Assembly: GCF_902832885.1 (NCBI RefSeq) | Contig: NZ_CADFDK010000006.1 | Coordinates: forward strand, 62,001-126,000 | Source of the DNA: Burkholderia seminalis DSM 23518 | Lineage (GTDB): Bacteria > Pseudomonadota > Gammaproteobacteria > Burkholderiales > Burkholderiaceae | Direction of reading: 5' to 3' | DNA: 64,000 nucleotides | Shown: one piece after another, positions 1 through 64,000 of the stretch | How the letters are laid out: the number at the start of each line of letters is the position of its first letter | Numbering within the stretch: position 1 is the stretch's first letter | Program-made: the position numbers and the translations under genes | Notes under the pieces: generated by a model | Database searches by the model: none | What the model was told of the DNA's origin: nothing | The model's input: the letters and a program-made list of their open reading frames with translations, nothing else

Positions 1-42
1 CGTGCTCACGAAGCACCTTCATTCCTGTCGACGGAGGCCCAC

Positions 43-1101
43 ATGCCGCAAAGCAAGACCACAAACCGCCAGATCATCCTGAATTCGCGCCCGGTCGGCG
101 CCCCGACACCGGACAACTTCCGCGCCGAAACCGGCGACGTGCCGACGCCGGGCGCCGGCCAGGTGCTGCTGCGCACGATCTGGTTGTCGCTCGATCCGTA
201 CATGCGCGGCCGGATGAACGACACGCCGTCCTACGCGCCGCCTGCCGAGCTCGGCCAGCCGATGGTCGGCGGCACGGTCAGCCAAGTCGTAACGTCGAAC
301 CTGCCTGCCTTCCGCGAAGGCGATCTCGTCGTCGCCGGAGCCGGCTGGCAGGACTACGCGCTGTCGGACGGACGCGACCTGATCCCGCTCGGCCGCGATT
401 TCGCGCATCCGTCGTTTGCCCTCGGCGTGCTCGGCATGCCGGGCTTCACCGCGTACACGGGGTTGCTGAAGATCGGCGAGCCGAAAGCCGGCGAGACGGT
501 GGTCGTCGCGGCAGCGAGCGGCGCGGTCGGCGCAGTGGTCGGCCAGATCGCGAAGCTGAAGGGCTGCCGCGTGGTCGGCGTCGCGGGCGGCGCCGACAAG
601 TGCGCGTACGTGACCGGCACGCTCGGCTTCGACGCATGCGTCGACCATCGCGATCCGGCATTCGCCGCGAAGCTGAAGGACGCGTGCCCGAACGGCATCG
701 ACGTCTATTTCGAGAACGTGGGCGGCGCGGTGTTCGACGCGGTCTGGCCGCTGCTGAACGACCATGCGCGCGTGCCCGTCTGCGGGATCATTGCGCATTA
801 CAACGACACGGCATACGACGACAAGGCCGTGTCGACCGGCCGCGATCGCGTGCCGGCGCTGATGGGCACGATCCTGCGCAAGCGCATCCGGATGCAGGGT
901 TTCATCATCCTCGATCACTATGCGACCGGCTATGCGCCATTCCTGAAGGACATGAGCGAGTGGGTCGCGCAGGGCAAGGTGAAGACGCGCGAGGACGTCG
1001 TTCCCGAGCTTGCCGACGCACCGGAAGCCCTGATCGGCTTGCTTGCCGGCAAGAATTTCGGCAAGGTCGTCGTGCGCGTCGGCCCGGACGAACTGGCTTG
1101 A
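43..1101 (+). CDS. NADP-dependent oxidoreductase, MDR superfamily (CurA/YncB-like)
   Basis: A 352-residue medium-chain dehydrogenase/reductase of the zinc-free, NADPH-using type that reduces enones or quinone-like substrates in the cytoplasm. The N-terminal GroES-like half carries DPYMRGRM at about residues 51-58, a signature of the prostaglandin-reductase/CurA branch. The Rossmann motif AASGAVGAVVG lies at 157-167. No structural or catalytic zinc cysteines are visible. The length fits the family. The start is set by a good ribosome site (cggagg) a few bases upstream. It is followed by a small ABM-type protein on the same strand, and the two may share a transcript. The family assignment is firm; the physiological substrate is not visible. 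Confidence 0.9.
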   Translation: MPQSKTTNRQIILNSRPVGAPTPDNFRAETGDVPTPGAGQVLLRTIWLSLDPYMRGRMNDTPSYAPPAELGQPMVGGTVSQVVTSNLPAFREGDLVVAGAGWQDYALSDGRDLIPLGRDFAHPSFALGVLGMPGFTAYTGLLKIGEPKAGETVVVAAASGAVGAVVGQIAKLKGCRVVGVAGGADKCAYVTGTLGFDACVDHRDPAFAAKLKDACPNGIDVYFENVGGAVFDAVWPLLNDHARVPVCGIIAHYNDTAYDDKAVSTGRDRVPALMGTILRKRIRMQGFIILDHYATGYAPFLKDMSEWVAQGKVKTREDVVPELADAPEALIGLLAGKNFGKVVVRVGPDELA

Positions 1102-1194
1102 TCTCGCGGTACGACCACCCGCATGCGTTGCACGCTGGCGTCGCGCGCCGCCAGCTTGTGGCATGCTCGATTCCGTTTCCAAAGGAGTGACGAC

Positions 1195-1494
1195 ATGGCG
1201 CTTCACGTAATCGCTTCGCTGTTCGTGAAACCCGAACATGCGCAGGCCGCCGAGGCCGAACTGCGCAGCATGGTCGCGAAGACGCGTACCGAACCGGGCA
1301 ACCGGCGCTACGACCTGTTCCGCGAACAGGACGGCTCGCCGAACCTGCACCTGTACGAGATCTACGACGACCAGGCCGCGTTCGACGCGCACCTCGCGAG
1401 CCCGTATTTCGGCGAATTCCGTGTGAAGTCGGCCGACTGGTTCACGGCGCCGCCGGTCATCAAGGTGCTGTCGGGCATCGACGTGGCCGAGTAA
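1195..1494 (+). CDS. Putative quinol monooxygenase (ABM domain)
   Basis: A 99-residue antibiotic-biosynthesis-monooxygenase (ABM) domain protein of the YgiN type, expected to be a small dimeric ferredoxin-like barrel acting on quinols or similar aromatics. The pattern of an N-terminal strand (HVIASLFVKPEH), central NRRYDLFREQDG and LHLYEIYDDQAAFDAHL is typical of the family. The start at 1195 is preferred over an upstream in-frame ATG because aaaggag lies at the right distance. It lies downstream of an NADPH oxidoreductase, a common partnership in quinone handling. Family call is good, substrate unknown. Confidence 0.85.
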   Translation: MALHVIASLFVKPEHAQAAEAELRSMVAKTRTEPGNRRYDLFREQDGSPNLHLYEIYDDQAAFDAHLASPYFGEFRVKSADWFTAPPVIKVLSGIDVAE

Positions 1495-1628
1495 CGATGC
1501 AGTACCCCCACGCGGCTCGCCCCCATCAGGGCCGCGCGGCATCCGTTGCGCACCACGCAGCGGACATGAAGAAAACACGGCGCAACGTCGTTCGCGCCGC
1601 TTCCCCAATACACCGGCCCGGAGGCTGA

Positions 1629-2084
1629 ATGGTCACCCTCAACATCAACGGCGAAACCCGCACGGTCGACGCCCCCGACGACATGCCCTTGCTCTGGGTA
1701 CTGCGCGACGTCGTCGGTCTGACCGGCACCAAGTTCGGCTGCGGAATCGCGCAATGCGGCGCGTGCACCGTGCATCTCGACGGCGTCGCCGCGCGTTCGT
1801 GCGTCCTGCCGGTCGCGGCCGTCGCGGGCCGCAAGATCACGACGATCGAAGCCGTCGGCGCGACGCCGGCCGGCCACAAGGTCCAGCAGGCATGGCGCGA
1901 GCTCGACGTCGTCCAGTGCGGCTACTGCCAGTCGGGGCAGGTGATGGCGGCCACCGCGCTGATCGCGTCGAACCCCAACCCGAGCGACGCCGACATCGAC
2001 GCGGCGATGGCCGGCAATATCTGCCGCTGCGGCACGTACAACCGGATTCGCGCGGCCGTGAAGCAAGCCGCGAAGGAGGCCTGA
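1629..2084 (+). CDS. (2Fe-2S)-binding subunit of a molybdenum hydroxylase (IorA-like)
   Basis: Small electron-transfer subunit, 151 residues, of a xanthine-oxidase-family enzyme. It holds two [2Fe-2S] clusters: plant-ferredoxin type cysteines at about C38, C43, C46 and C58, and the second cluster in QCGYC (C97, C100) and ICRC (C132, C134). It passes electrons from the molybdopterin subunit encoded one base downstream to a cytochrome c encoded after that. Length and motifs match the alpha subunit of isoquinoline 1-oxidoreductase. The aaggagg inside its last codons serves as ribosome site for the next gene, indicating translational coupling. The actual substrate (N-heterocycle or aldehyde) cannot be read from sequence. 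Confidence 0.93.
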
Positions 2085-2085
2085 C

Positions 2086-4305
2086 ATGTCGCGAGGATTG
2101 ATCGAAGCAGGTCGGGCCGGCGCGGGCGTGTCGCGCCGTTCGTTCCTCAAACTCGGCATGTCGCTTGGCGCGGCGGCCGGCGGCGGATTGCTGCTCGGCT
2201 TCAGCCTGCCGGCGGCGGGCGACGATGCGCGGCGCTCGGTGATCGGCGGTGACGCGGCCGAACCGGCGCAGCCCGGCGTGTTCGCGCCGAACGCGTTCGT
2301 GCAGATCGACCGTGCCGGCAAGGTCACGCTGGTGATGCCGAAAGTCGAGATGGGGCAGGGTGTCTATACGGCGCTGCCGATGCTGATCGCCGAGGAGCTC
2401 GAAGTGCCGCTGTCGAACGTGACGCTCGACCACGCGCCGCCGAACGAGAAACTGTTCATGGATCCGCTGCTCGGCGGCCAGCTCACCGGCGGCTCGACGT
2501 CGGTGCGCTACGCGTGGGAACCGATGCGCCGCGCGGGCGCCACCGCGCGTACGCTGCTGGTCTCGGCGGCCGCGAAACAATGGAACGTCGATCCGGCCAC
2601 CTGCCGCGCGGCGAACGGCGAAGTACAGCATCCGCCCAGCGGCCGGCGCGCATCGTACGGCCAGTTGGCCGACGCCGCGGCGAAACTGCCGGTGCCGAAG
2701 GACGTCGTCCTGAAGAAGCCCGAGGATTTCAAGCTGATCGGCACGCCCGCGAAGCGCCTCGACTCGCCGGAGAAGGTCGACGGCACCGCGCAGTTCGGGC
2801 TCGACGTGCGCCTGCCGGGCATGCTGTACGCGGTGATCGTGAACAGCCCGGTATTCGGCGGCACGGTCGCGAGCGTCGACGATACGGCCGCGAAAAAGAT
2901 TCCCGGCGTGCGCCAGGTCGTGCGCGTCGACAACGCGGTCGCGGTGGTCGGCGATCACACGTGGGCCGCGAAGCGCGGCGCATCGGCACTCGTCGTGAAG
3001 TGGAACGAGGGCGCGGGCGCGAAGGTGTCGACCAAGGATCTGTTCGCGGATCTCGCGCAGGCGGCGGCGAACGGCAAGGGCGCGGTCGCACGCAAGGAAG
3101 GGGACGTCGGCAAGGCATTCGCGAACGCGAAGACGCGCGTCGACGCCGTCTACGAACAGCCGTTGCTCGCGCACGCGACGATGGAGCCGGTGAACTGCAC
3201 GGTGCATGTGCGCGGCGACGGCTGCGAGATCTGGGTCGGCACGCAGGTGCCGACGCGCGCGGTTGACACCGCGCAGCAACTCACGGGCCTGTCGCCCGAC
3301 AAGATCGTCGTGCACAACCATCTGCTCGGCGGCGGCTTCGGGCGTCGGCTCGAGACCGACATGATCGGCCAGGCCGTGAAGGTCGGCAAGCAGGTCAACG
3401 CGCCGGTGAAGGTGATCTGGACACGCGAGGAAGACGTTCAGCACGACATGTACCGGCCGTGCTACTACGACAAGATTTCGGCCGGCCTCGACGCGAACGG
3501 CAAGCCCGTCGCATGGCAGCACCGGATCGTCGGTTCGTCGATCATGGCACGCTTCGCGCCGCCCGCATTCCAGAACGGCGTCGATCCCGACGCGGTCGAG
3601 GTCGCGGCCGAACTTCCGTACGACCTGCCGAACCAGCTCGTCGACTACGTGCGCCAGGAGCCGCGCCACGTGCCGACCGCGTTCTGGCGCGGCGTCGGGC
3701 CGACCCGGGGCACGTTCGTCGTCGAGAGCTTCATCGACGAACTCGCCGCGCAGACCAAGACCGACCCCGTGCAATATCGCCGCGCGCTGCTCGACAAGAC
3801 GCCGCGCGCACGCAACGTGCTCGACGTCGCGACGAAGGCGGCCGGCTGGGGCGCGTCGTTGCCGAAGGGGCAGGGGCGGGGCGTGTCGGTGATGCACGCG
3901 TTCGGCAGCTTCTTCTCGATCGTCATCGACGTCGCGGTGGACGGCGGCGAGGTGCAGGTCAAGCGCGCCGTGTGCGCGGTCGATTGCGGGATGGTCGTCA
4001 ATCCGAACACGATCGAGGCGCAGGTGCAGGGCGGCATCATCTTCGGGATCACGGGCGCGCTGTACGGCGAGATCACGATCGAGGACGGCCGCGTGATGCA
4101 GAGCAACTTTACCGACTACCGGATGATGCGGATCAACGAGACGCCGCCGATCGAGGTCCATCTGGTCAAGAGCGGCGAAGCGCCGGGCGGGATCGGCGAG
4201 CCGGGCACGGCGGCGACGGCGGCGGCGCTGTCGAACGCGATCTTCGCGGCGACCGGCACGCGGCTGCGCAAGCTGCCGGTCGGCAACCAGCTGAAGACGG
4301 CTTGA
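2086..4305 (+). CDS. Xanthine dehydrogenase family molybdopterin-binding subunit (IorB-like)
   Basis: Large catalytic subunit, 739 residues, expected to carry the molybdenum cytosine-dinucleotide cofactor and hydroxylate a heterocycle or oxidise an aldehyde. The N-terminus has a twin-arginine signal (SRRSFLKLG at about residues 16-24, then a Gly/Ala-rich hydrophobic stretch), so the assembled complex should be exported folded with its Fe-S partner. The glycine-rich GGGFGRR stretch around residue 416 and GEPG near the C-terminus are typical Mo-cofactor contacts. It follows the 2Fe-2S gene after a single base and precedes a three-heme cytochrome c, the usual IorA-IorB-cytochrome order. Confidence 0.92.
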   Translation: MSRGLIEAGRAGAGVSRRSFLKLGMSLGAAAGGGLLLGFSLPAAGDDARRSVIGGDAAEPAQPGVFAPNAFVQIDRAGKVTLVMPKVEMGQGVYTALPMLIAEELEVPLSNVTLDHAPPNEKLFMDPLLGGQLTGGSTSVRYAWEPMRRAGATARTLLVSAAAKQWNVDPATCRAANGEVQHPPSGRRASYGQLADAAAKLPVPKDVVLKKPEDFKLIGTPAKRLDSPEKVDGTAQFGLDVRLPGMLYAVIVNSPVFGGTVASVDDTAAKKIPGVRQVVRVDNAVAVVGDHTWAAKRGASALVVKWNEGAGAKVSTKDLFADLAQAAANGKGAVARKEGDVGKAFANAKTRVDAVYEQPLLAHATMEPVNCTVHVRGDGCEIWVGTQVPTRAVDTAQQLTGLSPDKIVVHNHLLGGGFGRRLETDMIGQAVKVGKQVNAPVKVIWTREEDVQHDMYRPCYYDKISAGLDANGKPVAWQHRIVGSSIMARFAPPAFQNGVDPDAVEVAAELPYDLPNQLVDYVRQEPRHVPTAFWRGVGPTRGTFVVESFIDELAAQTKTDPVQYRRALLDKTPRARNVLDVATKAAGWGASLPKGQGRGVSVMHAFGSFFSIVIDVAVDGGEVQVKRAVCAVDCGMVVNPNTIEAQVQGGIIFGITGALYGEITIEDGRVMQSNFTDYRMMRINETPPIEVHLVKSGEAPGGIGEPGTAATAAALSNAIFAATGTRLRKLPVGNQLKTA

Positions 4306-4319
4306 GGGAGGGGACGACC

Positions 4320-5618
4320 ATGCGAAACCTCACCCTGAACACGCTCAGCGCATCGCTGCTTGCATTGTCCGTGCTGCTGGCCGGCACGATCGCGCATGCC
4401 GCGGAAACGGCACCGACCGACAGCGCGCTCGTCGCGCGCGGCGCCTATCTCGCGAAAGCCGGCGACTGCGTTGCGTGCCACACCGCGCCGCGCGGTACGC
4501 CGTTCGCGGGCGGCCTGAAGATGGTCACGCCGATGGGCGCGATCTACACGACCAACATCACGCCCGATCCGGAGACGGGCATCGGCGGCTATACGGAAGC
4601 CGAGTTCGCGGGCGCGCTGCGCAAGGGCGTCGCGAAGGACGGCCACAACCTGTATCCGGCGATGCCGTATCCGTCGTACGCGAAGCTGAAGGACGACGAC
4701 GTGAAGGCGCTGTATGCGTACTTCATGCACGGCGTCGAGCCGGTCAAGCAGGCGAACCGGCCGTCCGACATTCCCTGGCCGCTCAACATGCGCTGGCCGC
4801 TCGCGCTGTGGAACATGGTGTTCCTCGACTCGACGCCTTATGCCGACAAGCCGGACAAGGACGCGATGTGGAACCGCGGCGCCTATCTCGTGCAGGGGCT
4901 CGGGCACTGCGGGTCGTGCCACACGCCGCGCGGTGTCGGCTTCCAGGAGAAGGCACTCGACGAACGCGGCTCGGCGTTCCTGTCGGGTGCGTCGATCGAC
5001 AACTGGTTCGCGTCGAACCTGACCGGCGAGCACAATACGGGGCTCGGCCGCTGGAACGAGGCCGAGGTCGCGCAGTTCCTGAAGACCGGCGCGAACCGTC
5101 ACGCGACCGCGTTCGGCTCGATGGTGAGCGTGATCAACCACAGCACGCAGGCGTTGACGGACGACGACCTGGCCGCGATGTCGCGCTACCTGAAATCGCT
5201 GCCGGCCGCAGGCGGCACCGGTGCGCCGCCGTACAGCTACGATCCGAAGGCGACGCAGGTGGCGCTGGGCCGGCCGGCAGCCGATCCGGGCGCGAAGGTG
5301 TATAACGCTTACTGCCTGCATTGCCACGGTGCGGACGGGCGCGGTTACGCGCCGCTGCTCGCGCCGCTCGCCGGCAATCCGAACGTGCTCGAGGCCGATG
5401 CATCGTCGCTGATCAACGTGACGCTGAACGGCAGCGACACGCTCGTGATCGGCGGTGTGCCGTCCGCCTATCCGATGCCGGCGTTCTCGAACCAGCTGAA
5501 CGACCAGCAGATCGCCGACGTGCTGACGTTCATGCGCGCCGGCTGGAACAACGGCGCGCCGGCCGTGCAGGCGGCGGACGTCGCGAAACTCCGCAAGGCG
5601 ACGGCGGCCGCGCACTGA
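4320..5618 (+). CDS. Three-heme cytochrome c, electron acceptor of the Mo hydroxylase
   Basis: Periplasmic or membrane-anchored c-type cytochrome of 432 residues. An N-terminal signal sequence ends in AHA near residue 27. Three heme-binding motifs are visible: CVACH at C50, CGSCH at about C197 and CLHCH at about C332, the pattern of the cytochrome subunit of membrane alcohol, aldehyde and heterocycle dehydrogenases. It starts 14 bases after the molybdopterin subunit with gggagggg as ribosome site, so it is the third gene of the operon. It should pass electrons to the quinol or cytochrome oxidase chain. An analogous cytochrome is found in the right-hand triad of this window. Confidence 0.93.
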   Translation: MRNLTLNTLSASLLALSVLLAGTIAHAAETAPTDSALVARGAYLAKAGDCVACHTAPRGTPFAGGLKMVTPMGAIYTTNITPDPETGIGGYTEAEFAGALRKGVAKDGHNLYPAMPYPSYAKLKDDDVKALYAYFMHGVEPVKQANRPSDIPWPLNMRWPLALWNMVFLDSTPYADKPDKDAMWNRGAYLVQGLGHCGSCHTPRGVGFQEKALDERGSAFLSGASIDNWFASNLTGEHNTGLGRWNEAEVAQFLKTGANRHATAFGSMVSVINHSTQALTDDDLAAMSRYLKSLPAAGGTGAPPYSYDPKATQVALGRPAADPGAKVYNAYCLHCHGADGRGYAPLLAPLAGNPNVLEADASSLINVTLNGSDTLVIGGVPSAYPMPAFSNQLNDQQIADVLTFMRAGWNNGAPAVQAADVAKLRKATAAAH

Positions 5619-7214
<1,596 letters not shown>

Positions 7215-7227
7215 CGCGTGTCGCGTG

Positions 7228-7251
7228 TGCCCGCTACGGCGGGCATTTTTT
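7228..7251 (+). terminator. Rho-independent terminator after the aldehyde dehydrogenase
   Basis: A GCCCGC/GCGGGC stem with a TACG loop is followed directly by A and six T. It begins 14 bases after the stop codon and should end the transcript of the 1.6-7.2 kb genes. Confidence 0.9.
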
Positions 7252-7266
7252 CAGGTTTCGCGTGTC

Positions 7267-7300
7267 ACCGGGCGCATGCCATGCACGGCATGCGCCCGGT
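7267..7300. repeat. Perfect 14-bp inverted repeat (long hairpin)
   Basis: ACCGGGCGCATGCC and its exact reverse complement flank a 6-base ATGCAC loop. It sits 16 bases after a complete terminator and is not followed by a T run, so it is not needed for termination there. It could be a 3' stabilising hairpin, a transposition-related structure next to the truncated transposase, or a protein site. Confidence 0.7.
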
Positions 7301-7530
7301 AATTCCTTGAGCGCTTTGTCGGAAGGATTTATCACGATCGAAGATCGTCGGGACGTGCGGGAAAACGGGGTAGCCGTCATCCAATATTTGATTTTACATA
7401 ACGTGAATTATCGACAGTTTGGATTGTAGTGGCTAGATTGAAATGTCCGCTTTTGGCTACATAGATGGAATGGTCGCCTCCCGCCTCAACGGGCCGTCCG
7501 GCCGCCGGGTGTCCGGCGCCGGAGGCTGCG

Positions 7531-7968
7531 ATGGCTGCAACGGAGCGGATCACGATGACGATGCGCGAGCTGGACCGATTCAAGGTCATTCAGGACGTGG
7601 CGGATGGCAAGCTCAAGCCGTGGCGTGCAGCGGAACGGCTGGAACTGACGACCCGGCAGATTCGCCGGCTGGTCGCCCGACTTCGGGAACATGGCGCGGC
7701 GGGTTTGGTATCGGGACACCGATCGAAGCCCGGCAACCGTCGGCTGGACCCAGGAGCCGCCGACCGGGCGCTATCGGTCATCCGTGATCGCTACGCCGAT
7801 TTCGGACCGACACTGGCTTGCGAGAAGCGCTGGGAATGTCACGGCATTCGGCTGGCCAAGGAGACGGTCCGGAAGCTGATGACGGAGGCTGGCTTGTGGA
7901 TTCCGCGCCGGCAGCGGCCGCCGAAGGTTTATCAGCCGAGAGCGCGTCGGGCGTGTCTGGGTGAACTG
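7531..7968 (+). pseudogene. Truncated ISNCY-family transposase (N-terminal part)
   Basis: About 146 codons of a transposase N-terminus with the helix-turn-helix region LTTRQIRRLVARLREHG and the downstream LVSGHRSKPGNRR typical of ISNCY-type insertion sequences. Family-like sequence stops abruptly after CLGEL near 7968, just before the expected catalytic core. The frame then runs into unrelated sequence, so the DDE domain is missing and the element cannot transpose itself. A plausible left end of the element is near 7425-7455, where a TGTAGTGG...AATGTCCGC stretch occurs. The break point marks a past deletion or a second insertion. Family call from pattern recognition only. Confidence 0.75.
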
Positions 7969-8155
7969 AGCCACGCCGTTTCAGGCGGCAGACATGGATG
8001 CCGCAATTCTGCAGGTTACATCTCGAGCGGAATCGAACCAGCGGTCCGCCAAGGCCCGTGGATAAACGCAAGCGCCCTGCTGCTTCAGGCTCGGTGCTTC
8101 AACGCTGAATGACGCAAAGGCCGATGAAACATGCGACATCTGTATTGAGCTGGCG

Positions 8156-9025
8156 CTACGACATCTGAATCCGGGATTCGCTCAGCATCGTATCGGCGAT
8201 ATCGAGCATCGCGCGCAAGCGATCCATATGCCGAAGGTCATGGTGATAACCCACCCATATGTCTCTGGACGGTGGCGGCTCCGGCGTTTCGATGCGCAGC
8301 AGTGCCGATGTCGCGTCGCCCAGCGGCCGTGGCAGGACCGCCATGCCCATGCCTGCCCCACACATCCTGGCCTGAACGGCGCGGCTCGTGCTGGTGAAGA
8401 CACGCCGCGACCGAGGGAACCTGTCGAGCAGCCAGGCGACATCGGGGAAGTGAGATTGCGCCGTGTTCATCACGATCAACCCCACCGAAGCAGGATCATG
8501 CCGCAACGCACGTACGGTTTCGGCCGTGCCGTAAAGACCGTACGGAACGCTCATCAGGCGGCGCTGAACGATGTCCGGTTCGGTGAAAGGAACGATCCGG
8601 AAGGCCAGGTCGGCCTCGCGGCGTGACAGGCTCAGCAATCGGTAACTCGCGATCACTTCCGGCACCACGGCCGGATGACGGCGCACCAGTTCCGCCAGAA
8701 CCGGCGCGAGCACGTAGCCGGCGAACCACTCCGCGCACGATATACGCAAGATGCCTTCGAGGCGGTCTTGATTACCGGCCAGACGCCGTTCCATGGCCAG
8801 CGCCGCGTTTTCCATGGCTTCGGCCAGGCTCAGCACGGTATCCCCGGCGTCCGTGAGCACGAGCCCATCCGCGGTCCTGCGAAACAACGCCTGCCCGGCT
8901 TCATCCTCGAGTGCCTTGATCCGGCGGCCGATCGTCGGATGGCTCACGCCCAGGCTTCGGGCTGCCGCACCGAAAGATCCGCCCCGCTTGACCGCCAGAA
9001 AGACCCGGACATCACTCCATTCCAT
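8156..9025 (-). CDS. LysR-family transcriptional regulator
   Basis: 289 residues. The winged helix-turn-helix at about residues 1-60 (FGAAARSLGVSHPTIGRRIKALE) is followed by the two-lobed effector domain. The start is placed at MEWSDVRVF, where LysR homology begins; 17 extra upstream in-frame codons have no family character. The gene is divergent from a short-chain dehydrogenase at 9164. A palindrome TCACA-N8-TGTGA lies in the shared promoter region, so it probably controls that gene and itself. The VSHPTIGRR recognition helix resembles the branch that regulates small oxidoreductases. The effector is unknown. Confidence 0.9.
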   Translation of the reverse strand: MEWSDVRVFLAVKRGGSFGAAARSLGVSHPTIGRRIKALEDEAGQALFRRTADGLVLTDAGDTVLSLAEAMENAALAMERRLAGNQDRLEGILRISCAEWFAGYVLAPVLAELVRRHPAVVPEVIASYRLLSLSRREADLAFRIVPFTEPDIVQRRLMSVPYGLYGTAETVRALRHDPASVGLIVMNTAQSHFPDVAWLLDRFPRSRRVFTSTSRAVQARMCGAGMGMAVLPRPLGDATSALLRIETPEPPPSRDIWVGYHHDLRHMDRLRAMLDIADTMLSESRIQMS

Positions 9026-9076
9026 TGCGATGGATCGTCGTTCAAAAATGTACGCCAAATATACAAGAACGGCCAT

Positions 9077-9094
9077 TCACAAACAATTGTGTGA
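9077..9094. promoter_or_regulatory. Candidate LysR operator
   Basis: TCACA-N8-TGTGA inverted repeat in the 138-base gap between the divergent LysR and dehydrogenase genes, 52 bases from the LysR start. Position and symmetry fit a LysR recognition site; binding is inferred. Confidence 0.45.
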
Positions 9095-9163
9095 GCCTCA
9101 CGATGGTGACTTTCATCAACCGAACCGCCCCGCCGGGGGCCAACGTCTGCGGAGCGTGAAGTC

Positions 9164-9910
9164 ATGGACAAGTTGAAGGGCAAGGTCGCGATCGTGACGG
9201 GAGCATCGAAAGGAATCGGCGCAGGCATCGCGCGCCAGCTGGCGGCCGACGGCGCACAGGTCGTCGTCAACTACGCATCGAGCGCGAGCAATGCCGAAAA
9301 GGTCGTCGCGGACATTCAGGCCGCCGGTGGGCAGGCATTGGCGGTGCGCGCCGACGTGACGAACGAGACGGAGGTCGAGGCGCTCGTCAACGTAGCCGTC
9401 GACCATTTCGGACGGTTGGATATCGTGGTGAACAACGCCGGCGTCTATCAGTTCGCCAGGATCGAGGAGACCACCGAGGCGCGCTACCGCGAGCAATTCG
9501 ACATCAACGTTCTCGGCCCGCTGCTGGTCGTCGGGGCCGCGGCGCCGCATCTCGGCAAAGGCAGCAGCATCGTCAACATCGGTTCCAACGTGACGCGCGT
9601 CCTGCCGGCCGAAAGTGCCATCTACAGCGGCACGAAAGGCGCCATCGACGCCATCACCGGCGTGCTCTCGCGGGAGCTCGGCCCGCGCGGCATCCGGGTC
9701 AATGCCGTGAACCCCGGCCTGGTGGAAACGGAGGGCACCCATGCTGCCGCGGTGATCGGCTCGGACTTCGAAACATGGAACGCGGACCAGACACCGCTTG
9801 GCCGTATCGGCCAGGTGCGGGACATCGCGCCGATCGTTTCATTTCTCGCGTCGGACGACTCGGGGTGGATGACGGGCGAGATCGTCCTTGCGTCGGGCGG
9901 CATGCGCTGA
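9164..9910 (+). CDS. Short-chain dehydrogenase/reductase (3-oxoacyl-ACP reductase-like)
   Basis: 248-residue classical SDR. The cofactor motif TGASKGIGAG is at residues 12-21, NNAG at about 90-93, and the catalytic YSGTK (Y154, K158) is intact. NADP(H) preference is suggested by the basic residue pattern after the glycine motif but is not certain. It is divergent from a LysR regulator with a candidate operator between them, and 142 bases upstream of a second SDR on the same strand. The likely role is reduction of a carbonyl compound in the cytoplasm; the substrate cannot be told. Confidence 0.9.
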   Translation: MDKLKGKVAIVTGASKGIGAGIARQLAADGAQVVVNYASSASNAEKVVADIQAAGGQALAVRADVTNETEVEALVNVAVDHFGRLDIVVNNAGVYQFARIEETTEARYREQFDINVLGPLLVVGAAAPHLGKGSSIVNIGSNVTRVLPAESAIYSGTKGAIDAITGVLSRELGPRGIRVNAVNPGLVETEGTHAAAVIGSDFETWNADQTPLGRIGQVRDIAPIVSFLASDDSGWMTGEIVLASGGMR

Positions 9911-10052
9911 CGCGGCCTGCTCGCGGGCATGCACGCCGTGCGCAACAGACATGAGCGCTTCCACGAGAAACATGTCGGTTCCGCACCGGCGCGCATGTTG
10001 GCATGCCCCGTCGAGCGAATCGAAACACAGCATCAAGTGAAAGGAGAAACGC

Positions 10053-10883
10053 ATGAACAAAACCTGGTTGATCACCGGCTGCTCCGGCGGCTTCGGCCTG
10101 CATCTCGCACGCATGGCGGCCGCGCGCGGCGACCACGTGGTGGCAACGGCGCGTGCGCCGGAAACGCTACGCGATCTCGCTCGGCATTACCCGGACACGC
10201 TGCGTGTTGCAGCGTTGGACGTGACGAAGCCGGAGACGATACAAGCGGCCATTGCCTTGACGGCCGAAACGTTCGGCAGGTTGGACGTGCTGGTCAATAA
10301 CGCCGGGCATGGATTCATGGGGGCGATCGAAGAAGGCACCCCGGAGGAATACCGGCCGTTATTCGATGTGAACGTCTTCGGACTCGTCGAGACGACGCGT
10401 GCGGCATTGCCGCTGATGCGACGCACCGGCGGCGGCAGGATCGTAAACCTGTCGTCCGGTGCCGGTATCGCCGGTTCGGGTGGCCGCGGCTATTACAACG
10501 CGACGAAGTTTGCGGTCGAAGGCCTGTCGGAGGCACTCGCGCAGGAAGTCGAACCGATGGGCATTCGCGTGATCATCGTCGAGCCGGGTCCGTTTCGAAC
10601 CGAATTCCTGGGGCGCTCGATCGCGGTCGCCAGGCAGCAGATCAGCGACTATGCGGCAACCGCCGGCTCCGCGCGCAGCTACCGCGACAGCAACGACGGA
10701 CATCAGGCAGGCGATCCTGCCAAAGCCGCCGCGGTAATGATTCAGGCAATCGACTCGGACGATCCGCCCTTGCACCTGCCGATCGGGCCGAACGCTCATG
10801 CCATTGCGGAGCGCAAGCTGAAGGCGTTCCGCCAGGACATCGACGCGTGGCGTGCGCTGTCCATCGCAACCGACTTCGATTGA
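10053..10883 (+). CDS. Short-chain dehydrogenase/reductase
   Basis: 276-residue SDR with TGCSGGFG at about residues 8-15, VNNAGHGF at 81-88 and the catalytic YNATK (Y148, K152). The TGCSGGFG form and the C-terminal extension put it in the group annotated as oxidoreductases of the YbbO/retinol-dehydrogenase-like type. A ribosome site (aaaggag) precedes the start. It follows another SDR and may be in the same LysR-controlled group. Function beyond NAD(P)-dependent oxidoreduction is unknown. Confidence 0.9.
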   Translation: MNKTWLITGCSGGFGLHLARMAAARGDHVVATARAPETLRDLARHYPDTLRVAALDVTKPETIQAAIALTAETFGRLDVLVNNAGHGFMGAIEEGTPEEYRPLFDVNVFGLVETTRAALPLMRRTGGGRIVNLSSGAGIAGSGGRGYYNATKFAVEGLSEALAQEVEPMGIRVIIVEPGPFRTEFLGRSIAVARQQISDYAATAGSARSYRDSNDGHQAGDPAKAAAVMIQAIDSDDPPLHLPIGPNAHAIAERKLKAFRQDIDAWRALSIATDFD

Positions 10884-11007
10884 TGGCGCCGGGCCGACGT
10901 GACGGTCGGCCCGAACACGGAATCGCGGACGCGTCGCCCGGTCCTCGCCCATCGGTTCGATCGGGTTGCACGCCGGCGAACGACGTGTCGCCCGCCGGGC
11001 GGCCGGC

Positions 11008-11622
11008 TTACATCGGAGGTGCGACGCCATCCTTCTCGACCACGATCTGGCGTCCGTCGTAGGCCCCGTCCTTGCCCGGCGTGGCCACGACGAAGATCTT
11101 CTTGCCCGTCGACAAATCGGCGCGCGTCGCTGGGACGAGCGTCACGACCGGTGCGTCGGGCGGCACCGTGATCGTGTTGCTGCCGCCCTTGTACGACAGC
11201 TTGAGATCGCGCCCGCTCGTGCCTTGAACGACCGTATCGACACTGGCGTTCGTCATCGTGCTGTTCGCGGCGAGATCCCATGCATAGTGGCCTTCACCCA
11301 TGCCGCGCGCGGCTTCGGGGAACACGAGCACTTCCTTCGCGATCAACTTGCCGTTCTCGCCCGGCATGGCCGCCGCGCCGACATAGGAACCGGGTTTGAT
11401 ATCGGAAAGCTGAATCGCCTTCACCGCGTTCACGTTGGCCGACGGTGCGACATTGATGAGCACGGTCTCGCCGCTGCGGCGGTGTACCTTCAGGCTGCTG
11501 CCGGAAAACGAGACGATGTCGCCGCGAATGCGCTCGGGCTTGCTCGCAGCGGATTGCGCGAGCGCACTGCCGGCCAGCGTGGCCGCGACGACGGAAGCGA
11601 CGAGTTTGAGTCGAATGGACAT
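11008..11622 (-). CDS. Exported DUF5666-like protein
   Basis: 204 residues with a clear Sec signal peptide (basic start, hydrophobic stretch, cleavage after ALA near residue 22). The mature part contains repeated beta-rich units of the DUF5666/OB-like kind (RIRGDIVSFSGSSLKV, then DLKLSYKGGSNTITV). It is the last gene of a minus-strand set with a periplasmic molybdoenzyme and a cytochrome b, which suggests an accessory periplasmic role. No catalytic motif is visible. The same trio recurring elsewhere would support a functional link. Confidence 0.75.
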   Translation of the reverse strand: MSIRLKLVASVVAATLAGSALAQSAASKPERIRGDIVSFSGSSLKVHRRSGETVLINVAPSANVNAVKAIQLSDIKPGSYVGAAAMPGENGKLIAKEVLVFPEAARGMGEGHYAWDLAANSTMTNASVDTVVQGTSGRDLKLSYKGGSNTITVPPDAPVVTLVPATRADLSTGKKIFVVATPGKDGAYDGRQIVVEKDGVAPPM

Positions 11623-11685
11623 GAATGCTCCTTTGAAGAGGTTGCGATCGAGAATGTCACCGGCGCGATATCCAGGGCCAAGGGC

Positions 11686-12477
11686 TCAGGAACCGCCAAA
11701 CCAGTTGTATCCCTGGTTTTCCCAATAACCGCCCGGGAATGCGTTGGTCACCGTGATGGCGACGATATGTTTGGGATTCTTGTATCCGAGCTTGGTCGGC
11801 ATGCGCAGCTTCATCGGGAAGCCGTACTTCGCCGGCAAGACGCTGCCGTCATAGGTGAGCGTCAGCAGCGTTTGCGGATGGAGCGCAGTCGGCATGTCGA
11901 TGCTCGTCCAGTAGTTGTCGGCGCAATGCAGCGCGACGTACTTCGCGGTGGTGTCGGCGCCGGCGCGCAACAGGAAGTCCGAAAATCGCACGCCGCCCCA
12001 CTTCCCGATCGCGCTCCACCCTTCGATGCAGATATGCCGCGTGACTTGGCTTTCCTGCGGCAGCGCACGGAGTTCGTCGAGCGTCCACGCACGCTTGCCT
12101 TTGACCAGTCCGCCGACCTGGAGCCGATATCTCGCCGCATCCACGTCCGGCACCTGATCGATGTCGTAATACGCATTGAACGGGAAAGGCCGCGCGATCA
12201 TCGACTCCGGATACGTCGGCGCAAGCTTGCGCGGATCGAACAGCAACGCCTGCACGTCGTCGTTGAACGACGACACGCGGCGCAGCATCGTGTTCACCGA
12301 CTGGTCGTCGGTCAGCTCGCAGCCGGAAAGCAGCATCAGTCCGCCGAGCGTGAGGATTCGCTTGCCGAACAGGCGGCGTTGCGTCGACTGGAGTGCGTTG
12401 CGCGCATCCTTGACGATCGCATCCGCATCGAGCTGCGAGACGCGATCGGCGTGGGGGGAACGTTTTGGCTCATGCAT
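11686..12477 (-). CDS. Molybdopterin-dependent oxidoreductase, sulfite-oxidase fold (MsrP/YedY-like)
   Basis: 263 residues with the Oxidored_molyb domain. The cysteine that ligates molybdenum is in HICIEGWS (C150), followed by the conserved GKWGGVRFSDFL. The N-terminus has RRLFGKR followed by a hydrophobic run and LLSGC (C53), so the protein looks like a twin-arginine exported lipoprotein rather than the soluble form typical of MsrP. The adjacent upstream gene encodes a cytochrome b that would supply electrons from quinol, as MsrQ does for MsrP. The substrate may be an oxidised methionine, a sulfoxide or another oxo compound; this is inference. Confidence 0.85.
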   Translation of the reverse strand: MHEPKRSPHADRVSQLDADAIVKDARNALQSTQRRLFGKRILTLGGLMLLSGCELTDDQSVNTMLRRVSSFNDDVQALLFDPRKLAPTYPESMIARPFPFNAYYDIDQVPDVDAARYRLQVGGLVKGKRAWTLDELRALPQESQVTRHICIEGWSAIGKWGGVRFSDFLLRAGADTTAKYVALHCADNYWTSIDMPTALHPQTLLTLTYDGSVLPAKYGFPMKLRMPTKLGYKNPKHIVAITVTNAFPGGYWENQGYNWFGGS

Positions 12478-12479
12478 GA

Positions 12480-13127
12480 TCAGCGCCCTCGAATCATCGT
12501 CAGCAGTGAGCGCGGAACGAGCGCGACCATCACGATGTGAACGGCAAAAAAACCGACGATCACGCTCATGGCGACGAAATGAACGACGCGCGCGTTGTCG
12601 AATCCACCCATCAATGTCCGCAGGACCGGGAACTGCACCGGTTTCCAGATAGCGAGCCCCGACAGCACGAGCAGCCCGATATCGAGGAGCACGCCGAGAT
12701 ACGCGAACTTCTGCACGGCGTTGTACCGTGCCGGATCGTCATGACCCAGCTTTCCGCGCAGCGCGGCGGCGAGGTCGGAAAAGACCGCCCGCATGCCGAG
12801 CGGCAGCAGCTTCCTGCGCAACCGCCCGGTTGCAATGCCGAGCACGAGATAGACGAACAGGTTGCCGGCCAGGATCCACATCGCCGCGAAGTGCCACAGG
12901 AGCGCACCGCCCAGCCAGCCGCCAAGCGTGATGGAAGGCGGAAACGTAACCGTCCTGAAAATCGGCGATGCGTTGTAGACCTGCCAGCCGCTCAGGCACA
13001 GGGCGATGACTGCGGCGGCATTGAGCCAGTGGAAAAGACGAACCCACAGCGGATGAATCGTCGAGCGCTTCAAAGCGAACGTCCTCGTAACCTTGCGGAT
13101 GGTGCGCGGGCCATGCCGTGGTGACAT
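12480..13127 (-). CDS. Membrane cytochrome b, electron donor to the molybdoenzyme
   Basis: 215-residue integral membrane protein of the cytochrome b561/Ni-Fe-hydrogenase b-type fold with about four membrane helices. Likely heme-ligating histidines include H25 and H33 (HPLWVRLFHWLN) and further ones in later helices. The start at 13127 is preferred over the longer frame because the family begins at the HPLWVRLFHW segment and because a palindromic operator (13169-13186) lies just upstream. The stop is two bases from the molybdoenzyme start, so the two are coupled. It should pass quinol electrons to the periplasmic Mo protein. Confidence 0.85.
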   Translation of the reverse strand: MSPRHGPRTIRKVTRTFALKRSTIHPLWVRLFHWLNAAAVIALCLSGWQVYNASPIFRTVTFPPSITLGGWLGGALLWHFAAMWILAGNLFVYLVLGIATGRLRRKLLPLGMRAVFSDLAAALRGKLGHDDPARYNAVQKFAYLGVLLDIGLLVLSGLAIWKPVQFPVLRTLMGGFDNARVVHFVAMSVIVGFFAVHIVMVALVPRSLLTMIRGR

Positions 13128-13168
13128 GGGCGTGACGAGAAGGATCGCAATTGCCGCGACGCGCCGGT

Positions 13169-13186
13169 ATCGGTCGAACGACCGAC
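13169..13186. promoter_or_regulatory. ATCGG-N8-CCGAC palindrome upstream of the cytochrome b operon
   Basis: One of four ATCGG-N8-CCGA(T/C) sites in 13.1-19.3 kb. It lies 42 bases before the cytochrome b start and shares the inner TCGA with the site at 14413. Only its last base departs from perfect half-site symmetry. Confidence 0.5.
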
Positions 13187-13260
13187 CCCGGTCGGACTCC
13201 TGCCGAGCCGATGTACAGGCGGCCGGCCGGAACAACGGCGGCAGGCCGCCGAGGGACGCG

Positions 13261-13730
13261 TCAGCGAGGGCCGACCAGCCGCAGGTACGCTTCGACGTCG
13301 AGCACGCTCAGCCCCTCGCGCGCATTGAAGGTGGCGGATTTATCCCGCCACATGCCGTCACCGTGCCCGAAAGCGACCCGATAGCGCGCCATCACGTCGT
13401 CGGGGGTGGCGACCAGGTCGGCGTTCAGTGTGTCGAGACTCCATGCCGTCTTCACGAAGACGCGGCCGGTGACCCGCTCGACGGGCTTAGTCAGGCGGCG
13501 CCGACACCTGGGCGCCTGTGTTGACGCTCCGGGGTTCGCGAGCAGGACCCGGATGGTCAGCTTGCCCGCGTCTTTGGGGGGGGCGTGGCGGTCACCCTCG
13601 TGTCCCAGCTGCCGAGCGCATGCACCGCGCCGCAACCGAACTGCCCTGCCCCCGGGACGATCATGTCGTCGGCCACGCCGACCGCCATACTGCCGGCGCC
13701 GACGAAGGCCATGGCGACCGCTGACAGCAT
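13261..13730 (-). pseudogene. Frameshifted small exported protein
   Basis: Reading from an ATG at 13730 gives a signal-peptide-like start (MLSAVAMAFVGAGSMAVG) and continues to a Pro run encoded over eight consecutive G on the plus strand (about 13576-13583). There the frame must shift to continue into KLTIRVLLANPG. A second disruption occurs near 13500-13530, after which a coherent C-terminus (VERVTGRVFVKTAWSLDTLN to RLVGPR) follows to the stop at 13261. Intact length would be about 155 residues. It begins 29 bases after a thioesterase gene, so it was probably the second gene of that operon. Either a decayed gene or indel errors. Family not recognised. Confidence 0.55.
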
Positions 13731-13759
13731 GTCCGCGCCCGGCTACGCATCGCGGTGCG

Positions 13760-14305
13760 TCAGGTTTGCAGGACCGATTCCGCACGCACCGTCATCCCGC
13801 CCTCGGCCCGGCTCCATTGCACGACCCATTCGGGCAGATCGGGCGATGGCTGGGTCACGCCGATCCGCGCCAGTAGTTCGTCGGTCGGCACGGTGCCGCC
13901 GCCGCGCTTCAGGAACCGCGTTCGCACGACGCCGAGCGCGACCTCGACCCCGCCACGCCTGAACCCCTGCTCCAGAAACACATGTTTTTCGTCCCAACCG
14001 ATCACACGCGTCGTGACGTCGTAACGCTCCCACAAATGCAGCGATCGATGAAATCGTATCGTCTCGAGCGTGACGACGGGATACCACTTTTGCGCATTGA
14101 CGCGCGGCCACACGCGCGAGCGCAGCAACAGATCGACCCGCCCCAGATCGAGAATGGCGAAGTAGCGGCCATTCGTCATGTGGCGCAGCACATCGAGGTC
14201 ATTGGGCCACACGCGGAACGGCGTGACGCAGGTGTCGAGGACATGCAGTCGCCGACGTCGCCGGCTCAGCAGGAACGTAACGCACAAACGCAACAGTAGA
14301 TTCAT
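13760..14305 (-). CDS. Acyl-CoA thioesterase-like protein (THEM6/4HBT hot-dog fold)
   Basis: 181 residues, hot-dog thioesterase superfamily. NDLDVLRHMTNGRYFAILDLGR matches the active-site region of 4HBT/FcbC-type enzymes (D, H and N positions), and the following strand (VVTLETIRFHRSLHLWERYDV) is typical of THEM6-like proteins. A short hydrophobic N-terminus (MNLLLRLCVTFLL) may anchor it to the membrane. The ATG at 14305 is the only start before the family domain. A palindromic operator lies about 105 bases upstream, and a broken small gene follows. Probable function is hydrolysis of an acyl-CoA or acyl thioester; the acyl group is unknown. Confidence 0.82.
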   Translation of the reverse strand: MNLLLRLCVTFLLSRRRRRLHVLDTCVTPFRVWPNDLDVLRHMTNGRYFAILDLGRVDLLLRSRVWPRVNAQKWYPVVTLETIRFHRSLHLWERYDVTTRVIGWDEKHVFLEQGFRRGGVEVALGVVRTRFLKRGGGTVPTDELLARIGVTQPSPDLPEWVVQWSRAEGGMTVRAESVLQT

Positions 14306-14412
14306 GAATGGTGGGGGTTGACGGTGCCGGGGCAGCGCGCGCGTCGCGGCATTCGTACCGAAGGGGAAGCCATCGAAGCGCCCCAGATTACGCGACGACC
14401 CATGCCACGCGT

Positions 14413-14430
14413 ATCGGTCGAGTGACCGAT
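14413..14430. promoter_or_regulatory. ATCGG-N8-CCGAT palindrome upstream of the thioesterase gene
   Basis: Perfect half-sites, extended to a 10-bp inverted repeat CGTATCGGTC/GACCGATACG (14410-14433) with a GAGT centre. It lies between the stop of the HD/LuxR regulator and the thioesterase start, so it most likely regulates the latter. It may also act as a 3' hairpin for the regulator transcript. Confidence 0.55.
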
Positions 14431-14523
14431 ACGGCTGGAGTGACCGCCCGGCGCTGGCGGCCCGCTCGCGCGACGGCGACATCGCCGAATCACGATACGT
14501 TGCGACCGGGCAAGGCTCTATCG

Positions 14524-16014
14524 CTACAGCAGCCCCATCGCCGACGCCTTGAGTGTGGCTGCCGCGCGCGTCGAGCAATCGAGCTTGCGAAACATGCTTT
14601 CGACGTGGGTGCGCACGGTGCTCGGGCTCATCGCGAGCGCGCGCGCGGCTTCCTTGTTGCTCGCGCCGCGCGAGATCACGCGCAGCACGTCCATCTCCCG
14701 CGCCGACAGCCGCGCCCCCTGCGTGGCGCGTTTCGCGAACCGTCCGCCCGTGGGTGCCGGCTCCACGATCGCATCGACCGCTTCGTTGCTCAACCGGCCG
14801 CGCTCGACCTCTTCGCGCAACACCTGCCTGGCGGCTTCGGCCGACAGCGCGTCGCGCCAGGGCCGTGGCGAACGCAGCGCCACCCACGCTACCGAGGCGG
14901 CCAGCACACGCGCCTCGAGCGTCAACGCACGGCCGGCTGCCCCGCGGAAGTATCCCGATCCGTCCTGCCGCTCGTAAGCGTGGGAAGCGAGCTCGGCGGC
15001 CTCGGCGAGGGCCCCGGTTTGCCTGCCGGCGCGCGCCGTCCAGTACGGCACCAGCCGAATCTTTTCCCACGCGCTGGCCGGCAGCGTCTCGCGCTGATTC
15101 CACACCGCGTTGGGGACGGCGGCACGGCCTATACCGTGAATCAACGCAGCCTGGTAGACGCGCGCCTGCGCCGTTCGATCGAGTGCAAGCCGCTCGCAGC
15201 TTGCCGCCGCGGTCGTCGCGACCGCACGCGAAAAGCCCGTCATCCAGGGCAACTTGAGATCGATCACATCGGCGATCAGTTCGGCCGAGGTCGTCCGTTG
15301 CATGTCGGGCGTGATCAGCGCGGCGTCGAAATCGTCGAGCGTCGCACGCCCGACCTCCTCCAGCCAGCCGCTTGCGTTCCTGACGGCCGTTCCGACGAGA
15401 TGGGCCGGATATCGACTGTCGGAACGCTGCTCGATGAGCTCGAGCGCCCGCTCGATGCCATGGGTACGACCGAAAACCTCCAGGTCGCCCGCCAGCGCGA
15501 CCACAAACACGGGCATCGGCACCGCGTCGCGAGCCATGTTCGCGGGAAACCCCGCGCCATCCCACGTTTCGAAGATGTGACGGAGCGACGTTGCCGTCAT
15601 GCCGGACAGGCCCGACATGCTCGCAATCTCTCCCGATACCTCGCAGTGAGTCTGCGCGAGCGGCAACATGACGGACGCTGCGCCACCCAGCGCCTCCAGC
15701 GGCGCCGCCCAGTCGGATCGTCCCTCGAGCATCGCCAGCCTGATCGCGATGTCGTCGCCGAACACGTCGGCGAAGCCCGCCGCGTTCGCGGTGCAGCCCG
15801 ACCAGCGCAGCAGCGCCACCTCGCGCACCGTATCGCAAGTCTGCGAATCGAGCCCGGCCGCGCGCGCGAGTCGCGCCGCCAGCCATCCGGTGCGCAATGA
15901 ATGGTCGGTCGGCTGTCCCATGCTGAGGTCCCCGACGAACGCGAGCGCTCTTACCGAATCGAACACCCGCAGCGTGTTCTGGTTTGCATCGACGTCGAAC
16001 GTGGGCATGGACAC
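14524..16014 (-). CDS. Degenerate HD-GYP domain fused to LuxR-type DNA-binding domain
   Basis: 496 residues. The N-terminal three quarters follow the HD-GYP phosphohydrolase plan, but the signature residues are altered. The first HD-like part has HSLRTGWLAARLARAAGL without a matching HD pair. The later part has HGIGR where HDIGK is expected, and SHAYERQDGSGYFRG where HHERxDGSGYP is expected. The C-terminus (about 430-496) is a LuxR/GerE helix-turn-helix (LSAREMDVLRVIS ... STVRTHVESMFRKLDC). This suggests a one-component regulator that senses a ligand with a non-catalytic HD domain. Four copies of one palindrome near neighbouring genes make it a candidate for their regulator. Confidence 0.85.
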   Translation of the reverse strand: MSMPTFDVDANQNTLRVFDSVRALAFVGDLSMGQPTDHSLRTGWLAARLARAAGLDSQTCDTVREVALLRWSGCTANAAGFADVFGDDIAIRLAMLEGRSDWAAPLEALGGAASVMLPLAQTHCEVSGEIASMSGLSGMTATSLRHIFETWDGAGFPANMARDAVPMPVFVVALAGDLEVFGRTHGIERALELIEQRSDSRYPAHLVGTAVRNASGWLEEVGRATLDDFDAALITPDMQRTTSAELIADVIDLKLPWMTGFSRAVATTAAASCERLALDRTAQARVYQAALIHGIGRAAVPNAVWNQRETLPASAWEKIRLVPYWTARAGRQTGALAEAAELASHAYERQDGSGYFRGAAGRALTLEARVLAASVAWVALRSPRPWRDALSAEAARQVLREEVERGRLSNEAVDAIVEPAPTGGRFAKRATQGARLSAREMDVLRVISRGASNKEAARALAMSPSTVRTHVESMFRKLDCSTRAAATLKASAMGLL

Positions 16015-16136
16015 GGAAAATCGTGGAGATCACCGCAGATCATACGCGAGGCCTACGATGCGATGTACGCGGCGCTTCGCCCCCCGCGACGGTGCGCAGC
16101 GTCCGCGTGAACAGGCGCCCTGCCGTTACATGCACA

Positions 16137-16166
16137 TTGACATCGGAACCGATCGGTCCATATAAT
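16137..16166 (+). promoter_or_regulatory. Consensus sigma-70 promoter with embedded TetR operator
   Basis: TTGACA (16137-16142) and TATAAT (16161-16166) are both perfect consensus hexamers separated by 18 bases. The spacer holds GGAACCGATCGGTCC (16145-16159), nearly the same as the palindrome before the exporter gene at 16855. Binding of the TetR protein there would block its own promoter. Confidence 0.85.
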
Positions 16167-16208
16167 GAAGGCCACTTTCAAGCACCGCATCATTTGCGAT
16201 ACTGACCG

Positions 16209-16805
16209 ATGGCAAATCCGGCTGGCGTGGGCCGCCCCCGCGAATTCGAACTTGGCGATGCCGCGCGCGACGCGATGGAGGTTTTCTGGGACCACGGCTA
16301 TGAAGGCGCGTCCCTGCCCGACCTGATGGCCGGCACCGGCTTGTCGCGCGGCAGTCTTTACAAGGCATTCGGCGACAAGAAGGCGCTGCTGCTGGCGGCG
16401 CTCGACCTGTATATGGCCGACGGGCTCAAGGCGACCGCGGACATCCTGTCGCAACCCGGCCCCGTGAAGGATGCGATTCGCGACTCGCTGCTGCGCTATG
16501 CGCACCTGTCCGTCGGCGAGGCGGGCCGGCGGGGGTGCCTCGCGGTCGCGATGACCACCGAACTGGCCGCGCGCGACGCGGATGTCGCGGAGCGCACGGG
16601 GCGCATGTTCCGGCGCCTGCAGCAGCTCTATGCGGGCGCGATCGTCCGCGGCCAGGCGAGCGGCGAGATCGCCGAGCAGGACGAACAGGTGTTGGCGCGT
16701 CTGCTCGTCTGCCAGGTCGAAGGCATGCGCGTGCTGGGGAAAACCGGCGTACCCGAGCGCGACATGCTCGCGCTGGTCGACCGCACGATGCGCCTCCTCG
16801 ACTGA
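16209..16805 (+). CDS. TetR/AcrR-family repressor
   Basis: 198 residues with the N-terminal TetR helix-turn-helix (about residues 15-60; GYEGASLPDLMAGTGLSRGSLYKAFGDKKALL) and the C-terminal ligand-binding part of the TetR_C_16/YcdC-like branch. Its promoter carries consensus -35 and -10 boxes with a GGAAC...GG(T)TCC operator in the spacer. A matching operator precedes the MFS exporter 50 bases downstream of its stop. The simple model is autorepression plus repression of the exporter, released by a toxic ligand. A well-conserved YKAFGDK points to the group that regulates DHA2 exporters. Confidence 0.92.
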   Translation: MANPAGVGRPREFELGDAARDAMEVFWDHGYEGASLPDLMAGTGLSRGSLYKAFGDKKALLLAALDLYMADGLKATADILSQPGPVKDAIRDSLLRYAHLSVGEAGRRGCLAVAMTTELAARDADVAERTGRMFRRLQQLYAGAIVRGQASGEIAEQDEQVLARLLVCQVEGMRVLGKTGVPERDMLALVDRTMRLLD

Positions 16806-16822
16806 ATTTTTTTACCCAATTT

Positions 16823-16838
16823 GGAACTAATCGGTTCC
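16823..16838. promoter_or_regulatory. TetR operator before the MFS exporter
   Basis: GGAACTAATCGGTTCC is a near-perfect palindrome between the TetR stop and the exporter start. It matches the operator inside the tetR promoter at GGAAC, ATCGGT and the closing CC, indicating one regulator for both. Confidence 0.7.
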
Positions 16839-16854
16839 GTATGGAGAGCCGTTG

Positions 16855-18336
16855 ATGTCACAAAATGATCCCGTCTCGCCCGACCCGCGTCGCTGGGCGA
16901 TGTTTTCGGTCCTGCTCGTCGGCGCGTTCCTGCCGCCGCTGGACTTCTTCATCATCAATGTCGCGCTGCCGTCGATCCGCGCGGAGCTGGGCGCCTCGTC
17001 GTCGGCCGAGCAACTCGTCATTTCGTCGTATGCCGGACTGTACGCGGTGACGCTGATCACCGGCGGACGGTTGGGCGACCTGTTCGGCCGCGGTCGCATG
17101 TTCTTTCTCGGGTTGATCGGATTTGCGACGGCCTCGATGCTGTGCGGCCTCGCCAGCTCGCCGTGGACGCTCATCGTCGGTCGCGCATTGCAGGGCGTGA
17201 CGGCCGCGATCATGGCGCCGCAGGCACTCGCCTCGATCCAGGCGATCTTCCCGGAAGCGGAGAAGCCGCTCGCGCTCAGCCTGTATGGCGCGGTGTTCGG
17301 CCTCGCCGCCGTGGTCGGGCAGGCGCTGGGCGGGATCCTGATCTCGCTGAACCTGCTGAACCTGGGTTGGCGCACGATCTTCCTCGTCAATCTGCCGCTG
17401 GCGATTCTGGTCGTGCTGTTCGGGATTCCGCTGTTGAAGGAAACGCGCGCGCAGCATGCGCGCAAGCTCGACCTCGGCGGCACCGCGCTGTCGATGCTGA
17501 CGCTGGGCGCGCTGATCGTGCCGCTGATCGAGGGACGCGAAGCGGGCTGGCCCGTCTGGGCATGGGTGTCGCTGCTCGCGGTGCCGGCCCTCGCCGCGTG
17601 CTTCTGGCGCTACGAGCGCCGGCTGGGCAGCCGCGGCGGCGCACCGCTGCTCGATCCGGCCGCGCTGCGCGCGCCAGGGCTGGGACGGGCATTGCTGATC
17701 GCGCTGCTGCTGTATGCGATCGGTGGGTTTTTCCTGCTGTTTTCGGTGTATCTGCAAAACGCGTTGCACGTCGACGCGCTGAGCGCGGGCCTCGTGTTCT
17801 TGCCGTTCGGCGTGGGGTTCCTGCTCGGGCCATTGTCGACGCCTTTCTGCACACGTGTCATCGGCGCTTACGTCAATCCGTTCGGCATGGGGCTGGAGGT
17901 CGTCGGGCTCGTCGGCCTCGCGTGGTTGATCGATGCCACGCCGATCGGGATGCCGCTCGCGTCGGTCCCGCTCGCCGCCGCGCTGTTCGTCATCGGTTTC
18001 GGACAGGGGCTCGCGCTGCCCACGCTGATGCGCATGGTGACCGGGCGCGTCGCACCGGCGCTTTCCGGCATGATCGCCGGCATTGCCAGTTCGACGCTGC
18101 AGGTCAGCACGTCGCTCAGCGTCGCGATCATCGGCGGAATTTTCTATACGGTCCTGGGCACGCGCCAGGATCCGGCGGCCATTGCGCACGCGTTCATCGT
18201 CGCGCTTCTCTCGATTTCGTTGTTCCTCGCCGCCGGCGCCGCGCTGGGCATCTCGCTCGCTCGCGCGCCCGCCGCGCCGACCTCGGTGCGGGCGGCCGCC
18301 CGGCCGGGCTTCGGCCCTGAACGCAATCGGCCGTAG
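16855..18336 (+). CDS. MFS exporter, DHA2 family (EmrB/QacA-like)
   Basis: 493-residue inner-membrane drug:proton antiporter with about 14 predicted helices. The MFS motif A region reads GGRLGDLFGRGRMFF, and motif C-like glycine/proline patterns follow in the fifth helix. It starts at the ATG at 16855, directly after an in-frame TTG. A TetR operator sits in the 50-base gap after the repressor gene, so it should be induced with it by its own substrate. The EthD-domain gene 51 bases after its stop may be co-transcribed. Likely role: efflux of a hydrophobic toxicant; substrate unknown. Confidence 0.92.
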   Translation: MSQNDPVSPDPRRWAMFSVLLVGAFLPPLDFFIINVALPSIRAELGASSSAEQLVISSYAGLYAVTLITGGRLGDLFGRGRMFFLGLIGFATASMLCGLASSPWTLIVGRALQGVTAAIMAPQALASIQAIFPEAEKPLALSLYGAVFGLAAVVGQALGGILISLNLLNLGWRTIFLVNLPLAILVVLFGIPLLKETRAQHARKLDLGGTALSMLTLGALIVPLIEGREAGWPVWAWVSLLAVPALAACFWRYERRLGSRGGAPLLDPAALRAPGLGRALLIALLLYAIGGFFLLFSVYLQNALHVDALSAGLVFLPFGVGFLLGPLSTPFCTRVIGAYVNPFGMGLEVVGLVGLAWLIDATPIGMPLASVPLAAALFVIGFGQGLALPTLMRMVTGRVAPALSGMIAGIASSTLQVSTSLSVAIIGGIFYTVLGTRQDPAAIAHAFIVALLSISLFLAAGAALGISLARAPAAPTSVRAAARPGFGPERNRP

Positions 18337-18386
18337 TCGCCCGTCTCGACATTCATCGTTGCATCAGTCCGACCTGGAGAGGCCTC

Positions 18387-18695
18387 ATGTATTTCGTCGT
18401 TTCCTATCGCCGAGCCGCGGGTACCCGGTTCGATGTTCGCTACTACGTCGAGCAACACATTCCGCTGGTGGAGAAATCCTGGAAACGGTACGGGCTCGAA
18501 TATGTCGATGCCTTCTTCCCCTCGAGAGAGGACAGCGAACTGATCGTCGTGGCGATGTGCCGCTTCGTGGATCGGGCCGCGCTGGACGCCGCGTTCGCGT
18601 CGGCGGAGGCGGTGGACGTCATGGCCGACATCGACGCGTTCACCGATATCGCGCCCGATCGGCACATCACGGATGTCGTCTCGTACGCGCAGTAA
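18387..18695 (+). CDS. EthD-family protein
   Basis: 102-residue dimeric alpha-beta barrel protein of the EthD family, related to small stress-response and ether-degradation accessory proteins. YYVEQHIPLVEKSW near residues 20-35 and the C-terminal pattern (DIAPDRHITDVVSY) fit. A good ribosome site (ggagagg) precedes the start. It follows the TetR-controlled exporter by 51 bases and probably belongs to that transcript; a role in handling or sensing the exported compound is possible but unproven. Confidence 0.85.
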   Translation: MYFVVSYRRAAGTRFDVRYYVEQHIPLVEKSWKRYGLEYVDAFFPSREDSELIVVAMCRFVDRAALDAAFASAEAVDVMADIDAFTDIAPDRHITDVVSYAQ

Positions 18696-18736
18696 CGGCG
18701 GTTGCGCGCCGCCATGCGTCAGTTCTGGCCGGCTCC

Positions 18737-18754
18737 ATCGGTTATTTGTCCGAT
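18737..18754. promoter_or_regulatory. ATCGG-N8-CCGAT palindrome before the short DUF308-like gene
   Basis: Perfect ATCGG and CCGAT half-sites, extended to CCATCGG/CCGATGG (18735-18756). Located 73 bases before the start at 18827 and 41 bases after the EthD gene. The AT-rich centre (TTATTTGT) is a weak hairpin loop, so operator use is preferred to termination. Confidence 0.5.
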
Positions 18755-18826
18755 GGCCCCCGCGAACGGCCGGATGCCAGGATAGGCAACCGTCACGCGA
18801 GTGACCGAACCGTGAGGGCGGCCGCC

Positions 18827-19126
18827 ATGTCGGAACGTCAGCGCTTCATCGTTGCATTGGCGAGCGGCCTGCCCCGGGCGCTCGGCATATTCGCCGTGCT
18901 GTCGGGGGTGCTGCGGATCGGCATCGCCGTGGCGCGCCGGCGGGATGCCGGCACGTCATGGCGAACGATCTCGGCCGGCGCGCGAACGGCACTGGCCGGC
19001 GCGCTGCTTTCCTGCGAAGCGATGGGTGCCGTCTACTTCGCGATCGCGGCGCTGGGCGACCGATGGGCGGACGCCGGCGCGCCTGCGCCAGATCGCCCGG
19101 CACGAGAGAACGACGGGCCGACCTGA
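18827..19126 (+). CDS. Short DUF308-like membrane protein (partial paralogue)
   Basis: 99 residues with two or three hydrophobic helices. Its core (GIFAVLSGVLRIGIAVARRR ... ALAGALLS ... GAVYFAIAAL) lines up with the C-terminal half of the next gene's product (GIWAILSGALQLGTAVRRW ... ALAGLFF ... GALYFLISAV), so it is a diverged partial copy. There is no N-terminal half upstream in any frame that I can see. It may be a functional small membrane protein or a remnant. An ATCGG-N8-CCGAT palindrome precedes it, as it does the full-length relative. No ribosome site of note. Confidence 0.55.
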   Translation: MSERQRFIVALASGLPRALGIFAVLSGVLRIGIAVARRRDAGTSWRTISAGARTALAGALLSCEAMGAVYFAIAALGDRWADAGAPAPDRPARENDGPT

Positions 19127-19195
19127 ACGGCACAACCGTCATTGTCGATACGCGAGATACCCTGCATCGGCCTGGGCAACCGCCGAACCTTCACC

Positions 19196-19213
19196 ATCGG
19201 ACATCCGACCGAT
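19196..19213. promoter_or_regulatory. ATCGG-N8-CCGAT palindrome before the DUF308 gene
   Basis: Perfect half-sites 105 bases upstream of the start at 19318. Its right half reads GACCGATA, exactly as in the site at 14413. Confidence 0.5.
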
Positions 19214-19317
19214 AGCGGCAGCCCCCGACGATTGAGATACTCGGCGCATTGGAGATCCGGTCAGCTGCGCCCCTGCCCGCCGACCGGCACGATGATTCGA
19301 TATACAAAGGAGTGCAA

Positions 19318-19893
19318 ATGGTTAACAGCCGCCCCGAATTCCATGCTCCAGCCGACGGTCGATGGCTGAAACGGTACTACTTTTCCAGGGCGATATTCTC
19401 GCTGATCTGGGTCGCGCTGGCGTTTTCCGTCGGGCGGCAGAGCGCGGCCTGCGCAGCGATCCTGTTGGTCGTTTATCCGGCCTGGGACGCGCTCGCCAAT
19501 TTCGTCGACCTGGCTCGCAGCGGCGGGACGGCAGCAAATCGTACGCAGGCGGTCAACGTCGCGATCAGCGCCGTCGCGACCCTGGCGGTATTAGCGGCGT
19601 TGAATGCTGGCATGCACGCGGTACTCACGGTGTTCGGCATCTGGGCCATTCTCTCCGGTGCGCTTCAGCTCGGCACCGCCGTGCGTCGTTGGAAGCATGT
19701 CGGCGCGCAGTGGGTGATGGTCCTGAGCGGTGCGCAATCAGCGCTGGCCGGTTTGTTCTTCATTGTCCAAAGCCACGCATCCATGCCGCCCGCGATCGTG
19801 AAGATCGCAGGCTACGCGGCGATCGGCGCCCTCTATTTCCTGATATCGGCCGTTTGGCTGCAGGTGCGGCGGATGCAGCGCAGCAAGTCGTGA
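19318..19893 (+). CDS. DUF308-family membrane protein
   Basis: 191 residues with about five to six membrane helices, consistent with the HdeD/DUF308 family of small inner-membrane proteins, some of which are linked to acid or envelope stress. The start at 19318 has aaaggag upstream. It follows a partial paralogue (18827-19126), and both have the same palindromic site in front, so a duplication with shared regulation is likely. No enzymatic motif. Exact role unknown. Confidence 0.8.
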   Translation: MVNSRPEFHAPADGRWLKRYYFSRAIFSLIWVALAFSVGRQSAACAAILLVVYPAWDALANFVDLARSGGTAANRTQAVNVAISAVATLAVLAALNAGMHAVLTVFGIWAILSGALQLGTAVRRWKHVGAQWVMVLSGAQSALAGLFFIVQSHASMPPAIVKIAGYAAIGALYFLISAVWLQVRRMQRSKS

Positions 19894-20703
19894 GCACCGG
19901 ATAAATCTCCGTGCACCCGCAGCGCCCTCCCATGCTCAACGCATGGATCAGCGGCGTCTGGAATGACCTCGGAGGCGCCGCGCGCGGATCGGTGCGATCA
20001 GATCCGCGAAGGTGGCGGTATCGACGGCCGCGAGCCGAGCAACGAGAAATGTGCCGCCCCGACTTTCACCCACAGCTTGCCGCCAGATTGCGGGCATGTG
20101 GCCCACATGATTTCGTAGACTTGATCTTTTGCTCCTTTTCTGGATAATTGTTCATGACTCGGGCGACAAGCTCCTTGTAGATTTCGCCACGAGACCCTAG
20201 CCCGCCAGCCTCCCTCGGCTGGCATCCCCTTTTTCGGCACCTCATTGTTGGGTCCGCCGAAATACCCTCACGACTCCAGCCGGCAACGGCGGAATCGTTC
20301 GCCTGCCACGCAGGCCGTGAAGCGCCAGAGGAGACACTGGCGCCTTGCTCCAAAGTGCGGCTCCAGATCGTGCTCAACCAGAGGAATCGTCACGCCCTCG
20401 ATCCAAACCGGTTTGGATGGGCCGCGAACGGTTTCCACACTCGGTGACCGACATGACCAGGCAATCCCCCCGGGTACAAACCGGAAGTCCACCCTATCGG
20501 CGCGTTCCATTTGCCCGACGCGGCGGCATGCCGCCCGGCCACGTCCACGCGCTCACCTGAGCGTCCGTCTGCGCCGTCCTGCTCCGCGACTTCAGTGAAG
20601 CGTTGCCACTCGTGCGGCGGCGCCTTTTACCGGAGCGGGCGCATGTCGTCACGTTACGCGTTCGTTCACCCCGCGCGACGCACGCATTACAAGGAAAACC
20701 GTC
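19894..20703. other. 810-base gene-free stretch upstream of the polyol operon
   Basis: No convincing coding region in six frames; the reading frames present are short and low-complexity. Between about 20085 and 20170 the sequence is notably richer in A+T than the surroundings, which may mark foreign or remnant DNA. An 18-bp perfect palindrome lies at 20401-20418. The last part carries the leader of the MFS gene at 20704. Confidence 0.6.
20401..20418. promoter_or_regulatory. Perfect 18-bp palindrome, candidate LacI-type operator
   Basis: ATCCAAACCGGTTTGGAT is fully symmetric with a CCGG centre, like operators of LacI/GalR-family sugar regulators. It lies about 286 bases upstream of the polyol transporter. 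No LacI gene lies in this window nearby, so the regulator would be elsewhere. Confidence 0.5.
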
Positions 20704-22119
20704 ATGGCTTCTGATTCTGCCTTTCCCGGCACACCCGCGGCCCGCCCCCGGCCCACCCCGTCCGCCTACATGCGTACCGTCGCATCGATCGCGGCGATCG
20801 CCGGCGGGCTCTACGGATACGACACCGGCATCATTTCGGGCGCCCTGCCCCTCATCGCGCGTGAGTTCGAGCTCGACTACCGCGCTCAAGAGCTCGTCGC
20901 CGCGGCGATCCTGCTCGGCGCAGTGATCGGTGCACTGGCCGGCACCCGCATGTCGGCCGCACTCGGACGCCGCAAGACCATCACGATCGTCTCGGCGATC
21001 TATGCGGCCGGCGTGCTGGCTGCCGCACTATCGCCCGACGTGTGGTCCCTTGCCGCATCGCGGCTCGTGCTCGGATTCGCGGTCGGCGGCTCGACGCAGA
21101 TCGTGCCGACCTACATCGCGGAGCTCGCGGAGCCGGACAAGCGAGGTCGCCTGGTGACCTACTTCAACGTATCGATCGGCATCGGCATCCTGCTCGCAGC
21201 ATTGATCGGCGTCGCAGGCAACGACCTGTTTCCTTGGCGTGCGATGATCGGCATCGCCGTCGTCCCGTCGGTGATCCTGATGTATGGCATGACCAGACTG
21301 CCGCGCAGCCCGCGCTGGCTCGTCGAGCAGGATCGCATCGCCGACGCGCATGGCGAGTTGTCGAAGGTTCGGGAATCTCAAGCAGCCGTCCGGCACGAGA
21401 TTGCCGATATCCGGGATGTGGTCGAGCGACAACAGCACGGCGCAACATCGGGCTGGCGCACGATGCGCGAGCCCTGGGTACGCCCCGCCCTCGTTGCCGG
21501 CCTCGGCGTCGCCGCGTTCACCCAGCTCAGCGGCATCGAGATGATGATCTATTACACGCCGACGTTCCTGCGCGACGCGGGATTCGGGGCGTCGGCATCG
21601 CTCTGGGCCGCACTCGGCGTCGCGGTCACCTATCTCGTGATGACCTTCATCGGCAAGCTGATCGTCGACCATGTCGGCCGCCGCACGCTCAGCCTCGCGA
21701 CGCTGCCCGTCGCGGCAGCCAGCCTTGTCCTGCTTGGCTGCCTGCTGCGCGGCGACGTCGTTTCGCCCATGCGGCAACTGTGGATCGTCGCGTGCCTGAT
21801 CGCGTTCATGGTGTTCAACGCCGGCGGTATCCAGGTGATCGGCTGGCTGACGGGCGCGGAAATCTATCCCGTCGCGATTCGCAACCAGGCCACCGGCGCG
21901 CACGCCGCGATGCTGTGGGGCTCGAACCTGCTGCTGACCGGAACTGCGCTGACCGTGACCCAATGGCTCGGTGTCGGCGGTGCGATGTGGGCATACGCGG
22001 GTCTCAACGCGCTCGCATGGGTGTTCATCTACTTGATGGTGCCGGAAACGCGCGGTCGCAGTCTCGAGGACATCGAGCGCGCATTGAAGCGCGGAACCTT
22101 CGGACCGCGCCATTCATGA
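20704..22119 (+). CDS. Sugar/polyol MFS transporter (sugar porter family)
   Basis: 471 residues, 12 predicted membrane helices. Sugar-porter signatures are present: GGLYGYDTGIISGALP in helix 1, GRR in the 2-3 loop, the central loop LPRSPRWLVEQ, and the C-terminal PETRGRSLEDIE. It imports a hexose, pentose or polyol with protons. It begins an operon with a HAD phosphatase and a mannitol-type dehydrogenase, so a sugar alcohol is the likely substrate. The start at 20704 has aagga upstream. Candidate operator is an 18-bp palindrome about 286 bases upstream. Confidence 0.92.
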   Translation: MASDSAFPGTPAARPRPTPSAYMRTVASIAAIAGGLYGYDTGIISGALPLIAREFELDYRAQELVAAAILLGAVIGALAGTRMSAALGRRKTITIVSAIYAAGVLAAALSPDVWSLAASRLVLGFAVGGSTQIVPTYIAELAEPDKRGRLVTYFNVSIGIGILLAALIGVAGNDLFPWRAMIGIAVVPSVILMYGMTRLPRSPRWLVEQDRIADAHGELSKVRESQAAVRHEIADIRDVVERQQHGATSGWRTMREPWVRPALVAGLGVAAFTQLSGIEMMIYYTPTFLRDAGFGASASLWAALGVAVTYLVMTFIGKLIVDHVGRRTLSLATLPVAAASLVLLGCLLRGDVVSPMRQLWIVACLIAFMVFNAGGIQVIGWLTGAEIYPVAIRNQATGAHAAMLWGSNLLLTGTALTVTQWLGVGGAMWAYAGLNALAWVFIYLMVPETRGRSLEDIERALKRGTFGPRHS

Positions 22120-22174
22120 TCGCCCCCAGTCAAGACAGTCGCATCGATCCCGTCCCCCCATCACGGAAACCGAC

Positions 22175-22903
22175 ATGAACGAACTCACTGCCACTCGTCG
22201 ACTTTCGGACTATGCGCTCATCAGCGATTGCGATGGCGTGCTCGTCAACAGCGAGGCAATCGCCGAACACATCATCGTGACTCGCCTCGAGCACCGGTGG
22301 GCGCTCGCCGGCCTTCGCGACGTCGTGCGCCCCATGCTCGGCATGCGCGCCGAGCAACTGCTGCGCGCCGTCGCAACCATCGTCGATCGGCCTCTCGACG
22401 ACGACACGGCCGAGGCGATTCGCATGGACGTCCACGCAAGCGCGGTGAATGCGCCGGCCATCGACGGCGTGCGCGACGCATTCGACGCCATTCCGCTCGT
22501 CAAGGCGTGCGCGAGCAACAGCGATCTTTCCTACGTGCGCAGCGTGGTCGACCGGATCGGCCTGGCCGACATTTTCGGCGAACGATTGTTGACGGCCGAC
22601 CAGGTGCCCTCGCCGAAGCCCGCCCCCGATGTCTATTTGGCCGCCGCCGTTCGCATGCACGTCGCGCCCGAACGCTGCATCGTCATCGAAGACAGCGCGA
22701 CGGGGACCGCAGCCGCGATCGCCGCCGGCATGACCGTACTCGGTTTCGTGGGCGCCGCGCATGCGGCACGAACGCAAACGGACAAATTGCGCGCTGCAGG
22801 TGCGTCCGTCGTTTTCGACGACATGGCCGCGCTGCCGTCCCTCGTCGAACGCTGGCTGCAACAGATGCACGAAGCGACGCCCGATTTGCGCGTGCGCGCC
22901 TGA
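22175..22903 (+). CDS. HAD-family sugar-phosphate phosphatase/phosphoglucomutase-like
   Basis: 242-residue HAD hydrolase, subfamily I with alpha-helical cap. Motif I is SDCDGVLVNSE (catalytic D at residues 18 and 20 approximately), motif II is CASNSD, the lysine is in SPKPAPDVYLAAA, and motif IV is VIEDSATG. This is the pattern of beta-phosphoglucomutase and 2-deoxyglucose-6-phosphatase relatives. It lies 55 bases after the transporter and 24 bases before the polyol dehydrogenase. A role in dephosphorylating a sugar phosphate in the same pathway is likely, but the substrate is unknown. Confidence 0.9.
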   Translation: MNELTATRRLSDYALISDCDGVLVNSEAIAEHIIVTRLEHRWALAGLRDVVRPMLGMRAEQLLRAVATIVDRPLDDDTAEAIRMDVHASAVNAPAIDGVRDAFDAIPLVKACASNSDLSYVRSVVDRIGLADIFGERLLTADQVPSPKPAPDVYLAAAVRMHVAPERCIVIEDSATGTAAAIAAGMTVLGFVGAAHAARTQTDKLRAAGASVVFDDMAALPSLVERWLQQMHEATPDLRVRA

Positions 22904-22927
22904 CCTCCCTCGACCAGGAAACACCCC

Positions 22928-24460
22928 ATGATCATGAATGACAACGCTTCCATGCTGGAGCGCGAGGATGCCGCGCTCCAGCCGCTCTCCCATGCCACCA
23001 TCGGACGGGCCGCGCCGCACGTCGCCGTTCCTGGATACGATCATCATCGCCTGACGGCGGGCATCGCGCATATCGGTGTCGGCAATTTCCACCGCGCACA
23101 TCAGGCGCGCTACATCGACCATTTGCTGCATCTGCCCGGTCACGAAAACTGGGCAATATGCGGAATCGGGCTGGGTAACAGCCGGTCCTCGATCGCAAAG
23201 GCCGATGCGCTCCGCGCACAGGATTGCCTCTATACGCTGACGGAGTTCTCGAGCGACGGCACGACAACCGTGCGCGTCATCGGTGCCATGATCGAGTATC
23301 TGCACGCACCGAGCGATCCCGAGGCGGTACTGGCCAGGCTTGCCGATCCAGCGATCCGGATCGTATCGCTGACGATCACGGAAGGCGGTTACAACCTCGA
23401 CGAGACGACCGGCGCATTTCGGTTCGATGCGCCCGACGTCGCATACGATCTCCTGGGTGGGCCACCCCGTACCGCGTTCGGGTTTATCGTCGAAGCGCTC
23501 AGACGGCGCCGTGCCGCGAACGTACTGCCCTTCACCGTGATGTCCTGCGACAATCTGCGCGGTAACGGCGATACCGCACGACGCGCGGTGCTCGATTTCG
23601 CGCGTGCGGTCGACGTCGATCTCGCTGCCTGGATCGAGCGTTACGTCGCGTTCCCGAACAGCATGGTCGATCGGATCGCGCCGCAGGTGACGGACGCGGT
23701 TCGCCTGCGCGCCAACCGGTCGTCAGGCATTGACGATACGGCGCCCGTCGTTGCCGAAACGTTCTCGCAATGGGTGGTCGAGGACAGTTTCAGCGCTGGA
23801 CGCCCGGCATTCGACGCCGCGGGTGTCGAATTGCGCGACGACGTCCATGCGTACGAGGCAATGAAGGGACGCATGCTGAACGCTTCTCACATGTTGCTCG
23901 CTTATCCGGCGATTCTGTTGGGACATCGCTTCGTCCATGACGCAATGGCTGATCGCGATCTCGCCGCGCTGCTCGACACCTTCCTTACCCGGGACGTCGG
24001 CCCGATCCTCACGCTGCCGCACGGCGTGTCCGCGCGCGCCTATGCTCAAGATACGCTCGCGCGCTTCAGCAACGCCGCACTGGGCGACCAGTTGCTGCGC
24101 GTCGCGCACGACGGCACATCGAAAATCCCGGTGTTTCATGAAAAGACCATCGGGGCACTGATCGCGCACAACGGCGACATGCGCCGTGAAGCACTGCTGC
24201 TGGCTTGCTTTCAGCATTACCTGAAGGGTATCGACGATCTCGGCCACCCGTTCGCCGTCAGCGAACCGCGGTTCGATGCAGCGGATCTCGATCGCGTGCG
24301 AAGCGGCGATCCGCTTGCGATCCTCAACTCGAAGCCGTTCGCCGCTCTGGGCCTCGATGCCCACGCGAGATTCATCGAGCCATTCCGCACGATGCAGGCC
24401 GCCGTGGCACGAGGCAGGACTCGCGATGCGATCCGGCTCGCGCTCGATCCGGATGCTTGA
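22928..24460 (+). CDS. Mannitol-dehydrogenase-family polyol dehydrogenase
   Basis: 510 residues, long-chain NAD-dependent polyol dehydrogenase (mannitol 2-, arabinitol 4- or related). The N-terminal Rossmann part has GVGNFHRAHQARYIDHLL, and the catalytic motif KGRMLNASH at about residues 312-320 carries the lysine and histidine of the family. It oxidises a polyol to the ketose. It is the third gene of an operon with a sugar-porter MFS and a HAD phosphatase. The start at 22928 has agga upstream; another ATG two codons later is possible. Substrate not decidable between mannitol, arabinitol and sorbitol. Confidence 0.92.
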   Translation: MIMNDNASMLEREDAALQPLSHATIGRAAPHVAVPGYDHHRLTAGIAHIGVGNFHRAHQARYIDHLLHLPGHENWAICGIGLGNSRSSIAKADALRAQDCLYTLTEFSSDGTTTVRVIGAMIEYLHAPSDPEAVLARLADPAIRIVSLTITEGGYNLDETTGAFRFDAPDVAYDLLGGPPRTAFGFIVEALRRRRAANVLPFTVMSCDNLRGNGDTARRAVLDFARAVDVDLAAWIERYVAFPNSMVDRIAPQVTDAVRLRANRSSGIDDTAPVVAETFSQWVVEDSFSAGRPAFDAAGVELRDDVHAYEAMKGRMLNASHMLLAYPAILLGHRFVHDAMADRDLAALLDTFLTRDVGPILTLPHGVSARAYAQDTLARFSNAALGDQLLRVAHDGTSKIPVFHEKTIGALIAHNGDMRREALLLACFQHYLKGIDDLGHPFAVSEPRFDAADLDRVRSGDPLAILNSKPFAALGLDAHARFIEPFRTMQAAVARGRTRDAIRLALDPDA

Positions 24461-24469
24461 ACGACGTAT

Positions 24470-24491
24470 CGCGACCGGAACATCGGTCGCG
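24470..24491. terminator. Hairpin after the polyol dehydrogenase
   Basis: CGCGACCG-GAACAT-CGGTCGCG, an 8-bp perfect stem ten bases after the stop codon. No T run follows, so it is a 3' hairpin or a weak terminator. Confidence 0.5.
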
Positions 24492-24554
24492 CGAATGCTC
24501 CCGTCCGGGCAATGCGCTGGACGATCGTCCGAATGATCTGCGGATAGCGGGTAC

Positions 24555-24630
24555 CGCCGACGACGGCCTGTCGGCGGCCCGCCCCGGCGAGATCAGCCGG
24601 TTCCGGCCGCACCCGCACTCGCGTCGGCGA
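24555..24630. repeat. Dispersed 76-bp repeat, copy A
   Basis: Ungapped match to 28568-28643 at 59 of 76 bases, same orientation. It lies between convergent genes and overlaps the last codons of the FUSC gene, which ends inside it. Read on the minus strand, both copies give SPTRVxVRxEPxDLAxAGxR, and 10 of the 17 mismatches fall in third codon positions of that frame. Confidence 0.7.
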
Positions 24631-26554
24631 GCAAGGGGGGAGTGATGCGAGAGCCGCCGTTGTCCCGACCATCGTTCCTTGCCCGGCTCTTTCCGAACAG
24701 CGCGTCCTCGAATACCCGATTGAGTTCGATCAACTTCGCGTCGAGCCGGGCCAGGTCCCGCTGGGGCGGTAACGGATGATCACCGGACATTGAGAGCGGC
24801 CCGTGCGCGACGTGCGCGGCCGCATCGAGTCGAATCGAGCCGCTGCGATCCAGATCGCGCATCAACGCATCGATTCGTGTAACGATGACCGCGCGCGCAT
24901 GCCGCTCGAATGCGACCACCGGGTCATCGGCATCAACAGGCAGGCGCGTCGCTACGATTCGGCCATACAGCCAGCAGTAGCGCAGCGTGTCCGACAACCG
25001 TCGCGCATCGCCGGATACCCGGCGCATGCGCCACGCGGCCAGCGGCCTGATGGCCAGGCGCACCTCGTGAAAACGGCGATCGGCCGCGCGCGTCTGCGCC
25101 GCCCCCGGCCGCGTGCCGTCGTCGCGTTCGTGCACGAGTTCGCGCAGCGCCGCCAACAGGCTGTGCGAGCGCGTCACAATGTGGCGCGACGCCGCCAGCG
25201 GCATCACCAGCATCGCCGCCGCGAGCGACACCGCACAGCCGATCAACACCTCGCCGATACGCAGTTCGGCAAGTGGGCCGATCTCGAACCCCAGTTGCGC
25301 ATAGACGAGGCCGATCAGCACCGTGAGGAAAAAAACACCGCGCCCGTATGCATGCAGGATGTGGTACGCCCAGGCAAACACACAAACGCCCATTACGATG
25401 ACCACGAGTGCATTCGCATGATGAATGGCACCAACGACGAGTACGCTCGCGAGCGCGCCGGCGAGCGTACCGGCGACACGTTGCGCGCCGCGATAGATCG
25501 TGTCCGCGCACGAATACGTACCAAAGAACACGACGAATGTGCTGAGCACCGCCCACATCCACCGCTCCGACGACAGCGTCTCGCCGATCAACATCGCGGC
25601 GAACGCAGCCGCCGCGGCGCGGATCGCCGGCAACCATGCGAGCGTGCGCCATCCGGCGATCCACGGAACCACGGGCGCGCGCTGCGGCGTCACCGGCGGA
25701 CGTGTGACGGTCATGCGCGCCACCACTTCGCCGGCTACGGTATCGAAGCGAGCAATCGCGGCGCGTAGCGCCGCGGCGGCAACGTCGGTCCGATCGTGGT
25801 TCAGCACGCGTCGAGCCGCCGCGATCTCCAATGCGACGAGCGCGGCGTGCAACGCGTGCGCGTCGCCTTCATCGAGTGTCGATGCGTGATGCTCGAGTGC
25901 GATGGCGGCCTCGTTCAGCGCCAGTAAATGCGCCATCGCGTCCAATGCGCCGGCGGCCGGCACGTCACTCCGTGCGATGCATGCCGCTTGCAGCGATACC
26001 GAGCGCGCGATGAGCCGGGGCGTGCGCGCCGCATGCATCGGCAACAGCGTCCGGCAGACGAATACGACACTCGCGAGGCCTGCGATCGACATCACCAGCA
26101 TGCGGCCGACCTGTGGCGCGATCGGATGCAGATAGAGACCGAGGTAGTACATGGCAATCGCCAGGAACGCGCATCCGATCGTGCGCGCCCCCCGGGTCTG
26201 GCACAGCATCGAACAGAACAGGACGAGCACGAAACCTGCCTTGCCAACGGCTGGCCAAGCGCTCACGAAGGCGGCCGCGGCGAAACTCGCGCAGGCGACG
26301 CCGTACTGCCATGCAAGCGATTCATACCAGTCCAGCCGATGAGCATCACGCAGGAAAAGCGGTGCGATCATCGCAAAAAGTATTCCAACGGCGCCGGTGG
26401 TGATCGCAAAACCGAGATGAAGCGCCAGTGCAATGCCGAACGCGCCGGCGAGCAAGCTCGCCAGCGCGGCGCGCACACCGCCCAGCAGCCGATGAAGACC
26501 GGGGTCGACAATAAACAGGCGGTCAATGGCACGCGACAACGAAACAGCTGACAT
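24593..26554 (-). CDS. FUSC-family membrane transporter (aromatic acid efflux type)
   Basis: 653 residues with two blocks of membrane helices (roughly residues 20-165 and 320-450) separated by a soluble region, and a C-terminal cytoplasmic part. This is the YccS/AaeB/FUSC plan of inner-membrane pumps thought to export aromatic carboxylates. No partner membrane-fusion gene is adjacent, in contrast to aaeAB-type loci. The extreme C-terminus (PPLLADASAGAAGTG) is encoded by a dispersed repeat and may not be ancestral. It ends convergently with the polyol operon. Confidence 0.88.
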   Translation of the reverse strand: MSAVSLSRAIDRLFIVDPGLHRLLGGVRAALASLLAGAFGIALALHLGFAITTGAVGILFAMIAPLFLRDAHRLDWYESLAWQYGVACASFAAAAFVSAWPAVGKAGFVLVLFCSMLCQTRGARTIGCAFLAIAMYYLGLYLHPIAPQVGRMLVMSIAGLASVVFVCRTLLPMHAARTPRLIARSVSLQAACIARSDVPAAGALDAMAHLLALNEAAIALEHHASTLDEGDAHALHAALVALEIAAARRVLNHDRTDVAAAALRAAIARFDTVAGEVVARMTVTRPPVTPQRAPVVPWIAGWRTLAWLPAIRAAAAAFAAMLIGETLSSERWMWAVLSTFVVFFGTYSCADTIYRGAQRVAGTLAGALASVLVVGAIHHANALVVIVMGVCVFAWAYHILHAYGRGVFFLTVLIGLVYAQLGFEIGPLAELRIGEVLIGCAVSLAAAMLVMPLAASRHIVTRSHSLLAALRELVHERDDGTRPGAAQTRAADRRFHEVRLAIRPLAAWRMRRVSGDARRLSDTLRYCWLYGRIVATRLPVDADDPVVAFERHARAVIVTRIDALMRDLDRSGSIRLDAAAHVAHGPLSMSGDHPLPPQRDLARLDAKLIELNRVFEDALFGKSRARNDGRDNGGSRITPPLLADASAGAAGTG

Positions 26555-26618
26555 GATCGAAGAATTCCAAGAGGCAGCGCGGCTGTTTCCGGCCGAACGC
26601 CGGCCGCGGCTTTCATGA

Positions 26619-26643
26619 CGGCCCTCGCGAGTCGTGAGGGCCG
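26619..26643. terminator. Hairpin after the aminotransferase gene
   Basis: CGGCCCTC-N9-GAGGGCCG, a perfect 8-bp stem beginning 11 bases past the aminotransferase stop on the minus strand. No T run. It separates that gene from the FUSC gene on the same strand. Confidence 0.5.
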
Positions 26644-26654
26644 CGTTGCCGAAC

Positions 26655-27754
26655 TCAAAACACGCGGTCCACCCAGCCGTGGCGGTCGGCTTCGCGCCCG
26701 TTCTGGATATCGAGCAGCGCCGCCTTCAGGCGCAATGTGACCGGCCCCGCGCCACCATCGCCGATCGTGAAGTCGTACGCACGGCCCTTCACCCGGCCGA
26801 TCGCCGTCACGGCCGCCGCCGTGCCGCATGCGAACGCCTCGACCAGACGGCCGCTGCGTGCATCCGCCTGCCACTGCTCGATCGTGTAGCCCTCCTCCCG
26901 CACCGTGTAATTCATATCACGCGCCAGCGTGATCAACGACGCGCGCGTGATGCCTGGCAGAATCGTCCCATTCAGCGGCGGCGTCTGGATCGACCCGTCG
27001 TCGAACACGAAGAACACGTTCATCCCCCCCCCAGTTCCTCGATCCAGCGGCGCTCGACCGCATCCAGAAACACCACCTGCTCGCAGCCTTCGCGGATCGC
27101 CTCCGCCTGGGCAGCCAGGCTGGCTGCATAGTTGCCGCCGCATTTCGCGTCGCCCGTGCCGCCCGGTGCCGCCCGCGTGTAGTGTTCCGACACCCACAGC
27201 GTCACGCCCGACGCGCCGCTCTTGAAGTACGCGCCAACCGGCGTCGCGATCACGCAGTACAGGTACTCGGGCGACGGCTTCACGCCGAGCACCGCCTCCG
27301 TCGCGATCATGAACGGACGCAAATACAGGGCCGCCCCGTCGAACGCCGGAATCCAGTCACGATCGGCCCGGACCAGCGCACGTACCGATTCGACGAACAT
27401 CGCCTCCGGCAACGGTGCCATCGAGAGCCGCTCGGCCGAATGGCGAAAGCGCCGCGCATTCGCATCGGGACGGAATAAGGCCGCGCCGCCGTCCGGCAAC
27501 CGGTAGGCCTTCAAGCCCTCGAAAATTTCTTGCGCGTAGTGCAGCACGAGCGTCGCCGGATCGAATCGAAACGACTCGCGCGGCCCGATTTTCGCGTGAT
27601 GCCACCCTTGTTCCGCCGAGTACCGGATCGTCACCATGTGGTCCGTGAAGACACGGCCGAAACCGGGATTGTCGAGCAGCGCGGTGCGCTCGGCGGCCTC
27701 GACAGGGTGAGGATTTCTTTCGAATTCGAAGTCCTGGACAGGACTGGCGCTCAT
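26655..27754 (-). pseudogene. ilvE: Branched-chain amino acid aminotransferase, frameshifted
   Basis: Fold-type IV PLP aminotransferase that interconverts Val/Leu/Ile and their 2-oxo acids. The N-terminal part, from the ATG at 27754 (aaggag upstream), runs through HYAQEIFEGLKAY, LYLRPFM and the PLP-lysine region GGTGDAKCGGNYAASL. It reaches IEELGG at a run of nine C on the plus strand (27024-27032). There the frame is lost; the C-terminal part (MNVFFVFDDGSIQTPPLNG to the stop at 26655) resumes in another frame. The intact protein would be about 366 residues. Seven G would keep the frame. Either an assembly indel or a slip-prone, inactive allele. It is divergent from an Lrp regulator. Confidence 0.85.
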
Positions 27755-27800
27755 CTTTTGCTCCTTGATCGGCAGCGGGACCGTTCCGGCTGCTACGGAC

Positions 27801-27827
27801 AAAAATTTATCGTAGAAAAAATAATTT
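27801..27827. promoter_or_regulatory. A+T-rich imperfect palindrome, candidate Lrp/AsnC site
   Basis: A 27-base stretch almost free of G+C, with AAATTTAT on the left and ATAATTT on the right, between the divergent aminotransferase and Lrp genes. Lrp-family proteins favour such sequence; binding is inferred. Confidence 0.4.
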
Positions 27828-27928
27828 CCGGTTGCGTGTTCGACCTAAGATGAAACCGGTTTGGCAATTCAATGCTTCAAAAGTCGAACATTCAGGCATC
27901 GTGTGCCTCAATCGAACAAGCTGGGTCA

Positions 27929-28396
27929 ATGGCCGTGATCGAACTGGACGAAATGGACCGTCGCATTCTGAGAGTGCTTCAGGAAGACGGGCGAATCCAG
28001 AATGTGGAACTGGCGCAGAAGGTGGGCTTGTCGCCGTCGCCGTGCCTGCGTCGAGTCAAGCAGCTGGAGCAGGCCGGCGTCATCGAGCGCTACTCGGCGC
28101 TGCTCGACGCATCGAAGATCGGTGCGGGGCTGACTGTCTTCGTCCGCATCTGGCTGACAAGCCAGGACGCGAAAACCGTCGACCATTTCACCGAGGTGGT
28201 CCAGCGTCTTCCACAGGTTCTCGAATGCCACTTGATGGCGGGCGATTGCGATTGCCTGCTGCGCGTCGTGACCGCCAATATCGACGCCTATCGGAAATTC
28301 CAGATCGACCACCTGACCCGGATCGACGGCGTGCAGAGCGTGAAAACCGAGATTCCGATGCAGAAGATCAAGCAGACTTCCGTGCTGCCGCTTTGA
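27929..28396 (+). CDS. Lrp/AsnC-family transcriptional regulator
   Basis: 155 residues. Helix-turn-helix at about 5-55 (LDEMDRRILRVLQEDGRIQNVELAQKVGLSPSPCLRRVKQLE), then the RAM ligand-binding domain (VECHLMAGDCDCLLRV-like core, here PQVLECHLMAGDCDCLLRVVT). The start at 27929 is the natural Lrp start; upstream in-frame codons are not family-like. It is divergent from the branched-chain aminotransferase, and an A+T-rich palindrome lies between them. Leucine-type regulation of the aminotransferase is a reasonable inference. Confidence 0.93.
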   Translation: MAVIELDEMDRRILRVLQEDGRIQNVELAQKVGLSPSPCLRRVKQLEQAGVIERYSALLDASKIGAGLTVFVRIWLTSQDAKTVDHFTEVVQRLPQVLECHLMAGDCDCLLRVVTANIDAYRKFQIDHLTRIDGVQSVKTEIPMQKIKQTSVLPL

Positions 28397-28567
28397 TCGC
28401 GCACGCCGCTGCGAAAGTGAATCGGTACCGCCCCGGGCCGGCAGTGCATGGAGATCCACGAAAGCGGCGATCGATGGGGCGCGTCATGGCGAGCGCTTGG
28501 CCCGTGATGCGGACACCGTCAGGCAGTTTCGCGCGCGCGATGCGGCACGCGGCGGTTGGCGGTGTAT

Positions 28568-28643
28568 CGCCGACGACAGCGGGTCGGTAACCCGCCGCAG
28601 CAAGATCGGTCGGTTCCTGTCGAACCGGGACTCGTGTCGGCGA
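28568..28643. repeat. Dispersed 76-bp repeat, copy B
   Basis: Partner of 24555-24630 (59 of 76 identical). It lies in the 303-base gap between the ends of the Lrp gene and the convergent porin gene, which otherwise holds no gene. Its CGGTTC-CTGTC-GAACCG part can form a 6-bp stem, which copy A does not keep. Confidence 0.7.
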
Positions 28644-28699
28644 TTGAGGGGTGAGATGGGAGGCGCGGAGGCTGCATGACTCCGCGAACGGCATTGGCG

Positions 28700-29848
28700 T
28701 CAGAAATGATGCAGCAGCGCGATACGCGCGACATATTGATTCGGGCCTGACGAGATATCGGCGGCGCCCGGAATGTACGCGTAGTCGAAGTCGGTTCCGG
28801 TGTGCGCGTTCATCGCATGCTGATAGACGCCCTCCACAAATACCGATGTGCGTTTCGACAAGTCGTAATTCAACTTCGTGCTCAGTTGATGCCACTTCGG
28901 ATTGAACGCGCCGACCGTCGACGCGACGCGGGCCTGAGTGTACGTATATGCCGCGCCGATGTAGAACGCGGTCGTGAAGTGATAGAGGCCGTTCACCTCG
29001 AAGTTGTCGAACTTCCACGATTTCCACGCACCGCCCGCCGGCTGCGTCGTACCGGTGAAATACGCGTTCGAAGTCGGATCGTAGACGTCGACGTGCGAAT
29101 ACGTGAATCCCACCAGCGCGTTCGAGAACGCATAATTCACGCCGATGCCGATGTTCTGCTGCGACGATGCGTCGAACGTATTGTCGCCGGTGATCGCGCC
29201 GGTCGAATCGGCATTGCTTGCGTGATTGATCTTCAAATACGACGCGCCGACCGTCAGCCCGCCCTGCTGGTATTGCAGCGCGGCGCCATACAGGCGGTTG
29301 TTCGCGAAGCCACCCGCCTGATTGCTGAATCCGTACATCGCCTCCGCGGTGACGCCGTGCCACACCGGCGACACGTACTTGACCGCGTTATTCACGCGAA
29401 ACGAGTAGTCGGTGTTGTCGTTGTCGTACGGATGCGAGAACAGGTAGCCGGTCCAGTTGCCGTTGGCGGTGAGCGGCGAGAAGATGTCGACGCTCGGATC
29501 GTACTGGCGACCGAACGTCAGGGTGCCGTACCGATCCGACGCGATGCCGACGAAGGCTTGGCGGCCGAATTCCCGGCCACCTTGGTTCATTTTGCCGGTG
29601 TTGACGTCGAAACCGCTTTCGAGCGTGAAAATCGCTTGGTAGCCTCCGCCAAGATCTTCCGTGCCCTTGATACCCCAGCGGCTGCCGTAGTCATAGCCGC
29701 TTTGCAATTGCACGGTTCCGTGGCCGCGTGCGTTGCTCGTGTAGTTGATACCGTCCTCGATCTTGCCGTAGAGCGTCACGCTGCTCTGCGCATGCGCGGT
29801 GGCAGCAAGCAAGGTGGCGGGTGCGATGATCCCCCAACGCATTCTCAT
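28700..29848 (-). CDS. Gram-negative general porin (OmpC-like)
   Basis: 382-residue outer-membrane trimeric porin of the Burkholderia Omp38/OpcP type. A signal peptide is cleaved after AHA, and the mature part starts QSSVTLYGKIEDGINYTSN. Family features include FTLESGFDVNTG, GRQAFVGI, TFGRQYDP and a C-terminal phenylalanine (LLHHF) required for assembly. It permits diffusion of small solutes. It ends convergently with the Lrp gene. Nothing in the sequence fixes a specific solute. A second and a third porin of the same family lie at 37644 and 55523. Confidence 0.93.
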   Translation of the reverse strand: MRMRWGIIAPATLLAATAHAQSSVTLYGKIEDGINYTSNARGHGTVQLQSGYDYGSRWGIKGTEDLGGGYQAIFTLESGFDVNTGKMNQGGREFGRQAFVGIASDRYGTLTFGRQYDPSVDIFSPLTANGNWTGYLFSHPYDNDNTDYSFRVNNAVKYVSPVWHGVTAEAMYGFSNQAGGFANNRLYGAALQYQQGGLTVGASYLKINHASNADSTGAITGDNTFDASSQQNIGIGVNYAFSNALVGFTYSHVDVYDPTSNAYFTGTTQPAGGAWKSWKFDNFEVNGLYHFTTAFYIGAAYTYTQARVASTVGAFNPKWHQLSTKLNYDLSKRTSVFVEGVYQHAMNAHTGTDFDYAYIPGAADISSGPNQYVARIALLHHF

Positions 29849-30221
29849 GACGATTTACCCCCAGGTCTTTCGTTTTCCGGTCGTAACGCTTCCGCGCTCC
29901 GTATATGCCGCGTCGAGGCTGCTCGGCGATGCGACGGGCGCAGTGTAATGAGCCGATTTTTTTCTGTTAGCCCCTCGCGGTGGGAAGGTGCTCTCCAGAA
30001 TGGGGGATATTTGTCGGCGCGAAATAGGGCTAGCGGGCTGGTGGAAAGTGGACCGGCCCCCGCCACGACAGCCGTGATCTCGTGAGAAGCGCGTCATCTA
30101 TCAACCGCATACGATGCGTAGCCAGCCGCCGCGGAGACCCGAAGCGGCGGTGCGCCCGCAGCTGGCTCGAACGAGCGCTAGCCGCGGCCGCGCCACTTTC
30201 CGTGCGACCGCCTCGTTCGGC
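29849..30221. other. Gene-free region upstream of the porin
   Basis: About 370 bases with no convincing gene. It should hold the promoter and leader of the porin at 28700-29848 on the minus strand. No strong promoter or operator stands out, apart from an AT-rich patch near 29950-29975. Confidence 0.5.
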
Positions 30222-30237
30222 CGGCAACGCCTTGCCG
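30222..30237 (-). terminator. Small hairpin at the end of the ABC/aldolase operon
   Basis: CGGCAA-CGCC-TTGCCG stem-loop directly after the aldolase stop codon on the minus strand. The stem is short and no T run follows, so it is a weak candidate. Confidence 0.35.
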
Positions 30238-31005
30238 TCACCTCCGTGGACCGTGCCGCATCTTCCTCACCATCGCATCGAACAGCTTGATCGCGAACCG
30301 GTCATGGCGGATCAACTGCGCCGCAAGCTCCGAACAGCGCGCCTTGATCGCATCCGCCAGCTGCACATCGCTGCCGCGCAGCGCAGCGGCCTGGCATTGA
30401 ATTTCAGCGGCACGCTGCGCCGTCCACAGCAGCATGAAGGTTCCCGGAATGTCCTTCTCGCAAACGGCGATACCGTGATTACGCAGCACGAGCACATGTT
30501 TGTCGCCGAGGCTCGCGAGCATCCGTGTCTTCTCGTCAGCAAACAGCGTGATCCCTTCAAACGTGTGATAGGCCACCCGCCCGAACAGCTGCGCGCCGTA
30601 GAAATCGTCGTGGCGAAAGCCCTCTTCCTTCAGGGCGATCGCCGAAATCGGCGTCGTATGGGTGTGGACGATGCAATGCACATCCTCCCGTGCGCCATGG
30701 ATCGCACTGTGCAGCGCGAACCCGGCGGGATTGCCCGGATACGGTGATGGATCGATCAGATGCCCCTCGTGGTCGACCTTCAGCAAGTTCTCCGGCGTCA
30801 CTTCGTAGTAGTTCAAACCGAATGGATTGACGAGGTAATGTGCATCTTCGCCCGGCAACCGCGCCGAGATATGGTTGAAGATCATTTCCGTCCAGCCCAT
30901 GTAATCGATCAGATGATAGAACTCCGTCAGCTGAACACGCAGCGCCCATTCTGCGTCGGCAATGTGGCTCGGTTTTTGAATATCTGAAAGGGTGGCATAT
31001 GTCAT
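30238..31005 (-). CDS. Class II aldolase/adducin-family protein
   Basis: 255 residues with the metal-binding histidines of the class II aldolase fold at H114 and H116 (HTHTT) and H178 (RNHGIA). Where fuculose- and rhamnulose-phosphate aldolases have the catalytic glutamate, this protein has NPAGFALHSAIH, so the classic aldol chemistry may be lost. This is the pattern of the adducin/NovR-CloR-like side of the family, some of which are iron oxygenases acting on 2-oxo or 2-hydroxy aryl acids. It is the last gene of the Liv/ketopantoate-reductase operon, starting 39 bases after that gene. A start 12 codons earlier is possible. Substrate unknown. Confidence 0.82.
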   Translation of the reverse strand: MTYATLSDIQKPSHIADAEWALRVQLTEFYHLIDYMGWTEMIFNHISARLPGEDAHYLVNPFGLNYYEVTPENLLKVDHEGHLIDPSPYPGNPAGFALHSAIHGAREDVHCIVHTHTTPISAIALKEEGFRHDDFYGAQLFGRVAYHTFEGITLFADEKTRMLASLGDKHVLVLRNHGIAVCEKDIPGTFMLLWTAQRAAEIQCQAAALRGSDVQLADAIKARCSELAAQLIRHDRFAIKLFDAMVRKMRHGPRR

Positions 31006-31044
31006 GACTATTCCCGTTTGAAATGCCCTTCTGTCGTACATGCT

Positions 31045-32091
31045 TTAACGAAGCGTGCGCTGCGTCGTTCGATAACGCGTGAGCGCGAGAATCGCGCGGG
31101 TAGTCGGCATTGGAATGCCATACCGGTCGGCAAGCTCGACCACGGCATCGCCAATCGCCGCCAGTTCCAGACGCTGTCCCTTCTCGTAGTCCTGCAGCAT
31201 CGATGTGCGGAATGCCCCCATCTTTTCCCCCTGGACGAGAAATGCGTCCTGATTCAGCGCGATGCGTGCGCCGTAGCGCTCGGCCACGCTGATCACCTCG
31301 CCCATCATGTCGACCACCACCTCGCGCAATTCCGCTGCGCCATAAATGTCCTGCAAGGTCCCACCGGTGATGACGGAGAGCGGATTGGACGAGAGATTGG
31401 CAACCAGCTTGGTCCATACGTCATCGCGAATGCGCCCGCTGGCGCGCGTATCGATGCCCGCGTCCGAGAGCAGCGCACAGACTTGCTCCAGGCGCACGCT
31501 CGGACGGTTGTCCAGTTCGCCGAGAATCATCCGGTGCGGATTGGTTGCGACAACGCGCCCGGGTTCGCGCACTTCGGCGGTGATATACACGACGCACCCA
31601 AGGATCTGCCGTGACGGCAGCATCGCGGCAAGGCTGCCGTCCGGGTCCACCGCGCGTACCGATTCGTAGTCGGGGCCACTGCCGGCGCTTCCGTGCTCAC
31701 GACCGCCCTCGCCGCCGAAATACCACCACGGCACCCCGTTCACCGCCGGAACGACTACCGTCTCCTTTCCGAGCATGGGCTTGATGGACGTCAGCAAACC
31801 CGGTAACGCGTGCGCCTTCGCACAAACGAATACGATGTCCTGTCTATCGAAATCGTCGGCTCGATCGCTGGCGGGGACATTCACCCGGATCGAACCGGAC
31901 AGATCATCCAGTTCGATCCCTCGTCGGCGGATGGCCCCGAGTGTCGCGCCCCGCGCAAACACGCTGACCGCCCGACCACTGGCGGCAAGCCGTGCCGCCA
32001 GGGTGCTGCCGATCGCGCCGGCACCCGCCACGCAGATCTTCGTGCCCGATGGATTGCTGCCTCGACGGCCTTGTTCTTCCTTCCGCTCCAT
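31045..32091 (-). CDS. Ketopantoate reductase-family oxidoreductase (PanE/ApbA-like)
   Basis: 348 residues. Nucleotide motif GAGAIGS at about 23-29, then the characteristic FARGATLGAIRRRGIEL and the C-terminal helical domain with KLVANLSSNPLSVITG. Such proteins reduce 2-dehydropantoate or oxidise similar 2-hydroxy acids with NADP(H). It is longer than PanE (about 300 residues) and sits in a catabolic transport operon one base after livF, so a role in degrading an imported 2-hydroxy or 2-oxo acid is more likely than pantothenate synthesis. Confidence 0.88.
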   Translation of the reverse strand: MERKEEQGRRGSNPSGTKICVAGAGAIGSTLAARLAASGRAVSVFARGATLGAIRRRGIELDDLSGSIRVNVPASDRADDFDRQDIVFVCAKAHALPGLLTSIKPMLGKETVVVPAVNGVPWWYFGGEGGREHGSAGSGPDYESVRAVDPDGSLAAMLPSRQILGCVVYITAEVREPGRVVATNPHRMILGELDNRPSVRLEQVCALLSDAGIDTRASGRIRDDVWTKLVANLSSNPLSVITGGTLQDIYGAAELREVVVDMMGEVISVAERYGARIALNQDAFLVQGEKMGAFRTSMLQDYEKGQRLELAAIGDAVVELADRYGIPMPTTRAILALTRYRTTQRTLR

Positions 32092-32092
32092 C

Positions 32093-32815
32093 TCAAGATA
32101 ATCCCAGGTAAACGTCGACGATCCGCGAGTCCCGGGCGATTTCGTCCGCCGGTCCCTCCATCGTCAACGTGCCGGTTTCAAGCACGTACGCGTAGTCCGC
32201 GACTTTCAGCGCGGCACGCGCGTTCTGCTCGATCAGCAGGATCGACACGCCGCGCTCACGCAGTGCCGCGACAATACGGAACATTTCGCGCACGATCAGC
32301 GGCGCCAGCCCCAGACTCGGCTCGTCGAGCATCAGCAGCCTGGGCCGCGCCATCAACGCGCGTCCGACCGCAAGCATCTGGCGCTCGCCGCCGGACAGCG
32401 TGCCCGCGGCCTGGTTGCGACGCTGCCGCAAGCGAGGAAACAGGTCGTAGACCTCCTGCATCGTCTGCGGATGATCGCGATGGCCTTGGCGAATCCGGCT
32501 GAATGCGCCTAGCAACAGGTTGTCCTCCACCGGCATTTCGGCAAACAACTCGCGCTTTTCGGGCACGAGATTCATCCCGGCCGCGACCCTGTCCTCGATC
32601 GGCGCATGCGGTTGATGACCGCCGCAGAATGCGATCTCGCCGTCCGACGGCAGCACACCCATGAGTGCCGACAGCAACGTGGTCTTGCCTGCGCCGTTCG
32701 GTCCGATCACGGTCACGATCTGCCCTTCGCCCACCCGCAGGCTGACGTCCGACAGCGCGCGCACCTTGCCATATGAGGCCGACAGATTGCGTACCTCCAG
32801 CAGTTCTCCGGCCAT
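32093..32815 (-). CDS. livF: Branched-chain amino acid-type ABC transporter ATPase LivF
   Basis: 240 residues, HAAT-family ATPase. Walker [10 protein letters not shown] at about residues 37-45, signature LSGGERQ, Walker [14 protein letters not shown]. It starts at the base following the stop of the fused permease/ATPase and is followed by a ketopantoate-reductase-like gene after one base, so all are translated from one transcript. It would pair with the ATPase half of the fusion to drive import. Confidence 0.93.
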
Positions 32816-34620
<1,805 letters not shown>

Positions 34621-34624
<4 letters not shown>

Positions 34625-35658
34625 TCTTCCTCCTCAACAGGATGACTCTTCAGGGAGCGCCACAGGAGCACCGGGATGAGCAGCGTAAAAACGATGATCT
34701 CCTTGTAGGGGCTAGCCCAGAATGCCGAGAACGATTCGATCAGTCCCACCACGAACGCCCCTGCCGCCGCGACGGGATAGCTGACGAGCCCGCCGATGAT
34801 CGAGCCGACGAAACCTTTCAGACTGATCAGAAAGCCCGAGTCGAAATACAGTGTTGTCAGTGGCGCAATCAGAATCCCGGACAGCACGCCGATTAGCGCG
34901 GCGATGAAAAACGTCGCCTTGCCCGCGAATACCGGCGAAATACCCATCAGCCGGGCACCGACCCGGTTGAACGCGACTGCACGCAACGCCTTGCCGTAAA
35001 CGGTGCGTTCGAATGCCTGCCTCATCACGATCATCAGCAGTACGGACGTCGAAATGATCAGCAATGCCTGGCTGCTCAGGTTGATGGCGCCGAGCTGCAA
35101 CGGCACGTCGACGAACGGCGTAATGCGCGCACCCTCCGGGCCGAAGATCAGCAAACCCAAACCCACCAGCGCCATATGCACCGAAATCGACACGATCATC
35201 AGCACCAACACCGACGATCCAGCAAGCGGTTGATAGAACAGCCGATACAACTGGGGGCCGAGCGGCACGATCAGCGCAAAGGTCAGCAGGGCCTGCAGCG
35301 AGACAGGGAGTTGAGCCACCGGCAACACATGCACCAAGGCAGCGAGCACGCACGCATAAGCGAGCTTCGCGCCCCCGGTGGCGGACAGGCGAAGCACGCC
35401 GGTGCGCCGATAGCGCTCGGCGAGGTCCGCCGCCACTTCGGCCAACGAGAAAGCGACCAGCAACCACACGACGAGCAGTGACTTGCCCGACTGCATCGCG
35501 GCCATCGTCAATGCGCCGTAGACCACGAATTCACCCTGAGGGATGAACAGCACCCGGGTGACACTGAATACCAGCAGGATCGACAACGCCAGCAACGCAT
35601 AAATTGCACCGTTGGTGAAGCCGTCCTGACCTAGGATCAAAACTATCTGAGCGTTCAT
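34621..35658 (-). CDS. livH: Liv-type ABC transporter permease LivH
   Basis: 345 residues, inner-membrane permease of the hydrophobic amino acid transporter family. About eight to nine hydrophobic segments, with the [28 protein letters not shown] start and [28 protein letters not shown] core typical of LivH. It overlaps the LivM-LivG fusion by four bases and follows the binding protein gene. With the fusion it forms the membrane pore of the importer. Confidence 0.93.
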
Positions 35659-35677
35659 CGGGACGTCTGGCTTTCGC

Positions 35678-36829
35678 TTATTTGATGAGCGCCCAATTGC
35701 CGTTCTTGACGGTAATCAGCACGCGGCCGCGATCGTCGAAACCGCTGTGATCGACGGAACTCATGTTGTAGATGCCCTGCGTGCCGACCAGATCGCGGGT
35801 CTGCTCGAGTGCGTCTCGCAATGCGCTGCGAAACGCAGGCGTACCGGGGCGCCCCGCCTTTTTTTCCGCGATCGGCACCGCACGTTCGAGCAGGAGGCCC
35901 GCATCGTAGACGTTCGCGCCGAAGGTGGCGGGCTTCGTGCCGTTCAGCTTCTGATAGGCATCGATGTAGGTGGTCGCGACTTTCTTCGACGGATTGCTAT
36001 CGGGTATCTCGGGCAGCACGAGCATGAGACTCGCAGCCAGCACCGTGCCCTCGACCTTGCGGCCGCCAAGCTTCAGAAAATCCGGCAACGCCGCGCCGTG
36101 CGTCTGATAAAACCTGCCCTTGTAGCCGAGGTCGTACAGCGTCGATTCCGGTAGTACGCTCGCGCCGCCGGGTGCCGCGATCAGCACCGCATCCGGATGG
36201 CTCGCCATCACCTTGAGCGCCTGCCCCGTTACCGAACTGTCGGCGCGCTGATAGCGTTCATTCGCGGTAATCTGAATCCCGTGAGTCTTCGCGAGGCCCG
36301 AGAACACCCGATACCAGTTCTCGCCATACGGGTCGTTCAAGCCGATGAAAGCCACGGTTTTCACACCGGTCCCGACCATATGGTCGACCAGCGCCTGAGC
36401 AATCAGGTCATCGTTTTGCGTGGTCTTGAACACCCACTTTTTCTGCTCGGTCATAGGCAGAACCACCGCGGCGGTCCCGACCGGGGCCAACATCGGCGTG
36501 CCGGATTCGGCGGCGAACTGGATCACCCCCATCGCGTTGGGTGAGCCGGTCGGTCCGATGATCGCGTCGACCTTGTTTTCGGAGATGAGCTTCTTGAAGT
36601 TGGTCACCGACGCGGTGGGGTCGCTCGCGTCATCCAGCGAAATATAGTCGACGCTCAGATCGCCGATTTTCTTCGGCAACAGCGGCACCGTATTTTTCTG
36701 CGGAATGCCGACAAGTGCCGTCGGCCCCGTCGACGAAGTAACCACACCGATCTTGAGCTGCGCGTGAGCCGGCAGCCAACAGGCGGCTAGTGCGACGAGC
36801 GCCACCGTCGAAATCTTCTTCAACAACAT
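35678..36829 (-). CDS. Periplasmic substrate-binding protein of the Liv-type importer
   Basis: 383 residues, type I periplasmic binding protein (LivK-like). Signal peptide [21 protein letters not shown] cleaved after AHA; mature part starts [19 protein letters not shown]. The start at 36829 precedes this signal; a 19-codon upstream extension is unlikely. It captures the substrate for LivH/LivM-LivG/LivF. The neighbouring enzymes (2-hydroxy-acid oxidase, ketopantoate reductase family) suggest a small hydroxy or oxo acid as ligand, rather than an amino acid; this is inference. The promoter lies in the 814-base gap to the divergent porin. Confidence 0.9.
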
Positions 36830-37643
36830 TGCAAACTCCCGAGGACAGGTTAGCGAACACCAGTGAGTTAATCGAGGATCGGCCATTCATTCGGTTCGAC
36901 GGATTCGCGCACGCATCGCAGTCGATGAAACTGTCGGCCGTCGCAGTTCAGTGCGCCGGCGTCTTCTCGAGCCTTGATGTCGAGCGCATCGACGCACAAC
37001 GTTCCGTTAACCGCAAACACGCCATGCCTGCCGCTTGATCGGTTCAGGCACACCAGCAATGTCGGCGGCGATTCAGGCGTGGGTGCTTTGCATCGCCTTA
37101 TCGGACAAAGCCGAGCGGCACGCATCGGATGAGCCGACTCGTTAAACCGTGAAGGCAGTCTAAGAGAACTCTTTTTTGACGGTAACCCAACAAAACCACC
37201 TGACGACCTAGGAAAATCTTTAGTCGGCCGCCGAGTCGAAAACGGGTTCGTGTAATGAATCGACGGGTTCCACACTCCGTCGCTGCCACTGTCACACCGG
37301 CGAAGAATTCAGTACAAACCTAAAGATTCTGCTGCTGCGATACGTGCATCCCTTGGCTTACCGCCAAAAAAGCGATCACCTAGACTGCGCTCGTCGTCGG
37401 GATATTTCAGCGTGCCGAAGCCGGTACCGGCGGCGCCTACCCCATCGCCCCAGCCTTCCTGCGCCTGGCACGGCCCAGCGAATTCACTGCGGCATGGTCG
37501 TTTTCTCGAAGGACACGATCGCCGGTCTTTTGGAAAGGGCTCCACCTTCCTTACCAATATGGACTACGAATCATGTCGTCAAATACCGGCTTCCAAAAAC
37601 GACGAGACACGTAACGGACCTTCACTCCAGGGGAACCAACAGC
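36830..37643. promoter_or_regulatory. 814-base divergent control region between importer operon and porin
   Basis: No credible gene. It contains AATCTTTAG at 37215-37223 and its inverse CTAAAGATT at 37320-37328, about 96 bases apart, plus repeated CCTA(G/A) starts at about 37208, 37318 and 37378. These could be sites for the FixJ-type response regulator encoded just past the porin. The region should hold promoters for both the importer (minus strand) and the porin (plus strand). Confidence 0.45.
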
Positions 37644-38738
37644 ATGACCAAGCGAATCATTCTCACCTCTGCATTGACGTTGTGCGCAACGCCAGTCCTT
37701 GCTCAATCGAGCATTACCCTGTATGGCCGGATCGACACGTCGATCGAATATTCGAACTTCGGTCCCAATCACGCAGTCCACATGGGCAGCGGCGACATAG
37801 CCGCCACCTCATGGGGACTCAAGGGCGTCGAAGACCTCGGGGGAGGACTGCGTGCCATTTTCAAGCTCGAGAATGGATTCAACTCCTTCAACGGCGTTGG
37901 CGGGCAGAACGGCGCACTGTTCGGTCGCGAATCGTGGGTCGGTCTCGCGGGATCGTTCGGTGCGTTTCAGGCCGGCGTCAACTACACCCCGATTCACACG
38001 ATCCTCGTCACGTATTCGCTGCCCGCGTACGGCGCGGGCCTGGGCTGGGGCAATGCGGCCGACAATTTCGTCTACGGCCCTTCACTGCGCGTGAGTAACT
38101 CGTTGCGCTATGTATCGCCGCGCATCGGCGGGTTCGTCGTTCGTGCACTGGTGGCCAGAGGCAACAACGGCGCGTCGAACGGCGCCCCGGCGTCGCTTGG
38201 CGACACCTACAGCGGGGGCGTCAACTACGTGTACAACAATTTGTCTGTAGATATCGGCTATCAGCTTCAACGCTTCAGCCCGGTCAAGACGCTCACCGCG
38301 AGTAGCCCGGTGGAAGGCGGCAATTACGCACTGGCCGGCGTGTCGTACAACTTCGGCTTCGTAAAACCCGCCTTCGTTTATGTGAGGCACCGCGGCGGCC
38401 AGGACGTTCCCAACATGGCCGGTTCGACCTACGCGAATCCGCATTCCGATTTTTTCGAAGCAAGCGCCGAAGTACCGATCAGCATCGGCAAACTACTGCT
38501 CAGCTACGGCCACTATCGCAAGATCGCCAATAGCGATGGCAACGCGGATTCGTTCGGTATCCGTTACGACTATCCGTTGTCGAAGCGCACCATCGTCTAT
38601 GCCGGCGCCGCCGAGGTTCGCAACGGCGACGCCGCGGCGTTCTCGCTGAACAATGCGGGCGGTCCCGCTGCGCTCGCCGCCCCCAAGCCGGGCCAGAATT
38701 CGAACTCGGTCGTGATCGGCATGTTGCACTTGTTCTAG
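37644..38738 (+). CDS. Gram-negative general porin
   Basis: 364 residues. Signal peptide ends in VLA; the mature part starts QSSITLYGRIDTSIEYSN. Porin-family strands include GLKGVEDLGGGLRAIFKLENGFN and a C-terminal MLHLF. It is divergent from the Liv importer and followed by the response regulator, so it likely serves as the outer-membrane entry for the same substrate. The start at 37644 is the one that precedes the signal peptide; upstream in-frame codons are non-coding in character. Confidence 0.93.
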   Translation: MTKRIILTSALTLCATPVLAQSSITLYGRIDTSIEYSNFGPNHAVHMGSGDIAATSWGLKGVEDLGGGLRAIFKLENGFNSFNGVGGQNGALFGRESWVGLAGSFGAFQAGVNYTPIHTILVTYSLPAYGAGLGWGNAADNFVYGPSLRVSNSLRYVSPRIGGFVVRALVARGNNGASNGAPASLGDTYSGGVNYVYNNLSVDIGYQLQRFSPVKTLTASSPVEGGNYALAGVSYNFGFVKPAFVYVRHRGGQDVPNMAGSTYANPHSDFFEASAEVPISIGKLLLSYGHYRKIANSDGNADSFGIRYDYPLSKRTIVYAGAAEVRNGDAAAFSLNNAGGPAALAAPKPGQNSNSVVIGMLHLF

Positions 38739-38846
38739 ACGCGGAATCGCTTACCGAAATTTTTTTTGAACCGCTACGATGACAGCTGACCGGCTCGATG
38801 TTTCGGGGCGGCCAGCTATTCTCATTGCAGCGAACCGAAGCACGAT

Positions 38847-39491
38847 ATGGATGCACCGACTCAGCTCCCCCTTGTGTACGTCGTCGATGACGACGAGGAT
38901 ATGCGTACGTCGCTTTCCTGGCTGCTCGCCTCGGTGAAGATTCAAACCCGCTGCTTTCAGGGGCCAGTGGAATTCCTGGAACAGTTCGATCCTGGCGTAC
39001 CGGGTTGCCTGGTGCTGGACGTGCGCATGCCTGGGGTCAGCGGCTTCGATCTGCAAGCGGAGCTCAACCGTCGAGGTGTTTCGCTGCCGATCATTTTCGT
39101 TTCGGGTCATGGCGATATCCCGATGTCGGTACGTGCCCTGCAGAACGGCGCGATCGATTTCGTCGAGAAGCCCTACAACTCGCAACAGATGCTCGACCGC
39201 ATCCAGAACGCGATGAAGATCGCCAGCGAAACGCATCGCGCGAATCAGCACCTCCAGGCGCTGATCCAGCGCATCCGAGCGCTTACGCCGCGTGAGCAGG
39301 AAGTACTGAATGGCGTGATCGAAGGAAAAGCGAGCAAGCTGATTGCGCGCGAGCTGGGTATCAGCGCCAAAACCGTCGACGTCTATCGCGCGAGCATCAA
39401 GGAGAAACTCGGCGCGACCTCATTTGCGAGCCTGCTCAAGGACGTAATCGAGGCGCGGCACGCAATGGCCGCGCCCCACCCGCGTGGCTAG
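38847..39491 (+). CDS. FixJ/TodT-type response regulator
   Basis: 214 residues. Receiver domain 1-125 with the acidic pocket VVDDDED (D14-D16 region), phosphoacceptor D58 (LVLDVRMPG) and the conserved lysine in VEKPYN. The C-terminal LuxR/GerE helix-turn-helix covers about 145-205 (LTPREQEVLNGVIEGKASKLIARELGISAKTVDVYRASIKEKL). It is the likely partner of the PAS kinase at 40800-42299, which is on the opposite strand across a 2-hydroxy-acid oxidase gene. It should regulate the porin, the oxidase and the importer. Confidence 0.93.
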   Translation: MDAPTQLPLVYVVDDDEDMRTSLSWLLASVKIQTRCFQGPVEFLEQFDPGVPGCLVLDVRMPGVSGFDLQAELNRRGVSLPIIFVSGHGDIPMSVRALQNGAIDFVEKPYNSQQMLDRIQNAMKIASETHRANQHLQALIQRIRALTPREQEVLNGVIEGKASKLIARELGISAKTVDVYRASIKEKLGATSFASLLKDVIEARHAMAAPHPRG

Positions 39492-39562
39492 CCTTCACGG
39501 GCAGACATTCAGCCGGCCACTTCCACCGATCAGCCTGCCCTGAATGGGCGCGCGGCCGGGCG

Positions 39563-40750
39563 TCACGCCGCACGCAGAAATTGCGGACCTAACGCCTCGA
39601 TCGAGGGACAACCAAGCTGTCCCAGCGTACGGTCGATTTCGGCGCCCAGCAAGGATAGCGCATGCAGCGCACCCTGCTCTCCGCCCGCCGCGACCCCGTA
39701 AAGCACCGGTCGGCCGATCATCACCGCATGCGCACCAAGTGCGAGTGCCTTCACCACATCGGTACCGCGGCGAAAACCGCTATCCACGATCACCGTTGCT
39801 CGTCCCGCGCAGACGCGAACGATCTCGGCGAGCACGTCGATCGACGGCACGGTGCCGTCGAGCTGACGACCGCCGTGATTGGAAACGACCAAACCCTCCG
39901 CACCCGCCTGAATTGCGCGGGTGGCATCGTCGGCATCCAACACGCCCTTGACGATCAGCGTGCCCTTCCAGCGTTCGCGCAGCCATGCCACATCGTCCCA
40001 CGTGATCGAAGCATCCATCTGGCTCGCCATATAGCCCATGCCGCTACGCACGCTTTGCTGACCGGCCGGCAGATATTCGGCAAGGTTTGCAAACGTCGGC
40101 GCACCGTTCGGCATCAGCACATTCCCGATCCAGCGCGGGTGGCACAGCGCATCGACCCGATTGCGCCAGTTCAATTTCATCGGTGCACGAAACGGCCGCT
40201 GCGCCCATTCCCGATTGCCGAGATGGGTCGCGTCCGTGGTCAGGACCAGCGTGTCGCAACCCGCCTGAGCCGCCCGATACATCAATCCCGAGGTTACCGC
40301 GCGATCCTTCAGCATGTAGAGCTGCATCCAGACGCGTCCGCCCGCATCGCGCGCCAGTTCGTCGACGCGCCGGTTCGACACCGTGCTGAGCGTGAACGGG
40401 ATGCCCGTCCGCGCCGCGGCCCGAGCGAGCGACAGATCCGCGTGACGGTGGTAGATGCCGTTGAAACCGGTAGGCGCGACGATCAACGGCAACGCGACGC
40501 GCTTGCCGAACAGCGTGCTCGACAGGTCCCGCCGCTGGGTGTCGACGAGTGTCTTCGGCACGAAGCGCCAGCGCTCGAATGCGCTTCGGTTGGCTCGCAT
40601 CGTCACCTCGTCCTCTGCGCCGCCATCCAGATATTCGAACGCGAAATTCGGCAGCCTGCGCCGAGCCAGCATCCGGAGTTCCTCGACATTGCAGGCATGG
40701 TTATATTGAGTCGGAACGGACAGACGTCTTTTCATCGGTGTTCGAGGCAT
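39563..40750 (-). CDS. FMN-dependent 2-hydroxy-acid oxidase/dehydrogenase
   Basis: 395 residues, alpha-hydroxy-acid oxidase family (L-lactate/mandelate dehydrogenase type). FAFEYLDGGAEDE at about 36-48, the lysine in LIVKGVL, and the catalytic SNHGGRQLDG near residues 288-297 are intact. The family oxidises L-2-hydroxy acids to 2-oxo acids with FMN; membrane-associated forms feed electrons to quinone. The stretch around residues 180-215 may form the membrane-interacting loop. A start five codons in (MKRRLS) is possible. It lies between the response regulator and kinase genes, suggesting that its substrate or product is what they sense. Confidence 0.92.
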   Translation of the reverse strand: MPRTPMKRRLSVPTQYNHACNVEELRMLARRRLPNFAFEYLDGGAEDEVTMRANRSAFERWRFVPKTLVDTQRRDLSSTLFGKRVALPLIVAPTGFNGIYHRHADLSLARAAARTGIPFTLSTVSNRRVDELARDAGGRVWMQLYMLKDRAVTSGLMYRAAQAGCDTLVLTTDATHLGNREWAQRPFRAPMKLNWRNRVDALCHPRWIGNVLMPNGAPTFANLAEYLPAGQQSVRSGMGYMASQMDASITWDDVAWLRERWKGTLIVKGVLDADDATRAIQAGAEGLVVSNHGGRQLDGTVPSIDVLAEIVRVCAGRATVIVDSGFRRGTDVVKALALGAHAVMIGRPVLYGVAAGGEQGALHALSLLGAEIDRTLGQLGCPSIEALGPQFLRAA

Positions 40751-40799
40751 GGATCAGGTGTGAACGAATTGCGGCGGTTAACTCGCGGCCAACCGTGAG

Positions 40800-42299
40800 T
40801 CATCCATTCGGCGCTTCCAGCGGAAGCGTGAAGCAGAAAGACGTGCCGCGGCCCGGATTGGCTTCGGCCCAGACATCGCCGCCATGCCTGGAAACGATGT
40901 TCTTGCAGAGCGAGAGCCCGATACCGTTACCCCCGAGCTTCGACGTGAAGAAGCCATCGAATACCTTCTCATGCTGGCCGAGATCGATTCCGACACCGGT
41001 GTCCGACACGCGCAACACTGCGCGACCGTGCTCCGAACAGGTCCCGATGGTCAGGAAACGCGATGTCTCGGGCACGTCGAGCATGGCCTCGACCGCATTG
41101 AAGGCGAAATTGAGGATCACCTGCCCGATCAGAATCTTTTCACAGCGGACCCGTATCGGGCGATCGCTAAGCGCGAATTCGAACGCCACGCCAACCTCAC
41201 GCGCCTTCAGGGCGATGAAATACTCGACATCGTGCACGATGTCGTTCAGGTCGATCGCCTCTTCAACCTGCTCGAGCTTCACGACGTAATCACGCACGCT
41301 CTTGATGATGACCGATGCGCGCTCGACCTGCTTGAGCACGCTCTCCAGCCCCCACATCACTTCGTCCGGCGTAACGGGCGACTCGTTGAGTCGCATCATG
41401 CCGCCCTCGAGAAAATTGCGCGCCGACGCAAGTGGCTGACTGAGTTCGTGCGAGAGCGTCATCGCCATCTCCCCCATCGCGTTGTAGCGTGCGAGGTATT
41501 CGAGCTTGCGTTCGCTTGCCCGACGCATTTCCTCCGCCTCGACTTGAGGCGTGACATCGCGAAAATGCAGCAGGATGCCGGTCAGATCGTCTTCCAGTTC
41601 GACGTGGCGGCAAAATGCGTCATGCCAGCGCAGCGATCCATCACCATTTCTGATCCGGTAGCGAAACGAAGTCGGCTCGTGATGCAGCTCAGCCTCGGCG
41701 AGCTGGGCAAGCACGATCCGCCGCGACGCGCCATCGCATAACGCGGTGAAATCGATCAGCGTCGACGCATCGGCCTGCAAGCCAAGCAGCCGGCATGACG
41801 ACTCGCTCAGATATTTGATCTCGCCGTTTGCCGACAACACTGCAATCCCTTCGCTCAGGTCGTGCATGAACTCCCTGAGGCGGGTCTCGAATCGCTTCAG
41901 GTCCTTCTTGATCCGCTCCTCGGCGGCGATATCCCTGAACTGGACCATCAGCACGTCGCGATCGTGCAGCTTGACGCATGTCGCTACCGCTTCCGACAGG
42001 ATCTCCGTGCCGTCTTTCGCGCGATAACACCACTCGATGATGCTCTCGCCGTTCTCCGCTGCATCCTTCAGCCACTGCAAGCCGATCTCGTGTCGGTATT
42101 TCTCCGCGTTGCGGCTCATATCGGGCGCCTTGAGCGGTCGCAATTCTTCGACGGTGAAGCCCAGTGCATTGCATGCGGCGGCGTTGGCCCAAAGAATGGC
42201 CTTGGTCTTTGCGTCGTGCAGGATCATGCACGTCTTCAGCGATTGAAGAAGCGCAAGGCGATCGGCATCCAGCAGTTCGAATCCGGAGGACGTTTCCAT
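40800..42299 (-). CDS. Soluble PAS-domain sensor histidine kinase (FixL/TodS-like)
   Basis: 499 residues with no membrane segment or signal. Two PAS domains lie at about 12-125 (with PAC) and 145-255. HisKA is at 275-345 with phosphoacceptor H284 (LSHELSQPL), followed by HATPase_c with an N box (NFAFNAVEAML), DTGVGID and GLSLCKNI. No heme or other cofactor residue is identifiable, so the signal is probably a cytoplasmic small molecule. It should phosphorylate the FixJ-type regulator at 38847. It starts convergent-facing to nothing: the oxidase gene follows it on the same strand by 49 bases. Confidence 0.93.
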   Translation of the reverse strand: METSSGFELLDADRLALLQSLKTCMILHDAKTKAILWANAAACNALGFTVEELRPLKAPDMSRNAEKYRHEIGLQWLKDAAENGESIIEWCYRAKDGTEILSEAVATCVKLHDRDVLMVQFRDIAAEERIKKDLKRFETRLREFMHDLSEGIAVLSANGEIKYLSESSCRLLGLQADASTLIDFTALCDGASRRIVLAQLAEAELHHEPTSFRYRIRNGDGSLRWHDAFCRHVELEDDLTGILLHFRDVTPQVEAEEMRRASERKLEYLARYNAMGEMAMTLSHELSQPLASARNFLEGGMMRLNESPVTPDEVMWGLESVLKQVERASVIIKSVRDYVVKLEQVEEAIDLNDIVHDVEYFIALKAREVGVAFEFALSDRPIRVRCEKILIGQVILNFAFNAVEAMLDVPETSRFLTIGTCSEHGRAVLRVSDTGVGIDLGQHEKVFDGFFTSKLGGNGIGLSLCKNIVSRHGGDVWAEANPGRGTSFCFTLPLEAPNG

Positions 42300-42873
42300 T
42301 CGCTCAGCCCCAACGATGAAGTGTGAAGGCCGTGCAACGAAGGCCTGACCAAAGCTTAGCGCATCGTCAATTTTGACTCATAGGGTTGAAATGGGGTCTC
42401 GCGCCAAAGGTTTCTTTATCGGGTCGGCCTCAAGAGCCGGCATTTTCCAACCAAGACCGGGACGAAAATTGGACTGGTCGGTCCGGCCTCCCCCCGTTCA
42501 TCCAGGCACACCGGCCAAGCTGCTGTAATCCTCGGAGGGAAAAACGAGCGGAACAAGAAGGCACGCTCGGAGGTTTCGGGCGCCCATGGCATCGCACCCA
42601 ATCATCTGAAACGTCCGTTTTCAGCCGCTGCACCGAATCGGAAAAGGGTTGCAGACGCTTCACTGATGGCACGCTGGCGGCGCGGCCGATGCGAAAGCTC
42701 TGCCTGGGCGAAAGCGACACGGTACATCGGGAAGCGCCGTCGGGAAGATCGGTTCGCGGCGCGGCCGGGCAGCACGCCGCGCCGCGTTATCGTTGCCGCG
42801 TGGACAGCGGGACACGCATGGCGCGAGCGGAATCATGCACAATGCTCGCCATTAGCGTGGTGGAGACTTGTGC
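42300..42873. other. Gene-free region between kinase and LysR genes
   Basis: About 570 bases without a credible gene; the open frames are biased and antisense to nothing known. It should contain the promoter of the kinase/oxidase pair (minus strand) and of the LysR/DctA pair (plus strand). I see no clear operator or terminator. Confidence 0.5.
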
Positions 42874-43797
42874 GTGGCGATCAACTTCGATTTAACCGAC
42901 TTGCAGGCATTTCGCGCCGTCGTGGAAACGGGCAGCTTCCGAAAGGCCGCGGACGCCGTCAGTATTTCCCAGCCGGCCCTGAGCCGCCGGATCGACAAGC
43001 TCGAGGAAGCGCTCGGCGTGCGGCTCTTCGAGCGCACCACGCGCAGCGTCTCGCTCACCACCGTCGGTCGCGTGTTCGCGCAGAGTGCCGAACAACTGCT
43101 GGACGACCTCGATGCCGCGCTGCTCGGCATTCGCGACGTGTCGTCGAGCCGCCTGGGTCATGTGACGATCGCCTGTGTGCCGTCGGTCGCCTACTACTTC
43201 CTGCCCGCCGTCATCGCGCGCTATCATCAGCGCTTTCCGCGCATCAGGGTGAAACTGCTCGATGCAAGCGCCAACGAGGTGCTCGGGGCCGTCATCAGCG
43301 GCGAGGCGGATTTCGGCGTGAGTTTCATCGGCAGCCAGGAGGCGGAGATCGAGTTCAAGGTGTTGCTCCAGGAGCGGTTCGTTGCCGCCTGTCGCCGCGA
43401 CCACCCGCTCGCTCGCAAGAAGCGCGTGACCTGGAGCGAGCTTTACGAGCACGATTATGTGTCGGTCGACAAGACTTCCGGCAACCGTCTGCTGCTGGAC
43501 CAGGCGCTGGCTGCCGTCGCGCCGCGCACGCCGAGCGTCTGCGAGACACGCCACGTGACGACCCTGCTCGGCTTGATCGAAGCGGGGCTCGGCGTCGCCG
43601 CAGTGCCTTCGATGGCGATGCCCGGGCATGACCACCCTATACTCACGAGCGTGCCGCTCGTCGAACCGGTCGTCAAACGACGCGTGGGCATCGTCAAGCG
43701 GCGCGGACGCCCCCTCACGCCGGCCGCCGAGGCATTCCATCAGATGGTCATCGAGGCCAGGCGTGGCGGTATCGCCAGCAGCGGCGCATCGGCATAA
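42874..43797 (+). CDS. LysR-family transcriptional regulator
   Basis: 307 residues from a GTG at 42874, chosen because ggag lies eight bases upstream and homology begins at FDLTDLQAF; a TTG two codons earlier is the alternative. Helix-turn-helix 1-60 (GSFRKAADAVSISQPALSRRIDKLE), effector domain after. It is followed 27 bases later by a DctA-type symporter, so the two form a transcription unit, and the regulator likely responds to a dicarboxylate. Confidence 0.92.
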   Translation: MAINFDLTDLQAFRAVVETGSFRKAADAVSISQPALSRRIDKLEEALGVRLFERTTRSVSLTTVGRVFAQSAEQLLDDLDAALLGIRDVSSSRLGHVTIACVPSVAYYFLPAVIARYHQRFPRIRVKLLDASANEVLGAVISGEADFGVSFIGSQEAEIEFKVLLQERFVAACRRDHPLARKKRVTWSELYEHDYVSVDKTSGNRLLLDQALAAVAPRTPSVCETRHVTTLLGLIEAGLGVAAVPSMAMPGHDHPILTSVPLVEPVVKRRVGIVKRRGRPLTPAAEAFHQMVIEARRGGIASSGASA

Positions 43798-43824
43798 CGA
43801 CCACAGAGAGACACGAAGGAACGG

Positions 43825-45144
43825 ATGGTGAGGTTGGCCAGACTGCTTGGATCGCTTTACGTGCAGGTTCTGCTCGCGATGTTGCTCGGCATCGGCATCG
43901 GTCACGCATGGCCGGGGGCGGGCGCGATGCTCAAGCCCCTCAGCGATGCATTCGTCGGCCTGGTGAAGATGACCATCGCCCCGATCGTCTTTTGCACGAT
44001 CGTCTCGGGCATCACGTCGCTGGCGGACGGGAAGGCCATCGGCCGCACGATCGTGCGGGCGCTGGCGCTCTTCTATCTGTTGACCGCCGCCGCGCTCGCG
44101 TTCGGGCTCGTCACCGCATACGTGCTGCAACCGGGCGCCGGCATGCACATCGATGTCCACCACCTGGACGCGAGCATCCTCGCTCCGTATGCGAAGCATG
44201 CGGAGCCGCGCGACCTCGTGGCGTTCGGACTCGGCATGATTCCGGACACGATGCTCGGCGCGTTTGCCAAAGGCGAAGTGTTGCCGGTGCTGCTGCTGTC
44301 GCTGTTGTTCGGTTTCTCGCTGAATGCGCATCCGCGGGCCGGTCGGCCCGTGCTTGCGCTGATCGACGGTGTCGCCCAGGTCGTCTTTCGCGTGCTCGGG
44401 ATGATCATGCGGCTCGCGCCGCTCGGCGCATTCGGCGCGATGGCGTTCACGGTCGGCCGATTCGGCATCGGGTCAGTCGGCTCGCTTGCGAAGCTGATGG
44501 CGTCCTTCTACGTGGCCTGCGTGCTGTTCGTCGTGCTGGTGCTCGCACCGCTCGCGCGACTGCACGGTTTCGCGCTGTGGCGGCTTCTGCGCTACATGCG
44601 CGAAGAGTTGCTCATCGTCCTCGCGACATCGTCCACGGAGCCGGTCCTGCCACGTCTGATCGTCAAGCTGGAAGCGCTCGGCTGCGACAAAGGCGTCGTG
44701 GGACTCGTGCTGCCGGCGGGTTATTCGTTCAATCTGGACGGTACGGCGATCTATCTGACGCTCGCGGCATTGTTCATCGCGCAAGCGTGCGACGTGCCCC
44801 TCTCCGCGTCGCAGATCGCGACGATGCTCGCGATCATGCTGCTTACCTCCAAGGGAGCGGCCGGCGTATCCGGCAGCGGGCTCGTCGCGCTGGTCGCGAC
44901 GCTCGCCGTCATGCCCGACCTGCCCGTCGCCGGCGTCGCGCTGCTGGTCGGCATCGATCGCTTCATGTCCGAGGCGCGAGCGCTGACGAGCGTGATCAGC
45001 AATGCCTGCGCGGTGATCTTCGTATCGTCGTGGGAAGGCGCGTGCGATCGGACACGCCTGGCGCAGCGGCTCGCCATGGCCGGGCCGGCCTCCCCTGACG
45101 GGCCCGATCAAAACACGGCCACGCCAGATGCCGGCCGGCGGTGA
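43825..45144 (+). CDS. dctA: Dicarboxylate/proton symporter (DctA family)
   Basis: 439 residues, DAACS family C4-dicarboxylate or amino acid importer in the inner membrane. Diagnostic motifs include the serine-rich re-entrant loop ATSSTEPVLPRL, GYSFNLDGTAIYLTLA and the SKGAAGVSGSG loop, and GIDRFMSEARALTSVISN. It is placed right after a LysR regulator. The symbol is given for family; the true substrate may be succinate, fumarate, malate or another carboxylate. Confidence 0.85.
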   Translation: MVRLARLLGSLYVQVLLAMLLGIGIGHAWPGAGAMLKPLSDAFVGLVKMTIAPIVFCTIVSGITSLADGKAIGRTIVRALALFYLLTAAALAFGLVTAYVLQPGAGMHIDVHHLDASILAPYAKHAEPRDLVAFGLGMIPDTMLGAFAKGEVLPVLLLSLLFGFSLNAHPRAGRPVLALIDGVAQVVFRVLGMIMRLAPLGAFGAMAFTVGRFGIGSVGSLAKLMASFYVACVLFVVLVLAPLARLHGFALWRLLRYMREELLIVLATSSTEPVLPRLIVKLEALGCDKGVVGLVLPAGYSFNLDGTAIYLTLAALFIAQACDVPLSASQIATMLAIMLLTSKGAAGVSGSGLVALVATLAVMPDLPVAGVALLVGIDRFMSEARALTSVISNACAVIFVSSWEGACDRTRLAQRLAMAGPASPDGPDQNTATPDAGRR

Positions 45145-45174
45145 CGGGAAGGCGGTCTGACGCAGGCCTTCCCG
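45145..45174. terminator. Hairpin between convergent genes
   Basis: CGGGAAGGC and GCCTTCCCG form a perfect 9-bp stem with a 12-base loop. It begins right after the symporter stop and ends ten bases before the stop of the opposing gene, so it may act in both directions. No T run. Confidence 0.55.
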
Positions 45175-45184
45175 CCGATCGGGC

Positions 45185-45979
45185 TCAATGAGCGGATGCG
45201 GAATCCAGCCCGGTCGATTTCACGTCGGCCTGCACGTCGGGCGACGCAAGATAGTCCAGCAGCGCCTTCGCTTCCTTCGGATGCTGCGCACCGACGGGGA
45301 TGCCGGCAGCGAAGCGCGTGACCGACTGCAGCGATTCGGGAATCTTGCCGACGAAGGTCGCACCGGGGACGGGCAGCAGCTCGCTGACCTGCTGGAAGCC
45401 GATTTCATAGTCGCCGTTCGCGACGACCGACGCCACCGGAATCCGCGGGATCATCTTCGCCTTCGACTTCACCTGCTCCTCGATGCCGAGCTTCTTGAAC
45501 AGTTCGCGTTCGATATACACGCCGCTCGCGCTGTCCGAATAGGCGATCGACTTCGCGTGCAGCAGCACCTGCTTGAGACCTTCTGCGGTGCTGATGTCCG
45601 GCTTTGCCGCGCCGTCGCGCACCACCATGCCGATGCGCGAGTCGGCCAGCTCGACGCGGGAGCCGGGGATGACCTTCCCTTGCTTGATCAGTTCGTCCAG
45701 CGCGTAGCCGACCATGATGACGGCGTCGGCCGGCTCGCCGCGCGCGAGCCGGTTCGGAATCGCCTGGGGCGCCTGGCCCATCGACGGGCCGAGCGCGGTG
45801 TCGAGCGTATTGCCGGTCGCGGCCGCGAAACGGGGGCCGAGCAGTTTGTAGGCGGCGGTGAAGCCACCCGAGCTCATCACGTGGAGCTCGGCCGCCTGTA
45901 CGTTGGCAGCAAACGCCGAGGCGGCGACGAGCGCGGTGACGCAAAATTTCAGGAGCGGATTTCTCATGGTCGTGGTCAT
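45185..45979 (-). CDS. Periplasmic ModA-like protein, candidate aconitate isomerase
   Basis: 264 residues with a Sec signal (FCVTALVAASAFAANVQAAE, cleavage near residue 31) and a type II periplasmic-binding fold (SSGGFTAAYKLLGPRFAAATG). There is no ABC permease or ATPase beside it; the gene 40 bases upstream encodes a tricarboxylate MFS transporter. Pseudomonas aconitate isomerase (ais) is known to belong to the ModA-like fold, to be exported and to be about this length. The call is therefore isomerisation of trans- to cis-aconitate in the periplasm, by context. The alternative is a stray binding protein. Start 45979 or the ATG four codons later. Confidence 0.65.
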   Translation of the reverse strand: MTTTMRNPLLKFCVTALVAASAFAANVQAAELHVMSSGGFTAAYKLLGPRFAAATGNTLDTALGPSMGQAPQAIPNRLARGEPADAVIMVGYALDELIKQGKVIPGSRVELADSRIGMVVRDGAAKPDISTAEGLKQVLLHAKSIAYSDSASGVYIERELFKKLGIEEQVKSKAKMIPRIPVASVVANGDYEIGFQQVSELLPVPGATFVGKIPESLQSVTRFAAGIPVGAQHPKEAKALLDYLASPDVQADVKSTGLDSASAH

Positions 45980-46019
45980 GCGAATTCGTGTGTGAGTGAA
46001 GTTCCGGATGGGCCGGACA

Positions 46020-47315
46020 TCAATGCGCCGGCGTGAGCGTCGCCGTGCGGTGACGATAGAGCGCGAAAGTCGCAAGCAGCGCGCACACCGCGGCGAAGCT
46101 CATCCAGTAGCCCGGCGCGGCCTTGTCGCCCGTCATGTGGATGAGCGCGGTCGAGATGGCCGGCGTGAAGCCGCCGAATACGGCCGTCGCAAGGCTGTAG
46201 GCGAGCGAGAAGCCCGCGACGCGCACCTGCACCGGCATCACTTCGGTGAGCGCGACGACCATCGCACCGTTGTAGATCCCGTACATGAACGAGAGCCAGA
46301 GCAGGACGAGCAGCATGTTGACGAACGACGGCGCGTGAGCCAGCAGCGAGAGCGCCGGGTAGGCGGTCACGACGGTGAGCATCGTCATGCCGACCAGCAG
46401 CGGACGGCGGCCGATCCGGTCGGACAGCGCACCGCCGATCGGCAGCCATACGAAATTCGACACACCGACGCAAAGCGTCACGAGCAGGCTGTCGGCGGTG
46501 CTCAGATGCAGCACCGTCTTGCCGAAGGTCGGCGCGTACACCGTGATCAGGTAGAAGCTCGTGGTGGTCATCGCGACCAGCATCATGCCGGCGATCACGA
46601 TGCCCCAGTTCTGGACCAGCGTACCGAACACTTCCTTCATGCCCGGACGATGCTTGCGAGCCTTGAACTCCTGGGTTTCCTCCAGGTTGCGGCGCAGCAT
46701 GAAGATGAACGGGACGATCATGCAGCCGACGAAGAACGGCACGCGCCATCCCCACGATGCGATCGCCGATGCGCTCAGCCACTGGTTGAGCGCGAAGCCC
46801 AGGCCCGCCGCGACGACGATCGCGACCTGCTGGCTGGCCGACTGCCAGCTCGTGAAGAAGCCCTTGCGGCCGGGCGTCGCCAGCTCGGCGAGATAGACCG
46901 ATACGCCGCCCAGCTCGGCACCCGCGGAGAAGCCCTGCAGCAGCCGCCCGATCAGCACGAGCGCGGGCGCCAGCAGGCCGATCGTCGCGTAGCCCGGCAC
47001 GAACGCGATCAGGATGGTGCCGCTGGCCATGATCGACAGCGTGACGATCAGGCCCTTGCGGCGGCCGACCTCGTCGATGTACGCGCCCAGCACGATGGCG
47101 CCCAGCGGCCGCATCAGGAAGCCGGCGCCGAACACGGCGAAGGTCATCATCAACGACGCGAACTCGCTTTGCGCGGGAAAGAAGACATTGGCGATCTGCG
47201 TGGCGTAAAAGCCGAACAGGAAGAAGTCGAACTGCTCGAGAAAATTGCCGGCCGTGACGCGAAAGATCGCAGCGGCCTTCGAACGTTCGGCCGGAAGGCT
47301 GGACGAGGGGTGCAT
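46020..47315 (-). CDS. MHS-family MFS transporter (citrate/tricarballylate type)
   Basis: 431 residues, 12 helices. Features of the metabolite:proton symporter family are present: [14 protein letters not shown] in helix 1, [21 protein letters not shown] between helices 2 and 3, and RPLLVGM in the central loop. CitA and TcuC-like transporters have this plan. The start at 47315 has aggagacac upstream. It is followed 40 bases later by the candidate aconitate isomerase, so uptake of aconitate, citrate or tricarballylate is the likely role. A LysR gene lies upstream on the same strand. Confidence 0.88.
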
Positions 47316-47570
47316 CTGGGTGTCTCCTGAAAAACCTGAAATACGCGGGAGGGGATGGTGGATTGTCGTTTTGTCGAATGTTCGCCCGGCATCGATCAAA
47401 CGATAAGTGCGATTTTTGGAAGGATTGATGCAACAAGGTTATCAATCGGCGTGGCCTCGCCGGTTTCGGTCAGCGCCTGTCCGCCGAACGTCGCGCCGCA
47501 CGGAGGCGGGACGTCACGATCCCTCGCTCGCCTCGTGCAGCAAGGCGTGCGAGCCGAGGCCGGCGCCGTT

Positions 47571-48470
47571 TCACCGCGCCGGTTCGGTATAGGCAGCCAG
47601 TTCTTCCGGCTTTCCGGACGGGAACGCATCCTTCAGGTGATCGAGAAATGCGGAAACGCGGACGCTCAGCAATCGCCGGGACGGATACAGCGCCCACAGC
47701 GCGATTTCGGGGCCCGGTACGTCGCCCCAGCTGACGAGCGTGCCGGCGGCCAGATCGCCGCTCACGAGCGATACCGGGAGGCAAGCCGCGCCCAGTCCCA
47801 GACGCACCGTGTCGCGTACCATGACCAGCGACGACAGCCGGGCCACGGGCTCGATCGCGATGCGTGATGCTCCGGCGGGCCCCGTGACGTCCCATGCGGT
47901 GCGCCGGCCGTCGCCCCCGCGCACGACGGCCGGCACGGGCGCATCGCCGGTGGGCCGCGCCAGCTCGGGCCTCGCGACGACGACGAGCCGGTCGCGCAGG
48001 AACACGCGCCCGATCAGGCTTTCGTCGGGGTCCGGGTTCACGCGGATCACGAGGTCGTACCCTTCCTCGATCATGTCGACGGGCCGGTCTTCCGTCGTCA
48101 CCTCGAGCCGGATCTCCGGGTATTTCAGCGCGAACGTCGCCACCAGCTTCCCCATCGCGAACTGGGAAAAAAGCATCGGCGCGCTGATGCGCAGCCGGCC
48201 GCGCGGCCGCTCGCTCCCCGACGCAATCGCCGACGCGCTGTCCGCGAGCTCCGCGAGCAGCGTGCCCGTCCGCTCGTAGAGCGCGCGCCCTTCCTGCGTG
48301 AGCTTCACGCCGCGCGAGCCGCGCTCGAACAGGCGCAGCGACAGACTGTTCTCCAGCTCCGCGACGCGGCGCGACAGCGTCGCCTTCGGGCGCCCCGCCA
48401 CCCGCGCGGCTTCGCCGAAACTGCCATGACGGGCGACGAGATTGAAATCGGCGAGCGCAAGGAGGTCCAT
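47571..48470 (-). CDS. LysR-family transcriptional regulator (AaeR/DsdC-like branch)
   Basis: 299 residues with a LysR helix-turn-helix (GSFGEAARVAGRPKATLSRRVAELE). The start at 48470 has aaggaggt-type ribosome-site sequence nearby and fits the family; 12 more upstream codons are non-family. It is divergent from the NmrA-like gene at 48582, and the gap contains CCACA-N14-TGTGG, a possible binding site. It may regulate that gene, and possibly the tricarboxylate transporter downstream on its strand. Confidence 0.92.
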   Translation of the reverse strand: MDLLALADFNLVARHGSFGEAARVAGRPKATLSRRVAELENSLSLRLFERGSRGVKLTQEGRALYERTGTLLAELADSASAIASGSERPRGRLRISAPMLFSQFAMGKLVATFALKYPEIRLEVTTEDRPVDMIEEGYDLVIRVNPDPDESLIGRVFLRDRLVVVARPELARPTGDAPVPAVVRGGDGRRTAWDVTGPAGASRIAIEPVARLSSLVMVRDTVRLGLGAACLPVSLVSGDLAAGTLVSWGDVPGPEIALWALYPSRRLLSVRVSAFLDHLKDAFPSGKPEELAAYTEPAR

Positions 48471-48581
48471 GTGTTCCACCAGTGAGACGATACGTCTATT
48501 TACCACACCTTCCGGATCGTTTGTGGATCACCTACCTTACGTGGGCAGGTCAACCCAACCGAAATTCCAGGAGCGAACATC

Positions 48582-49445
48582 ATGACCATTCTCGTAACCG
48601 GCGCCACCGGCCGTGTGGGCCGCCAGGTCGTCCGTCAACTCGTCGATCGCGGCGTCGACGTGCGCGTGCTGGTACGCGATCCGTCCCGAGCCGACTTCCC
48701 CGCCGCGGTAACCGTCGCGCAGGGCGACATGCTCGACATCGACGCGCTTCGCACGGCCTTCTCCGGCGTACGCACGCTGTTTCTGCTCAACGGCGTGGCG
48801 GGCGACGAATTCACACAGGCACTGATCGCGCTGAACCTCGCGCGCGAATCGGGGATCGAGCGCGTCGTCTATCTGTCCGTCCTGCACGCCGACCGTTTCG
48901 TGAACGTGCCGCACTTCGCGGTGAAATCCGGCGCCGAGCGGATGATCGAGCAGATGGGCTTCAGCGCGACGATCCTGCGGCCGGCGTATTTCATGGATAA
49001 CGAATCGATGGTCAAGGACGTGATCGTCGAGCACGGCATCTACCCGATCCCGATCGGCAGCAAGGGCGTCGCGATGGTCGACGTGCGCGACATCGCGGAA
49101 GTGGCGGCACTCGAACTGATCCGCCGCCACGACGCGCCCGGCAAGCTGCCGGTCGAGACGCTCAACCTGGTCGGGCCGGACACGCTGACGGGCCCGCAAC
49201 TGGCGGCCGTCTGGTCGGACACGCTCGGCCGCCCGATTGCCTATGGCGGCGACGATCCCTCGCCGTTCGAACACAACTTCGCGCAGTTCATGCCGAAATG
49301 GATAGCCTACGAAATGCGGCTGATGGCCGAGCGGTACGTCAGCGACGGCATGGTGCCGGAAGCAGGCGATGTCGAGCGGCTGACCGCGATCCTCGGCCGC
49401 CCGCTGCGGACGTATCGCGACTTCGCGGCAGCCCTCGTCCGCTGA
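48582..49445 (+). CDS. NmrA-family NAD(P)-binding protein
   Basis: 287 residues, atypical SDR. TILVTGATGRVGRQVVRQL at the N-terminus is the nucleotide-binding motif; the catalytic Tyr-Lys pair of classical SDRs is not in its usual place, as in NmrA and QOR2-like proteins. It may be a quinone or flavin reductase-like oxidoreductase or a redox sensor. It is divergent from a LysR regulator that probably controls it. A long hairpin (49494-49532) follows. Confidence 0.88.
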   Translation: MTILVTGATGRVGRQVVRQLVDRGVDVRVLVRDPSRADFPAAVTVAQGDMLDIDALRTAFSGVRTLFLLNGVAGDEFTQALIALNLARESGIERVVYLSVLHADRFVNVPHFAVKSGAERMIEQMGFSATILRPAYFMDNESMVKDVIVEHGIYPIPIGSKGVAMVDVRDIAEVAALELIRRHDAPGKLPVETLNLVGPDTLTGPQLAAVWSDTLGRPIAYGGDDPSPFEHNFAQFMPKWIAYEMRLMAERYVSDGMVPEAGDVERLTAILGRPLRTYRDFAAALVR

Positions 49446-49493
49446 GCGCGATACCGGGCCTTCAAGCTCCGTGCGGCCGTGCGAGCTGTTGCA

Positions 49494-49532
49494 CGCGGGG
49501 AACCGGTCGCCGTGCCGGGCCGGTTCCCCGCG
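49494..49532. terminator. 13-bp stem hairpin after the NmrA gene
   Basis: CGCGGGGAACCGG/CCGGTTCCCCGCG form a perfect stem with a 13-base loop, about 50 bases past the stop codon. No T run; it is a likely 3' end structure. Confidence 0.55.
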
Positions 49533-49689
49533 ACCGCCATGCTGTCGGCGCCTCGGCAGCGGCCCGCCTCGTCAGGAATCGCCTCTGCCGGACTGCCTCG
49601 CGGCACCCGCGGCCATCGCACGACATGACCGATCTTCGCCGGATCGTCGCGCGGCGTTAGAATAGCGCCCCTTCTCATGGGAGACGACA

Positions 49690-50004
49690 ATGTCCTGGTT
49701 CGTTTACGAAGTGCCCGAATATCACGAAGACGCTGCGCGCGTCGAGCCCTTCAGCGATCTGCGCAGCCGTGTGCTGGAAGTCGGTGGCTTCCCCATGGCG
49801 GACGAACTGGAAAGCGTGCGCGAGAACGCCGCGGCGACAGCGGACACGCCCGGGCGTCCCCTGCGGACGCCGGAAAATCCGCAGGTCTTTCCGATTCCCT
49901 ACGCCGAATCCATGATCCTGGTCGGGTTCATCTTCGATCTGAAACGCGAATTCCGGCAACTGGTCGTGTCGCCCGTCGAAATGCCCTGGCTGAAAGACGC
50001 GTAA
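49690..50004 (+). CDS. Small conserved-type hypothetical protein
   Basis: 104 residues, acidic at the N-terminus, no signal or membrane helix. YEVPEYHEDAARVEPFSDLRSRVLEVGGF and the C-terminal FDLKREFRQLVVSPVEMPW have normal amino acid composition and codon use for this genome, supporting a real gene. TAGAAT at about 49656-49661 could be its -10 box, and ggagac precedes the ATG. I do not recognise the family. Confidence 0.65.
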   Translation: MSWFVYEVPEYHEDAARVEPFSDLRSRVLEVGGFPMADELESVRENAAATADTPGRPLRTPENPQVFPIPYAESMILVGFIFDLKREFRQLVVSPVEMPWLKDA

Positions 50005-50295
50005 AAGGCGGCCGGCGCGGAAACCGACGGGAGCGTCTTGTCTGCTCTGGCGCCCGGCCCGTCCGGATATCCAGCCAATGTTGCCGAATACCGCGCGTTG
50101 GGACGGGCGGCTTGCTCGTTGGCCTGAATCGACGCGCGATCGCGATGCCCGAAGACACCGGCGGAAGCGCCGGACGCGTACCCGAAATCAGTTCGACGAT
50201 TGAGTGTGGCGACGACCGTTTGAATCCGCCCGGTACACCCGTCAAGGCTCCGGTCGCTACTCGGGCAAGCGGCCATTACCTGTAGCGCGAACCGT

Positions 50296-50503
50296 CGGCG
50301 CGGTTGCCGGGGCAATGCCGCCGTGGAGGTTTTTTAGTACCCCGAAGATCGGGCGCATGAACCGACGCGTCTATCGCGCGCGTGACGCAGCGCGTGCCGG
50401 TGTGTTCGACTACATCGAGCACTTCCGCCATTCGCACCGTCGGCGCTCGACGCCGAACTTCGTCAGCCCGGCTCAGTTCGAGCGACGTATGACGGGCGAG
50501 TGA
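50296..50503 (+). mobile_element. IS3-family transposase remnant (C-terminal end)
   Basis: The last 60 or so codons of an IS3-type transposase: NAAVE, then a frame break near 50329, then FFSTPKIGRMNRRVYRARDAARAG, VFDYIEHF and SPAQFERR to the stop. VFDYIEHF...RRR/HS...SPxxFE is the classic C-terminal region of IS3 ORFB. The rest of the element is absent and no terminal repeats are evident. It marks a small patch of rearranged DNA. Confidence 0.8.
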
Positions 50504-50534
50504 ACCCGTCCGGGAGAACGGGGGAAGACCGCTT

Positions 50535-50822
50535 TCAGAAATCCACGACCGAAGCCCCGCTCACCTTCCCGTCGATGATGTCCTTGCCTTGCTGTCGTGC
50601 CGCACGCCTTGCCACTCCGAAATCGGAGAACGTGTGCGGCTGGTTCAGCCGGAAAACACGGCTTGCGGGGGAGCTTGCTATCGAGGACGGACGGCATATG
50701 CGCACCGCAATGTCATACCCTTCGGCATAACGCGAATGCCTGTCGAAGCGGATGAACGTGCGGGCGAAGACAAGAGGATGAAGTTCGTACCCCTTGTAGA
50801 GAAGAAGCGGATATGTCGGCAT
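50535..50822 (-). CDS. Small hypothetical protein (DUF6723-like)
   Basis: 95 residues. YKGYELHPLVFARTF, YAEGYDIAVRIC and FGVARRAARQQGKDIIDGKVSGASV make up a pattern seen in small Burkholderiales proteins of the DUF6723 type. No signal or membrane helix. It is on the minus strand between an IS3 remnant and a small orphan, and has its own start. The family call is by pattern and of moderate strength; function unknown. Confidence 0.7.
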   Translation of the reverse strand: MPTYPLLLYKGYELHPLVFARTFIRFDRHSRYAEGYDIAVRICRPSSIASSPASRVFRLNQPHTFSDFGVARRAARQQGKDIIDGKVSGASVVDF

Positions 50823-51278
50823 GTTGGTGACTCCACAAGGGGAGACCCACTATACACGGAACAGGTAGCGCAGGGTGACGCAGATTTTCGAAGCGCGCCG
50901 ACTGCAGGTACCCGCGCCCGCCGCGCGATGGTCGCGCTCTGGCGTGCCCGTGGCATCGAGCCGAAGCTGCCCGGTCGCCTCTCGGCGTGATGAGAAAACA
51001 TCGAGCCCGCACGCCTCGTCGCGGCCGAAATAAAACGGTTGCGCGCCCGGCGATACGCGTATGATGGGTTCATCCGGGCCGTATGCGCGAACCGCCGACT
51101 CCCCCCTCCAGCTTGGGCCTTGCCATGGCTTGGGCACCGTATTTCCCAATCTCTTCAACTCGTCGCGCCGTGCGGCAGCTGCACCGCACAGAACCGGTTC
51201 TTGTACCGCTTTTCGGAATCCACGTGTTCTCGCCGGGCATCAAGTCGAGATGCAAATCTTAATCAAAAGGCGGCGAAC
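50823..51278. other. Gene-free stretch
   Basis: About 455 bases without a convincing gene on either strand. A weak sigma-70-like TATGAT is at about 51060-51065. It may serve the small genes at 51279 and 51561, but the spacing to them is long. Confidence 0.4.
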
Positions 51279-51515
51279 ATGAACGGGTACTGCGATGTGG
51301 AACGCGAGCTGGTCCATATCAGGCGAGCCATCGGGCTGCTTGAACGAGCACAGCACGCCTTCATCAACAAATCGTCTGCAAGCGATCCTGCATATTGGCG
51401 AGTCAGGCTCGACAAACTCCGCAGGCAATCTGATCGAAACAAGGTCCTTGAACTCCAAGTGGACGAGCTGCTAGGGCGCCTCGCGGGAATTCAAGGGGCG
51501 CGCTGCGGCAAATAG
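51279..51515 (+). CDS. Small hypothetical protein
   Basis: 78 residues, mostly helical, with charged and leucine-rich character (VERELVHIRRAIGLLERAQHAF, LELQVDELLGRLAG). No signal sequence. It is followed by another small gene at 51561 on the same strand. G+C and codon use look a little lower than in neighbours. No family recognised. Confidence 0.5.
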   Translation: MNGYCDVERELVHIRRAIGLLERAQHAFINKSSASDPAYWRVRLDKLRRQSDRNKVLELQVDELLGRLAGIQGARCGK

Positions 51516-51560
51516 GCCCCTGTTTCGTCACCCGCCGACTTCAAACTCGGGAGCAACATC

Positions 51561-51872
51561 ATGATCGACGCCAGCCCAAGCAACACGTTTCGACATCTCC
51601 CACTCTCGCCGGAGCAGGACACGGAAATCCGGCACTATATCAAGCGGAAAAAGCAAAGGGGCGAGCAATGGGATACCCCCGAGCTGGCAATGATGCTCGG
51701 AGACATGCTTGCCCCTCCGCCAAGCGACGATGATGCGCCGGAGCGTACCGTCGAGGAAACGAAACTGGCCTGCGAGTTTGCATTGGCGTCGATCGACGAA
51801 GCCATGGAATCCGTTTCCGCAAGCGAGGAACGGCTCGCCGCGGTGGAAGCCGAGGAAATGAAGCACCGGTGA
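51561..51872 (+). CDS. Small hypothetical protein
   Basis: 103 residues, acidic, predicted helical, with no signal or membrane segment (ALASIDEAMESVSASEERLAAVEAEE near the C-terminus could form a short coiled coil). Same strand as the gene at 51279, 45 bases apart. Family not recognised. Confidence 0.55.
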   Translation: MIDASPSNTFRHLPLSPEQDTEIRHYIKRKKQRGEQWDTPELAMMLGDMLAPPPSDDDAPERTVEETKLACEFALASIDEAMESVSASEERLAAVEAEEMKHR

Positions 51873-52103
51873 CAGCGGTTTGCCGGCGCTCACGCGCCGT
51901 GCCAGCGGCTGGTCGATCACTCGCTGCGGCCTGAAGTCAGGTATGCCTTGAGCCACGACGCCACGAGCGACGATTCATGAAATCGCCCGGGCGTCGCCCT
52001 CCGGTGCGCGACCGGCGACTTTTGACCCATTTCGTCATCACCTCGAGCATGCGCGAGCTTGATCGATTCCAGTCGACCGCTCACATCCGCTTGTCCCCAC
52101 GCG

Positions 52104-52901
52104 TCAACACGGCACCCGCCCGCCAACGCCATTGCCCATCATCGTGCACCAGCGCTGGGTCTCTACCTGCGGCTGCGGATACGGCAATCCGGTCCGCGGA
52201 TCGATCGAGTCGAGCGGATTCGGTCCCGGGGGATGGTTTGCCGCGTGCCTCGCGGCGGTCTCCGCCATCTGTTTCGCGGTCTCCGCACGTTGTCGAGCGA
52301 GGTCCGCCTTCTGCTCGGCATCCACTTTCTTCGTCATGGTCACCAGCCGTGCGAACTGCGGATCGCGAACATCCTGAAGCGGCGGGAAAGGCGGCGCAAC
52401 CGGCATGAAGAGCACCGGACCGTCATATCTCGGCACCGGCAGTTTCGACGGCTTGCCGAAATCCGCGGCCATGCTGATCTCCCACATGCCGACGTTCATG
52501 CCGAGCGCATGCTCGTAGTGCCGGTTCACGTCCGCGATACCGAGCGGCCCGGACGGCGCGGGCAACGGCTGAAGAGCGGGCGGCAGCGTTTGCCGGGCGG
52601 CAGGATACATCGCGCGCACCCAGCTCACCGCGGCGACCGAGTATTGATAGAGCATCGCGTCGTACTTTTCCAGCACTTGCGCGCGACTATAGCCGCCGGG
52701 ATTCTCGAACAACGGCTTGTACGCCGCGAGGCTATCGAGGTACCGCATGTTGTCGTTTCGCTGCTGGGCAACGAACTGCTGCTGAGGATCGGCCGGAGCG
52801 GACGAAGTCACGGCAGCGCATCCGGTGAGCAGGCTGGCGACGAATGCGACGCTCGCCGTCGTTCGTGGTGCCGACCGGGGTCGACGCAAGATATTGGGCA
52901 T
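52104..52901 (-). CDS. Putative lipoprotein of unknown function
   Basis: 265 residues. The N-terminus has a hydrophobic segment ending in a lipobox (VASLLTGC), so the mature protein is probably lipid-anchored in the periplasm. The C-terminal third has a basic/acidic helical patch (KKVDAEQKADLARQRAETAKQ), possibly a coiled coil, and the protein ends with GGRVPC. No enzyme motif. The start at 52901 gives the signal directly. Confidence 0.75.
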   Translation of the reverse strand: MPNILRRPRSAPRTTASVAFVASLLTGCAAVTSSAPADPQQQFVAQQRNDNMRYLDSLAAYKPLFENPGGYSRAQVLEKYDAMLYQYSVAAVSWVRAMYPAARQTLPPALQPLPAPSGPLGIADVNRHYEHALGMNVGMWEISMAADFGKPSKLPVPRYDGPVLFMPVAPPFPPLQDVRDPQFARLVTMTKKVDAEQKADLARQRAETAKQMAETAARHAANHPPGPNPLDSIDPRTGLPYPQPQVETQRWCTMMGNGVGGRVPC

Positions 52902-53317
52902 CGGGAACGCAGTGAAGAGTAGCGGAATTGTCGTGAACCGGCGATCTGCCGACGCCGGCCGGCAGTCGCCACGCTCGCCCTATTCTGCCCCGCCCCCTCG
53001 CCGTTCCCGGTGGATTTGCGTCTCGTCCTGGTGGATTCCAGCCTCGGGATCGCGGGCGCATGGGCATCCGCCGTTCGTCGAGCGGCACTGTCATTCCCGC
53101 GAACGGTCTGGCATCGAGCCCGAACCCGCGGCTTCCTCCGTCCGCAGGCGCCGTCGCATCCGCGGCGCGCCTCCCGCCGATGGCGTCAATCCATGCCTCC
53201 CGGCAACGCCGACAACGTCGGCGTCCATCCGCCATCCGCAGTAGAATCCGCGTGATCAGCACCGAACGGCTTGGCCGCGCATCCCGCGCGCCGTGCCGCC
53301 GACGATCACGGGAACCC
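52902..53317. other. Gene-free region upstream of the AraC gene
   Basis: About 415 bases with no credible gene. A hairpin CGCCGAC-AAC-GTCGGCG is present near 53206-53222, and a TAGAAT is near 53242-53247 before the AraC gene. I see nothing further. Confidence 0.45.
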
Positions 53318-54130
53318 ATGATCCTCAGCCGCCGCCCCGGCGGATATCTGCGGCTCTTCATCGACTCGGTGTGGGCCTCGTATCCGCCGTTTCCGATCCG
53401 AAACGAACATTGCCGCGAGCGCGTGCTGCCGACCGGCGCGGTCCACCTCGCGATCCGGCTCGACGCGGATCCGTTGCGCCTCTTCGATCACGCCGCCGAC
53501 CAGACCGGCCGAACGATCGGCGTCGCCGTGATCGGCGGCCCACGGGCGGCCCCGTATATCAAGGACGTCGCCGTTCCGGTACCGACCGTCGGCGCGCTGA
53601 TTCGGCCGGGCGCGGTCCGGCTCGTCACCGGTGTACCGGCATCGGCTCTCTACGGCCTGCACCTGTCGCTCGACGATTTGTGGGGCGCCGCCGCTTTCGG
53701 CCTACGCGACCGGCTCGGCGAAATCGATTCCGCCGCTGCGCGGCTGGATCTCTGGGAAACGCTGTTGACGGCGCGGCTGCCGCGTGTGGCCGGCATCGAC
53801 CCGGCCATCGCCGAATCGATCGCGCAATTGAATCGCGGCACGGAGGTACGTGCAATCGTGCAGCAGATCGGCTGCAGTCACCGTCACTTCGTCGCACGAT
53901 TTCGCGACGCGGTCGGCATGCCGCCGAAACGCTACGGCCGCGTGCGCCGCTTCGGGCAGATACTCGACGGGCTGTCGGCCGAACCGGCCGCCTCGTGGGC
54001 CGATACCGCCGCGCTCGCAGGCTATGCCGATCAACCGCATTTCAATCGCGAGTTCCTCGAATTCACCGGCTTGTCGCCGGAACAGTACCGGCAACGCGCG
54101 AGCACGAACGGCTTTCACGTACCGCTCTGA
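53318..54130 (+). CDS. AraC-family transcriptional regulator
   Basis: 270 residues with a C-terminal AraC double helix-turn-helix (IVQQIGCSHRHFVARFRDAVGMPPKRYGRVRRF ... ADTAALAGYADQPHFNREFLEFTG). The N-terminal part resembles the DUF6597/AraC sensor-like fold (RPGGYLRLFIDSVWASYPPF). The start at 53318 follows a cggga-type ribosome site; longer in-frame extensions are of poor composition. It precedes a VOC-fold gene by 97 bases, and the two are likely linked in function. Confidence 0.9.
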   Translation: MILSRRPGGYLRLFIDSVWASYPPFPIRNEHCRERVLPTGAVHLAIRLDADPLRLFDHAADQTGRTIGVAVIGGPRAAPYIKDVAVPVPTVGALIRPGAVRLVTGVPASALYGLHLSLDDLWGAAAFGLRDRLGEIDSAAARLDLWETLLTARLPRVAGIDPAIAESIAQLNRGTEVRAIVQQIGCSHRHFVARFRDAVGMPPKRYGRVRRFGQILDGLSAEPAASWADTAALAGYADQPHFNREFLEFTGLSPEQYRQRASTNGFHVPL

Positions 54131-54227
54131 CGCGCTGCCGCCACGGCGGCGGTCAATTTTGTTCAAGACCGGACGCGAAATGCCCGATAGGATCGGGCCA
54201 CACTCTCGCCGTTGATCGGAGGGCACC

Positions 54228-54674
54228 ATGGCGATTCACGAAGTCTTTCCGTATCTGCGCGCCAAACGCGCGGAGGACGCCATCGCGTTCTATGCGAAGG
54301 CATTCGGCGCGCGCGAAAAATTCCGTCTGGTCGAACCGTCGGGACGCATCGGTCACGCGGAGTTGCAGTTCGGGCCGTGCACGCTGATGATCTCGGACGA
54401 GTTCCCGGAATACGATCTCTTCGCCCTCGACCCGGCGGGCAACGCGCCGATGGCGCTCCATCTTCATGTCGACGACGCCGACGCGACGATCGCCGCCGCC
54501 ATCGCGGCCGGCGCCAGCCTGACACGCGCGATCCAGGATCAGTTCTACGGCGAGCGTTCCGGCCGGATCCGCGACCCGTTCGGTTACGACTGGTTGATCG
54601 GACAGACGATCGAAGCGGTCGAACCCGATGAAATGCAGCGGCGTTACACCGCGCTGCTGTCGGGCGATCAGTAG
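54228..54674 (+). CDS. VOC-superfamily protein (PhnB/glyoxalase-like)
   Basis: 148 residues with two beta-alpha-beta-beta-beta modules of the vicinal-oxygen-chelate fold (EVFPYLRAKRAEDAIAFYAKAFGARE and a second half with HLHVDDADATI and DPFGYDWLIG). The PhnB-like subgroup often lacks the metal residues; here I see only some of the candidates, so activity is open. A ribosome site (cggagg) precedes the start. It follows an AraC regulator on the same strand. Confidence 0.88.
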   Translation: MAIHEVFPYLRAKRAEDAIAFYAKAFGAREKFRLVEPSGRIGHAELQFGPCTLMISDEFPEYDLFALDPAGNAPMALHLHVDDADATIAAAIAAGASLTRAIQDQFYGERSGRIRDPFGYDWLIGQTIEAVEPDEMQRRYTALLSGDQ

Positions 54675-54706
54675 CAGGTTTGCGCCGCCCCCGCCCGACA
54701 TTCGCG

Positions 54707-55283
54707 ATGCACTGCCACCCCGGCGACATCAGCCGGTTTTTCCTGTGCGTGCCGACGTTGCACTTGAACCGCCCTGCGCCGGCCGAATCGTTCCTGGCTG
54801 CTGCCGTCGATGCCGGCTACGAACTCGGGCATGTGCTGCGCGACTACCCGCGGGTTCGCTATCGGCCGCTCGACTTCCACTCCCTGTGCCGGCAAAGCCT
54901 GTCCGTGCTCGACGACACGCTGCTGGCCGACCTGACGGGCGACATGCCGCTCGGATGGCGCGGCGCGCACTGGGCAGCCCTGCTGATCGCTATCGGGCGA
55001 CGCGCGCTATCTGCCGCATCTGGACGAAGCTAGGCGCCATCGCGGTGTCGAATGGGCAGCCGAGCTTGCCGAGGCCGCGTCGTGCCCCGATGCGCGATCG
55101 TCGGCCTTCCGTTGCTGCCGATCGATCGTGCAGTTGCGCAACCAGCTCGCCGCGTTGCCGCGCGTCACCGTCCGGCTGCGACGCGGACTCACGCCCGACG
55201 CGCTCGAAGCCCGGGCGAGCGCCGTGCGGGCCGCGTATCGGAATGGCGGCCTCGACACCGCGCTGGCGATGGCCCGCCGTTAA
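54707..55283 (+). pseudogene. Frameshifted hypothetical gene
   Basis: From the ATG at 54707 a coherent protein runs (FFLCVPTLHLNRPAPAESF, HVLRDYPRVRYRPLDFH) to about 54990, then meets an early stop. If the frame is changed by one base near 54990-54996, it continues as GDARYLPHLDEARRHRG, then RNQLAALPRVTVRLRRG and a C-terminus to the stop at 55281. The combined length, about 191 residues, and consistent composition on both sides suggest one gene broken by a single-base indel. There is no homopolymer at the break, unlike the other two broken genes here. Family not recognised. Confidence 0.6.
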
Positions 55284-55522
55284 GCGTTCGACGAACGATC
55301 ACGCGACCCCGGCTCGAACCGCCGGACGCCGCGACACACGTCCCGCTCCGGCCTGAATCCCCGCAGCCGCCCCCGAGATTCCATTCGATTTCGCAGAGGA
55401 CCTTTCCTGTGCAACGCCTTAATCGACGGCCGCACGATCTCCAATAATGGCCGCTCGATCCGTCGGCCGGTACGCCGATGCGACCCGCCGGCCATCGCGC
55501 CGGATCAACGATAAAAACTCCT

Positions 55523-56734
55523 ATGCACTCCTACCAGATGAAAAAGCATGCCGGCGCATGCGTCGCGGGGACCGTCATTGCCGCCTGCCTGACCGGCATC
55601 GCACCGGGCATCGCGCACGCCCAGAGCAGCGTGACGCTGTACGGCCTGATCGATACGTCGATCACCTACGCGACCAACCAGCGCACGCAGGGCGCGGGAT
55701 CGCCCGGCAGCGGCACCGTCGCGCTGACGAGCGGCGCACTGAACGCATCGCGCTGGGGGCTGCGCGGCCGCGAGGACCTCGGCGGCGGGATGGCCGCGGT
55801 CTTCGCGCTCGAGAACGGCTTCTCGGGCACGAACGGCAAGCTGTCGCAGAAAGGCGTCGACCTGTTCGGCCGTCAGGCCTGGGTCGGCGTGAGTTCGAAG
55901 ACGGCCGGCACGTTCACCTTCGGCCGCCAGTACGACCTGATTCTCGACTTCGTGACGCCGCTCGGCGCGTCCGGCCCCGGCTGGGGCGGCAACCTCGCGG
56001 TCCACCCGTACGACAACGACGATTCGAACCGCAACATCCGCATCAACAACGCGGTGAAGTACACGAGCCCGACGTACCGCGGGCTGACGTTCGGCGCGAT
56101 GTTCGGCTTCTCGAACACGGCCGGCCAGTTCTCCAACAACGCGGCATGGAGCGCGGGGGTGTCGTATGCGAACGGGCCGTTGAAGCTCGGCGCCGGCTAC
56201 CTGAAGATCAGCCGCGACCGCAATGCGCCGAACCCGGACGGCGCACTGAGCACGGCCGACGGCTCGGCGACGATCACGGGCGGCAACCAGCAGATCTGGG
56301 CGATGGCCGGACGTTATGCGTTCGGGCCGCACTCGGTCGGCGCCGCGTGGTCGCACTCGACCACCGACGGCGTGACGGGCGTGCTTCAGGGCAGCAACAT
56401 CGCACCGCTGAAGGGAGAATCGCTGGTGTTCGACAACTTCACGGTCGACGGCCGCTACTTCGTCACGCGAGCGCTGAGCGTCGCCGCCGCATACACGTAC
56501 ACGATGGGCCGCTTCGACACACGCACGGGCCAGACGCGCCCGAAATGGAACCAGGTCGTCGCTCAGGCCGACTATGCGCTGTCGAAGCGCACGGACGCCT
56601 ATCTCGAAGGCGTCTACCAGAGCGTGAGCGGCGGTAACGGCAATCCGGCGTTCAATGCGACCGTCTGGACGCTGACGCCGTCGGCGAACAGCAACCAGGT
56701 GGTCGTCGCGCTGGGGCTGCGGCACAAGTTCTGA
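55523..56734 (+). CDS. Gram-negative general porin
   Basis: About 403 residues from the ATG at 55523; an ATG five codons later (MKKHAGACVAG) is equally possible because no clear ribosome site is present. The signal peptide ends in AHA, then the mature part starts QSSVTLYGLIDTSITYAT. Porin strands (GLRGREDLGGGMAAVFALENGF, TFGRQYDLI, a C-terminal GLRHKF) are as in the 28700 gene, to which it is closest in this window. Outer-membrane trimeric channel for small solutes. It is not in an obvious operon. Confidence 0.92.
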   Translation: MHSYQMKKHAGACVAGTVIAACLTGIAPGIAHAQSSVTLYGLIDTSITYATNQRTQGAGSPGSGTVALTSGALNASRWGLRGREDLGGGMAAVFALENGFSGTNGKLSQKGVDLFGRQAWVGVSSKTAGTFTFGRQYDLILDFVTPLGASGPGWGGNLAVHPYDNDDSNRNIRINNAVKYTSPTYRGLTFGAMFGFSNTAGQFSNNAAWSAGVSYANGPLKLGAGYLKISRDRNAPNPDGALSTADGSATITGGNQQIWAMAGRYAFGPHSVGAAWSHSTTDGVTGVLQGSNIAPLKGESLVFDNFTVDGRYFVTRALSVAAAYTYTMGRFDTRTGQTRPKWNQVVAQADYALSKRTDAYLEGVYQSVSGGNGNPAFNATVWTLTPSANSNQVVVALGLRHKF

Positions 56735-57055
56735 CGAGGCGGCGGCGGACGGTATCCCGCACGCCCGATCGCCGTGAGCCGCGCGCGGCGGGCGGGAACA
56801 GGAATGCCGCCCGACTGTCGCGTTTGCGCAAAAAATGCGAAGAAACTGGTCACGATGTGACATTTTTCCTAATCTGTTTGCAGCGACGCCGTATTTCGGC
56901 GTTCCGGCCGCAACACTCTTTCATCTGGCGCACCACCGGCTTACGAACCTGCATCACGTCGACGAAGCCGACCCTTTCGCGCCATGGCGGCCGGACAGCT
57001 GCGTGCAGCCCGCACGCGCCGCGCTTTCAACGCAGTCAACCGCTGGAGACGAACG
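56735..57055. promoter_or_regulatory. Porin-pal gap with a 13-bp palindrome (56849-56861)
   Basis: The 321-base gap between porin and Pal-like gene. GTCAC-GAT-GTGAC at 56849-56861 is a perfect palindrome that could be a regulator site. ACGCCG-TATTT-CGGCGT near 56890 forms a small hairpin. No other gene. Confidence 0.45.
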
Positions 57056-57547
57056 ATGAGCAAAATGAACCGATTTGCGGTCCTGTCAATTTTCGTACTG
57101 CTGGCGGGTTGCCACAACGCGGCGAAAACGCCCGAGAATGCCGGCGCGGCGCCCACGCCTTCGAGCGAAGCCGTCGCGACGGTGTCTGCCGACGAGCTCG
57201 ACAATCCGAACGGCCCGCTTGCCAAGCGCAGCATCTACTTCGATTTCGACCAGTACACCGTGAAGCCCGAGTTCCAGTCGCTGCTGCAGGCGCACGCCGA
57301 CTACCTGCGCAGCCATCCCGCGCGCCGCGTGCTGATCCAGGGCAACACCGACGAACGCGGCACGTCCGAATACAACCTCGCGCTCGGCCAGCGCCGGTCG
57401 CAGGCCGTGTTCAGCGCGCTCCAGACGCTCGGCGTCCCGGCCACGCAACTCGAGGCCGTCAGCCTCGGCAAGGAAAAGCCGGTCGCGCTCGGTCACGACG
57501 AGGATGCGTGGGCGCAGAACCGCCGCGCCGATCTCGTCTATCGTTGA
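57056..57547 (+). CDS. Pal-like OmpA-domain lipoprotein
   Basis: 163 residues. Lipoprotein signal with LLAGC (C19 region), a Pro/Ala-rich linker, then an OmpA-like peptidoglycan-binding domain with FDFDQYTVKPEF and the conserved NTDERGTSEYNLALGQRR. It resembles peptidoglycan-associated lipoprotein. It is not in a tol operon here, so it is likely a second, diverged copy rather than the housekeeping gene. The start at 57056 follows a ggagac ribosome site. Confidence 0.88.
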   Translation: MSKMNRFAVLSIFVLLAGCHNAAKTPENAGAAPTPSSEAVATVSADELDNPNGPLAKRSIYFDFDQYTVKPEFQSLLQAHADYLRSHPARRVLIQGNTDERGTSEYNLALGQRRSQAVFSALQTLGVPATQLEAVSLGKEKPVALGHDEDAWAQNRRADLVYR

Positions 57548-57694
57548 TCCGTTGATCCACCGCCGCGCGGGCGGCATTCGTGCCAAGGGAAGGCAACGCA
57601 GGCCGCCGGCCGCAGTCGCGGCCGCGCGGTGCCGTCCGGCTTGCCCGGCTCATGCGCGTCACCGCGCAGGCGCCCGTCGCGCGGCACGTCGCCT

Positions 57695-58168
57695 TCAACG
57701 CCGCCGTTCGAGCCGCCGGTGCAGCCAGTGCGACATCACCGCGGACGTCACGATCGCATCGAGCGTCGCGATCGCGTTGATGTCGCCCACCTTGTCGGCC
57801 TTGATCATCCAGGCCACGAGCAGGACATAACCGATCATCGCGCCGGCGCCCACGATCGTGCCCAGCAGCACGAACCAGCGCCGCCGGACCTGTGGGCCGA
57901 TCGCGCCCATGATGCCGCCGGTCGCCATCGCCGGCAGGAAGTAGCCGAACACGAACGACGCGAAGAAAATCAGCGGCACCATGCCGGCGCTGATTGTCAG
58001 CACGTGCCATGACGGGCCGTCGATCAGCGACCATGCGATCAGCATCACCGCCGGCCAGACGAGCGACGCGACCAGCGGGCCGCCGATGGCAAACGACAGA
58101 CAGCCGAGTACGGCACGGCGGGACAGGCGCGAGGAATGGCGCGGCGGGCGCTCGACGGTAGCACTCAT
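57695..58168 (-). CDS. Small integral membrane protein of unknown function
   Basis: 157 residues with about four hydrophobic helices (about 25-50, 58-85, 100-125, 130-150) separated by short loops, and a basic ends pattern RRxRR. The start at 58168 gives the N-terminal segment with a Met-Ser-Ala start. It has no recognised domain. It ends on the minus strand 148 bases from the Pal-like gene end. Function unknown; probably inner membrane. Confidence 0.7.
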   Translation of the reverse strand: MSATVERPPRHSSRLSRRAVLGCLSFAIGGPLVASLVWPAVMLIAWSLIDGPSWHVLTISAGMVPLIFFASFVFGYFLPAMATGGIMGAIGPQVRRRWFVLLGTIVGAGAMIGYVLLVAWMIKADKVGDINAIATLDAIVTSAVMSHWLHRRLERRR

Positions 58169-58371
58169 GGTTCTTGTAGTCGGAATCGGAATGGCGGCGT
58201 GCCGGAGTGTACCAAGGCGACGCCCGCCGCCGTCGATCCGGCCGCTTCGCGCACGGCGATAGGCAAAAACCATGGAATAAACGCCCCGCCCGACGCGTTT
58301 CGTCATCGCGCAGACGCGCGGTTCATGCGAACCGGCCTGTCCGGAGGCCTGCGCGCTGCAAGGAGATCGCG

Positions 58372-58530
58372 ATGAAATCGGCAACCTTGGCCGCGATGCT
58401 GATCGCGGCGCTGATGCTTGTCCTGTCGGCGGGATGTACGTCGTCGGGCAGCGGCGTGTCGCAAGGACCCGGCATGAGCCGCTATGGCGGCTCGGGAGGA
58501 AGCGGAGGCGGCGGCGGCGGCGGTTACTGA
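58372..58530 (+). CDS. Tiny Gly-rich lipoprotein
   Basis: 52 residues. Signal MKSATLAAMLIAALMLVLSAG with lipobox cysteine at C22 (LSAGC), followed by a Ser/Gly-rich tail ending GGSGGSGGGGGGGY. A clear ribosome site (aaggag) lies at the right distance. Small Gly-rich lipoproteins of this kind are common in Burkholderia envelopes. Function unknown. Its transcript faces the cytochrome operon. Confidence 0.7.
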   Translation: MKSATLAAMLIAALMLVLSAGCTSSGSGVSQGPGMSRYGGSGGSGGGGGGGY

Positions 58531-58540
58531 AACGCCGCCG

Positions 58541-58606
58541 GAAAAGGGGCGGGGCATCGCGCGCGAGCGCCGGAAACCGGCTGCCTCGCGCACGATGCCC
58601 CGCCCC
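58541..58606 (-). terminator. Long terminator hairpin of the right-hand Mo hydroxylase operon
   Basis: GGGGCGGGGCATCG and its exact complement flank a nested inner stem (CGCGAG/CTCGCG, GCCGG-AAA-CCGGC). Read on the minus strand, the hairpin is followed by TTTTC, as for a rho-independent terminator after the cytochrome c gene. On the plus strand it would also form after the small lipoprotein. Confidence 0.8.
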
Positions 58607-58615
58607 GGGCACGAC

Positions 58616-59875
58616 TTAACGCATCGCCTTCACGTCGGCCGGCGTGACGCTCGCGGGCTGGCCGCCCCACGTCGCGCGCAGGTAGTTCGCGAGCTGCGCG
58701 AGCTCGTCGTCGCTGAGCGTACGCGCGAAGCCCGGCATCGCCTGCAGGTTTTCGAAGCCGGCGAACTTCTGCTCGTCGATGCCGTCGAGCATCGCGACCA
58801 GCAGGTTGCGCGGATCGCCCTGGCGCACCGTCGAGTTGCCGTTCATCGGCACCGCGACGTGCGGCTTGCCTTCGCCGTTGAAGCCGTGGCACCCCGCGCA
58901 GACCGCCAGATACACCGAGCGGCCCGCCGCAAGCTGCACGGCATCGGCGGACACCGGCTTCACCGGTTGCGGCGCAGGCGGCGTATCGCCGAGCAGGTAC
59001 ACCGACAGCGCGCGCAGGTCGTCCTTCGTCATGTATTGCGTGCTCAGGTGCACGACCGGATACATCTCGCCGAACGCCGAGCCTTGCGGCGCGATGCCGA
59101 CGCCGAAGAACGTCTGCAGGTCGGTGCCCGTCCAGCCGCGCGCGGCGAGGCCGGCCGGCGTGATGTCGGGCGCGGCCACGCGGCCGAGCGCCGCGCCGGC
59201 GAACGGCTTCGCACCGTCGAGCTGGCCCGTGAACGCACGCGGCGTATGGCATTCCGCGCAGTGGCCGAGCGCGCCCGCGAGATAGCGGCCGCGCTGCCAG
59301 TCGGCGGATTGCCCGACCGACGCGTCCGGCAGGCTGTCCTTCAGGAACACCATGTCCCAGAAGACCATGCCGAAGCGCAGGTTGTACGGGAACTTCAGGT
59401 CGTGCGCGCGATTTTCCTGCGCGACGGGCTTGACCGTCATCAGGTACGCGTACATCGCATCGGCGTCGGCGCGCGTGAGCTGCCGGTACGACGTGTACGG
59501 CATCGACGGATACAGGCGCTTGCCGGGCGCCTTGCCGTCGTGCAGCGCGGCGTAGAAATCGTCCGCGCTCCAGCTGCCGATCCCGTGATCCTTGTCGGGC
59601 GTGATGTTCGAGCCGTAGAACGTGCCGAACGGCGATTCGAGCGCCGCGCCGCCGGCGAACGGCGCGCCGTCCTTCGCGGTGTGGCACGCCGCGCAGTCGG
59701 CGGCCTTGACGAGATAGCGGCCGCGCGCGACCTGGTCGGCGCCGGGCGCGCCGGTAGCCGCGCTCGGGACCGGCGTGTCGTGGCCGCCGCACGCCGCGAG
59801 CAGCAGCGCGCAGGCCGCCGCGAGCGCGGGCAGGCCCGCGGCCCGCGCGACACGAAAAGCGAATGTGCGTTTCAT
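58616..59875 (-). CDS. Three-heme cytochrome c of the right-hand Mo hydroxylase
   Basis: 419 residues. Lipobox-like LLLAAC (C29) at the N-terminus suggests a lipid anchor. Heme motifs CAACH (C61), CAECH (mid) and CAGCH (C-terminal third) correspond to the cytochrome of the left-hand triad, but the protein is clearly a different paralogue. It overlaps the stop of the 2Fe-2S gene (ATGA) and is the last gene of the operon. It should receive electrons from the Fe-S subunit and pass them to the respiratory chain. Confidence 0.92.
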   Translation of the reverse strand: MKRTFAFRVARAAGLPALAAACALLLAACGGHDTPVPSAATGAPGADQVARGRYLVKAADCAACHTAKDGAPFAGGAALESPFGTFYGSNITPDKDHGIGSWSADDFYAALHDGKAPGKRLYPSMPYTSYRQLTRADADAMYAYLMTVKPVAQENRAHDLKFPYNLRFGMVFWDMVFLKDSLPDASVGQSADWQRGRYLAGALGHCAECHTPRAFTGQLDGAKPFAGAALGRVAAPDITPAGLAARGWTGTDLQTFFGVGIAPQGSAFGEMYPVVHLSTQYMTKDDLRALSVYLLGDTPPAPQPVKPVSADAVQLAAGRSVYLAVCAGCHGFNGEGKPHVAVPMNGNSTVRQGDPRNLLVAMLDGIDEQKFAGFENLQAMPGFARTLSDDELAQLANYLRATWGGQPASVTPADVKAMR

Positions 59876-60576
59876 GCGGCGTCCTTCACGAGTCCCGGCG
59901 TCGTCAGCACCACGTCCTTGACGGCTTCGTAGTAACGGACATAGCCCGTGCAGCGGCAGATGTGCGCGTCGAGCGCCTCGGTGATCGTGCGCTCGACGTC
60001 GGCCTTCGCGATCGGCTCGCGCTTCAGGCGTTCGATCAGCACGGTCGCCGCGTTGACGAAGCCCGGCGTGCAGTAGCCGCACTGGAAGCTGAAGTGCTCC
60101 AGGAATTTCTGCTGGATCGGCGACAGCTCGACCACTTCGCCGGCTTCGTTGCGCTTCGCGTGGCCTTCGATCGTGCGGATCGAACGGCCGTGGAAGAAGT
60201 GCGCGCCGGTGATGCAGGTGCGCATCTCCTCGCTGCTGCCGTCCGGCTTGTCGACGATCACGACGCATGCGTGGCAAATGCCCTGCCCGCAGCCGAGCCG
60301 CGAACCGGTCAGACCCGCGTACTCGTGCAGGAACTCGATCATCATCAGCCCTTCCGGCACCTGCATCGGGCCGACGGACTTGCCGTTGATATTGACCGAC
60401 AGCGGCTTCTGCTGGAACCGGACGAGCGGCCGCTCGACGGCGGCCGGTGCCGAGGCCGGCACAGCCGGCGCGGCGGTAACGGATGCCGGTGCGACCGAAG
60501 CCGCGGCCGGTGCGGAAGCGCCGGTCGCAGCCGCGCCGGCGCTCGCGGCCGAAGCCGCGGTTTGGGCGGTCGTCAT
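59872..60576 (-). CDS. (2Fe-2S)-binding subunit with long Ala/Pro N-terminal extension
   Basis: 234 residues. The C-terminal 185 or so carry the two clusters: C96, C101, C104 and C121 (GCGQGICHAC) and later CGYC and ICRC. The first about 48 residues are nearly all Ala, Pro, Ser, Thr and Val, unlike the usual 150-170-residue subunit that starts at the ferredoxin fold. The extension may be a linker, a tether or a targeting tail. It overlaps the Mo subunit by four bases (ATGA) and the cytochrome by four. Role as in the left-hand triad. Confidence 0.9.
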   Translation of the reverse strand: MTTAQTAASAASAGAAATGASAPAAASVAPASVTAAPAVPASAPAAVERPLVRFQQKPLSVNINGKSVGPMQVPEGLMMIEFLHEYAGLTGSRLGCGQGICHACVVIVDKPDGSSEEMRTCITGAHFFHGRSIRTIEGHAKRNEAGEVVELSPIQQKFLEHFSFQCGYCTPGFVNAATVLIERLKREPIAKADVERTITEALDAHICRCTGYVRYYEAVKDVVLTTPGLVKDAA

Positions 60577-63452
60577 GCGAGCACCTCCTGAATCTTTTGC
60601 GGGGTCACCGGCAGGTCGGTGAAACGATGGCCGATCGCGTGCGCGATGCCGTTCACGATCGCGCCGACGACGGGAATCATCACCACTTCCGCGACGCCCT
60701 TCGGCGGATCGGTCTCGGACAGCGGCGGCAGCACGTCGCCCGTTTGCGTCCACACGGCGACGTCCGACGCGCGCGGCAACCGATAGCGGTTGAAGTTCCA
60801 CGTGCCGTTGCCGGGACCGTCCTCGTAGAGCGGCAGGTACTCGTGCAGCGCATGGCCGATGCCCATCGCGAGGCCGCCCTGCAACTGGCCCGACACGAGC
60901 TGCGGCGAGATCTGGTTGCCGCATTCCATGATCGAGTGGTGCGTGAGCAGCTCGACCTTGCCGGTCGCTTCATGCACGGCCAGCTCGACGAGCGTGCCGA
61001 CCGCCGTGTAGTGCGTGACGGCCGCGTTGTTGCGGCTCGTCGGCGGGATGAACACGCGCTTGCGGTCCAGCACGCGATAACCGTTCGCCGTCGGCGCCAG
61101 CGTGCCGTGCATCGCGGTCGCGCCGGCCGGCGCGGCGGTACCCGGCACCGGGCCGCTGTCGGCGCCCGTCTTCGGCGCGCCGACACGCAGCGACAGCCCG
61201 TCGATCGGCAGACGTTCAACCGTGCCGCCCACTTCGAACTCGGCATCGGTCCACTGCCAGCGGTTGAACACGTGCACGACGGCGCCGGTCGGCAGGCCGA
61301 GCGCATGCGCCTGCTTCGCGAGCTGTTCGAACGTCAGCGGCTCGAGGCCGTCGGCGGTCAGCTTGCCGTCGACCCAGCGCGCGTCCTCGATACGAATCGT
61401 GTACGGCGCGGCCTGGCCGCCGCCGAGGCCGCGCGTCCAGATCGACATCGCGGCCGGCCACAGGCCGTAGCGGAACACCGCACGTGCGGCTTCGCGCGTG
61501 CTGTGCGTGAAGTAGTAGGCCGAGTTCGTCGCGCTCGATGGCGACGCGTAGCCCGGCGACCAGCGCGGGTTCGCGCTCAGGCGATCCTGGTCGGCCTGCG
61601 ACATCAGGTACGGATCGCCGCTCGTCTCGACCGGCAGGTCCGGCCATTCGATCACGGCCACACGCACGTCCGTCGCCGGACGACCGAGCCATTTCGCGAC
61701 CGCGACGGCCTGCGACGTCGACATCCCGGTGCCGATCTCGGCCGCCGTGTGCTGCAGCGACACCTTGCCGTTCTCGTCGAACTCGACCTTCGCGAACGAC
61801 GCTTCCGCGCCCGTGCCGAAATCCTTCTGCACGCATGCGAAGCCGACGCCGTAGCGCTGGCCCGGGTGCGCCGCCTCGAATTCGGCCTTGCGCGCGACGC
61901 GACGCGTCCACAGCGGATGCTGCCTCGCGCGCTCCAGCACCTCGTCGACGCGCAGCGCGCCGGCGGGAATCGCCCCCTGCGTGTTCTTCATCCCCGAACG
62001 CAGCGCGTTGCGCAGACGAAAATCGATCGGATCGATGTTCAGCTGCGCGGCGATCTCGTCGACGGCCATCTCGGTCGCGGCCATGCTCTGCAGCGTGCCG
62101 TAGCCGCGTGCGGAGCCGGCGTCGATCGCGCGCGACGCGATCGCGACGGCGGCGAGGTCGCTCTTCGGGAAGTAGTAGATCGATTGCGCGGCCGTGGCGC
62201 CGACCATCGCGACCGACGGCGAGAAGTTCGAGCGCCCGCCGCCGTTCGCCTCGAAGTCGCCCTTGAACGACTGCAGCAGGCCCGTGTTGCGGTCGACCGC
62301 GATCCGGTAGCGCATCTTGAACGCGTGACGCTTCAGCGACGTCTGGAACTGCTCGTAGCGATCGTTCGCGAAACGCACCGGACGCCCGTCCGCGTACAGC
62401 GCGCAGACAAGGCCGTAGAACGGCACGTTGAAGTGATCCTTCGAGCCGTAGCCGACCGTGTAGCACGGATGCACGAACAGCTTCTTCACCGGGAAGCGGC
62501 ATTTCGCGACCATCGCGGCCGCGTTCTCCGACACTTCGAGCGGCGACTGCGTCGGCACGACGAGGTGCAGCGCCTGCGTCGCGGCGTCGTACCAGCAGTT
62601 CGCGTTGTCGGGTTCGAGCGCGGCCGTGTCGACCGACTGCGTGTTGTATTCGCGCTCGAACACGAGCCAGTCGGCCGACGGATGGTCGAGCTCGCCGGCG
62701 ATCTGCCCGGCCAGGAACATGCCCTGCTCGTCGAGCTTGCCGTGCTCCTTGCCGTCCGGCCACACCGGCAGGTGCTTGCGCATCATGCTCGGGAAGATCG
62801 GCGCGTCCTTCAGGCTCGAATAGACATCGTCGTCATAGGCCGTCTTGCCGCCCACGCGCACGTAGCGGAAGGTCCCCCACGGGTCGCGCTCGAGCGGGCC
62901 CGTGACCGCGCCGTAGCGGATCACGTCGTCGCGGAACTTGAGCGCGTTCTTCGCGAAACGGAAGCGCGCGAAGTCGTGATAGATGAGGATCGCGACCGCA
63001 TGACCGAGGTACGCGGGCGTCTTGCCGGCCGGCAACAGCATGTCGTCGCCGTAGAACGCCGGGAACGCGACGCCGTCGCGCGCGAGATCGTCGGCCGTGA
63101 CCACGCGGTCCGGCTTCAGGTCGTCGCCGAGCAGCGACAGGTCGAAACCTTCGTACGTGCGGTCGGCCTGCGTGACGCGCAGGATCAGCGCATGCGACTG
63201 CTGCTGCGGCCAGTGCGGCATGTCGGCGGCGCGCACGTCGCGGGCGAACACTTTCGCGCCCGTGACCTTCGCGATGCCGTCGATGCGGAATTGGGGGATG
63301 CCGGTGACGCTATCCCATTTGACAGGGGTGAGGAGTTTTTCTTCGAAGAGCGCCGCGAATGCGCGGCTGCCGAGGGGCGCGACATACACCGCGACGCCCG
63401 CCAGCACGCTGGCTTTCAGAAAACCCCGCCGTGACAGGCCGTGGTTTTTCAT
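60573..63452 (-). CDS. Molybdopterin-binding subunit of an aldehyde/heterocycle dehydrogenase
   Basis: 959 residues. A twin-arginine signal (SRRGFLKASVLAG, residues 6-18) directs it to the periplasm with its partners. It is longer than the 739-residue left-hand subunit. Family glycine-rich contacts include GYGSKDHFNVPFYG and CGNQISPQL-like stretches near the C-terminus. The start at 63452 is chosen because it precedes the signal; an earlier in-frame start adds a poor 22-residue extension. Substrate class (aldehyde, nicotinate-type heterocycle) is not distinguishable. The operon starts about 96 bases downstream of an inverted repeat. Confidence 0.9.
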   Translation of the reverse strand: MKNHGLSRRGFLKASVLAGVAVYVAPLGSRAFAALFEEKLLTPVKWDSVTGIPQFRIDGIAKVTGAKVFARDVRAADMPHWPQQQSHALILRVTQADRTYEGFDLSLLGDDLKPDRVVTADDLARDGVAFPAFYGDDMLLPAGKTPAYLGHAVAILIYHDFARFRFAKNALKFRDDVIRYGAVTGPLERDPWGTFRYVRVGGKTAYDDDVYSSLKDAPIFPSMMRKHLPVWPDGKEHGKLDEQGMFLAGQIAGELDHPSADWLVFEREYNTQSVDTAALEPDNANCWYDAATQALHLVVPTQSPLEVSENAAAMVAKCRFPVKKLFVHPCYTVGYGSKDHFNVPFYGLVCALYADGRPVRFANDRYEQFQTSLKRHAFKMRYRIAVDRNTGLLQSFKGDFEANGGGRSNFSPSVAMVGATAAQSIYYFPKSDLAAVAIASRAIDAGSARGYGTLQSMAATEMAVDEIAAQLNIDPIDFRLRNALRSGMKNTQGAIPAGALRVDEVLERARQHPLWTRRVARKAEFEAAHPGQRYGVGFACVQKDFGTGAEASFAKVEFDENGKVSLQHTAAEIGTGMSTSQAVAVAKWLGRPATDVRVAVIEWPDLPVETSGDPYLMSQADQDRLSANPRWSPGYASPSSATNSAYYFTHSTREAARAVFRYGLWPAAMSIWTRGLGGGQAAPYTIRIEDARWVDGKLTADGLEPLTFEQLAKQAHALGLPTGAVVHVFNRWQWTDAEFEVGGTVERLPIDGLSLRVGAPKTGADSGPVPGTAAPAGATAMHGTLAPTANGYRVLDRKRVFIPPTSRNNAAVTHYTAVGTLVELAVHEATGKVELLTHHSIMECGNQISPQLVSGQLQGGLAMGIGHALHEYLPLYEDGPGNGTWNFNRYRLPRASDVAVWTQTGDVLPPLSETDPPKGVAEVVMIPVVGAIVNGIAHAIGHRFTDLPVTPQKIQEVLA

Positions 63453-63547
63453 TGGGGGGAACCTCCTGATGCGGCTCGGACGGCGATCGGGTGTCGCGAC
63501 GTTCGGAGCGGCGCGCATTCTGGCATTGTTTTAGATATATCGCCTAT

Positions 63548-63569
63548 AGTATTTCCCGCATGAAATACT
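63548..63569. promoter_or_regulatory. Inverted repeat upstream of the Mo hydroxylase operon
   Basis: AGTATTTC-CCGCAT-GAAATACT, a perfect 8-bp repeat in an AT-rich island (about 63530-63590) within a GC-rich surrounding. It lies 96 bases before the operon start and is a good candidate for the binding site of a regulator not in this window. The rest of the 470-base gap 63453-63922 holds no gene that I can support. Confidence 0.5.
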
Positions 63570-63922
63570 TATTGAATTTCTTATAACGGGATTCAGCCGG
63601 GCTGTGGCGGGCGGTCGCGGCGCACATTCGTCCGCGTCGACCGCGGGTTCGCTCCGGCCCCGGCCATCCTGACGGCATGCGGCATGCATGCGCGATGCAT
63701 CGTTCCGCTCGCAGTGATGCGGCCCGCGCGCCGGCGAATGCGCAAGACTTTCGCAGGCAGCGCTGACGCCCCACCTCCGACGCGGTGCGCGGTGCTGCCG
63801 GCCGGCCCGCATCGCGCATTTTTCATGGTAATGTCGTGCGCATCCGGCACCGGCCGGTGCTTCCGCCACGTGCCGTGCGGGCACCGCCAGCCATCGCGAC
63901 ATCGTGTCGAGGTAAAAAGACC

Positions 63923-64000
63923 ATGGCAGTCAGGACATCCCTCCTGAACTCCGTTCTCGCCACTCCTCCCTCCGGCAACCACCGCGTGACGGCCGCGCTG
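63923..64000 (+). CDS. Start of a gene cut by the window edge
   Basis: An ATG at 63923 with gaggtaaaaag upstream opens a frame with no stop to the window end (26 codons: MAVRTSLLNSVLATPPSGN and onward). Too little is present to assign a family. Spacing and ribosome site favour a real start. Confidence 0.4.
   Translation, partial: MAVRTSLLNSVLATPPSGNHRVTAAL

Follow-up and report, generated by a model that had tools for sequence, protein, structure and literature searches.

The window analysed here (the whole stretch of DNA, 64 kb in length) contains a gene for a candidate regulator of the HD/LuxR type, four copies of a palindrome, and the genes in front of which these lie. The genes and palindromes are listed in order of position. 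The E values given for the palindromes are those of the promoter model described below, searched against the genome to which the window belongs.

11008..11622, minus strand: third gene of the cytochrome b operon, the 'DUF5666' gene of the original prediction; kept with the operon in relatives
11686..12477, minus strand: second gene of the operon, molybdopterin oxidoreductase with an MsrP-like fold domain (PF00174, E 1.4e-30)
12480..13073, minus strand: cytochrome b561-type protein gene (PF01292, 84.7 bits against a cut-off of 30.1, scored on 12480-13124)
13169..13186, minus strand: palindrome (putative operator) of the cytochrome b operon, GTCGGTCGTTCGACCGAT in gene orientation; one mismatch to ATCGGN8CCGAT; E 1.8e-9
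13760..14305, minus strand: 4HBT-type thioesterase gene (PF13279, 67.5 bits against a cut-off of 25.5)
14413..14430, minus strand: palindrome of the thioesterase gene, ATCGGTCACTCGACCGAT; exact match; E 0.0029
14524..16014, minus strand: candidate regulator of 496 amino acids, with two HD-GYP-like halves and a GerE (LuxR) domain (Pfam HD_5 at residues 246-404, GerE at 435-489)
18737..18754, plus strand: palindrome of the small DUF308-like gene, ATCGGTTATTTGTCCGAT; exact match; E 0.0035, outside the training set
18827..19126, plus strand: small DUF308-like gene (PF03729, 15 bits, under the cut-off of 25)
19196..19213, plus strand: palindrome of the larger DUF308 gene, ATCGGACATCCGACCGAT; exact match; E 1.2e-6
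19318..19893, plus strand: DUF308 (HdeD-like) membrane protein gene (PF03729, 31.5 bits against a cut-off of 25)

The four palindromes lie where the original prediction had placed them, with the three exact matches and the single mismatch listed above, and both their upstream placement and their orientation with respect to the named genes are correct. No palindrome is present in the upstream gap of the regulator gene in the window. The label DUF5666 was not confirmed: the product of 11008..11622 has no match to Pfam DUF5666 at E<=0.1, and gives sub-threshold matches to DUF6152 (18.6 against 27 bits) and OTU1_UBXL. We keep the label in quotation marks as a name for the family.

The set of sites had been claimed to be far more than chance. 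This is correct for the exact matches and their clustering, but not at the level of one mismatch. Exact ATCGGN8CCGAT occurs three times in the window against a mean of 0.30, and none of 100 dinucleotide shuffles reaches three. With up to one mismatch there are nine places against 5.5 expected (nine of 100 shuffles reach nine), and with up to two there are 76 against 58.6. Exact matches are enriched and one-mismatch matches are not, so the signal resides in the exact matches and their clustering.

ATCGGN8CCGAT as written is not specific. A scan of the 7.97-Mb genome finds it exactly at 43 places, of which 40 are outside the window, and the pattern was rejected as a genome-wide definition of the regulon. 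Position 6 or 13 is G or C in 37 of the 43. The sites are better described by the 18-bp consensus ATCGGWC-RNNY-GWCCGAY; the palindrome is real, but with about 16 constrained positions instead of ten fixed bases. With the refined pattern ATCGGWYNNNNRWCCGAT the exact places number four genome-wide, and three of these are in the window. Scanning the genome with the refined pattern gave 22 places, 18 of which are outside the cluster. Six near-matches outside the cluster were inspected (contigs 31, 4, 1, 2, 9 and 5; L162-L167), five of them belonging to these 18, and none adjoins a recognised target family.

A scan of a genome collection gave 63 loci (L059-L121). An orthologue of the HD/LuxR protein at 49-90% identity is encoded in L059-L118 (partial in L118), while L119-L121 contain partial matches only. 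The orthologue loci span Burkholderia, Paraburkholderia, Caballeronia, Trinickia, Pararobbsia, Cupriavidus, Variovorax and Bradyrhizobium. The 60 loci and the window together contain 82 palindromes matching at 15-16 of the 16 positions; four of the 82 are those of the window, and two fall within the regulator gene itself. The counts for six scrambled decoys over the 60 loci were 0, 0, 0, 2, 1 and 0. In 39 of the 60 loci the 220 bp upstream of the regulator contain a palindrome matching at least 14 of 16 positions. L107 and L115, both of which encode the regulator, have none at this level. A conserved match at the start of the regulator gene (type ATGGGACAGCCGACCGAT, at about 8085 in the loci) was left out of the gene map as coding sequence.

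The palindrome precedes a rotating set of targets, and moves along with them through rearrangements. The set comprises the larger DUF308 gene, the small DUF308-like gene, the operon of cytochrome b, molybdopterin oxidoreductase and 'DUF5666', and a lone 'DUF5666' gene, to which relatives add a cupin (PF07883) and an alpha/beta hydrolase (PF12697). The thioesterase is a target in the window, L060 and L084, and in L104 and L105 the target has no Pfam match. In Variovorax (L109-L118) the order palindrome, hydrolase, regulator is found in nine of ten loci, L115 being without a site. The expectation that the motif would recur in front of the same gene families beside HD/LuxR orthologues is thus borne out in the orthologue loci. 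No palindrome was seen at a distant homologue of 36% identity (G034; L179), nor at a match to the DNA-binding domain (G029; L178).

Each of the four window sites is followed by a hexamer resembling a bacterial -10 element.

13141..13146, minus strand: GATCCT, with TGC before it, 22 bp past the palindrome at 13169
14385..14390, minus strand: TAATCT, 22 bp past the palindrome at 14413
18778..18783, plus strand: CAGGAT, 23 bp past the palindrome at 18737 (22 bp in the relative L078)
19236..19241, plus strand: GATACT, with TGA before it, 22 bp past the palindrome at 19196

The spacing was analysed in 84 target-side sites from the window and relatives, reduced to 51 once near-copies were removed, scoring a hexamer by A at position 2 and T at position 6. 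It begins exactly 22 bp downstream of the palindrome in 48 of the 51 non-redundant target promoters, the next best spacing accounting for 4 of 51. The sites on the regulator side have no fixed spacing (5 of 34 at best). The binomial chance of the 22-bp rule is about 1e-69 at the background of 0.030 found in the window, a figure that is a guide only as the promoters are kin by descent. This fixed distance to the -10 is the strongest new evidence for a regulon. If the hexamer is taken as the -10, the palindrome is located at about -52 to -35. The consensus of the target promoters has no recognisable TTGACA-like -35, and a site at -52 to -35 without a -35 is the layout of class II activation.

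The association with the regulator was examined genome by genome. The positive set consisted of 44 genomes, 42 of 200 with a match to the regulator at E<=1e-60 plus G003 and G023, and the negative set of 47 genomes of the same genera, chosen out of 158 without such a match. There are 60 strict palindromes in the 44 positives, and 46 of these lie within 6 kb of the regulator, compared with about 0.03 expected at the rate of the far sites. Five of the 14 far sites were inspected; three precede target operons and two do not. Seven positives have no strict site near the regulator, and of the six such loci inspected five show weaker sites. Sites matching at 14-15 of 16 positions are found in G021, G023, G133, G134, G161 and G190 (L168-L171, L176, L177), and in G194 the site belongs to a distant operon. 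The negatives contain 25 strict matches in 20 of the 47 genomes. Of the five inspected (G017, G106, G122, G175 and G069), only that in G017 is beside genes of the cluster, a single palindrome next to EthD-MFS-TetR in a genome without the regulator; it is perhaps a relic.

The comparison of strict palindromes is independent of the second search, which used a 51-bp model (R1) comprising the palindrome and the -10. Its training set (A1) leaves out the window site at 18737 and also L077 and L102. At E<=1e-3 the model has 46 matches in 34 of the 44 positives and none in the 47 negatives, the best negative being a partial match at 1.3e-3; the positives overlap the training loci (e.g. G021/L086 and G190/L094), which leaves this test short of full independence. 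In the range E 1e-3 to 1e-2 the positives have 12 matches and the negatives five, in scans of both sets whose stricter filters lose weak matches. The regulator lies within 6 kb of 41 of the 46 matches, and the other five all precede target families: the cytochrome b operon (G194 and G091), the molybdopterin and 'DUF5666' pair (G089), a DUF308 gene with one internal stop (G091), and a remnant of cytochrome b beside a cupin (G079). Three of these five are outside the training set. In the genome of the window the top four R1 matches are the four reported sites, of which 13169, 14413 and 19196 were training members and 18737 was not. The next match is partial, with E 0.064, and the scan revealed no further full element in this genome.

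Presence of the targets was counted in 33 positives, leaving out G120, G134, G137, G151, G158, G165, G172, G179, G190, G198 and G209. The larger DUF308 protein is found in 18 of the 33 positives and in none of the 47 negatives (E<=1e-20), and the 'DUF5666' protein in 24 of 33 and 17 of 47 respectively (E<=1e-30). We read the cytochrome b promoters of nine of the 17 negatives together with three copies in positives that are distant from the regulator (G218, G146 and G049). The best palindrome within 450 bp matches at 10-12 of 16 positions in all 12, and therefore the operon exists without the palindrome, chiefly where there is no regulator or where it lies far off.

The GerE DNA-binding domain places the candidate regulator among LuxR-type proteins. 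Pfam gives no match to an N-terminal autoinducer-binding domain, HD_5 being found instead. Structure comparison indicates an HD-GYP fold, closest to V-cGAP3 and DvhD. An N-terminal HD-like half is followed by an HD-GYP half; 5z7c aligns over residues 13-423, and phmmer segments cover 24-89 and 117-403. The HD-GYP domain had been described as degenerate, and the family agrees with this in that the catalytic metal ligands are mostly replaced. In an alignment of 35 proteins (leaving out L093, which has a stop codon, and L094), HD has become HG and GYP has a terminal F in all 35. The third H and the first H of HH are also replaced in all 35, and the first H (gHS) and the second H of HH in 34, while H293 is kept.

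The HD-GYP domain of DvhD (PDB 9rbz) is reported to be an inactive c-di-GMP receptor (PMC13090378). Most of the positions at which DvhD contacts the nucleotide are kept or similar in the present family. R384, E402, W257 and K254 are invariant (35/35), K318, Y355 and L311 are found in 26, 27 and 26 of 35 respectively, and W386 (26/35) and L380 (34/35) are substitutions of a similar kind. The sensor part may thus be a nucleotide receptor, a possibility suggested by comparison of sequences that we place somewhat below an even chance. We give about even weight to the alternative that the HD-GYP part binds no nucleotide, and serves as a dimerization scaffold, a protein-interaction module or a redox sensor. 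Many HD-GYP residues are conserved in any case, the mean column identity being 66%; R569 of DvhD is not kept at the equivalent position 303, and the Variovorax proteins deviate at several contact positions. Against this, the four invariant contact residues are retained while the metal ligands are replaced, as in DvhD.

It is very probable, judging from the comparative evidence, that the HD/LuxR protein acts at the palindrome and activates the target genes. The palindrome travels with its targets and the element tracks the regulator, which supports the original prediction of a regulon with this protein as its candidate binder. The palindromes would be the operators of a small regulon under the protein encoded at 14524-16014. 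The regulator would dimerize and place two GerE domains on the 18-bp palindrome, which spans about -52 to -35; the promoter lacks a -35, and its -10 is weak and in many cases extended. This arrangement suggests that the bound regulator would recruit RNA polymerase as a class II activator; LuxR is likewise a class II activator at its box. Binding would switch on the operon of cytochrome b and molybdopterin oxidoreductase, the thioesterase and the two DUF308-like proteins, and in relatives the alpha/beta hydrolase and cupin. The sensor would probably be an inactivated cyclic-dinucleotide phosphodiesterase, which might have become a receptor of c-di-GMP or of some nucleotide like it.

Alternatively the protein could bind the palindrome and repress its targets, to be released by the signal. 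The palindrome abuts the promoter, and several NarL/LuxR-type proteins are repressors. However, the lack of a -35 and the strict spacing to the -10 are what contact with RNA polymerase, and not occlusion, would lead one to expect, making repression improbable. Less probable still is binding of the palindrome by some other conserved regulator, which would make the HD/LuxR gene a mere neighbour or target. Such a reading could draw on the site also being in front of the regulator in the 39 loci, between divergent genes, and on the TetR gene that adjoins the cluster in the window. But the element tracks the HD/LuxR gene, and targets distant from the regulator still carry it; moreover, the TetR gene is missing from many loci and has different operator-like palindromes of its own. 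A chance cluster, for which the 43 exact genome places and the unenriched one-mismatch matches might be cited, is contradicted by the conservation, the 22-bp rule, the R1 ranking and the co-occurrence with the regulator, and can be dismissed.

Activators of the LuxR/TraR/NarL type (GerE) act from lux-box-like sites near -42, and the present system resembles them in its GerE domain and in an 18-20 bp dyad abutting the -35 of poor-core promoters. It differs in that the sensor consists of two HD-GYP-like halves in place of an autoinducer-binding or receiver domain, and in the dyad itself, ATCGGTC-N4-GACCGAT. VpsT (PDB 3kln) is a c-di-GMP-responsive regulator with a GerE domain, which binds the nucleotide through a receiver-like domain. 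The present protein matches it in the GerE part and may, as a transcription factor, likewise respond to a cyclic dinucleotide, but has HD-GYP where VpsT has the receiver-like domain. Compared with V-cGAP3 (PDB 5z7c), a 3'3'-cGAMP phosphodiesterase of Vibrio cholerae, the catalytic metal ligands are replaced and a DNA-binding domain is added. DvhD is a membrane protein that controls a protease and has no DNA-binding domain (PMC13090378), whereas the present protein is a putative receptor fused to GerE. Neither this regulon nor an HD-GYP/LuxR activator was found described in the open-licence literature, PMC13090378 and PMC13101487 included; most subscription journals are outside this scope, and this is weak evidence of absence.

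Each part is of a known kind, and the combination appears to be new. What was an unannotated palindrome now marks a putative regulon, whose promoters follow a defined grammar and which has a single candidate regulator and recognisable targets in Burkholderiaceae, Variovorax and a Bradyrhizobium. Tentatively, and with slightly less confidence than in nucleotide binding as such, we suggest that these proteins form a family of one-component activators. A tandem HD-GYP phosphodiesterase, catalytically dead, would be the direct receptor of c-di-GMP or 3'3'-cGAMP; fused to a LuxR domain, it would drive a compact envelope or redox regulon from a dyad whose distance to the -10 is strictly fixed. If the sensor does bind a cyclic dinucleotide, a class of receptor built from a dead degrading enzyme would be added, and the fused HD-GYP receptor would be a new way of coupling such a nucleotide to transcription.

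Some of the target products are membrane or exported proteins, others are small enzymes of the hydrolase or thioesterase kind, and a molybdopterin oxidoreductase is paired with a cytochrome b; this mixture loosely suggests a role in envelope or redox adaptation. The DUF308 proteins, the operon of molybdopterin oxidoreductase and cytochrome b, and the alpha/beta hydrolase would be tied to one signal, so that their functions become testable. The oxidoreductase of 11686..12477 scores 74.2 bits against the 207-bit NCBIfam equivalog cut-off for the MsrP methionine-sulfoxide reductase, and so falls short of that assignment. In our reading the cytochrome b561-type gene starts at a TTG near 13073; the open frame extends further upstream.

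The copies of the cytochrome b operon that lack the palindrome (L231-L242, read in regulator-negative genomes or away from the regulator) have two other conserved promoter types upstream of the cytochrome b genes. The first comprises ATGACAAAAAAGTCAT followed by GTCAT repeats (L235-L239 and L242), and the second contains TGGAATA (L231-L234, L240 and L241). These promoter sequences suggest that in such copies the operon answers to other regulators.

The regulator of the window (14524-16014, minus strand) shares 89-90% identity with its counterparts at L059, L060 and L084, from three Paraburkholderia-type genomes, but ~70% with those in other genomes of its own genus, so that the cluster may have been transferred between genera.

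A palindrome matching at 16/16 constrained positions lies at ~4078 of L157, a locus of genome G017, where it adjoins EthD-MFS-TetR. A search of G017 found no regulator and no DUF308 matches, and the palindrome may be what remains of a cluster that has been lost. In the B. seminalis genome itself ATCGGTTTTTTGTCCGAT (14/16; ~3976 of L162, contig 31) is located directly past the stop codon that ends a long open frame, and could be a terminator-like hairpin instead of a regulon site.

Three further features lie within the window:
13261-13785, a 174-aa open frame flanked by the first palindrome and the thioesterase gene
16145-16159, palindrome GGAACCGATCGGTCC, on one side of the TetR gene (16209-16805)
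16823-16838, palindrome GGAACTAATCGGTTCC, on the other side of that gene

The open frame has no match in Pfam and was not found in the gene map of the relatives' loci; it is possibly a decayed gene. Both palindromes differ from that of the regulon. Their type flanks the TetR gene on both sides and also precedes the MFS gene, and, judged from the sequence, the two are probably the TetR operators.
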